The notes below the pieces were generated by a model. It saw only the letters and a program-made list of their open reading frames with translations, ran no database searches and had not been told where the DNA came from. Of a stretch of DNA of 39,874 bases, positions 1 through 39,874 are shown in pieces. Both the position numbers and the translations under genes were made by a program. The stretch is taken from the IMG/VR virus record IMGVR_UViG_3300030099_002745, positions 15,663 to 55,536 of that record. The stretch is one strand, 5' to 3'. The stretch is from a virus. The stretch's first letter is position 1. Each line of letters starts with the position of its first letter.

Positions 1-3000
1 TCAACGATAGCCCTGTTCTCCATGTAAAAACAGATAGAACCGACCAATATGGTATAGCGGCTATCTTTGAAGGCAGAATAGGAATGGGTACTACTACTCC
101 CGGTACAAACCTACACATCTCAGACGACACGACTTCTTTGGTTACTGGTCTACTGGTTGAGAATATAGGTAGTGACGGAGACTCAGCAACAGTAGCAGGT
201 ATAGAGATAAAGAATGGTGCAGGTACAGATAGCAGTACGCACATCGAACAGGATGCATTTGGTCAAACAATGATGTATACTGGTCAAGGTTCTAAGAATC
301 GTTTCTTGCTTGTTAGTGCTGATGCAAGCACTTTTACTGTTGATGGTGATTTGAAATTAGGCGGCAATGATATCAAAGCATCTGATGGCACTACCGCAAT
401 TACAACTTCGGGAGCAGATGTAACTGTTGCAGGTGTGTTATCAGGTCTTGATGGAAAACTAAAACTTGGCTCTTCTGGACAATTAGATATTGATTTCGAT
501 GGTTCGCATACACGCATAACCCATGATGCGGCTACAGATTCTTCGATGATATTCAAGAATGCTGATGGTGCAACCATGCAGTTCAATATGGGTAGTGACA
601 AGGGCATCGAAATAAACAAAGATGGTAATGTAGAATTGTATTATGATAACTCAAAGAAGATTGAAACAACTTCTGCGGGTGCTACTGTAACTGGAACGCT
701 AACTGCTACTGTGACTGGTGATGTAACTGGTGATTTAACAGGTAATGCTGATACTGCCACAATAGCATCTACGGTAACTGTATCAAATAGCACAGCAAAC
801 ACGAACTTCCCTGTTGTATTCCATGACGAATCAAACGCATTGTTAGATGACACAGGCGCATTGAGATATAATCCATCAACTGGAACATTACTTGTTCCTA
901 ATTTGACTGTAGCAGGAACTACGACTCAAGTGAACACTGTCACTATGGAGGCTCAGAATGCCATTGTGTTTGAAGGTGCTACTGCTGATGCAAATGAGAC
1001 TACGTTAACTATTGCAGACCCTACAGCAGATAGAACGATTACATTACCAAATGCTTCGGGAACAATTGCATTGACAGGAAACAATGTAGCAGGTCTTAAC
1101 GCTACTAATGACAGAGATTTGGCTCCCGAAGATTTGTCATTTGCGAATGACTTCAACATATTCTTCACTTCTAAGGAAGGATTGGAGGATGGTTCTACTT
1201 CTGGTAGCAATTACCAAGATGCAATTGTCTTGAACACATGGAGTGATGGAACAGGTGGAGATGCTAACCTACTAGCATTCGACAAGTCCGAGATGAAGAT
1301 TTACCATTACCAAGCAGACCAAGCGGCTACAAACTGGGGTACTGCTAAGACAGTAGCATATACTTCTGATATTACTTACACCACCGCAGAACAAATTCAA
1401 GATATAGTAGGTGCGATGTTTACTGGTAATACTGAGACTAACATCGCGGCTACCTATCAAGATGCTGATGGAACCATTGACCTAGTAGTTAGCACTGGTG
1501 CGGGTGGATTGACAGATTTAGTGTCTGACACATCACCACAACTAGGTGGCGACTTAGATGTTCAAACCCATGAGATAAAGACGACAAGCAGTAACAGAGA
1601 CATTGTTCTAAGACCACATGGAACTGGTGGAGTGATTGTCTCTGACGAAGGTGAGAGTTTCCCTTCTACTCCTACACCCAACAAAGGTAAACTAACTGTA
1701 GTTCACGATGGGGGTACTGGCCCTACATTGCTTTTGACTGATTCAGACGGAGATTCGTTTTCCGGCCCCAATCTAAACTTGTACAGGGATTCTTCAAGTG
1801 TAAACGCTAATGATATACTTGGCAAGATTAGTTGGCATGGCAATAACAACAATGCAGAGATAGTCGGTTACGGAAGTCTGACCTCTGACATAGTAAGTGC
1901 TACAGATGGTTCAGAAAATGGCCGGATGAATTTCGGAGTGTTGGCAAGTGGAACTCATACAACTATGGCTAGTATCACAGGTACAGGACTAGGAATAGGC
2001 GTTACGAGTCCAGAAGCAATGCTACACCTACGTTCTGATACAGCAGATGTAGTTCTCAAAATTGAAGCCGATGAGAGTAACGATGCAGAAGGAGACAACC
2101 CTATGATTTGGTTGTGTCAAGACGGAGAGTTGGTTAGTTTCAAAATAGGATTGCAGAATTCTGGAAACCATGCCTACTTGAATTGGGGTAATGCAGACGA
2201 CAAAGACCTACTCCTACAAAACAATGGAACAGAGAAGTTTAGATTTACAGGTGATGGTAAACTCGGAATAGGCACTACGAGTCCCGATGCACCACTTCAT
2301 GTCAAAAGCACCGCAACTGGCACGTTGTTGTTGCTAGAATCAACAGAGGCGGGTAATGCCTCCGCACCTACATTCGACTTGTATAGGCATTCTGCTTCTC
2401 CCGCCGTGAACGATGTTATCGGTAATATCAAGTTCACAGGCGAGAATGACAATGATGAGAAAGTGACTTATGGTGAAATCATAACCTTCATTGAAGATGA
2501 AACCGATGCTACTGAAAATGCCGCATTCCAATTCAAACTGTATGAAATGGGAACTCCAAGAGAGAACCTACGAATTGCATCTAATCAAATCACATTCAAC
2601 AACTCTGAGAGAAACGTGGATGTACTGATTAAATCAGACGATGGTTCGACAAATTTCTTCTCTGATGCTAGTGCTAACCGAATAGGAATAGGCAATAACA
2701 GCCCCGAAGCCTTGCTTCATGTGGACACAGGTAGCGATAGTGGAACTGCGATTATTACTGACGGAGATATAGTAGTAAGAAGACAAAGCGATAATACACA
2801 AGGGATTAGGCTCAATGCTGAAAATAACGTAGGCACTCACGCTGATATTCTATTCCATGAGAGTGCCATGATTGCGGCTGGAAACGATATGTATTTCGCT
2901 ATCGACAGCGATGCAAGTACGACTGATGCCTTCTTCCAATGGAGAAAAGATGGCGACCAAAGCGACACTGGTTCTGTTTTGATGACTCTCACAGAAGCAG

Positions 3001-4703
3001 GAACGCTAGAGCATATGAAAGATACTGATGCAATAGCATATCACGGCAGGGCGGCCATAGGGTATTCTGGTCATAGCAACTATGCCGCTTTCGGTCATCT
3101 TGATACATTCGATACCGGAGGCTATGCATTGCTTCAATTCCAAGATGGAAAAACATTCCTAAACGCAGAAGCAGGTCAGTCCATATTTTTCAGAATACAC
3201 AATAACGATAAGATGATTTTGACCAATGCAGGTAATGTAGGAATAGGCACTACAAGCCCCACTGGAACACTAACTGTCCAAAGTTCAGGACACGACATGA
3301 TTCACCTGAACAGGACTGTGGACAATGTTGGCTATGGTGCAGGTATAATCGGAAGATTAGGGAACTCAGCATCCACAACCGCCGCACATGAGTATGCCGG
3401 AATCTTCTTCCAGATAGAGGACAACACAGATGGTGCGGAAGCAGGTAGCATATCATTCAACACATCAAGTGGTGGAGTTGCGGCAGACCAAGGTAGCACT
3501 CATGCTATGCAGATTACATCTGCGGGTAATGTCGGGATAGGAGATACAACCCCTGCCGAGAAACTGCAAGTGGCAGGTAATATCCGAATTAACAATAATG
3601 CGGCTATCAAGGCTGACGGTAGCGGGGTTCTGACACTTGGTAATACTAACAATGGACAAATAAATGTCGGTGGTGATGGTGGCGTATCATTCATAGAAGC
3701 CACATCTAATCACTTAGTTTTCAAGACACAAAGGGATTCTGATGACATTATCTTCTCAGTGAATGCAGGTGGAACTGAGAGTGATGGTACAGCAGTCGAA
3801 TCCATGAGGATACACGGCCCTGATGGTAATATTGGAATAGGCACTAGTTCACCCGCTTTCCCATTAGAGGTTGATGGATTCATTTCAACAGCAAGTGGAA
3901 TTGTCCACATGGGCGACACTAACAATACCATTACATTTGGTACTGATACTCAATCCTTCAATACTAATTCGACTGCTAGAATGTTTATTGATACCGATGG
4001 TGACATAGGAATAGGTACTACGACTGTAAATGGTAAACTGCATATTCGTGATGAAAGTGATGGTAATGACCAATTCTCCGGTATTCGTTTCTTCCCCGCA
4101 GATTCAGAGACAAGTGCTACTGATACTGACTTCTACCATAATATCACAGGTTTCAGAAAGGGAGGATTGATGCTAAGTGGTGGACAAACTGGAAACTTCA
4201 CTAGGACATATGCAACTCTCAACAATGATGGTTTCAAGATATTTACGAATGCAGGTGATAACACCGCAGTCAATATGTCTACGCAACAAAGACTGTTGAT
4301 TCCAACGGGTGGAGGTTCTGCTACACTTTCCGTTGGTCTAGATGTAAGCGGTGCGTTGACGGCTACTACGAAGTCTTTCGATATAGAACACCCAACGAAA
4401 GAAGGAAAGAGATTGCATCACGGTTCTCTAGAAGGGCCGGAACACGGTGTCTATATCAGAGGAAGACTAGAAGGAGATGTAATCGAACTACCTGATTACT
4501 GGCTAGGTCTAGTTGATGAGGATACAATCACAGTTCAACTAACTCCCAACAAAGGATTCCAACAGATATACGTAGACCACATAGAGGACAACAAGATTTA
4601 TGTTGGAACGCAGACCGATACTCCAATAGACTGCTTCTACTTCATACAAGCAGAGAGAAAAGACGTTGAGAAGATGGAGGTAGAATATGACAATGTGGTT
4701 TGA
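1..4703 (+). CDS. Giant repeat-rich tail fibre/adhesin, 5'-truncated by window edge
   Basis: Structural distal tail protein expected to contact the host surface. The frame is open from base 3: the codons before the first ATG at 84 encode another repeat unit (NDSPVLHVKTD...RIGMGTTTPG), so the true start lies outside the window and the ATG at 84 is internal. The visible part is over 1,560 residues. It contains at least eight degenerate units of the type (V/I/L)GIGTTSPxxxLHV, near bases 84, 1990, 2267, 2684, 3238, 3530, 3830 and 4007, a pattern common in phage fibres. The last ~110 residues (from KSFDIEHPTKEGKRL, with HGSLEGPEHGVYIRGR, IELPDYW and a terminal CFYFIQAERKDVEK) resemble the C-terminal domain of cyanophage fibre proteins. 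I recognise that domain from memory and have not searched it. The stop overlaps the start of the next gene. Confident as a fibre; receptor unknown. Confidence 0.85.
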   Translation, partial: NDSPVLHVKTDRTDQYGIAAIFEGRIGMGTTTPGTNLHISDDTTSLVTGLLVENIGSDGDSATVAGIEIKNGAGTDSSTHIEQDAFGQTMMYTGQGSKNRFLLVSADASTFTVDGDLKLGGNDIKASDGTTAITTSGADVTVAGVLSGLDGKLKLGSSGQLDIDFDGSHTRITHDAATDSSMIFKNADGATMQFNMGSDKGIEINKDGNVELYYDNSKKIETTSAGATVTGTLTATVTGDVTGDLTGNADTATIASTVTVSNSTANTNFPVVFHDESNALLDDTGALRYNPSTGTLLVPNLTVAGTTTQVNTVTMEAQNAIVFEGATADANETTLTIADPTADRTITLPNASGTIALTGNNVAGLNATNDRDLAPEDLSFANDFNIFFTSKEGLEDGSTSGSNYQDAIVLNTWSDGTGGDANLLAFDKSEMKIYHYQADQAATNWGTAKTVAYTSDITYTTAEQIQDIVGAMFTGNTETNIAATYQDADGTIDLVVSTGAGGLTDLVSDTSPQLGGDLDVQTHEIKTTSSNRDIVLRPHGTGGVIVSDEGESFPSTPTPNKGKLTVVHDGGTGPTLLLTDSDGDSFSGPNLNLYRDSSSVNANDILGKISWHGNNNNAEIVGYGSLTSDIVSATDGSENGRMNFGVLASGTHTTMASITGTGLGIGVTSPEAMLHLRSDTADVVLKIEADESNDAEGDNPMIWLCQDGELVSFKIGLQNSGNHAYLNWGNADDKDLLLQNNGTEKFRFTGDGKLGIGTTSPDAPLHVKSTATGTLLLLESTEAGNASAPTFDLYRHSASPAVNDVIGNIKFTGENDNDEKVTYGEIITFIEDETDATENAAFQFKLYEMGTPRENLRIASNQITFNNSERNVDVLIKSDDGSTNFFSDASANRIGIGNNSPEALLHVDTGSDSGTAIITDGDIVVRRQSDNTQGIRLNAENNVGTHADILFHESAMIAAGNDMYFAIDSDASTTDAFFQWRKDGDQSDTGSVLMTLTEAGTLEHMKDTDAIAYHGRAAIGYSGHSNYAAFGHLDTFDTGGYALLQFQDGKTFLNAEAGQSIFFRIHNNDKMILTNAGNVGIGTTSPTGTLTVQSSGHDMIHLNRTVDNVGYGAGIIGRLGNSASTTAAHEYAGIFFQIEDNTDGAEAGSISFNTSSGGVAADQGSTHAMQITSAGNVGIGDTTPAEKLQVAGNIRINNNAAIKADGSGVLTLGNTNNGQINVGGDGGVSFIEATSNHLVFKTQRDSDDIIFSVNAGGTESDGTAVESMRIHGPDGNIGIGTSSPAFPLEVDGFISTASGIVHMGDTNNTITFGTDTQSFNTNSTARMFIDTDGDIGIGTTTVNGKLHIRDESDGNDQFSGIRFFPADSETSATDTDFYHNITGFRKGGLMLSGGQTGNFTRTYATLNNDGFKIFTNAGDNTAVNMSTQQRLLIPTGGGSATLSVGLDVSGALTATTKSFDIEHPTKEGKRLHHGSLEGPEHGVYIRGRLEGDVIELPDYWLGLVDEDTITVQLTPNKGFQQIYVDHIEDNKIYVGTQTDTPIDCFYFIQAERKDVEKMEVEYDNVV

Positions 4704-4896
4704 TGTTCTAAAAAGAAAGTCTGGACGGCGAGGCAAAAAGGCTCGTAAGAAAAGAAAGAAGTCCAAGAAAAAGGTTGACGATTGTTGTACTAGAAAGGTA
4801 AAGGCGAGATATGATGTTTGGCCGTCTGCCTATGCTTCTGGAGCAGTTACTAGATGTAGGAAGGTTGGTTGTGCAAACTGGGGTAAATCAAAATGA
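4687..4896 (+). CDS. Small basic protein with SAYASG...CRKVG motif
   Basis: A 69-residue, very Lys/Arg-rich protein of unknown function. It starts inside the fibre gene, with GGAGG six bases upstream of ATG 4687; ATG 4693 is also possible. After an N-terminal MWFDVLKRK leader and a Lys/Arg tract comes a compact C-terminal block with paired Cys (DDCC) and the motif WPSAYASGAVTRCRKVG ending in NWG. Similar SAYASG/CRKxG blocks occur in small proteins of cyanophages and large DNA viruses (a DUF5872-like pattern, recalled and not searched). It heads a run of four small basic proteins between the fibre and the lectin genes. Their charge and location suggest virion-associated nucleic-acid binding, which is inference only. 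Confidence 0.75.
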   Translation: MTMWFDVLKRKSGRRGKKARKKRKKSKKKVDDCCTRKVKARYDVWPSAYASGAVTRCRKVGCANWGKSK

Positions 4897-5135
4897 GTTG
4901 GTTTGAAATAATCAAGGATGATGGTTTACGTCAATGGTTTAACAGAAGGGGAGGAAAAGAAACCAAAGATGGAAAAACACAAGGAGGTTGGATTGATTGC
5001 GGTTCTTGTGGGAGAAAAGGCGGCCCAAGACCTTGTGGGAGAAAAGACGCTTCAGTAGGCAGAAAGAGAAGATGTAGACCAACATGTTCAGAATGTAAAG
5101 ACTATCCAAGAAGAAAAGGAAGAGGAAGAAAATGA
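4893..5135 (+). CDS. Small basic Cys-rich protein, second of four
   Basis: An 80-residue protein that overlaps the previous stop by ATGA. It begins with MSWFEIIKDD, the leader type shared with its neighbours. The remainder is Gly/Arg/Lys-rich with six Cys (CGSCGRKGG, RPCGRK, CRPTCSEC), compatible with a zinc-binding fold, and the C-terminus is strongly basic (RRKGRGRK). The PCGRK...CRPT..C arrangement is one I associate with small proteins of cyanophages and giant viruses, but I cannot name a family. Function unknown; nucleic-acid binding or a packaged virion component are the obvious guesses. Confidence 0.72.
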   Translation: MSWFEIIKDDGLRQWFNRRGGKETKDGKTQGGWIDCGSCGRKGGPRPCGRKDASVGRKRRCRPTCSECKDYPRRKGRGRK

Positions 5136-5422
5136 GTTGGGAAAAAATAGTAAAGAGACACTGTGGATGTGGGCAAGACCCATGTAAAAAATATGGTAGT
5201 GTAAAGAAATACGACATAGAGAAAGGAAAGGGAGAAAGACATTTTTACATGGAAAACGGTAAGCCAGTACAATGGGTTGGGCCTACACACAAACATCCAG
5301 ATGGAACACTCATGTCTGGTGAAAAACATGAGGAAGGTAAAAGCAAGAAACTATTTCATTTTTATGAATTGAGTGAAGATGCTTTGAGACATCTAAGTAA
5401 GGAAACAACGGAGATTAAATAA
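5132..5422 (+). CDS. Small hypothetical protein, third of four with a W-x2-IVK leader
   Basis: A 96-residue protein whose ATG overlaps the previous stop (ATGA) behind a GGAAGAGGAAG ribosome-binding stretch. It starts MSWEKIVKRH and then has a short Cys cluster (CGCGQDPC). A middle segment contains HFYMENGKPVQWVGPTHKHPDG, with aromatic and His residues, and the tail is more helical (FYELSEDALRHL). It is less basic than its three sisters. No family recognised. Its place in the tail module and the shared N-terminus argue for a joint role with genes at 4687, 4893 and 5424. Confidence 0.72.
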   Translation: MSWEKIVKRHCGCGQDPCKKYGSVKKYDIEKGKGERHFYMENGKPVQWVGPTHKHPDGTLMSGEKHEEGKSKKLFHFYELSEDALRHLSKETTEIK

Positions 5423-5423
5423 G

Positions 5424-5699
5424 ATGGATGCTTGGTTTGATACTCTGTGTAAGTCTGGTAGGTGTACCAAAAGAACAGGTAAAACCAAATCAACAAGAAA
5501 AGGAAAGAAATGGATGGCTTGTGTTCCATCAGGAAAAAAAGGCAAGTATGTGAGGAGGCATTGGGGTCAACCGGGAGTTAAGGTAACTGGTAAGAGTGGA
5601 AACACTAAGAGAAAGAAATCCTTTAATGCAAGACATAAATGTTCAACGTGCGGAAAAGGAAATTATTCTTCTAGATGTATGGCTTGTAGAGATTGGTGA
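5424..5699 (+). CDS. Small basic Cys-rich protein, fourth of four
   Basis: A 91-residue protein, extremely basic, starting MDAWFDTLCKSGRC. Two Lys/Arg-rich blocks flank KKWMACVPSGKKGKYVRRHWG. The C-terminus carries a CxxC...CxxC arrangement (KCSTCGKGN...SRCMACRDW) that looks like a small zinc ribbon. A GGAG lies eleven bases before ATG 5424. The stop overlaps the GTG start of the lectin gene at 5696. Function unknown; a DNA- or RNA-binding virion protein is plausible. Confidence 0.72.
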   Translation: MDAWFDTLCKSGRCTKRTGKTKSTRKGKKWMACVPSGKKGKYVRRHWGQPGVKVTGKSGNTKRKKSFNARHKCSTCGKGNYSSRCMACRDW

Positions 5700-6466
5700 T
5701 TGCTGTGGGATTCTATAGCGGGCCAGTCATAGTTACTGATAGTCTCATCTTTAACTTCGATGCAGGTAATGACAAATGTACAGATGCAGATGATGACGTT
5801 ACTAGCATGAGAGATATCGGTTCAGTAGCACATTCTTCTAGAACAGATAGGGGATTGACTGGTGCAGGGGAAACGGGTAACTTCTCATTTCCAACAAACG
5901 CAGGTGCGGTTAAGTCAATCAATATAGGAGTCACTGGAAGAAACTCAAGTGTAGACGCTACTAATTATCAGAATAGAATAGGGTTAGACGATGATATCCT
6001 ATTGGCTGATGAAAGTGCTTGGACGTTTGAGTTTTGGGCTAAACCCAATGCTAATGCAGAACACACCTTTCTGAGTCTAGCAGGTAGGGGAGCAACAAGT
6101 CCGTGGTTTATTTGGCAACACGGAAGCACTACATTTTATCCTCGCTATCGAGATAACAATGGAAACTACTACAGAGATAGTGCTAACACGAATTGTCCTG
6201 ACCCCGATGACTGGCATCAAGTTGTATTTACTGCTGATACTAGCAGAAACATATCCTTCTACAAGGATGGTGAATTGTTAGGTGGCTCTGTGCAAGCCGC
6301 AGATACTCAAACTCAGTTTAATAGGTTCATGGCAGGATATTCATCAGGAACTACGAGATATAATTTTCAAGGAGATTTTCTCTGTATTAGAGTGTACTCA
6401 AAAACGCTATCAGCCGCAGAGGTATTGCAGAACTTCAACGCAACGAGAAGGAGAGTAGGAATATGA
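5696..6466 (+). CDS. LamG/concanavalin-like lectin domain protein
   Basis: A protein of about 256 residues predicted to fold as a LamG/concanavalin A-like jelly roll that binds glycans on the cell surface. Evidence: an N-terminal SLIFNFDAGND block (the (L)xLDAGN start of phage LamG adhesins), a central WTFEFWAKPNA strand, DDWHQVVFTAD and ISFYKDGELLGG, and the ending FLCIRVYSKTLSAAEVLQNF, which is the typical last strand and helix. The start is GTG 5696, overlapping the previous stop (GTGA). TTG 5693 is the alternative. A second lectin gene lies at 6681. Probably a receptor-binding component attached to the fibre. Confidence 0.8.
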   Translation: MIAVGFYSGPVIVTDSLIFNFDAGNDKCTDADDDVTSMRDIGSVAHSSRTDRGLTGAGETGNFSFPTNAGAVKSINIGVTGRNSSVDATNYQNRIGLDDDILLADESAWTFEFWAKPNANAEHTFLSLAGRGATSPWFIWQHGSTTFYPRYRDNNGNYYRDSANTNCPDPDDWHQVVFTADTSRNISFYKDGELLGGSVQAADTQTQFNRFMAGYSSGTTRYNFQGDFLCIRVYSKTLSAAEVLQNFNATRRRVGI

Positions 6467-6681
6467 AATACAGAATAAACGGAGTAGATTATACTGAAAA
6501 ACAATTGGAAAATATACTTGGTGGTGCTGTTGCTAAGTATTGTGATGAAGAGGGAAACCCAATAGTGGAACTACAAGATGCCGCATTACTAGCATTAGAG
6601 CAAGGTAGTAGTTTTGTCCCATTAACATTTGAAGAGGCTATGATTCAGTCTAGGTTATTGCATAAGGAGGAAGAGGAATAA
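6463..6681 (+). CDS. Small acidic protein between two lectin genes
   Basis: A 72-residue protein (MKYRINGVDYTEKQLE...) starting with ATG that overlaps the previous stop (ATGA). It is acidic, mostly helical after the first strand, and ends in HKEEEE. That Glu run is encoded by the GGAGGAAGAGGAA ribosome-binding stretch of the next gene, so it may carry no protein function. No family recognised. Its position, sandwiched between two adhesin genes, suggests a tail assembly or chaperone accessory role (inference). Confidence 0.65.
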   Translation: MKYRINGVDYTEKQLENILGGAVAKYCDEEGNPIVELQDAALLALEQGSSFVPLTFEEAMIQSRLLHKEEEE

Positions 6682-7415
6682 TGGGAGTAGCAGGTGGGCC
6701 TAGTATACCACAAAGCGGTATGCAGTTGAATTTAGATGCCTCCAACAAGAAAAGCAATTTCGGTGGTGGCACGACATGGTTCGATGTTAGTGGAAATGAT
6801 AGAGACTTCACTTGGGCAGATGAACCTACATACAACACAAGGCCAGTTGTAGGGGGATATCAACAACCGGATTCTATTGATGCGGCTAAGGCTACTGGCC
6901 CCGCGTCTAACAGTTTTGAAATAGACTCATCAAGTGGTGCTTCTTTTGTCTTCTACTGTACTAATGATTCTCTAACGGCTAAATCTGCTTTCAAATGGTA
7001 CATGGGTGATGGTACGGGTACTGATGCAAGAGGATATTTTGCTCATATTCCGTGGAGTGACGGAAAAATATATTTTGACACGAACGGGTCTACATCTACT
7101 TCCAGTGGAGGTGGTAGGGTAAATACCAGTACCAATATAGGTAGTCATGTCAATTTCTTTTGGGTTCATGTTTTTACCAAATCAGCCGATGGTGCTACAA
7201 TGAAAATATATCGAGATGGCGAGGAAGTGGCATCGAGAACCAATGCGGGGGCTTGCCCGACATTGAGTGACGATGGGGCAACTGTTGGTGGTGATGATGT
7301 GTATGCTTCTGGTTGGAATGCTAAAATGGGTGCTTTTCTCTGTTACAACAAGGAACTCAGTGCAGATGAGGTAAAGCAAATAACTGCCGCATTACGTGGA
7401 AGGGACGGTGCTTAG
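6681..7415 (+). CDS. Second LamG-like lectin domain protein
   Basis: A 244-residue protein with the phage LamG adhesin signature: GMQLNLDASNKKS near residue 20, GTTWFDVSGNDRDF (the WxDxSGN motif), an internal FFWVHVFTKSADGATMKIYRDGEEV strand pair, and the closing GAFLCYNKELSADEVKQI. It differs enough from the first lectin (5696) that the two are old paralogues rather than a recent duplication. Start ATG 6681 overlaps the previous stop by one base (TAATG). It probably binds cell-surface sugars as part of the tail tip. Confidence 0.8.
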   Translation: MGVAGGPSIPQSGMQLNLDASNKKSNFGGGTTWFDVSGNDRDFTWADEPTYNTRPVVGGYQQPDSIDAAKATGPASNSFEIDSSSGASFVFYCTNDSLTAKSAFKWYMGDGTGTDARGYFAHIPWSDGKIYFDTNGSTSTSSGGGRVNTSTNIGSHVNFFWVHVFTKSADGATMKIYRDGEEVASRTNAGACPTLSDDGATVGGDDVYASGWNAKMGAFLCYNKELSADEVKQITAALRGRDGA

Positions 7416-8954
7416 ATGGCAAATAGCGATAAGGACATCCTGATTACTCCGAATGTTAGTCAGACTTCCCAACCAGAAATCAAACTGGTAGGCAAGGATA
7501 ACTCTCCGATGTACCTCAAGGTGTTGGATGACAACACCCTATCCTTTGAGGGAACAGAGGGACAAGTCTTCTCAATCGGGCCTACAATGTCTACCGGGGA
7601 TATATTCAGTGTTAGCGATATTTCCGGTGTGCAGAGCATGGCCGTGACTGCTGAAGGTAATATCAAGATTATTCCAACTGGAACACAACCATCTAGCAGA
7701 TTGTTTCTGGGAGATTTGAGACATTGCTTCGTATACGCTAGAGGAACGGGAAATAACAATGTGGCAAATTCCCTAGTTTATCTTAATGGCAATAAGATAG
7801 TAGAAAGTGCTACTAGAGGCTTGAATCTAACAATAATTAACCAAGTCAATTTGTCTGTTGTATCTTCTACTAATTACGATACATTTGCTAATCAAACCAA
7901 CAACGACAATCTCGCTACTGCCATAGGAAACATGACAGACCAACAGATAGGAATTCTAGTATCAGAGGATGCTTGGGAAACTAGCAGTACTACTAATTCT
8001 GCGAATCTAGTGGCGGCGGCTAAACTGGTTGGACTTACAAAACTAGGCAACATAGGAAATACAAACTCAGCCAATAGAAGACCCTACGCGGCTATCTTCA
8101 TGGGTTCGGGAGATGATGCGAATGCCGCTAACAAATTTGTGATTGAGAGAATGTCTGATAATGATGCTGATGCTCCTATGGCTTCGGTATCTGCTGTTCT
8201 AGTATCGGATGGAACTCATGCTTCTATCATGGGTTCTAACAATGTAAATGCAATTTGGGGTGCAGATTCAAACCATGAGGAACCTGCTCTCATCGCAGAC
8301 GAGGACAACAACATAGACATTCTAGGTGGTAGTGGGGCAAATGGACAGGTAAACGTCAGTAGGACAAGTGGTGCAACTGTCTTCCTACAAGCACAATCCG
8401 CAACAGGAATAGTGGGAACCTCAAGCAATCATACTCTAGCCCTTACTACAAATGGTTCTCAGAGAGTCAAGATAAACAATGTCGGGGGAATCGAAGCAGT
8501 ATCAAATGCGAATGGTTGGAACCTTTGGCATAAGGTGACTTTCGGTAAATTGGATTATGGAACATCTAATGGTCAAGGTTCAGGATTGAGTACACTTACA
8601 TTTGATGACAATGAGGCGGGTATAAGCACCTACACCTTACCTAGAGACATCACTATACACGCAGTTGAAATTAGAACACAGGGAGTGATTTTGAGTGGCT
8701 CAACTGCTCAAGTGCTGAGAATATTTGCAAATGGAGATGCAGGGTCAGGAACGCTAACCGACATCTCTTACAATGCTAGTCAATTCACAAGACACAATTC
8801 TGAGAATTCAAATGCAACTCAACATTCGCTAGTGGTCACAGGAGTAAACGGTTCATACGATGCAGGTGACACATTAGCATGTAGAAGAAATTCAGGTGCA
8901 GTTGACATGGGTGATTACATAGTGGATATTTGGTTTAGTATTGATAACGCTTAG
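7416..8954 (+). CDS. Tail fibre-like protein with ILEI-type domain
   Basis: A 512-residue structural protein. Residues ~95-225 read like the ILEI/FAM3 (interleukin-like EMT inducer) fold seen in some phage tail proteins: RGLNLTIINQVNLSVV, then SSTNYDTFANQTNNDNLATAI, then QIGILVSEDAWE and KLVGLTKLGN, then RRPYAAIFMG. The middle is fibre-like (NNIDILGGSGANGQVNVSR, ALTTNGSQRVKINNVGGI). The last ~140 residues form a beta-rich terminal domain (STLTFDDNEAGISTYTLPRDI...GDYIVDIWFSIDNA) that may be the receptor-binding or trimerising end. It starts directly after the lectin stop. The domain call is from motif memory and needs a profile search. Confidence 0.75.
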   Translation: MANSDKDILITPNVSQTSQPEIKLVGKDNSPMYLKVLDDNTLSFEGTEGQVFSIGPTMSTGDIFSVSDISGVQSMAVTAEGNIKIIPTGTQPSSRLFLGDLRHCFVYARGTGNNNVANSLVYLNGNKIVESATRGLNLTIINQVNLSVVSSTNYDTFANQTNNDNLATAIGNMTDQQIGILVSEDAWETSSTTNSANLVAAAKLVGLTKLGNIGNTNSANRRPYAAIFMGSGDDANAANKFVIERMSDNDADAPMASVSAVLVSDGTHASIMGSNNVNAIWGADSNHEEPALIADEDNNIDILGGSGANGQVNVSRTSGATVFLQAQSATGIVGTSSNHTLALTTNGSQRVKINNVGGIEAVSNANGWNLWHKVTFGKLDYGTSNGQGSGLSTLTFDDNEAGISTYTLPRDITIHAVEIRTQGVILSGSTAQVLRIFANGDAGSGTLTDISYNASQFTRHNSENSNATQHSLVVTGVNGSYDAGDTLACRRNSGAVDMGDYIVDIWFSIDNA

Positions 8955-8962
8955 GTGATAGT

Positions 8963-9277
8963 ATGGTTGAACATGGTGAAGAAGAGCAAGAAAGAAACCC
9001 AAATGTGACAGTCCATGAAAACGTAGGGCCGGGTCATTCGGAATATGATGAAACAGAAAAGGTTGCTTTCGCATGGGACGAACTGAGAGCGAAGAGAAAC
9101 TTCCGTTTGAAGAAAGTAGATGTGTATCAAGGTGTATTGCTTTACAATACTCTAACAGAAACGCAACAAACTGAGTTGGCTACATACAGACAGGCACTTC
9201 TAGACTTGCCAAGTGACTATGATGACCCACACGAAGCGATGGCAAACCTACCAACAATCCCATCTTGGCTAGATTAA
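8963..9277 (+). CDS. Tail assembly chaperone-like protein
   Basis: A 104-residue protein, last gene of the + strand tail module. The C-terminal half has the pattern of phage tail fibre assembly chaperones (Phage_tail_APC type): FAWDELRAKRNFRLKKVD, then LTETQQTELATYRQALLDLPSDYDDP, then a Pro/Trp-rich ending PTIPSWLD. Such proteins help fibres fold or attach and are usually placed next to the fibre genes, as here. The N-terminus (MVEHGEEEQERNP) is acidic and probably disordered. Start ATG 8963, eight bases after the previous stop. Confidence 0.72.
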   Translation: MVEHGEEEQERNPNVTVHENVGPGHSEYDETEKVAFAWDELRAKRNFRLKKVDVYQGVLLYNTLTETQQTELATYRQALLDLPSDYDDPHEAMANLPTIPSWLD

Positions 9278-9384
9278 CTCGCAGTCCCACCATCGAAAGC
9301 GGTTCAATCTGACCTTTTTCAACGGTAAATTCAAAATGCAACCCCATTGTAAATTAGTTTTCTAAATGACCGTTTTACCCCACC
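9278..9384. other. Convergent intergenic spacer between + tail module and - strand
   Basis: A 107-bp spacer where transcription from both sides meets. It contains T-rich runs for + strand readthrough (CCTTTTTC near 9315, TTAGTTTTCT near 9354) and a 6-bp inverted pair AACGGT/ACCGTT about 45 bases apart. It may provide termination for the tail module. No reading frame looks coding. Confidence 0.4.
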
Positions 9385-9546
9385 CTAGAGAGAATGCTTT
9401 CTAGCCCACTTCATGGCAAGGTAGTCCAACCTGCCCAACCACGACATTAGACCGCTTGCTAGTATCACTAGATAAGGAGTGTAGAAACTCAGTGGTACTT
9501 CAATCCTGAAATTATCCAGAAGCCCCATATCCAAAATCTCAATCAT
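9385..9546 (-). CDS. Small membrane protein (53 aa)
   Basis: A 53-codon gene read directly from the sequence. ATG 9546 has the ribosome-binding sequence CAGGAGTGA close upstream, and the start overlaps the stop of the 40-codon gene before it (ATGA). The protein begins MIEILDMGLLDNF and contains a hydrophobic stretch (SFYTPYLVILASGLMSWLG) followed by a positively charged tail (MKWARKHSL), consistent with one membrane helix and cytoplasmic C-terminus. Function unknown; it is the last gene of the tiny-gene cluster downstream of the big operon's terminator. Holin-like, superinfection exclusion or host-membrane roles are all possible. Confidence 0.6.
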   Translation of the reverse strand: MIEILDMGLLDNFRIEVPLSFYTPYLVILASGLMSWLGRLDYLAMKWARKHSL

Positions 9547-9665
9547 TGGTCTTCACTCCTGAAATATTTGGCAATTTCCTTGAACTCATTCACTAGAAGA
9601 AACGAGGCACAGAAAAGAAAGAAACCCATCAAAATATAGACAGGCAGAAAGGGACTATACTCCAA
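9543..9665 (-). CDS. Small membrane protein (40 aa, TTG start)
   Basis: A 40-codon gene with TTG start at 9665, behind CAGGGAGAA about nine bases upstream, and a stop that overlaps the next ATG (ATGA). The sequence (MEYSPFLPVYILMGFFLFCASFL then VNEFKEIAKYFRSEDQ) is a single strong membrane helix plus a charged amphipathic tail. The TTG start is the only in-frame option, because a stop lies two codons upstream. No family recognised. Confidence 0.5.
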   Translation of the reverse strand: MEYSPFLPVYILMGFFLFCASFLLVNEFKEIAKYFRSEDQ

Positions 9666-9668
9666 CTG

Positions 9669-9737
9669 TCATTTCTCCCTGTATATTTCTCCTTGATTGT
9701 AGTATATTTCGTAGTCTATATCTGTAGTAAACATCAT
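9669..9737 (-). CDS. Possible micro-protein (22 aa)
   Basis: A 22-codon frame (MMFTTDIDYEIYYNQGEIYREK) starting at tandem ATGs that overlap the stop of the previous micro-gene and ending just before the 40-codon membrane gene. The overlap chain is the main evidence that it is translated. It may instead serve mainly to couple translation to the next gene. No function can be suggested. Confidence 0.3.
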   Translation of the reverse strand: MMFTTDIDYEIYYNQGEIYREK

Positions 9738-9805
9738 TCTATCTGCGCCATCCAATAGTCCCAGTCCCAATCAGGATGCCTTTTCATTAGGTCGGCTAAA
9801 CACAT
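9734..9805 (-). CDS. Possible leaderless micro-protein (23 aa)
   Basis: A 23-codon frame (MCLADLMKRHPDWDWDYWMAQIE). Its ATG at 9805 lies about 25 bases downstream of a TATA-like box (9830-9838), so the transcript would begin at or next to the start codon. No Shine-Dalgarno sequence precedes it, which fits a leaderless archaeal mRNA. The stop overlaps the next start (ATGA). Unusually rich in Trp and Asp. Function unknown; existence is supported only by promoter geometry and gene overlap. Confidence 0.38.
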   Translation of the reverse strand: MCLADLMKRHPDWDWDYWMAQIE

Positions 9806-9825
9806 GGTGTAGTTTTAGCACTAAC

Positions 9826-9842
9826 TTCTATTTTATTATTTC
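9826..9842 (-). promoter_or_regulatory. Archaeal TATA-type promoter for tiny-gene cluster
   Basis: On the - strand the sequence reads GGCGAAATAATAAAATAG. The TAATAAAAT core (9830-9838) is preceded by a purine-rich CGAAA that could act as a BRE. The predicted transcription start falls about 25 bases downstream, at or just before ATG 9805. It lies immediately after the T-tract terminator of the large operon. Confidence 0.45.
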
Positions 9843-9854
9843 GCCAATCTTTGC

Positions 9855-9922
9855 AAAAAACAAAAAAATACGAATAAAAAATTTTGCGATAAAAAAAGAC
9901 CAAGTGGCCGTTTTCACGACCA
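9855..9922 (-). terminator. Hairpin plus multiple T-tract terminator of the replication operon
   Basis: In the - strand transcript GUGGUCG pairs with CGGCCAC (9903-9922) around a UGAAAA loop, with one G-U pair. It is followed by TTGGTC and then four T-runs (T7 at 9897-9891, T6 at 9881-9876, T7 at 9868-9862, T6 at 9860-9855). Serial T-tracts are the normal archaeal termination signal; the stem also gives an intrinsic-type look. The last codons of the zinc-ribbon gene at 9914-10045 form the 5' arm of the stem. Confidence 0.65.
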
Positions 9923-10045
9923 CAAGGCTTTACATTTTCTACATTGCCAAAACAATAGTTTCTCGGATGAGCCGACTACCTTTCCCTCTATTCTACGAGG
10001 AATATTATAGTCGTTACAAGAAGGACAGAAACTACGAAGACCCAC
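9914..10045 (-). CDS. Small zinc ribbon protein (43 aa)
   Basis: A 43-codon gene with GTG start at 10045, GAGAGG about seven bases upstream; TTG 10066 would give 50 residues. The product has two CxxC knuckles separated by about 24 residues (FCPSCNDYN then FWQCRKCKALWS), the size and spacing of a zinc ribbon. The beta-like middle (IEGKVVGSSEKLLFW) is typical of such folds. It overlaps the end of the preceding membrane-protein gene and its stop lies in the terminator stem. A role in transcription or DNA binding would fit the fold but is not shown. Confidence 0.55.
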   Translation of the reverse strand: MGLRSFCPSCNDYNIPRRIEGKVVGSSEKLLFWQCRKCKALWS

Positions 10046-10199
10046 TTCTACGCCTCTCTTCTTCAATCAACTTCTCCATATATTCTTCTATGCTATCTTC
10101 GGAATACTTAGAATTACCGAAGGCGGCAAAGAACAATAGAGAAATGATGAAGACGAAGACTATCCAGCCAATCCACTCAAGTGTCGTTGCCATTACCAT
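10032..10199 (-). CDS. Small membrane protein (55 aa)
   Basis: A 55-codon gene starting at ATG 10199, with GGAGG four bases upstream; ATG 10193 is an alternative with better spacing. The start lies inside the 3' end of the exonuclease gene. One clear membrane helix (LEWIGWIVFVFIISLLFFAAF) is followed by an acidic then basic soluble tail (SEDSIEEYMEKLIEEERRR) likely to be an amphipathic helix. Function unknown; near the 3' end of the large operon. Confidence 0.65.
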   Translation of the reverse strand: MVMATTLEWIGWIVFVFIISLLFFAAFGNSKYSEDSIEEYMEKLIEEERRRSGSS

Positions 10200-10786
10200 T
10201 TCACCTCCAGTTCCTTCATTTCCTCATTGTCAATTGAATAACCTTTGACAATTGAATTATTTTGCCCATGTTTCCACAAGTCGAATACTAGTTGACAATC
10301 CTTCAAGCAGTATTCTGCTACTTCCATGTAACCACCAGACTTCCAAACGACAGGAGCATCAGCACTATCCATTATCTTATCAAGACCTAGCGTATGTTGA
10401 CATAAGTTTGAGAGACTGTATCTTTCTCCATATGCCTTACTTACGATAGCACTAGTATCAATATACGCCTTTTCATCTAGATACTCCTTGATGCAATAGA
10501 TATCCATTGCATTCTTCAATACAGGTAAATCAAAAGCCGCTATGTTATGCCCAAGAAGATAACCATCATCTTTTCTAAAATCATCTAAATCAAACTTCAA
10601 TTGGGAAAGAGGCTTGATATTGACGTTGCTTTTTTCTAGGCTATCCACATTCTTATCAATGTAAATATTACCTACATCCCCGTCCCAAGTACATACTGTG
10701 CTAACTTGAAACATGTGAGTGTTTCCCCACCCACCGATTTCATGAGCAAAATTCTTTGTCTCTAAGTCAATTGCCATCACATTCAT
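10193..10786 (-). CDS. DnaQ-like 3'-5' exonuclease (RNase H fold)
   Basis: A 197-residue predicted exonuclease. The three Exo motifs of the DEDD family are visible: MAIDLET at the N-terminus (D-x-E), LGHNIAAFDLPVL near residue 78 (Exo II, N...D), and YCLKDCQLVFDL near residue 158 (Exo III). It is a stand-alone domain of normal length. It probably trims or proofreads DNA during viral replication. ATG 10786 overlaps the upstream stop (ATGA). PolB at 17200 has its own exonuclease domain, so this is a second such activity. Confidence 0.8.
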   Translation of the reverse strand: MNVMAIDLETKNFAHEIGGWGNTHMFQVSTVCTWDGDVGNIYIDKNVDSLEKSNVNIKPLSQLKFDLDDFRKDDGYLLGHNIAAFDLPVLKNAMDIYCIKEYLDEKAYIDTSAIVSKAYGERYSLSNLCQHTLGLDKIMDSADAPVVWKSGGYMEVAEYCLKDCQLVFDLWKHGQNNSIVKGYSIDNEEMKELEVKW

Positions 10787-11025
10787 TCTGAATCACCTTC
10801 AGTCCAAAGAGATGTTATCTTGTTTTTCTTGGACTTCTGTGGGTCTGGACTCTCTACGATGGTTTCCTTGGCAAGCCATGCTACTAGATGTTCACCACCA
10901 TTGATGGTAATCATATCAGTCATCAACCAACCTTCTTGTCCATAGGCTTTCAACTGCTCAGTTATTATCTTAGGCCCGTCTTCTATCTTGAAAACTATGT
11001 ACTTGTAATCATATATTCTTGTCAT
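10783..11025 (-). CDS. Small protein resembling DUF4177
   Basis: An 80-residue protein. Its N-terminal half (YDYKYIVFKIEDGPKIITEQ then LKAYGQEGWLMTDMI) matches the beta-alpha-GxEGWxL pattern of DUF4177 proteins, whose function is unknown. The C-terminal quarter is polar and probably disordered. The gene starts inside the 3' end of the DUF3987-like ATPase gene (17-base overlap) and its own stop overlaps the exonuclease start. Confidence 0.6.
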   Translation of the reverse strand: MTRIYDYKYIVFKIEDGPKIITEQLKAYGQEGWLMTDMITINGGEHLVAWLAKETIVESPDPQKSKKNKITSLWTEGDSE

Positions 11026-12514
11026 CTTCTTTTTCCTCCTTTAGTTTAACGTATACCTTCACACCTATTTTCTTCTTCTCAAATTTGTCTTCATGTCTTT
11101 GGAAGTGACGATAAATTGTTGACTCCCCTTTATTCGTGTTTTTCCTAACTTGAGCCAATAAAACAGTCTTAGCAACCCATTCATCATCTTTGGGTTTGGT
11201 ATCTTGGTATGCCTGTTTAAAGTCAAGCATACCTGTCTTTGCCTCTAGTGTTTCCCTCCTAACCTTTAGTGCCGTATCTAGCCACGACACCAATGATTTA
11301 TAGCATTGTCGAACAAGCGAGGAAGCCTGTCTGACATTTCTTGAAGTCACAATATATCGTTGCTTTTCATCAGTGATACCCGGTGCTTCTGCTATAGCGC
11401 ACAATACGGACAGTTTAGTTAGAGTACCTAGAAGCCTAGTGATGAAGTTACCTGCAATCTCAAAGACTTCGGGTCTACTATTGGTAACGTAGTTCCTCAT
11501 GCTTCTCCATTCGTTCTTCAAAGCCGCATTGAAGTCCTCGCCGTAAACTATTGTCTTCTCAGGGTCTTGTCCCACTTCTTCGTATCTCTTTCTAAGAGCA
11601 TCATATATCACCAAGAAAGCATTAGCGTATTTCTTGATTGGTCTTTCAGTATCAACGATAACTCCTACTTCCTCAATCATGTCCTCATTTATCTGGTCTT
11701 GAATGTACTGTGGTACTTCCCAGATGAAGATGAGCATTCTTTGCATGACACCCTTTTCTGCAATAACCTTAGTCAAGTCCTTTGGAATATATGTTGTAGC
11801 ATACACCCCCCTTCTACTATCACAAACTATTGGTTCTTCAAAATCCTTCAACTTCTTACTAATTTGGTAGTTCTTTCCCCATAAGGTGTTCATCAATGTG
11901 TTTAGGTACATGATGACATTCTCTTTGTGTTGGGACTGCTTGAATACACCAGAATACTCAAACTCATCATAAACACAAAGACCACTACCATCCAACGCTC
12001 CTTTCTTGAAAACAACCACCTTCTCTCTTCTAGGTGGACCGTTCTCCTGTTCAACCAGTTGTTCTTCTTTCTCACCAGAACCAACTAGTGCGGCATCAGT
12101 AATGTCCTTTACATCAAATATATCATAATGTACTGGTACATCGTTTACAATTATTTGCTCCTCGTATGTTGCATTAATCATTTCAAATGTCATCTTAGCA
12201 ACAGGACCAAAGAAGTTGTACATCTCGGACTTTCCAGTTCCAGAAGTCTGCATCCAAAGGAAGTTTATCCTTGTATCATCCCTGCTCCTACCCCTTGCTA
12301 TCTTAACCATAGGGTATGTTAGTTGACCTAGTAGTGTAAAGAACGTGAGTGCGGCAGGTACGTTATTGTACTTTGATACCTGTACTGCACTATTCACATA
12401 GTCTTCAACTACCGATGGTAATGACATCTCATCTCCATCTCTCTTCTCTTGTTCTACGGCTAGACCTTCATAGTATAGCCTGTCTTCATCTTCAATATCT
12501 ATTATATTATCCAT
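11009..12514 (-). CDS. P-loop ATPase, DUF3987-like, probable replicative helicase
   Basis: A 501-residue protein with a Walker A-like loop at residues 89-96 (QTSGTGKS, Q in place of the first G), a Walker B-type LCVYDEFE at ~179-186, and conserved blocks RGVYATTYIPKDL and QRMLIFIWEVPQ downstream. The layout recalls DUF3987 primase-helicase ATPases of phages and plasmids. The C-terminus (STIYRHFQRHEDKFEKKK) looks like a winged helix. No other replicative helicase is visible in the window, and it is in the same operon as the primase, so a replicative helicase role is a reasonable inference. Family assignment is moderate. RBS AAGTGA lies before ATG 12514. Confidence 0.6.
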   Translation of the reverse strand: MDNIIDIEDEDRLYYEGLAVEQEKRDGDEMSLPSVVEDYVNSAVQVSKYNNVPAALTFFTLLGQLTYPMVKIARGRSRDDTRINFLWMQTSGTGKSEMYNFFGPVAKMTFEMINATYEEQIIVNDVPVHYDIFDVKDITDAALVGSGEKEEQLVEQENGPPRREKVVVFKKGALDGSGLCVYDEFEYSGVFKQSQHKENVIMYLNTLMNTLWGKNYQISKKLKDFEEPIVCDSRRGVYATTYIPKDLTKVIAEKGVMQRMLIFIWEVPQYIQDQINEDMIEEVGVIVDTERPIKKYANAFLVIYDALRKRYEEVGQDPEKTIVYGEDFNAALKNEWRSMRNYVTNSRPEVFEIAGNFITRLLGTLTKLSVLCAIAEAPGITDEKQRYIVTSRNVRQASSLVRQCYKSLVSWLDTALKVRRETLEAKTGMLDFKQAYQDTKPKDDEWVAKTVLLAQVRKNTNKGESTIYRHFQRHEDKFEKKKIGVKVYVKLKEEKEDDKNI

Positions 12515-13219
12515 TCAAATCACTTGTTTATCCTCGGAGTTTAACACCTCATTGATTCTTGAGGCTAGAGTAGGTCCGATTCCCTCTATTTCTTGGAGTT
12601 CTTTCACACTGGCTTCTCCAATCTCCATTATTGACCCATATTTTTCTATTAGTTGTTTTGTTTTTTTCTCACTTAGTCCCTTGATTGTTGTTAGTACGTC
12701 TATTCTTAGGTCGGTTGTGCTTATTTTTTTCTTTATCAGTCTTGGTGTGTATACTTCTCTTTCGTGTGGTTGCATTTTACATACGACAGTGATTACCTTT
12801 GCCGCATTATCTATGTAGGGTGTCCAGATAATATTACAATCTGTATCTAGGATTATCTTTCCCATTGCTCCATAGAATTTATTGTGTACTAGTCTGTAAT
12901 GATTCATTCTGTTACTAGGATTTACAGTCTTGGCATTGTCTAGCCATTGGGATATCGCATCTTGTGCTTTACCATACACAATTACTAGATTATTACTGAA
13001 TGCTCTATCCATATTGTCTATTTGATTCCAGAGTCTCTTATTCATTACAGACATTAAGAAGTCAAATGCAGACTTTGCTTCAAAGCAAACATCATCAAAG
13101 GTGTAGTCTCCTATCTCTAACCATACTTGTTCATAAGGTATGTTGAGTTTCTTTGCTTCTTCCATCACTAGTTTTGCCAACGGCGATTTTTCTCTACTGT
13201 CAATGTATAGTTTATTCAT
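12515..13219 (-). CDS. XPF/Mus81-family structure-specific nuclease
   Basis: A 234-residue nuclease of the ERCC4 fold with a tandem helix-hairpin-helix C-terminus. It cleaves branched DNA at forks or repair intermediates. Visible: LYIDSREK (D-x-R-E), GDYTFDDVCFEAKSAFDF (the GDY...ERKxxxD signature with EAK in place of ERK), and C-terminal LTTIKGLSEKKTKQLIEKYG and LQEIEGIGPTLASRI hairpins. The start is ATG 13219, nine bases after GGAGG and overlapping the primase stop. An upstream in-frame ATG would lie inside the primase gene. It lacks the helicase domain of Hef, as in archaeal short XPF proteins. Confidence 0.85.
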   Translation of the reverse strand: MNKLYIDSREKSPLAKLVMEEAKKLNIPYEQVWLEIGDYTFDDVCFEAKSAFDFLMSVMNKRLWNQIDNMDRAFSNNLVIVYGKAQDAISQWLDNAKTVNPSNRMNHYRLVHNKFYGAMGKIILDTDCNIIWTPYIDNAAKVITVVCKMQPHEREVYTPRLIKKKISTTDLRIDVLTTIKGLSEKKTKQLIEKYGSIMEIGEASVKELQEIEGIGPTLASRINEVLNSEDKQVI

Positions 13220-14190
13220 TCGTGATACCTCCAACATTTTCCTACGCAATATCCTTGAGGGATTAGGGAGTTCTTGCAACCGGGTGCATTGTATCCCTTA
13301 CTGACTATCCAAGCCACGTTCTTTCTTGTGACTTCCGCATCCCAATCCAACCATATCTCATCTCTTGATGCTATGTACTCTAGTTCATTCATTATCGTAG
13401 CAACTATTTCTGCTTGTTTGTCCTGTTCAACATTCCTGTTACCCAATGATAGGATATCCCTATACCATTGCACAAGGTACACTCTTGCCATATGGCTTGG
13501 GTTCTCTACTGTAATGGCGTTTTGTAAGCAAGGTAGTATTGGTATTCTACCGATTGCTTCTGGTACTTCTATCAGAGTCTCTGACATTGATACAGGTTTG
13601 ACCTCCGGCCATTGTATTAGTGTTTCACCAAAAGTAACCTTTCTGCCATCTCTCCAGAACAAACTTATTTTCCACTCTTCGGGCACTACCCCTTGACAAT
13701 ATAGACCTTCATCTGTGCTAAGATTTACCGTATTAGGAATTCTACGAAGTCTATTGGTCTGTATTCCTGTTCTGTCTAACGTAGGATAATCCTTAGCCAA
13801 CTCGGTATAATACTCTTGAATGCATCTGATATCATCAGCCACTTCACCGTATGCTATAATATGAAATCCTTTTCCCGAAAAGATGGTGTCGTGTTTGATA
13901 TTTTGCTCAACAAAAAACTTGTGAACGCTTACGAAGTCCTTACCTGCATTCTCCAAAGGCTCACCGTGAGCATCGAAATCAAGAAACATCTTGTCCAAGA
14001 TAACAGAAGAATCCACCTTTGCATTGTCCGTAAAATCAGCGAAGTCATAGACTGTGGTATAGCAATTCATTATACCGTTGTAGGAATTAACCCACTCAGT
14101 AAACTCTTCTCTACTCTTCACTATCTGTCTTTTCATCTGAGGAGCGTTCTTCAAGTGACTGCCCGCCCATACTTCCCTCGGAAACTTCAT
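13216..14190 (-). CDS. Archaeo-eukaryotic primase with C-terminal Cys cluster
   Basis: A 324-residue primase that would make the RNA/DNA primers for replication. Catalytic core: MFLDFDAHGE (DxD, about residues 71-73), FSGKGFHIIAYG (SxH motif, S105 and H110) and TNRLRRIPNTVNL. The C-terminal part has Cys at PCLQNAI, PGCKNS and GYCVGKCWRYH, resembling the Fe-S cluster domain of the large primase subunit PriL, fused here to the catalytic part. Start ATG 14190, nine bases after GGAGG, within the 3' end of the neighbouring gene (80-base overlap). The PriL-like reading is motif-based. Confidence 0.8.
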   Translation of the reverse strand: MKFPREVWAGSHLKNAPQMKRQIVKSREEFTEWVNSYNGIMNCYTTVYDFADFTDNAKVDSSVILDKMFLDFDAHGEPLENAGKDFVSVHKFFVEQNIKHDTIFSGKGFHIIAYGEVADDIRCIQEYYTELAKDYPTLDRTGIQTNRLRRIPNTVNLSTDEGLYCQGVVPEEWKISLFWRDGRKVTFGETLIQWPEVKPVSMSETLIEVPEAIGRIPILPCLQNAITVENPSHMARVYLVQWYRDILSLGNRNVEQDKQAEIVATIMNELEYIASRDEIWLDWDAEVTRKNVAWIVSKGYNAPGCKNSLIPQGYCVGKCWRYHE

Positions 14191-14512
14191 TCTTATTACC
14201 TCCATTGAAATTTACATTTGCATTCATTAATTCTATTGTCACTACTTCAATCACTCTCGCAGTTAGTTCGTCTTTGACTAAACCTTGAAACAATACTCCG
14301 AATGGCATTGGTATCATTTCATTATCCAACGTATTGTAAGACATTGCATGAGTCGTTTCACTCTTCCAAATCATATCCAACTTGTCTTTAGCAGATATTT
14401 TATCATAAAGATTCTCTACCATTTCCATCACTACCGCGTTCATATCTTGCAAGTCTGCAAATGTCCATTGTCTTCCTTTCAACATTTCTCTTACTTTTTC
14501 TTCTATTATCAT
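14111..14512 (-). CDS. Hypothetical protein (133 aa)
   Basis: No family recognised. Start ATG 14512 overlaps the stop of the nuclease gene before it (ATGA); the in-frame TTG further upstream is unlikely. The N-terminal ~100 residues look helical (IIEEKVREMLKGRQWTF, VVMEMVENLYDKI), and the last ~35 are polar and acidic (SLEERSSDEKTDSEE). The 3' 80 bases overlap the primase gene and contain its ribosome-binding site. Operon position between a Cas4-like nuclease and the primase suggests a replication or recombination accessory role. Confidence 0.65.
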   Translation of the reverse strand: MIIEEKVREMLKGRQWTFADLQDMNAVVMEMVENLYDKISAKDKLDMIWKSETTHAMSYNTLDNEMIPMPFGVLFQGLVKDELTARVIEVVTIELMNANVNFNGGNKNEVSEGSMGGQSLEERSSDEKTDSEE

Positions 14513-15345
14513 AACCAACTCTCCGGTCCTGTCGTAGCATCACAGATGTTAAAATAACTACATGTAGCGCAAGTCTTTGCAAAGAACTTTGTTGGAAATA
14601 AACCAACCCTGTACGCTTCGACTAGTTTTGCAAGGTTCTTCATCAACGATGTCTCCGTTCTTTTCTTCACAGGTTCCACCGTTACATAATGAGAAGCCGG
14701 ATAGTACCAACCCCAATGACTCATTTCCATTCCCGGTACTAATCCCTTCTCAATCTTTAGTTCATCTGGAGCATTATCCAACAATAGTTTGTAGAAGGCC
14801 ATTTCTTGTCTCATCATAGTAGACTTGTAGTCCTTCCACAATCCAGTCTTTAGTTCCATAGGAATGTATGCGCCGTTTTCAACGAACAGCCTATCAATGA
14901 TTCCCTGTAAGTGGACTGGCACACCGTCTATTTCTATCTCAGCATCAAGCAGTACCTCATTTCCCGGAGGTAGGAAACTATCCAGTGTCTCATCTTTCTT
15001 CGATTCCAAGAAACGATTTGCCTCAAACACGGACATGGTTTCATACAAATCATGGTACTCGTCTATTGGGTGGAGACTAATACAATAGTCAACTAATTCA
15101 GAGTGAGAAAGACCCTCTGCTTTCTTAATGTCAAACTCATTGAAGAAGTCCTCTCTAGCATTGTGAACAATGGTTCCCTTACGCATTGCTTCTGTTTGGT
15201 CTTGAGGCAATCTCTCAATGTAATTGAATTGGTACTTCTTAGGACACCAATCAAATGTTCCCTTGGAAGATTTTGTTATCTTCAATATTGGTTTGTTTTC
15301 ATCATTAACCCACTCTGGGTTCCAATCATATGTGTATTCTCTCAT
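14509..15345 (-). CDS. Cas4/RecB-like PD-(D/E)xK nuclease with Fe-S cluster Cys
   Basis: A 278-residue nuclease of the Cas4/AddB type, expected to process DNA ends. Motifs: SSKGTFDWCPKKYQFNYIERL (first cluster Cys plus the QxxY-like helix), RKGTIVHNAREDFF, GIIDRLFVENG (catalytic D), PMELKTG (E-x-K) and the terminal triplet of Cys in KTCATCSYFNICD. Four Cys in this arrangement bind a 4Fe-4S cluster in Cas4 and AddB. No CRISPR array is present, so this is a viral recombination or packaging-related nuclease, as in other archaeal viruses. It starts directly after the PolB C-half stop. Confidence 0.82.
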   Translation of the reverse strand: MREYTYDWNPEWVNDENKPILKITKSSKGTFDWCPKKYQFNYIERLPQDQTEAMRKGTIVHNAREDFFNEFDIKKAEGLSHSELVDYCISLHPIDEYHDLYETMSVFEANRFLESKKDETLDSFLPPGNEVLLDAEIEIDGVPVHLQGIIDRLFVENGAYIPMELKTGLWKDYKSTMMRQEMAFYKLLLDNAPDELKIEKGLVPGMEMSHWGWYYPASHYVTVEPVKKRTETSLMKNLAKLVEAYRVGLFPTKFFAKTCATCSYFNICDATTGPESWL

Positions 15346-16293
15346 TCATATCCACTCCATTATTGTTCTCTGTCTTGTATCTATTCCTATTTCATTTGTG
15401 TCCCAACCCATTGCAGTAAAGATTGGTTCTGCTTTCTTCTTCACCGTGTCAGCGTAGAACTTCCAATCTATCTTGTGTCTACCCATGTGTTCAATATCAT
15501 ACAGACTCTCACTGGATATGTAGGATGTCTGCTTCATATCCTTAGTGATAGGGTGTATGTATCTGCTAAACAATGCACCATTGACTCTAATGTAGAAGAA
15601 TGAATCCATAATTAGATTGTTATTGAACGTCTTACTACCATCGTACCCAGTTACACCATCGTTCTGATTGACTTGTTTTAGATAATTTTGATGAATTACT
15701 CCCTCTATTCCTTCTCTTATTGAGACTCTCTTTCCTGTTAGAGTCTTTAGGTTAGGACTCTCACAACAACCGAACGAAGAGGTAGTTACAAGAAAGTTAA
15801 CCTTTCTCTTACAGTTAGTGCATTTACATTCAAATCTCTCATCTTTGAATCTGCTTCTCTTGACTAGAGATTTGACTTCTATGTCATCAGAACCTGAGAG
15901 AACTTTAGTAAAGAGTTCATTCAGATACTCCACTATCTCTTCCTTCTCACAGTTTGCAACCCACATGTTTAGAACCTTTATCTGGACATCCTTTGCTAAT
16001 TGCGTTTCTGAGATTCTCTTCGCAGTAAAACCAGTCATAACAAATTCATCTTCTTCTAGGAACTCTCCGTCTTTCCATGAAACTAATCCAGCGTTTCTAT
16101 TCTTAGTAGAACCTACTCCCAGACTTTTGAAGTACTTCTCAAACTCAAGTTGAACGGGATGTTCATCCAATTCAAACACATTGGGAAATAACTTTTGTAC
16201 CTCTGAGTTAATCTTCTCACATACTTCCTGAGCATGCTCAACAGAATCTACTGTGCAATAGATTGAATCTGTGTGTCCGTATACTACTTTCAT
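15346..16293 (-). CDS. polB: DNA polymerase B, C-terminal half (motif C, thumb)
   Basis: A 315-residue polypeptide that completes the family B polymerase begun at 17200-18942. It starts at ATG 16293, behind GGAGAAGG and overlapping the previous stop, so motif C comes almost at once: Y5-G-H-T-D9-S. The canonical sequence is YGDTDS; here the first Asp is His while the catalytic second Asp is kept. Further on are KYFKSLGVGSTKNRNAG, GFTAKRISETQLAKDVQ (the KKxY/thumb region), a Cys-rich insert (CKCTNC...GCC) that could bind zinc, and the usual C-terminal helix DWKFYADTVKKKAEPIF. It must associate with the N-terminal half to be active. No intein or splice signal is present. Confidence 0.85.
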   Translation of the reverse strand: MKVVYGHTDSIYCTVDSVEHAQEVCEKINSEVQKLFPNVFELDEHPVQLEFEKYFKSLGVGSTKNRNAGLVSWKDGEFLEEDEFVMTGFTAKRISETQLAKDVQIKVLNMWVANCEKEEIVEYLNELFTKVLSGSDDIEVKSLVKRSRFKDERFECKCTNCKRKVNFLVTTSSFGCCESPNLKTLTGKRVSIREGIEGVIHQNYLKQVNQNDGVTGYDGSKTFNNNLIMDSFFYIRVNGALFSRYIHPITKDMKQTSYISSESLYDIEHMGRHKIDWKFYADTVKKKAEPIFTAMGWDTNEIGIDTRQRTIMEWI

Positions 16294-16469
16294 TCTACCT
16301 TCTCCCAATGTTTTACGTACTTGCTGTTGAACCTCAACGTCCCACCTATGCTGTCTTGGTATTCTACCACATATACTGGAAGATACCAGTCATGTTCTAC
16401 ATCTATTACGATTGCTCTTTTGTTTGTATTTCTATTAACTATTATATCATTTACTTTGAAAATTGTCAT
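16290..16469 (-). CDS. Small protein between the PolB halves (59 aa)
   Basis: A 59-codon gene starting at ATG 16469 after GAGGAAGA and ending in an ATGA overlap with the PolB C-half. The product (MTIFKVNDIIVNRNTNKRAIVIDVE... then LPVYVVEYQDSIGGTLRFNS) looks like a small all-beta, SH3-like barrel (a start of the form V-x-D-I-V-x-R...G-x-V-I-D-V). No named family. Translational coupling to PolB suggests stoichiometric co-production. Confidence 0.65.
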   Translation of the reverse strand: MTIFKVNDIIVNRNTNKRAIVIDVEHDWYLPVYVVEYQDSIGGTLRFNSKYVKHWEKVE

Positions 16470-16564
16470 TCTTCCTCATCTCCTAATTGTTTTCTTATTT
16501 GTTTTACATTTACTCTACCTTGATTCAGCCTGTGCATCATAGACCAATACATATCAGAGTTCAT
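16466..16564 (-). CDS. Micro-protein between the PolB halves (32 aa)
   Basis: A 32-codon gene (MNSDMYWSMMHRLNQGRVN then VKQIRKQLGDEEE). ATG 16564 overlaps the upstream stop, with GGAGAAAGAAGA before it, and its own stop overlaps the next ATG. It is probably a single helix-turn-helix-like hairpin. The terminal EEE is the coding reading of the next gene's ribosome-binding site. Confidence 0.5.
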   Translation of the reverse strand: MNSDMYWSMMHRLNQGRVNVKQIRKQLGDEEE

Positions 16565-16797
16565 TCTTCTTTCTCCATGTAAGCATCATGGTCTTTAGGT
16601 AACTTGTGTTGTCTCCTTTCCATCATGTTCTTGAGATAGGTTTGGATATTGTACGCTCCCTTTCTGAATCTCTTCTCCGCAATCTTGTCACCTTCTGGAA
16701 CCATCTCAGCCATTAGTCCATCTAACCATGCTCTATGTCCAACCCATTGTAATATTTCATATTCTACGTGTGCTACACTTCTTGCTCTTCTTGTCAT
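16561..16797 (-). CDS. Hypothetical protein between the PolB halves (78 aa)
   Basis: A basic, helical 78-residue protein (MTRRARSVAHVEYEILQWVG, then LMAEMVPEGDKIAEKRFRKG, then a Lys/Arg/His-rich tail). Start ATG 16797 overlaps the upstream stop (ATGA). No family recognised. It is one of six small genes inserted between the two polymerase halves. Confidence 0.62.
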   Translation of the reverse strand: MTRRARSVAHVEYEILQWVGHRAWLDGLMAEMVPEGDKIAEKRFRKGAYNIQTYLKNMMERRQHKLPKDHDAYMEKEE

Positions 16798-17003
16798 TCT
16801 TCCTCACTTCCGTATATACCCAGACCCTTTCTGATTCCCCATTCTTTCAAGTCATCTTTAGTCCAAGGCGTTCTCATCTTGATGACATCTCCTACTAATT
16901 GGTCTATACATTTAGGACAAACAGAACCATGAGTTGTACTTTGTAGTGTAATTACACCCTTCTCATCATTACCTCCTTCTCTAAGACATACTACACATTT
17001 CAT
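16794..17003 (-). CDS. Small zinc-binding protein (69 aa)
   Basis: A 69-residue protein with two Cys pairs, MKCVVCLREGG at the N-terminus and GSVCPKCIDQL near residue 30, as in a small treble-clef or zinc ribbon. A helical, charged C-terminus (TPWTKDDLKEWGIRKG) follows and ends in SEEE, which encodes the next ribosome-binding site. Start ATG 17003 overlaps the upstream stop. Function unknown. Confidence 0.65.
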   Translation of the reverse strand: MKCVVCLREGGNDEKGVITLQSTTHGSVCPKCIDQLVGDVIKMRTPWTKDDLKEWGIRKGLGIYGSEEE

Positions 17004-17098
17004 TTTCTATTCCTCTTTTCCATATTCCTATGGTATCTTTCCCATGTCATCCCTTCATCAAATGTAATCCAATTCCATATTCTTCTTAGAATCTTCAT
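17000..17098 (-). CDS. Micro-protein between the PolB halves (32 aa)
   Basis: A 32-codon, strongly basic and Trp-rich frame (MKILRRIWNWITFDEGMTWE then RYHRNMEKRNRK) with ATGA overlaps at both ends and GGTGGAAGAAG before the start. It could form an amphipathic helix. The overlap chain supports translation; function unknown. Confidence 0.5.
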   Translation of the reverse strand: MKILRRIWNWITFDEGMTWERYHRNMEKRNRK

Positions 17099-17199
17099 TC
17101 TTCTTCCACCTGCTTCTCGATGCACTCACGACACCATCTGTTTCCCATCATGATATACTTATCACAAGTCTCGCACTTTACTGTGACAATACCATTCAC
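17095..17199 (-). CDS. Small zinc knuckle protein (34 aa, GTG start)
   Basis: A 34-codon gene starting at GTG 17199, immediately after the PolB N-half stop, with AAGGAGA about eight bases upstream. Two CxxC pairs are visible (VKCETCDKY and WCREC) about ten residues apart, enough to hold one zinc ion. It ends in VEEE, encoding the following ribosome-binding site. It is the first of the six small genes separating the polymerase halves. Confidence 0.55.
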   Translation of the reverse strand: MNGIVTVKCETCDKYIMMGNRWCRECIEKQVEEE

Positions 17200-18942
17200 T
17201 CAGTCCATCTCCTTTGCTAATCTAGCGGCTTCTCTTATTGCTTCTCTAGCACTAGCAGTAATACTTTCTGCTAGTCTGACATCAGCCCAACCAAATCCCT
17301 GATACGCAATGATACCATAGAAGGATGCCATCAATCTCTTAACAGCAAGTTGGTTGTTGTTCCACTTGACATACTCATGTGGATACTTCTTCATATTCTC
17401 TTTGTACTTCTGTCTAAGTGTTTTCAACTCTAGAACGGAGCGTGGTAGCAAACCGAGTTTGTCTGTCTTGAAGTATCTCATATACTTCTCTACAACTGGA
17501 GAGAAATCCTTTGGTGTCTTTATATTGACTGCAAGTTCAGTAGGTTCCTTAGATATGGTTTCCCAAGAAATGTTCCTAGAGATTATCATCGAGGGATATA
17601 GACCTGCGAAATCGAATGCGGCTACATTGTGATGCAGTCCGTTTGTTCCTTCGCTCAATGGGTCATATACCATTGCTCCATCATAATCTGCCCTTTCTCC
17701 TTTCTTTCCCGTTGGTGCTTTCCAATGTGCATGTCGCATGAAGTATATACTACCCATGTTACTGGCATAAAAGCAAGCATCGAATGGTGCTTTCAATAGT
17801 CTTTGTAGAGCCAAAACTGATTCTGATGTATGGTTGGAATTATCTATTCTAACTAGAAGTTCTACATCCACTCTAGCATACTCAAGATATGTCTCCGTAT
17901 CTTCTAACCACCCTCTCTTGAAGAACTCATTCTTATCTGGAAACTTATCACTGACTAACTTCTTGGCTCCTAGTACAGTTTCTGCTACATAGTCCAAAGC
18001 CATAGAGGGTAACGTTCCTTTCTGTGCATCATTCCATTGTCGTTCAAATGCCAAGTCCAATGGAAAACAGATTCTACCTTTGACTGGTTGGTATATAGGA
18101 CTCCAGTTCTCTATTCTCTTACTGTATGTCGGTGTTTTCTCCTTCCAACCTATACCGTCTATCTCCTGAAATGGAGATAGAAAGCGCGGGTCTATCTTAT
18201 GGTGAACTAATCGTTGCAATAGTTTTGGCATATCGAACTTCCAACCGAACCAAGATAACAACATGTCCGGGTCTTTGTCCATAACATATTTCAGGAACTC
18301 TTCCAACATACCCTGTTCATTCTCAAAGAACTTGTGGTCATTGTTCGCCTCATCTAGACCGCTAATTGCTATGAACTCCGCCTCATCTGGAAACCAACCG
18401 AATGTGGTATACTGTTTGTCAAAACTATCGTATGCCACGATACATGTGATTGCATCATCGTAGTCTCCGCCTTGCATCCATTCCATATCCCAATACATCT
18501 TACGCATTTCATACTGCGGCATATCTTGAATCTCATCAACAGCGTAGCGATAGTGGAAAGGAACATCGCCTTCATAGGTATTGAAACCATAACTAGTCAT
18601 TCTTTCAGCAATCTTTCTTGTGTATTCGGGTCTACTTGGTTTCCAAGTGACCTTCATTAGATTATCTCCATCTAATGATACAGCATCCGTTTTCTCAAAC
18701 TTAATTTTAAGATTTACACTCCCGAAATTATCTTTGACATACATCTTGGAGTATCTCTCAAAGTCAACCGAATCCCAGTCACTGGGAGTTGTTTCAGCCT
18801 TAGCCCAACTATTCTTTTTTGCGATGGTCATACCAATATAGAAGTACGGTTGAAACTCATTAAACGAAATGTACTCTCTTTCTAACTTACCATTCTTTCT
18901 ATATGATATTCCTAATCCCTTGTCTATCTTACTTATTATCAT
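17200..18942 (-). CDS. polB: DNA polymerase B, N-terminal half (exonuclease, palm motifs A and B)
   Basis: A 580-residue replicative polymerase half. The 3'-5' exonuclease motifs are present: Exo I YWDMEW (D152, E154), Exo II WFGWKFDMP (D237) and Exo III YARVD (Y355, D359). Polymerase motif A is D444-FAGLYPS. Motif B is K535-RLMASFYG (Asn of the usual NSxYG replaced by Ala). The protein ends shortly after motif B, in a helix (AREAIREAARLAKEMD), just where motif C would follow. Motif C is in the gene at 15346-16293. A comparable split, before motif C, is known in the Methanothermobacter PolB. It lies directly after the clamp gene (two-base gap). Confidence 0.92.
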   Translation of the reverse strand: MIISKIDKGLGISYRKNGKLEREYISFNEFQPYFYIGMTIAKKNSWAKAETTPSDWDSVDFERYSKMYVKDNFGSVNLKIKFEKTDAVSLDGDNLMKVTWKPSRPEYTRKIAERMTSYGFNTYEGDVPFHYRYAVDEIQDMPQYEMRKMYWDMEWMQGGDYDDAITCIVAYDSFDKQYTTFGWFPDEAEFIAISGLDEANNDHKFFENEQGMLEEFLKYVMDKDPDMLLSWFGWKFDMPKLLQRLVHHKIDPRFLSPFQEIDGIGWKEKTPTYSKRIENWSPIYQPVKGRICFPLDLAFERQWNDAQKGTLPSMALDYVAETVLGAKKLVSDKFPDKNEFFKRGWLEDTETYLEYARVDVELLVRIDNSNHTSESVLALQRLLKAPFDACFYASNMGSIYFMRHAHWKAPTGKKGERADYDGAMVYDPLSEGTNGLHHNVAAFDFAGLYPSMIISRNISWETISKEPTELAVNIKTPKDFSPVVEKYMRYFKTDKLGLLPRSVLELKTLRQKYKENMKKYPHEYVKWNNNQLAVKRLMASFYGIIAYQGFGWADVRLAESITASAREAIREAARLAKEMD

Positions 18943-18943
18943 C

Positions 18944-19717
18944 CTATCCCTCTATGAAAGGTGCTTTAACTAGTAACTCATTGTCGTTATAGAATACGAT
19001 TGGTGCATCATCTCTCATACACACATTCAACGCTACTGCGGGGTTGAAGAAATCAAGAAATGGACCACTAAATTCTACGATAGCAGACTCACCTTCTGAC
19101 TCCACGATTCCTACACTAGCAGAGAAACCTTCTGTTGCTGACTTGCTTGTTGATATTACAAGATTCTCTCTTGAAGAATCATAGTCAAACTTGTATCGGC
19201 CAATGTCAATTATCTTACAACCCTTAACTACAGGCTCTACTAACAACGGTAGAATCTGTAGTTTAGTTGTTAGTTCTGTCTTTCCTACTACCATCTTGTC
19301 TGAGATAGACATATTCTGTATTTGATTGATGGCGGCAGGTAATGGGTGATTCATCATCAATGGCATCTTGGCTAAACCACTAGGTCCACCTATCTCTAGA
19401 TAATCCCCTGCTTCGATATCTAGCAAAGTATCCTTACTAAATCCATTTAGGTTCGCAACTAGTTTGTCAATCTCAACCACAATATCTCCCGGTTTGTTTA
19501 CTATTACTGTCTTGTCATGTGACTCAATATCTATCCTACACATAGCAAAATGGTTGGCGTTGCATAGGCGCACCCCGTTAGAGGATGCACCTATTGCAAC
19601 ATGGTTTCCCATAGACTCATTTCTAGTTGAGCCGCCTGAATAGTATTTGCCCTTTACTTTCACTTTCTTCAACGCTTCTATCAATTTCGTGTTTATTATT
19701 TGTATATTCATTTTCAT
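18944..19717 (-). CDS. pcn: Sliding clamp (PCNA-like)
   Basis: A 257-residue DNA polymerase processivity clamp, the normal length of archaeal PCNA. Sequence identity is weak, but the pattern fits: an N-terminal strand/helix (IQIINTKLIEALKKV), the inter-domain region near the middle (LEIGGPSGLAKMPLM), and a PCNA-like ending (MRDDAPIVFYNDNELLVKAPF). The gene sits between the RadA-like ATPase and PolB and in the same operon as the clamp loader. Start chosen at ATG 19717, after AAAGGAAAAACGTG; upstream in-frame codons overlap the previous gene. Confidence 0.72.
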   Translation of the reverse strand: MKMNIQIINTKLIEALKKVKVKGKYYSGGSTRNESMGNHVAIGASSNGVRLCNANHFAMCRIDIESHDKTVIVNKPGDIVVEIDKLVANLNGFSKDTLLDIEAGDYLEIGGPSGLAKMPLMMNHPLPAAINQIQNMSISDKMVVGKTELTTKLQILPLLVEPVVKGCKIIDIGRYKFDYDSSRENLVISTSKSATEGFSASVGIVESEGESAIVEFSGPFLDFFNPAVALNVCMRDDAPIVFYNDNELLVKAPFIEG

Positions 19718-19734
19718 CACGTTTTTCCTTTGTT

Positions 19735-20649
19735 CTACTTTAGTTCTCCAGTCTTCAATTCTGGTATGCCAAACCATTCATTGTCATCTAGAGTTTCCTC
19801 GCCGGAGTAGTTCTTTACCCTGAACACTACCCATTCCTTTCCGACAAGGGAAGGACTAGTCTTGCAAGCCTTTAGTCGTGCAACAAACTCAGTGTAGTTT
19901 CCCTTCTTTAGTTCATGTATCTCAATCATCTGATACATGTGTTGTGGTACTGTCTTATACCAATCTGGTTCAAAACCTATGGGTACTGGTACTGCTATTC
20001 CCTCATAGATTGGTTTCATGTGTGTCACGAAATACACATCACATTGTAGTGAGTAGAACGGATTCACTACCCTGTCATGTACTTGGTTTCGTATTCTCCA
20101 ATCCAGAGTTGACGGAGGTTTCATGCTATCTGTATCCATGATAACCTGTCCTTTCTTTCTAGCACCTTTTACTAGATGTTCTCTGAACACATCAGAAGAT
20201 GCATCTCTAACCTTGTCTACACCATCTAGCACAACAGCCTTGACGATACCCTCAGAAATCATCTCCCTTGTTTCCTCCATCCATGCATTGCAATTCAAGA
20301 ACGCCTCTTCCCAATCAATAGTACCGTCTACACGATAGCAATCTTCTTGTGGAACATAGATTTCTATGTTGGGGTCTTTCTCCCATGCTGTATGCCATGT
20401 TGGTGTTGAACCGTCATCCAAGTCCAAGACACGAACTTTCATTCCCTTCTTGATTTCCTCTTCGGTTCTACAGTCCATAGCAACCCCAGATTTACCAGTC
20501 TTTGGGTTTCCTGCAATGGAACATCTAAGGAACGCTCTATCTTGTGCTAATCTGTTTGCTACCTGTTCTCTTATTTTCTGTCTTCTCTCTTCATAAGACA
20601 TCTTAGGTAGTGCATCTGTATTCTCTTCATTCTTACTTGCCCAACTCAT
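19735..20649 (-). CDS. RecA/RadA-like ATPase (Sak4 type)
   Basis: A 304-residue RecA-fold ATPase. Walker A is GNPKTGKS (residues 47-54) and Walker B is VKAVVLDGVD (~136-145). The size and single-domain layout match the Sak4/RadA-like recombinases of phages, which anneal single strands with an SSB partner. The gene next upstream but one (20920) encodes a candidate single-strand-binding protein, which fits. ATG 20649 overlaps the previous stop. Confidence 0.78.
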   Translation of the reverse strand: MSWASKNEENTDALPKMSYEERRQKIREQVANRLAQDRAFLRCSIAGNPKTGKSGVAMDCRTEEEIKKGMKVRVLDLDDGSTPTWHTAWEKDPNIEIYVPQEDCYRVDGTIDWEEAFLNCNAWMEETREMISEGIVKAVVLDGVDKVRDASSDVFREHLVKGARKKGQVIMDTDSMKPPSTLDWRIRNQVHDRVVNPFYSLQCDVYFVTHMKPIYEGIAVPVPIGFEPDWYKTVPQHMYQMIEIHELKKGNYTEFVARLKACKTSPSLVGKEWVVFRVKNYSGEETLDDNEWFGIPELKTGELK

Positions 20650-20915
20650 ACTTCCTCACCATAGTACACTTCATCATTACCACACGTTTTCAATAGCCTG
20701 TTCAATTCATCATGGTTAACTTTCAACCTAACTTCTTTACCAGACATGGTGTGTAGTTTTGCCCAATACTCACCAGTCTCAATGTTCTTCTTCCAAGTTA
20801 CAAAATCCACATGCGTAGATGGGATTGAGTAACTGCCCCCATGTATGACAGCGTGTTTGTATCCGCTACCAACAGAAACTCGGAAGGTAGAGTAATATCC
20901 CTTACCTTCACTCAT
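20646..20915 (-). CDS. Small protein related to the PC4-like gene at 27511
   Basis: An 89-residue protein starting at ATG 20915, after GGGTGTGA; a longer in-frame extension would run into the upstream gene. Its second half (IETGEYWAKLHTM then RLKVNHDELNRLLKTC) shares IxTGEYW and VNHxEL spacing with the PC4-like protein at 27511-27747, so the two are probably paralogues. A single-strand nucleic-acid-binding role is therefore possible, supported by its place between a RadA-like ATPase and a candidate SSB. Confidence 0.6.
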   Translation of the reverse strand: MSEGKGYYSTFRVSVGSGYKHAVIHGGSYSIPSTHVDFVTWKKNIETGEYWAKLHTMSGKEVRLKVNHDELNRLLKTCGNDEVYYGEEV

Positions 20916-20919
20916 CCAA

Positions 20920-22155
20920 TCACACCCAGTTTGCGTTATCCTCAACAGGTGCTTCTCCCGTAGGAGGGCCACCCCTCTTGTCCAGAACACATAGTCCAGT
21001 AACATTGATTGAAACTGGTCTTAGGTTTCCTGATTCATCAGTGCCTTGTGATGTTCTTCCCACTACGATTACATTGCTTCCTATACCGAAATCAATCTCG
21101 ATGTTCTCAGGAACCCAACAAGTGGTTATTCCACCATCATCTACGAAGTCAGCATTCAGGTCACTGAGATTCAGTATTCTGTTTCCATTCTTCGTAGCCT
21201 TCATGTTGATGCTAGTAGCAGTACCGTCAGTGAATACAAACCTATCATTGTACGTCTTATCATTCACCTTCTGATGGTATCTTTCTAGGTCAACCAAAGG
21301 ACTGTAGTTATCCTCAGACCTACCCATTATCTCATCCTGTACAGATAGAGCAGACACATCTACCTTCTTCTCATCGTCATCAGACAAATCCTCATTGTAT
21401 GCGAGTGACATCATAGTCTTATCAGTAGCACCGTGAATCCTTGTAGCATCAGTTGAGTTTAGTATGCATGTAAAATGCACGTACTCAAAGGTCTTAGGAG
21501 TGAAGTTCACTACATGCTCACCCTTGTAGTTGAAGAAGTACTTACCTAGTACTCCATCTACCTCTCCAATGAACACACCACTTCTTCTAAACTCGGATGC
21601 AGGTAAGGGCTTACCGAAGTTTGGGTTCGGTCTTGGTCCATAGTTTTCAGTAGTATCTACTGGAACTAGGAACTGCCCATTGTCCAACTCTACATTGTTA
21701 GAAGGTAGTGCCTCGATTACACCCACTAGTTCAGTCATCCCATCAGACTCCGATGTCTTACCCATTCTTCTCATCTCAAAACCATCTGCATGATTAGAGA
21801 TTATAGCAACCTTACCGAGATTGTAAGTAGTCTCTGAGTCTCTCTTGTACTCATTGACAATCCTCTCTCTTTGGATAGCCATCATATCCCTAGCATCATC
21901 TAGAGATATGAAGAAACCAAAGGCATTCTTGAACAGTGAGTTACCAGAAGAGGAAGAACCCTCGTTGTCACTCTTCTGTACAACCCTAACACTTGCATAC
22001 CATTGCCTAAACAATCCTCTTGCAAGCAGTTGTTCCTTTGGTAACTCCAGTCCATTAGTGTCAACTATCTCGTTCCACTTCTTTTCTATGTCACCCATAT
22101 CCATACTCAGCAATTCTGCCGCTTTTTCCAACTCATTCATTATTTCTTTATCCAT
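20920..22155 (-). CDS. Candidate single-stranded DNA-binding protein (OB-fold)
   Basis: A 411-residue protein, start ATG 22155 behind AGGTGA. The N-terminal ~120 residues are helical. The rest is beta-rich with likely OB-fold strands (ELVGVIEALPSNNVELDNGQ, GVLGKYFFNYKGEHVVNF, and C-terminal GSNVIVVGRTSQGTDESG followed by RPVSINVTGLCVL). The last block reads like the end of an RPA-type OB domain. Adjacency to the Sak4-type ATPase and clamp supports an RPA/SSB role. No zinc motif is seen. I am moderately sure of the fold and less sure of the function. Confidence 0.5.
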   Translation of the reverse strand: MDKEIMNELEKAAELLSMDMGDIEKKWNEIVDTNGLELPKEQLLARGLFRQWYASVRVVQKSDNEGSSSSGNSLFKNAFGFFISLDDARDMMAIQRERIVNEYKRDSETTYNLGKVAIISNHADGFEMRRMGKTSESDGMTELVGVIEALPSNNVELDNGQFLVPVDTTENYGPRPNPNFGKPLPASEFRRSGVFIGEVDGVLGKYFFNYKGEHVVNFTPKTFEYVHFTCILNSTDATRIHGATDKTMMSLAYNEDLSDDDEKKVDVSALSVQDEIMGRSEDNYSPLVDLERYHQKVNDKTYNDRFVFTDGTATSINMKATKNGNRILNLSDLNADFVDDGGITTCWVPENIEIDFGIGSNVIVVGRTSQGTDESGNLRPVSINVTGLCVLDKRGGPPTGEAPVEDNANWV

Positions 22156-22164
22156 TTTTTTCAC

Positions 22165-22404
22165 CTATTTTTTTTTCTTTTTTGTTTGTAAGATTTCCAA
22201 TACGGCTTCTGCACTTATGACAACACCTGCCAAAATCCAGAACCAATCGGAATCTAATGTCAATACCCCTGCTAGTTTCAACAGGGGGAGTGCGATTAGG
22301 AGTAATCCTCCTGCGAGTATTATCTCGTATCGCAATAGTAGATGCTTGAAGTCTTCTGCATCTATCTTTCCATCATCGTTTAAATCCAATATCTTTCTTA
22401 CCAT
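22165..22404 (-). CDS. Membrane protein with EF-hand/dockerin-like loop
   Basis: A 79-residue protein; ATG 22404 lies after GGTGATAAG. Residues ~6-17 form a canonical Ca-binding loop, DLNDDGKIDAEDF (D-x-N-D-D-G-x-I-x-x-x-D). Two membrane helices follow (IILAGGLLLIALPLLKLAG and WFWILAGVVISAEAVLEIL) and then a poly-Lys end. A single EF-hand loop coupled to a small two-helix membrane anchor is unusual in a replication operon. Function unknown. Confidence 0.65.
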   Translation of the reverse strand: MVRKILDLNDDGKIDAEDFKHLLLRYEIILAGGLLLIALPLLKLAGVLTLDSDWFWILAGVVISAEAVLEILQTKKKKK

Positions 22405-22421
22405 TCTTATCACCATTCATA

Positions 22422-22499
22422 TTAAGGCCACCTTCTATCCATTGATTTGTAAATCAGTCTCCATATTACTAGTATGAATAAAAGAGATAGCCCATCCAT
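22422..22499 (-). CDS. Micro membrane protein (25 aa)
   Basis: A 25-codon frame (MDGLSLLFILVIWRLIYKS then MDRRWP) whose ATG overlaps the rfcS stop (TGATG). It is one hydrophobic helix followed by a positively charged tail. Together with the next gene it makes a small membrane pair inserted between clamp loader and SSB genes. Existence is supported by overlap and composition only. Confidence 0.42.
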   Translation of the reverse strand: MDGLSLLFILVIWRLIYKSMDRRWP

Positions 22500-23437
22500 C
22501 AGACCATCTGCCCTATCATCCAAGAAGCCAGTACTTTGGGAGTCATGTTATTGCTTCTCCACTCTGCTTCCCCGACTACCCTGAGTAGTTTGAATTTTTG
22601 GGCGTACTCTAAGTCACAATTAATTATGACATCGTGAAGATGCACACAGATTTCCTTCATCTCGACTGACTGATAGATTAGTTTGTGAACCTCCTTGAGC
22701 GCATTTTCATGATTATTCTTATGGACCAATTGTAATATTTCCTCATATGGTTCTTGCAATTTTCTGGTTTGGGATGCCAGTCCTTTTCCGCTTGCCATAG
22801 CCGCTTGTAGTTCCGTAATCCCTCTACGTAAGTCACCATGTAACCCTTCTATAAACAACTCCATTTCCTCATCTGAGAACGAAGATAGCCCATCAGAAAA
22901 CTTGGAAGTGATTTCTTGCTCATTTTGAAGCACCTTGTCAAGCGTTAACCTAATCTCATCATTGTTTAATCTCTTGAACCTATAGTTTGCACAGCGTGAT
23001 ATAAGAGGATGGATAATCTTGTATCTATCATTACATGTAATGATGAATCTACAATTCTCATGATACCTCTCCATAGTTCTCTTCAATGCATTCTGTGCAT
23101 CCTTAGTCATACCATCCATTTCATCTAGTAGTATTATCTTGTAAGGAGCATCACCTAGTACTCTAGTGGATGATATTTCTTTAACTACAGTCCGTATTGT
23201 CTCTAGTTTCCTATCATCTGATGCATTAACCTCAAAGAAATTACCTTCTAAACTATCACCTAAGATGTGTTTTGCAACTATCAGTGCGGCAGTAGTCTTA
23301 CCCGTTCCTGCTTTTCCATACAATAGCAGGTTTGGCATTTCCTTACTTTCTATCCAATGCTCCGCATCAACGACAAAGTTACTCTGTCCTCTCAATTCAT
23401 TCAGTCTTGTTGGCCTATATTTTTCTGTCCATAACAT
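22499..23437 (-). CDS. rfcS: Replication factor C small subunit (clamp loader)
   Basis: A 312-residue AAA+ clamp loader that opens and loads the PCNA-like clamp. Features in order: WTEKYRPTRLNELRGQ (RFC N-terminal box), Walker A YGKAGTGKTT, FFEVNASDDR, Walker B ILLDEMDGMT, sensor 1 FIITCNDRYKI, arginine-finger SRC motif (LISRCANYRF), and sensor 2 GDLRRGITELQ, with a helical collar domain after it. Start ATG 23437, nine bases after GAGG; codons further upstream overlap the previous gene. Confidence 0.93.
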   Translation of the reverse strand: MLWTEKYRPTRLNELRGQSNFVVDAEHWIESKEMPNLLLYGKAGTGKTTAALIVAKHILGDSLEGNFFEVNASDDRKLETIRTVVKEISSTRVLGDAPYKIILLDEMDGMTKDAQNALKRTMERYHENCRFIITCNDRYKIIHPLISRCANYRFKRLNNDEIRLTLDKVLQNEQEITSKFSDGLSSFSDEEMELFIEGLHGDLRRGITELQAAMASGKGLASQTRKLQEPYEEILQLVHKNNHENALKEVHKLIYQSVEMKEICVHLHDVIINCDLEYAQKFKLLRVVGEAEWRSNNMTPKVLASWMIGQMV

Positions 23438-23441
23438 ATTC

Positions 23442-23894
23442 TCATTCCTCTTCATTTTTATTTTCATCATTCATCATACGAACAACCTTGTTGTTTACTT
23501 GCATTATCATTGATTCAAGTTTTGAGGTGTCCGAAAACTTCCCTTCTTCTATCATTCTCTCTATGACCTTCGTGATTCTTGCTTCTAAGAGAGAACCATC
23601 CTCTAGATAATTCCGTACCTTATCCATTCTTCTGTTCAGGTTGCTTACCTTTTGTGCGAGCCTTTCTTCCTTTGCCATCTCTTTTATTACCCATTCTCGC
23701 ATCTTAGCATCATTACCTGTCTGAGCATGAACGTTTGTTGACTTCACTAGTCCTGCCTCCGTTGTTCTCCTGTGTTCTTCACAGTACTTACCACGACTGC
23801 CTCCACGTATTCCGCCTCTATGGGAGAAAGTGCGATTACACCTAAACCCATCATCCATTATAAATTCACATTTTCTTCTATTGTTTATCTTCAT
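23442..23894 (-). CDS. Zinc finger and coiled-coil protein
   Basis: A 150-residue basic protein. The N-terminus has a C-x8-C...C-x2-H cluster (KCEFIMDDGFRCNRTF then GKYCEEHRR) like zinc fingers that read C..C..C..H in phage proteins. The remainder is helical and charged (ERLAQKVSNLNRRMDKV, MIMQVNNKVVRMM), likely a coiled coil. No family name. Position before rfcS suggests DNA metabolism or regulation. Confidence 0.65.
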   Translation of the reverse strand: MKINNRRKCEFIMDDGFRCNRTFSHRGGIRGGSRGKYCEEHRRTTEAGLVKSTNVHAQTGNDAKMREWVIKEMAKEERLAQKVSNLNRRMDKVRNYLEDGSLLEARITKVIERMIEEGKFSDTSKLESMIMQVNNKVVRMMNDENKNEEE

Positions 23895-24138
23895 CTATTT
23901 CACCTTTATATTTCCATATTGTTCTACCAAGATATGCAAAGTCTAGATGACTCTGCAATAAATTGCCTAGTTGTTGTTTCGTTAATGGCACAAACCTATG
24001 TGGTCTGCCTTGCTTGTTTTTGTATGAGTTCATGAAATCCAATAGTTCCCTGAACTCAAATTCTTTGTCTTTAGCAATGGTTTTGCCAAACTCTTCCATC
24101 GCTATAATTCTGTACTTGTGTATTAGTGGTCCTGCCAT
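23878..24138 (-). CDS. Small protein, possible winged-helix DNA-binding
   Basis: An 86-residue protein starting at ATG 24138 (TAATG overlap with the previous stop). The middle FRELLDFMNSYKNKQGRPH then LTKQQLGNLLQSHLDFAYL looks like helices 1-3 of a winged helix, with TIWKYKGE as a wing strand. Could be a regulator of viral transcription. Inference from secondary-structure pattern only. Confidence 0.55.
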   Translation of the reverse strand: MAGPLIHKYRIIAMEEFGKTIAKDKEFEFRELLDFMNSYKNKQGRPHRFVPLTKQQLGNLLQSHLDFAYLGRTIWKYKGEIDEDKQ

Positions 24139-24989
24139 TATGAAAACCACCTATCTAAAGTCATATTCACAGGTTTTCTTGCGTATCGCTTTAACCTACG
24201 CTTCTCACCTAAACCCAGTAGTCTGCATTCCTCATTGTTACACTTACTCTTAAAATTCTTCTTGACGTTATCATCCTCAATCAAATTCCTGAATAAGTAA
24301 GCATCTCTAGGTTTCAATCCCAATCTTCTTAGAAGTCTAGGAATCTTAGAGTAAGAACCTCTCTTTGGCATCTCCATCTTTCTATGTACCTTACCATCAT
24401 GAGAATATGCCAACAACTCGTAGAAGTAATCACTACTCCATCTTCTCTTAACATTCAAGTCAACGAAAGTTAGTTTGTTTGGATGTACATTGCTACTCAG
24501 CCATGTCATCAGTTGTATATCTGGAGGTCTGTTTAACTTCAGAACTTGAGCCACTTTATCCCTGTTGCTAGATAGGAGATAACTTCTAACTAATGGAAAT
24601 ATATCCTGTTCGTATGCATCCCTATCATCTGAGTTAGGTGCTATTTCTTCTATGTGTTTATCCACTACCTTAGTATAAGCAGTCTTGACTTGACATAGGT
24701 TGAAGATTGCCTTCGGTACGCTTTTCTTGTTGGAAGAAAGCAATACGACCTGACCCCTATATTCTAGCATAGTTCTCTTGATTAGGTCGGTCTTGGGTTT
24801 GAAGTCTACCTCTTCTATTATGATACCTATTTCCTCCGGTATCGAATAGTTATCCTCTATGTCATACTCATTGGCATAGAGGATAAGCGGCGAATCAGAT
24901 ACGAAGGTCATAGCCTTCGTCATCTTTGCATCTCTATCTTTTCCTATTACTATTATTGTTCTATCATTATTCACATTCACTATTGACAT
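24138..24989 (-). CDS. Clamp-loader-like protein without P-loop (candidate RfcL counterpart)
   Basis: A 283-residue protein that I read as a degenerate AAA+ clamp loader subunit. Residues 12-27 (IIVIGKDRDAKMTKAM) sit where Walker A would be but lack GxxxxGK[ST]. IGIIIEEVDF (54-63) mimics Walker B, VVLLSSNKKSVPKAI (81-95) mimics sensor 1 followed by NLC in place of SRC. From ~129, IFPLVRSYLLSSNRDKVAQVL and IQLMTWLSSNVHP resemble the post-ATPase helices of RFC/delta subunits. It lies near rfcS, and no true RfcL is in the window. The T4 gp62 role (non-ATPase partner) is the analogy. C-terminus has CNNEECRLLGLGEKRR. Function is inference. Confidence 0.5.
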   Translation of the reverse strand: MSIVNVNNDRTIIVIGKDRDAKMTKAMTFVSDSPLILYANEYDIEDNYSIPEEIGIIIEEVDFKPKTDLIKRTMLEYRGQVVLLSSNKKSVPKAIFNLCQVKTAYTKVVDKHIEEIAPNSDDRDAYEQDIFPLVRSYLLSSNRDKVAQVLKLNRPPDIQLMTWLSSNVHPNKLTFVDLNVKRRWSSDYFYELLAYSHDGKVHRKMEMPKRGSYSKIPRLLRRLGLKPRDAYLFRNLIEDDNVKKNFKSKCNNEECRLLGLGEKRRLKRYARKPVNMTLDRWFS

Positions 24990-25293
24990 TTTCGTAATCC
25001 ATCTCCATTACATCTACATATTCTGTGTTGCATGCGGGACATTCCACATACATCATATACCATTTTAATCCATCTTCCTCTTTTACTCCGGCATTGAAAC
25101 CGAAATCTCGATTGCCACATTCCCGACACCCTGCTAGTATTCTTTGGTGTACGTAGAATTCCATCTTCTCTGATTCAGCCATTTTCTCTGGAGGAACCTT
25201 GTTGAACGTTATGTTCAAATTGCACACATCACAGATTTGTCCGTGAAGTGAGACATTATGCATATTGCATCTAACACACTTAATTTCCGCCAT
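24967..25293 (-). CDS. Double zinc ribbon protein
   Basis: A 108-residue protein with eight Cys in four CxxC pairs: IKCVRCNMH and GQICDVCNLN (first ribbon), then AGCRECGNRDFGF and VECPACNTEY (second ribbon). Such proteins usually contact DNA, RNA polymerase or other proteins. Start ATG 25293 follows GGAGAG; its 3' end overlaps the next gene by 23 bases. Function unknown. Confidence 0.72.
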   Translation of the reverse strand: MAEIKCVRCNMHNVSLHGQICDVCNLNITFNKVPPEKMAESEKMEFYVHQRILAGCRECGNRDFGFNAGVKEEDGLKWYMMYVECPACNTEYVDVMEMDYENVNSECE

Positions 25294-25711
25294 TCCAACT
25301 CTCCTTTATCTCCACTATCCTATCAAAACCATCGGTAGTGTAGTGTTCTTTGTTTTCGATATAACCAATAACCCTTTCAAATTCTAGCCATTGACCTAGT
25401 ATCTCTTCTGGAAGTTTGCGATACAAGTTAGTGTGACCTACTATAAGAGTGGTCAACATTCTCAGGTTTCTGACCTTAGTTACTTTCAGTATAGGTTTAG
25501 GGTAACTCTTGCTTTCCTTTGGAATCAACTTACTTTCTATGTTCTGTTGATATAGAGTTCGTTGAATTGCTTGTAGTGTTGGTTCATCTGCTCTTATTGA
25601 GGATGAGAGTAGAATCTTGTACCCGAACTTAGTTTGGTCACTTCTGACAATGGTGATTGTGTTGCGACAAGACGCAAACAATATGCCAATCAAACAGTCC
25701 AAGGGTATCAA
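25280..25711 (-). CDS. LAGLIDADG-like domain protein (degenerate), TTG start
   Basis: A 143-residue protein. The segment LIGILFASCRNTITIV then GYKILLSSSIRADEPTLQAIQRTLYQQNIES, followed by YPKPILKVTKVRNLRMLTTLI, follows the alpha-beta-beta-alpha pattern of single-motif LAGLIDADG endonuclease domains. The acidic catalytic motif itself is not recognisable (FASC in place of DADG), so it is probably non-catalytic and DNA-binding. Start is taken as TTG 25711, ten bases after GGAG. The better-placed ATG just upstream runs into a stop after three codons. Confidence 0.5.
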   Translation of the reverse strand: MIPLDCLIGILFASCRNTITIVRSDQTKFGYKILLSSSIRADEPTLQAIQRTLYQQNIESKLIPKESKSYPKPILKVTKVRNLRMLTTLIVGHTNLYRKLPEEILGQWLEFERVIGYIENKEHYTTDGFDRIVEIKESWNGGN

Positions 25712-25746
25712 TTTATCATTACTCCTGACTATGGTACGTCATATAA

Positions 25747-27330
25747 TCATATTGATGATTGAATCATTTCAATCGTATCTACCTCACTAGCGGCTTTATC
25801 ATCTCTAATTCTCATCAGTCTTGGGAACCTCAAACCCACAGAGCCATCTTGGTTTGTCGTGACTGCATCGCAAGTTACCTGCAATACTACTCTGGGTAAG
25901 AAGTGGTATACTGGATTGGTGTAAGCGGCTACAATTTTCTTCAAGGTTACAGTCAATGACATCAATTGCTTCTCAGAAAAGCCAGTGCCAACTGAACCAA
26001 CGGGAACATATCCACCGTTACCATCACTACATGAGATACCATAAGTCCCGAAGACATGCGCTCTCTTACCATCACCATATTCAGCACTGGTTACTACAAC
26101 ATCGAACTCAAACCTCGGTGGTTTGTGTTTCAATAAATTTGAACTACGCTTACCCATATCATAAGGTGCATCTAGATTCTTAATCATGATACCTTCAAAT
26201 CCCTTAGCAATAGCAATGTTGTATCCGGCATCAAGCGAATCTAATGATGTTGCTATGTAGGATTCAGGAACACATTCTGGTAAATCATCTAGTCTTTGTC
26301 TGTATGGTTGGTCAATTATCGTGTTTCCATTGCACATCAACATATCAAACACCACTAACCGAACAGGGCATTCTCTTATTGCTTCCTCTATGTTATTGGA
26401 GTGAACCCTCTTACCCATTCTTTGGTGTTCAACTGGATTGCCCTCTTCATCTACAGGATATATTTCACAATCTAGTATGGTTTTGGAAAGTAGTTTCCCC
26501 ATACTACCGTCTTCGTCTACGAACCCTCCCCACCATGTGTCCATGATATCAAGCACATCTTGGAACCTAGCGTTCTCAATAATTTTTCTTGCTCTATTGA
26601 AAATGATATAGTCTCCTTCCCCGATACAATGAATTAGATATCTGTTACCATCATACTTGATATCAAAGTGCATGTTATGGAACGGAATAGAACCGTTATA
26701 CTTCTTAGCCAACATAGGCTTGATTGGACTACCAATAGTTAGACCTTCTGGTGGTTCTCTCTTATCCTCCAATGCCTCTACAATCTTATGCAGTTCATTG
26801 AACTTAGACCAATTGGCTATCCTATCCTCAAAGTAGTGGTTCTGCAATGCCTTCTTCAAAACACCATTGGAACCTTTACCCAATCCGTTTCTAGGTGTTC
26901 TCAACCAATATCTAACGAACCATTTCAACTCAAGTCCTGACATGGTTCTCAATGCCTCTGAGATGATACGGTATGAATCGCCCTGCATGTTAGAGCAATC
27001 TAGATTCAACAACCTATGAAACTCATTTATGGTCATACCACAATCGGTATCTACAAAGGAACTGTAGTACATTGCCTGTCCCAAGTCTCCCCACTTTCTC
27101 TTAGTGGATGATATATCAGAAGCAACAACATCGAATGCTGATGCTAACCACTTGGTGGCTTTCACTTGTGCGATATTGTTCTGAGGTAACTCCAATGCTA
27201 GAATCTGCACTACTAGTTTCTTCTCATTCTTTTTGAAAGCAGACAATCCCTGATTAACAGTGAACTGTTTCACAGACGGTGATTGTTCCTCAAGAGTCTC
27301 ACACATCCTAGCAAACGTGGTCAATGTCAT
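25747..27330 (-). CDS. lig: ATP-dependent DNA ligase
   Basis: A 527-residue ligase that seals nicks between Okazaki fragments. The N-terminal ~200 residues are the helical DNA-binding domain. The nucleotidyltransferase motifs follow: motif I DIKYDGNR (adenylated K225), motif III ILDCEIYPVD, IIIa VVFDMLMCNG, motif IV FEGIMIKNLD and motif V LLKHKP. The OB domain ends with PRLMRIRDDKAASEVDT, close to archaeal and eukaryotic ligase I. Full length and intact. Start ATG 27330 overlaps the histone-fold gene stop. Confidence 0.95.
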   Translation of the reverse strand: MTLTTFARMCETLEEQSPSVKQFTVNQGLSAFKKNEKKLVVQILALELPQNNIAQVKATKWLASAFDVVASDISSTKRKWGDLGQAMYYSSFVDTDCGMTINEFHRLLNLDCSNMQGDSYRIISEALRTMSGLELKWFVRYWLRTPRNGLGKGSNGVLKKALQNHYFEDRIANWSKFNELHKIVEALEDKREPPEGLTIGSPIKPMLAKKYNGSIPFHNMHFDIKYDGNRYLIHCIGEGDYIIFNRARKIIENARFQDVLDIMDTWWGGFVDEDGSMGKLLSKTILDCEIYPVDEEGNPVEHQRMGKRVHSNNIEEAIRECPVRLVVFDMLMCNGNTIIDQPYRQRLDDLPECVPESYIATSLDSLDAGYNIAIAKGFEGIMIKNLDAPYDMGKRSSNLLKHKPPRFEFDVVVTSAEYGDGKRAHVFGTYGISCSDGNGGYVPVGSVGTGFSEKQLMSLTVTLKKIVAAYTNPVYHFLPRVVLQVTCDAVTTNQDGSVGLRFPRLMRIRDDKAASEVDTIEMIQSSI

Positions 27331-27554
27331 TCTTCTTTGCCTCCTTCCATGTTGACTATAGCGAGTAGAACATGACCATCAGTCACCTTTCTATCATCAC
27401 TTTCCTTGAAAACTTTAGCAGTTTCCTTACAAACTAAAGTAAGCATACCATCTGCATATTTTCTTAGTGCCTCATACGCACTATCGTTTACAAAAGTTCC
27501 AACATCTAATTCATTCTTCAATTTCTTTTTCATTTCTCTTATACTTATTGACAT
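27327..27554 (-). CDS. Histone-fold protein
   Basis: A 75-residue protein. Residues ~20-70 follow the histone fold: a short first helix/strap (DVGTFVNDSAYEALRKYA), a long central helix (DGMLTLVCKETAKVFKESDD), then the RKVTDGHVLLAI strand and helix that correspond to the RKTVxxxDIxxAI block of archaeal histones. The N-terminal ~15 residues are basic (IREMKKKLKNEL) and could be a tail. It may compact or mark viral DNA, or act as a TAF/NF-Y-like subunit of a transcription complex. Start ATG 27554 follows GGAGAG and overlaps the PC4-like gene by 44 bases. Confidence 0.68.
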   Translation of the reverse strand: MSISIREMKKKLKNELDVGTFVNDSAYEALRKYADGMLTLVCKETAKVFKESDDRKVTDGHVLLAIVNMEGGKEE

Positions 27555-27747
27555 TTTCAATTCTCTCCAATGCTTGGATTAGTGTCTCCAATTCTTGATG
27601 GTTAACTCTTATTCCTTTCTTCGTTGGTAGACCATCATTATACCATCGAATATCTATTATTGGAATGTTCCAATACTCACCCGTCTTAATTTGTATTTCC
27701 TGTGTAGCACTACGGGTTATTCTTGCTACAAGTTTTTCGTCTTTCAT
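27511..27747 (-). CDS. PC4/YdbC-like ssDNA-binding transcription cofactor
   Basis: A 78-residue protein with the PC4 core: VARITRSATQEIQIKTGEYW, then IIDIRWYNDGLPTKKGIRV (the vDIRxYy...G...PTkKGI signature), then HQELETLIQALERI (the closing helix). PC4 proteins bind single-stranded DNA and promoter-associated complexes. A Lys-rich C-terminus follows. It is translationally linked to a histone-fold gene, and TFB is in the same operon, so a viral transcription or replication cofactor is likely. ATG 27747 follows a GGGGATGATAGG stretch. Confidence 0.75.
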   Translation of the reverse strand: MKDEKLVARITRSATQEIQIKTGEYWNIPIIDIRWYNDGLPTKKGIRVNHQELETLIQALERIENVNKYKRNEKEIEE

Positions 27748-28139
27748 CCTATCATCCCCTTCTTGAAGTCCTTTATCTCTGAATATGATTTGAAATATCG
27801 TGGTGATTCAAGTTCGTCCACTCTATTTGCAACCCAAATCACACCACCTAGACTACTTACTTTAGTCAATTCATAAGTGCCATAATTCACATCAAACATC
27901 TCTACAGTCTCCACTTCAGGAACCAATCCAAAGTGCTTTGACAGTTCAAACGCTACCTCATTCATGTGTTCAGCAACGTATCTAACTATCAAATGCCTTT
28001 GGATTGGAACCTTTGCATCTACCGTGACCTCAATCTTACCCTTCATCTGACATACGTGACACTTGTTTCCCTCACATATGGGACATGGTATCTTCGCAGG
28101 TAATGGTGCAGGGAAGTTGACAGTCACGGCTTGTTTCAT
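27744..28139 (-). CDS. Hypothetical protein with DnaJ-like Cys motif
   Basis: A 131-residue protein. Near the N-terminus a CPICEGNKCHVCQMKGKI block resembles one half of the DnaJ zinc centre (CxxCxGxG). The remainder looks alpha/beta (RHLIVRYVAEHMNEVAFELS, GGVIWVANRVDELE). No family recognised. Its start follows the upstream stop directly (TGA then ATG). Confidence 0.62.
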   Translation of the reverse strand: MKQAVTVNFPAPLPAKIPCPICEGNKCHVCQMKGKIEVTVDAKVPIQRHLIVRYVAEHMNEVAFELSKHFGLVPEVETVEMFDVNYGTYELTKVSSLGGVIWVANRVDELESPRYFKSYSEIKDFKKGMIG

Positions 28140-28322
28140 TCACTCATCTCCAATTATTTTTTGATATAGAGCATCTATCTCTTCTGAATTTTTAATTCCC
28201 AATATGTGTTCAACAAGTGCATATCTTTTGATAGATGCAGAAGACTTCCATTTTGATGTTTTCTTGCGTTCTTCATCACGGCTAGTCCACCCTCCGAGAT
28301 ATCCAGTACCGGGACCACTCAT
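28140..28322 (-). CDS. Hypothetical small protein (60 aa)
   Basis: A 60-residue basic protein starting at ATG 28322, overlapping the lipoprotein stop (ATGA); a longer in-frame start would lie within that gene. N-terminus MSGPGTGYLGGWTSRDEERK is Gly-rich, then KWKSSASIKRYALVEHILGI and a helical end. No family recognised. Confidence 0.6.
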   Translation of the reverse strand: MSGPGTGYLGGWTSRDEERKKTSKWKSSASIKRYALVEHILGIKNSEEIDALYQKIIGDE

Positions 28323-28705
28323 AGTTCCCACAACCTGTATACAACTGTGCAATTGTAATCATAGCCTTTCAGTTCAATCAGATTCAATGTAACTTCTCCC
28401 ATAGCAGGTGCATGTCCCTGTTGGAAAGATACATTGTTCACCGAGAAGAACGGCTTCATGTCAACAGTCAAGTTGACTGTCTCGTTGTACAGTATCGCAC
28501 TAGCAGAAAATATCTCTACCAACTTGCCATTGTTACCGAATGTGATAACTGGCATCGTACTGTTATTGGTATCCTCGTATGTGAAGTTGTGATACTCCGT
28601 AGTCCAGATTGGGTCATTGCCCTCAACTGGTGGGTCGGGTATCATCTCAGCACAACCTGCTAGTGCAGGACTGATTAGCAATAGAACTAGCAACTCTCTC
28701 TTCAT
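28319..28705 (-). CDS. Secreted lipoprotein with many N-glycosylation sequons
   Basis: A 128-residue exported protein. The N-terminus is a lipoprotein signal: MKRE, then a hydrophobic core LLVLLLISPALAGC ending in lipobox LAGC, so Cys18 would be lipid-modified. The mature part is acidic and beta-rich, with at least six N-x-S/T sequons (NFT, NST, NET, NLT, NVS, NCT), unusually dense. That fits an exposed, glycosylated archaeal cell-surface protein. Viral lipoproteins of this kind often block superinfection, but no specific role is shown. ATG 28705 follows GGAGAG. Confidence 0.7.
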   Translation of the reverse strand: MKRELLVLLLISPALAGCAEMIPDPPVEGNDPIWTTEYHNFTYEDTNNSTMPVITFGNNGKLVEIFSASAILYNETVNLTVDMKPFFSVNNVSFQQGHAPAMGEVTLNLIELKGYDYNCTVVYRLWEL

Positions 28706-29040
28706 GATAGTGACTCTCCTATATCTGAACGTAGTTGCCTTTCCTTCTCCTTACGCTGTAAGGATTCTCTCTTGTATTCCATCAGTTCTTCAATCGTCTT
28801 TTGCATCTCATCTATTTGGTCTTGCATCTTCTGCTCGTTGCTACGCTTGTCAAGATACACATCGCATAGTGCGACTATGCTACTTGCAGATTTGTTGCTA
28901 CCGGGTAGTGATGATTTTGTCCATTGCTTGGCAATCCTTCGTATCTCCGCGAACTGCTCCAACATACGCTTCTCGCACTTCTCAAGATGTGCAATCATAG
29001 CATCCTTGTCACCGCTCATTCCTACTAGGAATCTACTCAT
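28702..29040 (-). CDS. Coiled-coil protein (112 aa)
   Basis: A 112-residue, highly charged helical protein. Two helical blocks (DAMIAHLEKCEKRMLEQFAE and MQDQIDEMQKTIEELMEYKR) with heptad-like spacing suggest a coiled coil around a Ser-rich linker (SSLPGSNKSASS). No family recognised. Start ATG 29040 overlaps the previous gene, and the stop overlaps the lipoprotein start. Confidence 0.65.
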   Translation of the reverse strand: MSRFLVGMSGDKDAMIAHLEKCEKRMLEQFAEIRRIAKQWTKSSLPGSNKSASSIVALCDVYLDKRSNEQKMQDQIDEMQKTIEELMEYKRESLQRKEKERQLRSDIGESLS

Positions 29041-29275
29041 CCTTTTCCAACTCCTTTATTCTAAGTTCCAATTCATCTATCTGAGCCAGTAGTTCGTTGA
29101 CTTTCTCACCTATGTGTTCCTGTACCCATTCATAAGTCACTCCATCATCAACTGCTGACATGTTTTTTTCTATCTCAGACATCTTGTCGTTTATCTCAGT
29201 GAAGGATAACTGTAGGAACTTCTCAACATCCTTGAAGTTGTTGAAGTGTTCCATAGGATTAGGCCAAAGAGTCAT
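29033..29275 (-). CDS. Coiled-coil protein (80 aa)
   Basis: An 80-residue helical protein. Start ATG 29275, seven bases after GGAGG (the in-frame ATG two codons upstream is too close to it). C-terminal heptads are clear (VNELLAQIDELELRIKELEK). Adjacent to another coiled-coil gene at 28702; the two products may pair. Function unknown. Confidence 0.65.
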   Translation of the reverse strand: MTLWPNPMEHFNNFKDVEKFLQLSFTEINDKMSEIEKNMSAVDDGVTYEWVQEHIGEKVNELLAQIDELELRIKELEKDE

Positions 29276-29571
29276 CCCCATACCTCCTTGTTGTGTTTCC
29301 TCATGTCTAGGATATACTTAGAGCAAGTAGGACAGAAGTTCTGAAACACACCCAATGTCTTGAGTTTATGCCAACCCTTATCCTCTAAGGTTCTCGCTAT
29401 CTCTCTACCATTCTGTTGATAGGACTGCCCTAGTTTTAGAGCAATTGTGATTTTTCTCTCACATAGCACCCTTGGTGAGTCCTTGTTTCTTCCCACAGAC
29501 TTTACCATCTTAGGGTATCCGGGGCATTCGCAGGTCAATTGTTGTTTAAATTGTCTTATTTTTTCTTTCAT
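29272..29571 (-). CDS. Small Cys-containing protein downstream of the JAMM gene
   Basis: A 99-residue basic protein with four main Cys (LTCECPGYPK near the N-terminus, RVLCERK mid-protein, FCPTCSKY near the C-terminus), compatible with one zinc site. Helical between them (ITIALKLGQSYQQNGREIAR). ATG 29571 overlaps the JAMM protease stop and has a GGAGGG ribosome-binding site. No family recognised. Its coupling to the JAMM gene makes it a possible partner. Confidence 0.62.
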   Translation of the reverse strand: MKEKIRQFKQQLTCECPGYPKMVKSVGRNKDSPRVLCERKITIALKLGQSYQQNGREIARTLEDKGWHKLKTLGVFQNFCPTCSKYILDMRKHNKEVWG

Positions 29572-30233
29572 AATTCTATTCCCTCCTTTGTCTGCTCGAC
29601 AGGAGTATTGTACATTTCTCGTTCTGGTCTTGGTGTGTTTTTATTCTCGTACCTTTTTCTTTGTTCAGTAATTGATTCTGGGAATTCCAGTGTACCGAAC
29701 TTAACTTGCTTAACGATACGACTCTTGATGTTGTACGCCCAATATTCGTTGTCACCTAATACAATAGCGGATTGCATTACAGGTTCAAAAGCCTTGATTG
29801 TCCTCCAATCTGTGCCACTGAAAAAGGCACTACCAGATGGGTGTGTGTGAATCCATGACTTAATGGGCAGTTTCAACCCAACTGGTGCATCCTTGAAGTC
29901 CACGAAACTAGGTGTTCCTACACTGATGAACAACCTGTCATTTGCTCCTACCACCACTTGTATCTCCCTTGGTTTCTCAAATGCCTGTGTTGACATATGC
30001 CATATCTCAGATAGGAATGTATTCTCAACATAGGTATCCGGGTTGTAGAAATTAGGTGTTATTCCCATTTTCAGTATTGACTCCCAAACTCTCCTAATCC
30101 TATCTTCCCATTCTGGTATCTTAGGATGGGCAATCGCATATGCCTCATCTACTAAGAATTCATCATAGGCATCATCTATTCTCTTTTCATCTCTTTCTGC
30201 ATTTTCAATTTGTTTATCACTCATTCTTCCCAT
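29568..30233 (-). CDS. JAMM/MPN+ metalloprotease
   Basis: A 221-residue protein with the JAB1/MPN/Mov34 zinc protease signature: IHTHPSGSAFFSGTD gives H129-x-H131-x7-S139-x2-D142. The catalytic Glu is expected ~50 residues before; E76 in FLSEIWHM is a candidate. After the motif, AIVLGDNEYWAYNI matches the following strand pair. The N-terminal ~45 residues are an extra charged helical segment. JAMM enzymes cut isopeptide or C-terminal extensions from ubiquitin-like proteins. An E1-like gene lies about 760 bp upstream in the same operon and a Ubl gene at 36255. Start ATG 30233 is eight bases after GGAGG. Confidence 0.85.
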   Translation of the reverse strand: MGRMSDKQIENAERDEKRIDDAYDEFLVDEAYAIAHPKIPEWEDRIRRVWESILKMGITPNFYNPDTYVENTFLSEIWHMSTQAFEKPREIQVVVGANDRLFISVGTPSFVDFKDAPVGLKLPIKSWIHTHPSGSAFFSGTDWRTIKAFEPVMQSAIVLGDNEYWAYNIKSRIVKQVKFGTLEFPESITEQRKRYENKNTPRPEREMYNTPVEQTKEGIEL

Positions 30234-30234
30234 T

Positions 30235-30480
30235 TTATTGTCCTCCCATTTGTATCATCATTACGTCTTGATTATTCTCAAACTCATGGAACGCCTGATG
30301 ACCCGCAATGAATCCTCCTGCGTGTCTCTTAGTTCCTATGAATTCCTCACCACATACTGGACAGTATACTTTCACTATTTCTGCTCGCTTGTACAATCCA
30401 TCTTGGCAAAGCAAGTCAATTATCTCATTGACATCTTCCTCACCTAACTGTTGGTCTTCTCTTATCTCGTCTTCACTCAT
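30235..30480 (-). CDS. C2H2-type zinc finger protein
   Basis: An 81-residue acidic protein starting at ATG 30480, after GGGTGA. An acidic N-terminal half is followed by one C2H2-like finger (YCPVCGEEFIGTKRHAGGF then HQAFHEFE). The protein ends QMGGQ. The two Gly codons are GGA GGA, i.e. they form the ribosome-binding site of the JAMM gene, so the di-glycine need not be functional. Possible DNA-binding regulator. Confidence 0.68.
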   Translation of the reverse strand: MSEDEIREDQQLGEEDVNEIIDLLCQDGLYKRAEIVKVYCPVCGEEFIGTKRHAGGFIAGHQAFHEFENNQDVMMIQMGGQ

Positions 30481-30997
30481 CAAAATCACCCATCAGTGCC
30501 TTTCTCAGTTGTAGTTCCCTGTAGTCTTTTGTTGCTCTTTCCATTTGCCATTCGGCGTACTTCTCTCTCCATTTCGTATCGAAGATATAGTCATGAGCAG
30601 TAATAAACAACTCCATTCTTTTAACTCTATTAAGAGAACCCACTAAACATCTCACTACAGAATGTCTGTCTGCTAGATATCCCGCAAACGGTTCATCACT
30701 AGATAATTGTCTAGCAATATATTCTGGACTCCAGAAATGTGCGTACTTTAGCAGTTGAGCCTCAGTCATATCTGGATATGTTCTCTCAAAGTGTTCAGCC
30801 TCTATGTCTCCTAACTTATCCATTAGCACTTCGTCTTGAGTAATCAAATCCATTACATCCAATGGAGGAAAAACTTTCTCAAAGAGAGAATCCCAATCTG
30901 TCTCTCCGCATATGGAACAGTTCTGCCAACCATCTCTGAAATCTCCGTTCTCATCACAATCAGTGTTCATACTTCCTCTTCCTAATTTGCATTTCAT
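30473..30997 (-). CDS. Hypothetical protein next to the E1-like gene (174 aa)
   Basis: A 174-residue protein with a short N-terminal Cys cluster (MNTDCDENGD, QNCSICGETDW) and a long helical body (LLKYAHFWSPEYIARQL, SVVRCLVGSLNRVKRMEL, KYAEWQMERATKDYRELQ). The body lacks any recognisable E2 fold or His-Pro-Asn signature. Leu/Arg pattern with LSSDEPFAGYLADRH may be HEAT-like. Translationally coupled to the E1-like gene (ATGA), so it may act with it as a substrate or adaptor (inference). Confidence 0.62.
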   Translation of the reverse strand: MKCKLGRGSMNTDCDENGDFRDGWQNCSICGETDWDSLFEKVFPPLDVMDLITQDEVLMDKLGDIEAEHFERTYPDMTEAQLLKYAHFWSPEYIARQLSSDEPFAGYLADRHSVVRCLVGSLNRVKRMELFITAHDYIFDTKWREKYAEWQMERATKDYRELQLRKALMGDFDE

Positions 30998-31569
30998 ATA
31001 TTCATCACCATCTTATCAATAACATCATCGTTGTCGTTGAACCACTTCTGAATCCATTGTGTTGCCGCACCTGCTATTGCTATGTGCATGGCATCAATTC
31101 CTTCTGCTTCTCCTTCCCAATCTGTACCTTGACAAGAGAAGGAACCATCCGGTCCTTCAAGCATCGAATCCATTAGAGTCGGGTCTGTCTTGTAGGATAT
31201 CAATGCCGCATTTCGCCCCTGTGAGCGCAAATCTAGCCACTTGTTTTCTATATCCTCACCATGACCCTCCTTGTACAACAAACGCCTTACTGCAAGGTTA
31301 TCCGCACAACAAACAACTAGGTCATAATTTGCCAGTTGTTCCTTCACTAATACGAAGTATGGTTCTCCTGTAACATTGGACGACTTTCTAACAATCGCAT
31401 CCACTTTCTTATCACCTACATCAATCAGACCGTAGTTCTGATACGTCAGGTTCTTGTTTTCCACAAGGTCATCATCATAGATTGTAATATCATACAACCC
31501 TATTCTATCTAGGAATGAAACTAGGAAACTCCCAATTCCTCCTGCACCAATTATCATTATTTTTCTCAT
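30994..31569 (-). CDS. E1-like ThiF/MoeB-family adenylyltransferase
   Basis: A 191-residue Rossmann-fold protein of the E1/ThiF/MoeB family, which adenylates the C-terminal glycine of ubiquitin-like proteins. Visible: GAGGIGS at 8-14, acidic ITIYDDDLVE (D34 region) after strand 2, NKNLTYQNYGLIDVGDKKVDAI (family: NLNRQ...DVGxxK; the Arg is Tyr here), CCADN at 87-91, and a C-terminal GSFSCQGTD with C146 as candidate catalytic or zinc Cys. Shorter than typical ThiF (~240 aa). ATG 31569 overlaps the TFB stop behind GGTGA. The JAMM protease is three genes downstream. Confidence 0.82.
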   Translation of the reverse strand: MRKIMIIGAGGIGSFLVSFLDRIGLYDITIYDDDLVENKNLTYQNYGLIDVGDKKVDAIVRKSSNVTGEPYFVLVKEQLANYDLVVCCADNLAVRRLLYKEGHGEDIENKWLDLRSQGRNAALISYKTDPTLMDSMLEGPDGSFSCQGTDWEGEAEGIDAMHIAIAGAATQWIQKWFNDNDDVIDKMVMNI

Positions 31570-32564
31570 TCTTTTTCACCTTTCTTTCTTTGTCTGTATG
31601 CTTCCGTTCTAATACCGGAAACGAAATCTTCGACTGTCAATTCAGACAAACATTGTTTGTCGAAGTCCAACGTAGGATACAATATGTTTCTCAATGCTCC
31701 ACGAATCGTCTGTTCAGTAGTGTTGTTCACTGAACATATGTCCCTTTGCAATAATCCTGCTTCTCTGATTTGGGATGCCATCCAAATTACAGTTGCATTT
31801 GTAGAGTTCTTGTAGGGTAAGTCCCTATCATCCAATTCCTTTGCCACGAAATCGGATAAGATATAGCAATCACCCCTTAGTTCTGGGTCAATCACGATAC
31901 CATTTGATTGTAGTAAATCTAGATGGTCGCCCATCATCTTAGTATTAGTAATCGCAGAGAAGATTTGTGGCGTAGCCATGTGCCTAGCAAACATTCTACC
32001 TAACTTTGAGAGTTTCTTCTTACTAATACCAGTTATCTTTGAGTGTCTAGTCAGACTAGTTAGGTTATCTTGCTTTAATATCAAGTACAATAGCACAGAT
32101 GCCCTAACCTCAACGGAATATCCCCTGAGTTTGTTCATCTCAGTTAGTCTCTTCTTCAATGACATCGTAGCATCAAGATACTTCTTGGCATTATCGAAAC
32201 TGTTCATACCATATTGATGGAGATGATTCTTCACCAAGACAATCATGTGTTTGTCCGTGCTAGACAGACCACCACGATAACTGCTAGACGCTCTGAGTTG
32301 CGTGTATGCCAATCTCTTAGACTTTGAATCACTAGGAATGATTGTAGAACCAAGTCCATCATTAGTCACAAACGCATTGGAACCATTACTCAATAGTCTC
32401 TGAGTGGTAAGAGTCTTCGTTATCGTATCCTCCTTAGCGTTAGATATCACACTGAACTCTTCTATTGGATTCCAAGAGAGAACTAACCCACATGAAACAC
32501 AACATGTCTCACCAAGCAACTCATTGTATTCTCTTTGAGTAGCATTGCATTCTGGACACTTCAT
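31566..32564 (-). CDS. tfb: Transcription factor B (TFIIB homologue)
   Basis: A 332-residue archaeal-type TFB that recruits RNA polymerase to TATA promoters, so the virus can reprogramme transcription. N-terminal zinc ribbon: MKCPECNATQ then CCVSCGLVL. B-reader/linker, then two cyclin-like repeats (KKYLDATMSLKKRLTEMNKL, SVEVRASVLLYLILKQDN; second repeat DRDLPYKNSTNATVIWMASQI, QRDICSVNNTTEQTIRGALRN). Start ATG 32564 overlaps the upstream stop (ATGA), after GGGGAAAAAG. Repeats are divergent from cellular TFB. Confidence 0.88.
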   Translation of the reverse strand: MKCPECNATQREYNELLGETCCVSCGLVLSWNPIEEFSVISNAKEDTITKTLTTQRLLSNGSNAFVTNDGLGSTIIPSDSKSKRLAYTQLRASSSYRGGLSSTDKHMIVLVKNHLHQYGMNSFDNAKKYLDATMSLKKRLTEMNKLRGYSVEVRASVLLYLILKQDNLTSLTRHSKITGISKKKLSKLGRMFARHMATPQIFSAITNTKMMGDHLDLLQSNGIVIDPELRGDCYILSDFVAKELDDRDLPYKNSTNATVIWMASQIREAGLLQRDICSVNNTTEQTIRGALRNILYPTLDFDKQCLSELTVEDFVSGIRTEAYRQRKKGEKE

Positions 32565-33865
32565 TTCTTTTTCCCCTTCCCTGATGTCCACTTAGCATAG
32601 GACTTCATGTTGATTCTATGTGACTTACCAGATAAAGCGTCTGATGGTATATATCCTCTCAGTGTACCTACCTTCTTCAATGCAAGCCTATCATTCATTA
32701 GAGTAAACACTCTTGATACGAATTGGTCGCCAAGACTTACATTGCCCACTGAGTTGTTCACACAAATGGGACCATGTAAATCACCATTCAAGAACTTCTT
32801 CTTGGCGATATTAGTTGTGGTCTTATCCACTCTCTCCGGGTCTTCATGGAAACAATAGATGCTAACTCTCTGTGGTGAAGTCTTAGCCGCCGCATTCTCA
32901 ATGAGAACCCAATCACACAGTTGACCACTGACTAGCATACCTAACTTCCTAGTTCCCTTGACAAACTTACCATCCTCCTGCTTCTTTCCAAAGTAGAATG
33001 TATTGATGTTATCATTCTCCCTAGCAACTTCCCACATCAATCCCTTAGCAGTATCCTCAATCATCTTATCAGTTCTGTTCTGTAGCATCCAAGCAACCAT
33101 CATCTTATGCTCACTGTCTGAGGGAATTTCACCAAACAGTTCCATCCATAGATTATGGGGATTGATATCCACCCATCTCTTTGACTGTCTCTTGTTTCTC
33201 CTATAGACATTCAAGAACTGGTCAAGTTCCTTGATACCAATCGAAGCCCAGATATTTTCTGATAACTCAATCGCACAATGCGTTTTGGATATCCTCCTTA
33301 CCGAAAGTCTGACCTCTACCTTGCTTCTCCTGTAAGGATTCGTTTTATTAGGCGGATAGAAGTAATACGGACACTTGTTCTCTATGGCATATCTAACATT
33401 CGGAGGAACCTCCATCAAAGACTGTATGTATGAATTCAGCACTATCGCACTATCACAGAAACAGGAACGATAGACTACTCTGGATAAGATACTCAACATC
33501 ACAGCCTTTGACAACTTCCTACCATTCAATGTGAACCCAGATTCCTTCAAACCCATGAGCATAACATTACCATCAGGATAACGATAAGTTAGCATAAACA
33601 TGAACTCGTCAAGTTTTACTTGACCATAACGGATAAACAGCATCTTGTCTAGAGTCTTAGACAGAGACTCAAACACAGGGTCTTCGTCTTTTGTCCCATA
33701 GGTATAGTTACCTCTCTCACTAGTTACAACTACTTCACCGTACTTATTTATGGAACCAACGCTATCGCTATCCTTTTGATTATGCTTCAAAAGAAAACTG
33801 GTTTGATTGTAGTTTGCGCTACCTGTTCCCGGTTGTCTTATTCTTATTTTTACCTTCATTTTCAT
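32561..33865 (-). CDS. Hypothetical protein (434 aa) upstream of TFB
   Basis: A 434-residue protein of unknown family. N-terminus basic (MKMKVKIRIRQPG). Several well-structured blocks: KMLFIRYGQVKLDEFMFMLT, CPYYFYPPNKTNPYRRSKVE, VRLSVRRISKTHCAIELSEN, and LCDWVLIENAAAKTSPQRVS. C-terminus basic (SYAKWTSGKGKKK). It follows RNR and a small basic protein and is coupled to TFB, so a transcription or nucleic-acid role is plausible but not shown. RBS AAGGAG before ATG 33865. Confidence 0.68.
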   Translation of the reverse strand: MKMKVKIRIRQPGTGSANYNQTSFLLKHNQKDSDSVGSINKYGEVVVTSERGNYTYGTKDEDPVFESLSKTLDKMLFIRYGQVKLDEFMFMLTYRYPDGNVMLMGLKESGFTLNGRKLSKAVMLSILSRVVYRSCFCDSAIVLNSYIQSLMEVPPNVRYAIENKCPYYFYPPNKTNPYRRSKVEVRLSVRRISKTHCAIELSENIWASIGIKELDQFLNVYRRNKRQSKRWVDINPHNLWMELFGEIPSDSEHKMMVAWMLQNRTDKMIEDTAKGLMWEVARENDNINTFYFGKKQEDGKFVKGTRKLGMLVSGQLCDWVLIENAAAKTSPQRVSIYCFHEDPERVDKTTTNIAKKKFLNGDLHGPICVNNSVGNVSLGDQFVSRVFTLMNDRLALKKVGTLRGYIPSDALSGKSHRINMKSYAKWTSGKGKKK

Positions 33866-34121
33866 TTCTCTCCTTATATTGTTTATATTCGTAAATATCT
33901 TTTAGTATCAAATTACTATGTCGGGGTCTATCATTCCCCTCTACTTCCTGCGAAGCCTTCCGCAGAATCGTTCGTATTCTCCCTTTAGCGTATCTCGTTG
34001 ACGTTGTGCTTTGTGCTAACATTCTGTAAGGACTAGTGACATCGCATCCTCCCATCTTAGCATACTCCATTACCTCATCCTTGATTTCAAGGAACTGTTG
34101 TCTGCTACCTGTCCAAGTCAT
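33819..34121 (-). CDS. Small basic protein (100 aa)
   Basis: A 100-residue basic protein beginning MTWTGSRQQFLEIKDEVMEY, with CDVTSPYRMLAQSTTSTRYA and an Arg/Lys-rich second half. It has a helical N-terminus and a disordered Lys/Asn-rich C-terminus that overlaps the next gene by 47 bases. ATG 34121 overlaps the nrdJ stop (ATGA). No family recognised. Confidence 0.6.
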   Translation of the reverse strand: MTWTGSRQQFLEIKDEVMEYAKMGGCDVTSPYRMLAQSTTSTRYAKGRIRTILRKASQEVEGNDRPRHSNLILKDIYEYKQYKERNENEGKNKNKTTGNR

Positions 34122-36025
34122 ATCTCACAAACCCCTCCTGCACACGCCAACTCACCCTGTAGATTGGTGTTATCCTCCATCTCCACTATCTCAGTCAGGT
34201 CTATCTTTTTCAAGTATCCCATGAACTTCTCATAGGTTTCCCTATCACACTCTTGGAACGGTGCTTGCTCATAGACTCCACCATCGAAAGGCAGAACTGA
34301 TAGCCCATTGTAGATATACCTGTTCTCCCAGAACCACTCTCTGCAAACGTCCCACTCATGTTCATCAATATACACAGTTGCGGATACGTTGTGGTCATTC
34401 ATCCCACTGATATGTCCGGGTTTCACCCATTCTTTGGAGAACTTAGCAATTCTCTCAAGTAATGACATTGCTGATTCATCTCTAGTGATTACATTACCAT
34501 CCGGTACGCATTGTGGTATGGAGAAGATTATCTGCTCGGAGTTCCAGTTATCATCCTCTACTAGTTCTGGTAGTTTTTCTGCTAGATACTGAGCCAAAGG
34601 CTCGTTCTTTAGGAGCCTGATTGTCCTTATGTAATACTCAGAATGCCAAGCATGAATACCAGATGATGTTCCCAAAACACAAGAAGTAGTCCCGGCAGGT
34701 TTCACACAAGTAAGTCTAGCGGCAGGGTTGATTCCCAATAGTTCCGCTACTTCTGTGTTCTCGTCTTTGCACACTTGTACTGCTTTTTCTAAATCTAGAT
34801 GAAGCACCTTATTGTTTGCAATGCCTGTCATTGACACACCTAAAAGTGCGTCTTTTTCTGTGGTAGTCCTCCAACTCTCACGTAAATAGTGGAAATCAGT
34901 GTAAGATGCTTGTAGTGTTCCAATAAAAGTAGCGTATTTTACTCTCTCTTCCAAATCCTCTTGGTTCTCAACATCACCTGCATTTACCTCAACTAAGTTA
35001 CAGAACTGGTGATTTCTTAGTGAAATTTCTGCACAAGGATTTGTTCCCCAATCCTTATCGTTGGAGAAATAGAAACCGGGTTCTCCACTCTTGTTCTCTC
35101 TGAGTTGTTGCCATAGATTGTCAAAGAACTCCTTTGTTACTCTGTGTCTCAGAAGAACTGCGGAATTGTTCGCTCTCATTCTGTGTGGATTAAGTTCTAG
35201 TTGACTTGGAGACTTAGCACTAATCATGCTTGCATCATCCGCACTGAATAGAGAAATCATTGCGGCTCTCCTTATCCCACCTGCTAGAACTGCATCTGCA
35301 ATGTGACATAGCATGTCATGAACCTCAATCGGTTGCATAGCATGATGCTCAGGCATGTCAAACAACATTCCCTCTATTATAGTCAGACAGTTTCTTAGTG
35401 GAGTTCTACCGGGCGCACGACCACCACTTGTTTTCAGCAATGCTCCCTTTGGTCTAATATCAGAATAGTCAAACTTGGGTGTGGTCTTTCTCTTTCCTGT
35501 ATAAGACTCAAACAGTACTCTTACTGCTTCTGCCCATCCTTCTATCGAATCACCAACCAAATGACGATAAGTCCTGTTTGGATTGGGTTTCCTGATTGTG
35601 GGTAGTTGACTCACATGATGATACTGAACGGAATAACCGACTCCAGTTCCACCTAACAGTAGGAACATTGTCTCTGAGAATGCCGCAATATCATCTATTG
35701 CCTGATATGCACAGTTGTAAATTCTATTTGGTGCTAGGAATATAGGAAACCCACCGAACTGCATTGACCGCATTGATGGGAGTATCTTCTTCGGTATGAT
35801 GAAGTTCTCATATGCATAATGTATCTTATCTCGCATCTCTGATTTTCTATCTGGTGTGAGATTTTTATCCTCAACCATCTTGAGATGCATTTCCATGTTC
35901 CTCATGCATATCTCTTCCCAAGTTTCTCTCCTATGCAGTTCTGGTACGAACTTCGCATATTTGTTGTTCACTATTACATCTGAAAATATTTTCTTTGCTT
36001 TATCTGTTTCTTGTTTACTTATCAT
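34118..36025 (-). CDS. nrdJ: Adenosylcobalamin-dependent (class II) ribonucleotide reductase
   Basis: A 635-residue enzyme that makes deoxyribonucleotides using vitamin B12 cofactor. It is of the monomeric, triphosphate reductase type (Lactobacillus leichmannii RTPR-like). Key residues: redox pair C105 (NCAYQA) and C342 (FCNLVEVN); active-site N329, C331 and E333 in NPCAEI, with the same spacing as N406/C408/E410 and C419 of the Lactobacillus enzyme; GGTGVGYSVQ loop; C-terminal CAGGVC (C628, C633) that regenerates the active site. It heads the large operon behind a TATA-like box and AGGTGA. B12 dependence implies a host that makes or imports cobalamin. Confidence 0.93.
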   Translation of the reverse strand: MISKQETDKAKKIFSDVIVNNKYAKFVPELHRRETWEEICMRNMEMHLKMVEDKNLTPDRKSEMRDKIHYAYENFIIPKKILPSMRSMQFGGFPIFLAPNRIYNCAYQAIDDIAAFSETMFLLLGGTGVGYSVQYHHVSQLPTIRKPNPNRTYRHLVGDSIEGWAEAVRVLFESYTGKRKTTPKFDYSDIRPKGALLKTSGGRAPGRTPLRNCLTIIEGMLFDMPEHHAMQPIEVHDMLCHIADAVLAGGIRRAAMISLFSADDASMISAKSPSQLELNPHRMRANNSAVLLRHRVTKEFFDNLWQQLRENKSGEPGFYFSNDKDWGTNPCAEISLRNHQFCNLVEVNAGDVENQEDLEERVKYATFIGTLQASYTDFHYLRESWRTTTEKDALLGVSMTGIANNKVLHLDLEKAVQVCKDENTEVAELLGINPAARLTCVKPAGTTSCVLGTSSGIHAWHSEYYIRTIRLLKNEPLAQYLAEKLPELVEDDNWNSEQIIFSIPQCVPDGNVITRDESAMSLLERIAKFSKEWVKPGHISGMNDHNVSATVYIDEHEWDVCREWFWENRYIYNGLSVLPFDGGVYEQAPFQECDRETYEKFMGYLKKIDLTEIVEMEDNTNLQGELACAGGVCEI

Positions 36026-36066
36026 AAAATCACCTAAAGTGTAAGTTAGGTATCAATAATTTATGA
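36026..36066 (-). promoter_or_regulatory. Promoter and RBS of the large replication operon
   Basis: On the - strand, CATAAATTATTG (36055-36066) gives a TATA-like core about 25 bases upstream of a predicted start near 36032. A very short leader with AGGTGA (36031-36036) precedes ATG 36025. The TATA-like core lies between the arms of the inverted repeat at 36048-36071, so a bound factor there could repress transcription. A second TATA-like sequence, GAATATAAAC, lies further upstream near 36149-36158. Confidence 0.5.
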
Positions 36067-36186
36067 CACCTTTTTGGCCCTCAATTTGAGGGTATTTTGG
36101 GACAGTCAGACTATCCCATATAATCATCCCGATTGATGAAGAACTATGTTTATATTCGATGAGATAATATCTCAAAAATCGAATAT
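36048..36186. repeat. Cluster of four distinct inverted repeats upstream of nrdJ
   Basis: In 140 bp there are: AGGTATCA/TGACACCT at 36048-36071 (one mismatch in the arms); CCCTCAA-T-TTGAGGG at 36078-36092 (perfect); GGGACAGTC/GACTATCCC-type imperfect palindrome at 36099-36117; and a nested element at 36152-36186 in which ATATTCGA/TCGAATAT encloses the perfect palindrome TGAGATA-A-TATCTCA. No gene lies in this stretch. They could be operators for virus or host regulators, RNA structures in a leader, or part of a replication origin. Confidence 0.65.
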
Positions 36187-36195
36187 CTTGAGAAT

Positions 36196-36227
36196 AAAAA
36201 ATCAGAGGCAGGGGAGATTCCTCCCCT
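36196..36227 (-). terminator. Hairpin/T-tract terminator after the ubiquitin-like gene
   Basis: In the - strand transcript AGGGGAG pairs with CTCCCCT around a GAAU loop (36210-36227), followed by GCCTCTGA and six T (36201-36196). It separates the right-hand transcription unit from the nrdJ-led operon. Confidence 0.65.
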
Positions 36228-36254
36228 ACCCCCTTACGTCATACTTTGTTCGTT

Positions 36255-36455
36255 TCAAAGACCGCCAACGACTGCCGGAGTCAGAGTAACCTGAGATACT
36301 TCATCCCAATTGGTTTCTCCAATATTCTCACGACTAACCATTTCGCCGTCAATGAATAGCCAGTGAGTTGGGTGGTCTAGTATTTGCTCTACCATTCCCT
36401 CACTATCTAGTTCAAGACTTGTGTGTCCCGATTCATTTAATATTGTCAATTTCAC
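36255..36455 (-). CDS. Ubiquitin-like beta-grasp protein ending in Gly-Gly-Leu
   Basis: A 66-residue protein of ThiS/MoaD/Urm1 size. Predicted order fits a beta-grasp: strands MKLTILNES and HTSLELDS, helix EGMVEQILDHP, strand WLFIDGEMVSRENI (the vavNGelVpr position of ThiS/MoaD), and WDEVSQVTLTPAVVGGL (the GDxVxiippvaGG position). The C-terminus is GG plus one Leu, as in ubiquitin-like precursors that are trimmed before activation. Start is GTG 36455, nine bases after GGAGG, overlapping the previous stop (GTGA). The codons are GGC GGT CTT and no gene follows for 230 bases, so the di-glycine is not a by-product of a ribosome-binding site. E1-like and JAMM genes lie at 30994 and 29568. Confidence 0.72.
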   Translation of the reverse strand: MKLTILNESGHTSLELDSEGMVEQILDHPTHWLFIDGEMVSRENIGETNWDEVSQVTLTPAVVGGL

Positions 36456-36715
36456 GCCATTTCACCTCCTTGTTGTGCTTGTTGTTGTAGTTGTGCAATA
36501 ATGTTGTCCTTATCAGACAGTCTCCTACTCATCACCGCAATGGTCCTCTCATACTGTGCCAAAGCACCGAGATTCTCATTCAGTTGATTAGCAAGATTCT
36601 GTGCAGTCTGCATAGCGTTTGCGTTTCTCTCTGTCAACACTCCCAAATCAGTCTGCAACTGTTGCACTAACTCTTCCATTTCTTTCATTGTCTTCTTCTT
36701 TTCTTTTTCACTCAT
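36452..36715 (-). CDS. Coiled-coil protein coupled to the ubiquitin-like gene
   Basis: An 87-residue helical protein with clear heptads (MKEMEELVQQLQTDLGVL, AQNLANQLNENLGALAQYE, DKDNIIAQLQQQAQ). It ends QGGEMA, where GGA GGT GAA is the ribosome-binding site of the ubiquitin-like gene. The ATG overlaps the previous gene by eight bases. Function unknown; as the immediate neighbour it is a candidate partner or substrate of the Ubl. Confidence 0.65.
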   Translation of the reverse strand: MSEKEKKKTMKEMEELVQQLQTDLGVLTERNANAMQTAQNLANQLNENLGALAQYERTIAVMSRRLSDKDNIIAQLQQQAQQGGEMA

Positions 36716-37877
36716 TTTTGTTCCTCCTTACAAGTTCGTCAATTTCCACAGAAGCAGTACGTTTCGTCAATAATGCGAAGTCTCCCTCATATCCTAGTCT
36801 CCGTAGATAATTGATTTGTTTGTCTGATGCAGGTTCAGTAGCACGATTTACTATCTTCAAGAGAGTTGCCGCTTGTTTGTCCGATAACCCCCTTCTATCT
36901 GTTAGTGCTAACCTCATGTCACGTATAAAGGACTCTTCCCACGATGATATCGCAAAGGATTTGTCGAAGTATGGATAGCCTTCCATCTCACACAATTTAG
37001 CAAATGCGCTGTCCTCTGCCTTGCTCTTGAACTCATTCTTTACTGCATCCTTGAATTTGATTGACGATTCTTCGATTACCTGCTTCCTCGCTTCAAGTTT
37101 CAAGTCCTCTTGCTTCACAGTTTCCTTGTGAGTCTCAAGTTGCATGTTGAACCACATCAAATCACTAATGAGTTTCTTATCTGGATACCCTCTCCTTGTC
37201 TGTTGGTTTCTAGGGTTATCTGGATGGTTCCATCTCCATACGATTGATGCCATTTGGAAATCAGATTCCCAATGCTGACCTCCTGTGCTTCTCTTGCGAA
37301 TCTTGGTGGTCTTCCTATACATCTTCAAATCCTCATCCCAATACTTCTTGTTGGTTTCGATTACGTTTATCCTCAAGTCCATGTCCTTGACGGCATTGAA
37401 CGTCTTCTCAAACTGCTCACCATGCTCATGCCACCATGACTCAGCCTTCATTGACTTCACACGCACATCTATCCATTCCTGAATCATTGCCTCAGTAATC
37501 TCGGACTCCGCTAGACCTGTTTCTTCCATCAGTCCTCTGAGGATAATGTAAGATGTGATGTGGTCTGAACCAAGACACTCGATAGTTCCATTCTCCGTGT
37601 TCTCTATCTCAAAATGGTAGACTATCCTGTGTCCACACAGGCATTCACCAATGTGATTAGTTTGATGCACCCATGCAGGGGCTTCTGATTCTGAACGACC
37701 AAATCCCCACCAACATCTACCTGTTACTCTCCACTCATGTTTTGCATCTTCATAGTCATCAGCAACAGACAAATCAGTTAGTCTTCTCTTGAGAATCTTG
37801 TCCCATCTACCTTCACCCAATGCTCTCTTAGCACCAATATGCTGACTAGCATTGTTTTCCCATTTCATCCTAGCCAT
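36708..37877 (-). CDS. Hypothetical protein with CxCG knuckle (389 aa)
   Basis: A 389-residue protein. Near residue 75, HIGECLCGHRIVYHFEIEN then GTIECLGSDHI resembles a phage domain of the form CxCGxxIxxxFxIxNxxxG...VGSxC, with the last Cys replaced by His. The middle is charged and helical. The C-terminal ~40 residues (PASDKQINYLRRLGYEGD then LTKRTASVEIDEL) form a short SAP/TkQxxxLxxL-type motif found at the ends of many phage proteins. Likely nucleic-acid associated; no precise function. Confidence 0.65.
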   Translation of the reverse strand: MARMKWENNASQHIGAKRALGEGRWDKILKRRLTDLSVADDYEDAKHEWRVTGRCWWGFGRSESEAPAWVHQTNHIGECLCGHRIVYHFEIENTENGTIECLGSDHITSYIILRGLMEETGLAESEITEAMIQEWIDVRVKSMKAESWWHEHGEQFEKTFNAVKDMDLRINVIETNKKYWDEDLKMYRKTTKIRKRSTGGQHWESDFQMASIVWRWNHPDNPRNQQTRRGYPDKKLISDLMWFNMQLETHKETVKQEDLKLEARKQVIEESSIKFKDAVKNEFKSKAEDSAFAKLCEMEGYPYFDKSFAISSWEESFIRDMRLALTDRRGLSDKQAATLLKIVNRATEPASDKQINYLRRLGYEGDFALLTKRTASVEIDELVRRNKNE

Positions 37878-38105
37878 CTAACTCATCCTCTCATCGTTTC
37901 TTTGTTCGATTAACATGCCCGTTAGCATCTGGTCTATCTTCTCAAACAATGCTTCTGCACTACCCGCTATGGTTTTCCTATGAAGGCACAACCATATCTT
38001 GTGTTCTGCATTAAGCACAACTTTCGGTTCATCCCTATCATTCATCGTTATTACTACAGGTGGCATTTCATCATCATTAACCAATCTAAATTCTATTTCA
38101 GCCAT
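37878..38105 (-). CDS. Hypothetical protein (75 aa)
   Basis: A 75-residue protein starting at ATG 38105 (TAATG overlap, GAAGAGG upstream). Strand-rich first half (MAEIEFRLVNDDEMPPVVIT, PKVVLNAEHKIWLCLHR), then a helix (SAEALFEKIDQMLTGMLI). No family recognised. Confidence 0.6.
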   Translation of the reverse strand: MAEIEFRLVNDDEMPPVVITMNDRDEPKVVLNAEHKIWLCLHRKTIAGSAEALFEKIDQMLTGMLIEQRNDERMS

Positions 38106-38383
38106 TATTCCTCTTCCCCCTGTTGTGCAAGGAACCACTCATGTAGATTGAGCATGGTTAGACCTTCATCTTCATACAACTGCCAATTCCACATCTCTCG
38201 ATTCTTCGTTCTTAGATTATGCCCAAGAACAACATCATGGAGTAAGTCATTGGCATTTGCCAACTCATTCTCCAACCGCTCGATTTCTGCTTCTAACATT
38301 ACTTCTGCGTGTTCTAACATTGCATCTGTTTCTCTATCCAATCTATATTCTGCATCTCTTTCTTCATCTCTAAAACTTTTCAT
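38105..38383 (-). CDS. Coiled-coil protein (92 aa)
   Basis: A 92-residue acidic protein with a long helix (MLEHAEVMLEAEIERLENEL then ANANDLLHDVVLG) followed by a Trp-rich end (REMWNWQLYEDEGL, HEWFLAQQGEEE). The terminal GEEE encodes the next ribosome-binding site. No family recognised. Confidence 0.62.
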   Translation of the reverse strand: MKSFRDEERDAEYRLDRETDAMLEHAEVMLEAEIERLENELANANDLLHDVVLGHNLRTKNREMWNWQLYEDEGLTMLNLHEWFLAQQGEEE

Positions 38384-38385
38384 TC

Positions 38386-38889
38386 TTATTCACCATACCA
38401 TTCGGGTTTCTCATGCGGCCAAGACCATACTGCAATCCTGTCCTTATCGTAAACGTAGTACGCACGATACTTCTCTACTGTAGATAGTTCTTCAAACCCC
38501 GGAAGATATCTACAACGCATGTTGGGAGATATTGCTACTGCAAAGTCTGTTTGACCAGTCTTTGGTAGTAACTCAAGAACCTCCTTCCATACGTGATTAT
38601 GTTTCATCATTGCCATTGCACTCTTATGACACTTACCATACCTATCTGAGTAGGTTTCGGAAATCGCTATCGCATGTTGCCACAACCATGAGAAGTTCTC
38701 ACTGGATTCCCTAGCCCATATAGTACAAGGATGATTCAACATCACTGGTCTGTATGGGCCTCGTAGACCTAGATAGTCTGCAACAGTTGACATCATTTGC
38801 AAACTTTCCAGTAACATCTTCACTACGTGTTTATCCACTAGCCATCTAGCACTTTCGTTAGGGCACTCGCTCAGACAAAATATGTTCAT
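38386..38889 (-). CDS. Conserved viral protein of the DKHVVKM family
   Basis: A 167-residue protein of a type I recognise from cyanophages and large eukaryotic DNA viruses: MNIFCLSECPNESARWLVDK then HVVKMLLESLQMMSTV, LNHPCTIWARESSENFSWL, YSDRYGKCHKS, and the closing VEKYRAYYVYDKDRIAVWSW. The conserved His, Cys, Lys and Trp positions suggest an enzyme, and members are sometimes annotated as nucleotide/DNA repair proteins, but the reaction is not established to my knowledge. It begins right after the previous stop overlap. Confidence 0.7.
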   Translation of the reverse strand: MNIFCLSECPNESARWLVDKHVVKMLLESLQMMSTVADYLGLRGPYRPVMLNHPCTIWARESSENFSWLWQHAIAISETYSDRYGKCHKSAMAMMKHNHVWKEVLELLPKTGQTDFAVAISPNMRCRYLPGFEELSTVEKYRAYYVYDKDRIAVWSWPHEKPEWYGE

Positions 38890-39095
38890 TCTTCTTCACC
38901 TTCTTGCAACCTACGGAAATCTGATACTATCTCGGCTCCCATAACCCACATCTTGTTAGATAGGTAGACGTTATCACTATCAAGTGGGTTGCCATCCACA
39001 TTGTAAGTGAGTTGTTGTACAAACTCATCTATGTCCGTATCGTTCTCCATTACCTTAACTATGAAATCAACCATTCTAGCAACCATCGTATTCAT
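38886..39095 (-). CDS. Hypothetical acidic protein (69 aa)
   Basis: A 69-residue acidic helical protein (MNTMVARMVDFIVKVMEND then TDIDEFVQQL, NKMWVMGAEIVSDFRRL). ATG 39095 overlaps the previous stop (ATGA), and the terminal GEEE is the next ribosome-binding site. No family recognised. Confidence 0.6.
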   Translation of the reverse strand: MNTMVARMVDFIVKVMENDTDIDEFVQQLTYNVDGNPLDSDNVYLSNKMWVMGAEIVSDFRRLQEGEEE

Positions 39096-39271
39096 TGCTC
39101 GCCCTCCAGAATCTCCTTTATCTTGTCATATGCCCACCAAGATAGGTCACACCTATCAGCAGGGTCCATGTTCTGGTTATCATCTGAGTTGAAGATTTCT
39201 TCCAGCAGTTTTCGCATTTTCTTGTTTTCATTTTCCATTTTCATTATTTGTAACAATTCCTTTTCCATCAT
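39092..39271 (-). CDS. Small coiled-coil protein (59 aa)
   Basis: A 59-codon gene with tandem ATG at 39271/39268 after GGAGGAAGA and overlaps at both ends. N-terminal heptads (MEKELLQIMKMENENKKMRK), then an acidic linker and a Trp pair (CDLSWWAYDKIKEILE). Function unknown. Confidence 0.65.
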   Translation of the reverse strand: MMEKELLQIMKMENENKKMRKLLEEIFNSDDNQNMDPADRCDLSWWAYDKIKEILEGEQ

Positions 39272-39483
39272 TCTTCCTCCTGTTTTACTCTAGCCCATGT
39301 CGTTACTTTTCCATTTCCCATCGAATAGTCAATCCTCGTTATCGCATGAATATCCATGAAGTTCAGTTCACGTTCTACCATGCACACACATGGTTCTGCA
39401 TGGCTGATGTCACCCAATTGATGACATGCAACCAACACAGTTCCAGTTCCATTGCATACCTTACACTCATCCAACTCTATCAC
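39268..39483 (-). CDS. Small protein with DnaJ-like CxxCxGxG motif
   Basis: A 71-residue protein. N-terminal CKVCNGTGTVLVACHQLG and AEPCVCM provide one DnaJ-like zinc site (CxxCxGTG plus CxC). The rest looks like a beta-rich small domain ending in VKQEEE. The gene overlaps the 3' end of the helicase. Function unknown. Confidence 0.65.
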   Translation of the reverse strand: MIELDECKVCNGTGTVLVACHQLGDISHAEPCVCMVERELNFMDIHAITRIDYSMGNGKVTTWARVKQEEE

Positions 39484-39874
39484 CTACGTAGTTAAGAGAA
39501 ACCTTTGCCCTAGTTATCGCAACATAGCACAGATTCCTCTCTTGTAGTCTATCAGCCTCAGACTTAGCCATAGGATGTGGCATCAAGTCAGGCTTGAGAA
39601 TCCATACATTGTTTGACTCAAGACCCTTAGCCTTGTGGATTGTAGAGAAGGTTACACATGCACCCTTCTTATCCTTGAAGACCGCTTCGATGTTCTTGAT
39701 TAACCCATCAACAGTTAGTGCTTGACCAATCAATGCTCTGATACAATCAGCCTTGTCATTCAGACCCCTAACCATGTGTTCCTTATCCTGATTCTGGTAG
39801 TGTGTCCTCATGTTGCTGATATGCTCATTGAACAATGGCATGAAGGTAGATATCTCCATGCTCTTATCAGCAGT
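39467..39874 (-). CDS. UvrD/Rep-type helicase, C-terminal part, cut by window edge
   Basis: The visible 135 residues end an SF1A helicase: VTFSTIHKAKGLESNNVWIL (motif V) and ERNLCYVAITRAK (motif VI). The reading frame stays open through the window edge (codons upstream of ATG 39859 are T-A-D-K-S), so the first half with Walker A and B is outside. It would unwind DNA during replication or recombination. It lies at the start of what is visible of the right-hand transcription unit. Confidence 0.85.
   Translation of the reverse strand, partial: TADKSMEISTFMPLFNEHISNMRTHYQNQDKEHMVRGLNDKADCIRALIGQALTVDGLIKNIEAVFKDKKGACVTFSTIHKAKGLESNNVWILKPDLMPHPMAKSEADRLQERNLCYVAITRAKVSLNYVGDRVG

Follow-up and report, generated by a model that had tools for sequence, protein, structure and literature searches.

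A probable ubiquitin-like conjugation module encoded by putative magroviruses

In prokaryotes, the conjugation of ubiquitin-like proteins has mostly been met with in host physiology or in antiviral defence, and the presence of a ubiquitin-like protein (Ubl), an E1-like enzyme and a JAMM protease on one viral record raises the question of whether a virus can encode such a system for its own use. The window analysed here is a stretch of 39,874 nucleotides from a virus (positions 15,663 to 55,536 of IMG/VR record IMGVR_UViG_3300030099_002745). An initial annotation of its sequence had placed the three genes in a possible conjugation module, with an E1-only, sampylation-like scheme and sulfur transfer as the two options. 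All three open reading frames (ORFs) were recovered where it had put them, on the minus strand, together with the following neighbours (positions in the window):

36452 to 36715, minus strand: 87-aa coiled-coil-like protein (homologues in 27 of 64 loci)
36255 to 36455, minus strand: Ubl precursor, 66 aa, GTG start, ending VVGG-L (AlphaFold2 β-grasp model; GG in 44/44 homologues)
36204 to 36233, minus strand: terminator-like hairpin, 13 pairs with a T-rich tail, directly 3′ of the Ubl gene (consensus scan only)
32561 to 33865, minus strand: E2-like protein, 434 aa, with a predicted UBC-like domain at about residues 264–421 (about 32603–33076) and invariant Cys368
31566 to 32591, minus strand: TFB-like transcription factor with a TFIIB zinc ribbon (Pfam 3.8e-7; 58/64 loci)
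30994 to 31569, minus strand: E1-like adenylating enzyme, 191 aa (Pfam ThiF 5e-16)
30473 to 30997, minus strand: 174-aa protein (2/64 loci, no family match)
30235 to 30489, minus strand: C2H2-type zinc-finger protein, 84 aa, ending MGG-Q, between E1 and JAMM
29568 to 30233, minus strand: JAMM metalloprotease, 221 aa (E90, H129-T-H131, S139 and D142 invariant)

Median dN/dS values of 0.09–0.14 for the Ubl, E2-like, E1 and JAMM genes show that Ubl, E1 and JAMM are real genes under purifying selection. The Ubl start overlaps the 87-aa ORF by 4 bases, and the two probably form one transcription unit. The terminator that had been said to part the Ubl from the enzyme genes corresponds to the hairpin at 36233–36204, which a consensus scan places just past the Ubl stop; this separate transcription of the Ubl and the enzymes was counted against a conjugation module. 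The TFB-like gene lies between the E2-like gene and E1. The 174-aa protein was considered as an E2 or E3 and ruled out because its homologues occur in only two of the 64 loci; it is probably lineage-specific rather than a core part.

The description of the 66-aa product as a β-grasp-type protein ending in VVGGL agrees with both its modelled fold and its conservation. Its AlphaFold2 model (pLDDT 87.6; order β-β-α-β-β-α-β) is a β-grasp fold: the leading PDB structural matches are β-grasp proteins, ubiquitin and NEDD8 are found by Foldseek (best E 1.7e-3, probability 0.99), and VIA-align gives Z of 4.7–5.9 against MoaD, SAMP2, bacterial Ubl, TtuB and ThiS. By sequence, the window Ubl alone gave no useful match in Pfam, PHROGs, NCBIfam or PADLOC, nor did its profile against PDB sequences, and the Pfam ThiS family was weakly matched by 4 of 37 homologues (best 8e-4). 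Every one of the 44 distinct homologues keeps the C-terminal GG, as against 139 of 5265 ORFs overall (2.6%, a background in which the GG families themselves are counted), so that the GG end is not a matter of chance. Between 0 and 3 variable residues follow it, and three homologues terminate exactly at GG, for which no trimming would be needed. An invariant GG with a variable tail fits a precursor that is trimmed at GG, which supports the earlier proposal that the tail would be removed before activation; the mature Ubl is predicted to end at Gly65.

Both enzymes first recognised at the locus retain their active-site residues. The 191-aa protein is confirmed as ThiF/E1-type by its Pfam match and by its conserved adenylation residues, with GAGGIGS (the Ala nearly so), D32/D34, N40, Q44, K55 and D90 invariant in alignments of 41–51 rows. 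Cys146, in the motif SFSCQ, is invariant in 51/51 and aligns with its counterpart in bacterial proteins of the ThiF/MoeB type, making it a candidate catalytic residue. In the NLxRQ motif the Arg normally present gives way to Tyr in 49/51, the window sequence being NLTYQ, and a separate Cys domain is lacking. The match to NCBIfam PRTRC_ThiF (1e-11) falls far below the family cut-off, and the viral E1 clusters with archaeal E1s, apart from those of phages or bacteria. In the JAMM protein the core W-I-H-T-H-P-S-G-S-A-F-F-S-G-T-D, that is HTH-x7-S-x2-D, is intact, as had been reported, and the HxH-x7-S-x2-D pattern with its upstream Glu is invariant among 43 rows. Its best PDB matches are the deubiquitinases AMSH-LP, AMSH and Rpn11.

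The earlier view that no E2 is visible does not hold. The 434-aa gene of the same gene string is an E2 candidate with a predicted UBC-like C-terminal domain, E2, UEV or RWD structures accounting for 46 of the 50 best VIA-align rows of its model (residues 264–421, Z 4–5.2; full-length pLDDT 81, pTM 0.60). Foldseek rows for E2 are weak with the 434-aa model (probability 0.35 or less, E>0.1), no E2 family was found in Pfam or NCBIfam and no sequence match in the PDB, and the HPN motif was not recognised. Cys368 is invariant in 50/50, in the motif (G)PICxxN...SxGDQ, and in the model is followed by a helix at 378–390, as expected of an E2 catalytic Cys. A further likeness comes from Poseidoniales (MGII) chromosomes, which carry compact E2-Ubl-E1-JAMM operons (L084, L085, L096 and L111): the first of these is homologous to the viral Ubl (5e-13), E1 (1.7e-26) and JAMM (4e-16), and the viral and host E2-like proteins match by profile (E 1.6e-6) with the Cys aligned. 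The E1-only, sampylation-like scheme is therefore unsupported, because a gene homologous to the E2-like gene of the host operon lies in the same gene string. No separate E3 was seen there.

Magroviruses are marine archaeal tailed viruses with PolB, RFC, PCNA, ligase and TFB, and TFB and RNR were identified here by profile, other replication genes being judged from ORFs by eye; there are relatives of 90–103 kb. Among 64 related viral loci, Ubl, E1 and JAMM occur together in 53; the other 11 are on records cut off near the missing gene, and in L045, L060 and L013 missing genes were located elsewhere on the same record. A second scan gave 362 viral E1 relatives and 54 further loci, with all four genes in 37, the remaining 17 stopping short upstream. 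The co-occurrence that the initial annotation had proposed to check is thus near-universal, and E1 and JAMM genes persisting without any GG-ending small protein were not the pattern observed, as the Ubl is present in 14/14 related records of 55–103 kb.

Taken together, these observations make it likely that an E1-E2-Ubl-JAMM conjugation module is encoded by, and common to, these putative magroviruses. From the genes and their conservation, the fold predictions, the invariant catalytic residues, the GG-tail pattern and the homology to the host operon, we infer a scheme of tail cleavage, thioester relay and conjugation, with its targets and timing. The JAMM protease would cut the short tail past the Gly-Gly (here a single Leu), and E1 would use ATP to adenylate the carboxylate of Gly65 thus exposed, after which the Ubl would be held in thioester linkage to Cys146. 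From there it would be passed to Cys368 of the E2-like protein and on to target amino groups without a separate E3, the same JAMM being able to reverse conjugates. Since the module lies among the genes for RNR, TFB, ligase and replication, away from those of the tail, its targets are probably proteins, viral or from the host, that act while the virus takes over the cell and replicates. Since the kit appears complete and its closest relatives lie in chromosomes of the presumed hosts, these viruses probably attach a ubiquitin-like tag of their own to proteins during infection.

Sulfur transfer, the other option first raised, has become less likely, with no sulfur partner in the 14 records. It would have JAMM expose the GG, E1 adenylate it and a host or viral sulfurtransferase form a thiocarboxylate that serves to thiolate tRNA or to make a modified nucleotide, a scheme for which QbsE/QbsD/QbsC, TtuB and CysO/Mec+ are precedents. 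The β-grasp Ubl is also like MoaD, ThiS and TtuB, the E1 resembles ThiF, MoeB and UbaA, and the C or CY tails of some Ubls are presumably reminiscent of the QbsE type. Yet no rhodanese or TtuA-type (ATP_bind_3) gene was found in the 14 related records of 55–103 kb, although such a partner might come from the host; a conserved E2-like protein with an invariant Cys would be superfluous in sulfur systems, and the JAMM is closest to deubiquitinases. A sulfur carrier is accordingly judged unlikely. Lysines are depleted in the Ubl (9 seen, 185 expected), which was dropped as proof of conjugation after a control with host MoaD-type proteins: these are lysine-poor too (2.1%, a few wrong-frame ORFs being in the count), and since the depletion is partly common to such carriers it cannot separate the two functions.

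Slightly less probable again is counter-defence or a decoy, in which viral proteins are freed of host Ubl by the virus's JAMM while viral Ubl, E1 and E2 compete with the host cascade; the JAMM proteases of Borgs have been proposed to act in a comparable way (PMC12660748). A short E1 of the same family occurs in about half of the sampled host-order genomes, the compact operons are present in that order, and viral and host archaeal E1s cluster together. The operon is nevertheless missing from some sampled hosts, and the viral writing enzymes retain all catalytic residues under purifying selection, which would be needless for a mere decoy; counter-defence may instead be the purpose of a working cascade. 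Virion assembly, with the Ubl decorating or processing structural proteins on the model of the I/K pair of the lambda tail, is improbable: Ubl and JAB are established in phage tail modules (PMC1779556), but here the genes sit with RNR, TFB, ligase and replication genes, and the locus also has an E1 and a candidate E2.

The conjugation module might have a second modifier. GG plus one variable residue ends 36 of 39 distinct homologues of the 84-aa zinc-finger protein, a possible second GG-tail substrate. As a tentative extension, magroviruses could possess a full E1-E2-Ubl-JAMM system, kin to the undescribed Poseidoniales one, with two modifiers, the Ubl and a zinc-finger protein likewise matured at GG and activated by the same E1.

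The viral module is unmentioned in the open literature searched, including magrovirus papers, coverage of which was partial, so an earlier mention is possible; no description of the Poseidoniales operon was found in the literature searched either. If the reading is correct, a complete cascade would be near-universal in one of the major groups of viruses of marine archaea, and it would be the virus that does the tagging. Homologous operons and tandem Ubl precursors in genomes of the presumed-host order provide concrete host-virus pairs for study, and the system has a bearing on the archaeal origins of ubiquitin signalling in eukaryotes.

Among known systems, sampylation (SAMP/UbaA/HvJAMM1) is likewise archaeal and combines a GG β-grasp modifier with a ThiF-type E1 and a JAMM desampylase. 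SAMP ends at GG, where the viral Ubl has a tail. Sampylation operates without an E2 (PMC11354881), in contrast to the virus with its E2-like protein. The Caldiarchaeum subterraneum operon shares the set of Ub, E1, E2 and JAMM; it also encodes a RING E3, and its E1 carries a distinct Cys domain (PMC11354881), neither of which was seen in the virus. Bil (BilABCD) similarly pairs a JAMM-processed Ubl with E1 and E2 (PMC11354881), but BilA has two Ubl domains and BilD an inactive domain plus a Cys domain, whereas the virus has a single-domain 66-aa Ubl and a minimal 191-aa E1; the four-gene cluster, two-domain Ubl and pseudodimeric E1 that define Bil are not found in the viral module, and Bil is a bacterial antiphage system while the module here is encoded by the virus. 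PRTRC cassettes and phage loci (crAss-like cr106_1, Flavobacterium phage Fpv3, Xanthomonas phage PhiXhv-12) also have a ThiF-type E1, in a clade apart from the viral one, and the viral JAMM profile matches the JAMM of cr106_1 (2e-5) and Fpv3 (6e-4); the phages' apparent Ubl and E2 genes were read by eye only, and the viral E2-like protein did not match the large Xanthomonas-phage protein by profile comparison. Lambda tail proteins I (Ubl) and K (JAB) are likewise virus-encoded, but form a tail module without E1 or E2. The Poseidoniales operon shares with the virus a Ubl tail of VGG plus one residue and Cys in SxSCQ and ICI motifs. It differs in that its genes lie close together, the viral ones being dispersed with TFB and the GG-tail zinc finger inserted; in the N-terminal CxxC...CxxC stretch of the host E2-like proteins, unlike the viral one; and, in some hosts, in tandem two-unit Ubl precursors (L206 1282–1716, L205 1285–1803).

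The initial annotation had proposed a conjugation module formed of a ubiquitin-like protein (Ubl) ending in GGL, a ThiF-type E1 and a JAMM protease, and all three ORFs were borne out, each on the minus strand. They are given below with two further genes.

Genes of the putative conjugation module and its surroundings in the window.
36255–36455, minus strand: Ubl, 66 aa, GTG start, C-terminus VVGGL
32561–33865: E2-like protein, 434 aa, two genes upstream of E1 in the same overlapping-gene string
30994–31569, minus strand: E1, 191 aa
30235–30489, minus strand: zinc-finger protein, 84 aa, between E1 and JAMM
29568–30233, minus strand: JAMM protease, 221 aa, core HTHPSGSAFFSGTD

The parent virus record is 55.5 kb. 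The window's gene set (TFB and RNR, with PolB, RFC, clamp and ligase recognised by eye) and its relatives of 90–103 kb fit a magrovirus, a kind of tailed virus linked to marine group II archaea (PMC10768690). The window also encodes a 77-aa protein, histone-fold-like by eye (27327–27560, minus strand; 7/64 loci), and a PC4-like protein (27511–27747, minus strand; Pfam 9.6e-6; 48/64 loci). A TFB-like gene (31566–32591, minus strand) lies inside the E2-E1-JAMM string, a placement that may couple the module's expression to viral control of transcription.

Conservation was assessed in 64 loci from IMG/VR scans run with each of the proteins; a few of these loci overlap on the same contig. By profile, 53 have all three of Ubl, E1 and JAMM, and in the remaining 11 the available sequence ends close to the absent gene; for three viral loci (L045, L060 and L013) absent genes were recovered by whole-record searches. 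A profile scan gave 362 viral E1 relatives. All four genes, including the E2-like, occur in 37 of 54 additional loci, the other 17 stopping short upstream, and Ubl is present in 14/14 records of 55–103 kb. Median dN/dS is 0.12 for Ubl, 0.12 for the E2-like gene, 0.14 for E1 and 0.09 for JAMM (12–37 pairs each).

The GG is invariant in all 44 distinct Ubl homologues (44–68% identity to the window Ubl, near-copies apart), against a background of at most 2.6% for any ORF, while the residues after it vary (none, L, C, Y, V, F, NQ, SQ, SL, CY, HY, IR, IN, GNQ and others). In the Ubl model (pLDDT 87.6) the elements run beta-beta-alpha-beta-beta-alpha-beta and the tail is loose. Nearly every leading structural match is a beta-grasp protein: ubiquitin and NEDD8 by Foldseek (best E 1.7e-3), and MoaD, SAMP2, a bacterial Ubl, TtuB, ThiS and ubiquitin by VIA-align (Z 4.7–5.9), the scores being modest, as expected for only 66 residues.

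The E2-like gene, found in 58/64 loci, encodes a single invariant cysteine (50/50; Cys368 in the window, motif (G)PICxxN...SxGDQ). Its model (pLDDT 81, pTM 0.60) places at the C-terminus a helix, four strands, a hairpin, Cys368 and a helix. Foldseek alone gave weak matches; in a second look with VIA-align, E2/UEV/RWD domains made up 46 of the best 50 rows (Z 4.0–5.2), nearly all spanning residues 264–421. These structural matches are suggestive of an E2, and host genomes support the assignment independently: E2-like genes lie upstream of Ubl and E1 in the operons described below, and a profile of five such host proteins matches the viral one at E 1.6e-6 with the cysteine aligned.

E1 keeps the nucleotide-binding GxGGIGS, D32/D34, N40, Q44, K55, D90 and Cys146 in all aligned rows, Cys146 aligning with the cysteine of bacterial ThiF/MoeB-type proteins, and the Arg of its NLxRQ motif is replaced, mostly by Tyr. 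JAMM likewise keeps E90, H129, H131, S139 and D142, and in the PDB its profile matches AMSH-LP, AMSH and an Rpn11-like protein best (leading ones 6e-6 to 2e-4). From such sequence and fold features we infer every chemical step of the most likely scheme: JAMM would trim the Ubl tail; E1 would adenylate Ubl and then load it onto Cys146; Cys368 of the E2-like protein would accept it for attachment to targets; and JAMM would reverse the attachment. Two points make sulfur transfer less likely: the conservation of the E2-like protein, and a search of 14 records that turned up neither a rhodanese nor a TtuA-type gene, though the sulfur partner could come from the host. Lysines past Ubl residue 5 are nearly absent (9 observed vs 185 expected), which fits an activated C-terminus; lysine is likewise scarce in host MoaD-type proteins (2.1%), so this depletion cannot separate conjugation from sulfur transfer.

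The zinc-finger protein may be a second substrate of JAMM and E1, judging from its C-terminus: in 36/39 distinct homologues a GG is followed by just one last residue, which varies (I, Q, A, T, V, L, P or E). Ubl excepted, no other tested family came close.

A related operon occurs in Poseidoniales, the presumed host order. Ubl adjoins E1 in four Poseidoniales-type loci (L084, L085, L096 and L111), with JAMM next in the first three and, in the three operons read (L084, L096 and L111), an E2-like gene directly upstream. Neighbouring genes, including an aminotransferase, an acetyltransferase and an enolase, suggest a chromosomal location, and about half of the 194 Poseidoniales genomes sampled encode a short E1 of the same family (at an E of about 1e-15 or better). 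Counter-defence against this operon is a plausible purpose of the viral module, rather than a rival chemistry. In some Poseidoniales genomes two Ubl units share one ORF, as in L206 (1282–1716, minus strand; ...PGLVGGKDAP...PGLVGGRFC) and in L205 (1285–1803, minus strand; a version ending ...AGQ). A small zinc-ribbon gene, RNA polymerase subunit-like, lies near these tandem precursors. On the Thalassarchaeum contig L111 (1–8205), E1 is accompanied by three E2-like genes and two Ubl-like regions, one of which has its match interrupted by a stop.

The E1 tree places viral (99/91), MGII (99/88) and Methanosarcinales-type sequences together on one side (100/98) and keeps bacterial and phage E1s apart from them; the root is a midpoint, so the tree does not give the direction of transfer. 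Methanosarcinales/Methanoperedens contigs (L083, L086 and L097) carry a related short E1 with a YSCQ motif, adjoining a 712–741-aa protein of unknown type in L083 and L097. ThiF-type E1 genes also occur in the phages crAss-like cr106_1 (L066, 4222–6654), Flavobacterium Fpv3 (L067, 1607–5618) and Xanthomonas PhiXhv-12 (L068, 739–4615); the E1 adjoins a JAMM-like gene in the first two, Ubl-like (SGG) proteins were seen by eye in the last two, and E2-like proteins by eye among these loci.

Neither the magrovirus module nor the Poseidoniales operon was described in the literature searched, which covered part of the primary magrovirus papers. Among known systems, lambda tails contain Ubl-JAB pairs and bacteria have predicted E1/E2/JAB/Ubl clusters (PMC1779556), Borgs carry JAMM deSAMPylases (PMC12660748), and Bil represents a related idea to the magrovirus module (PMC11354881).
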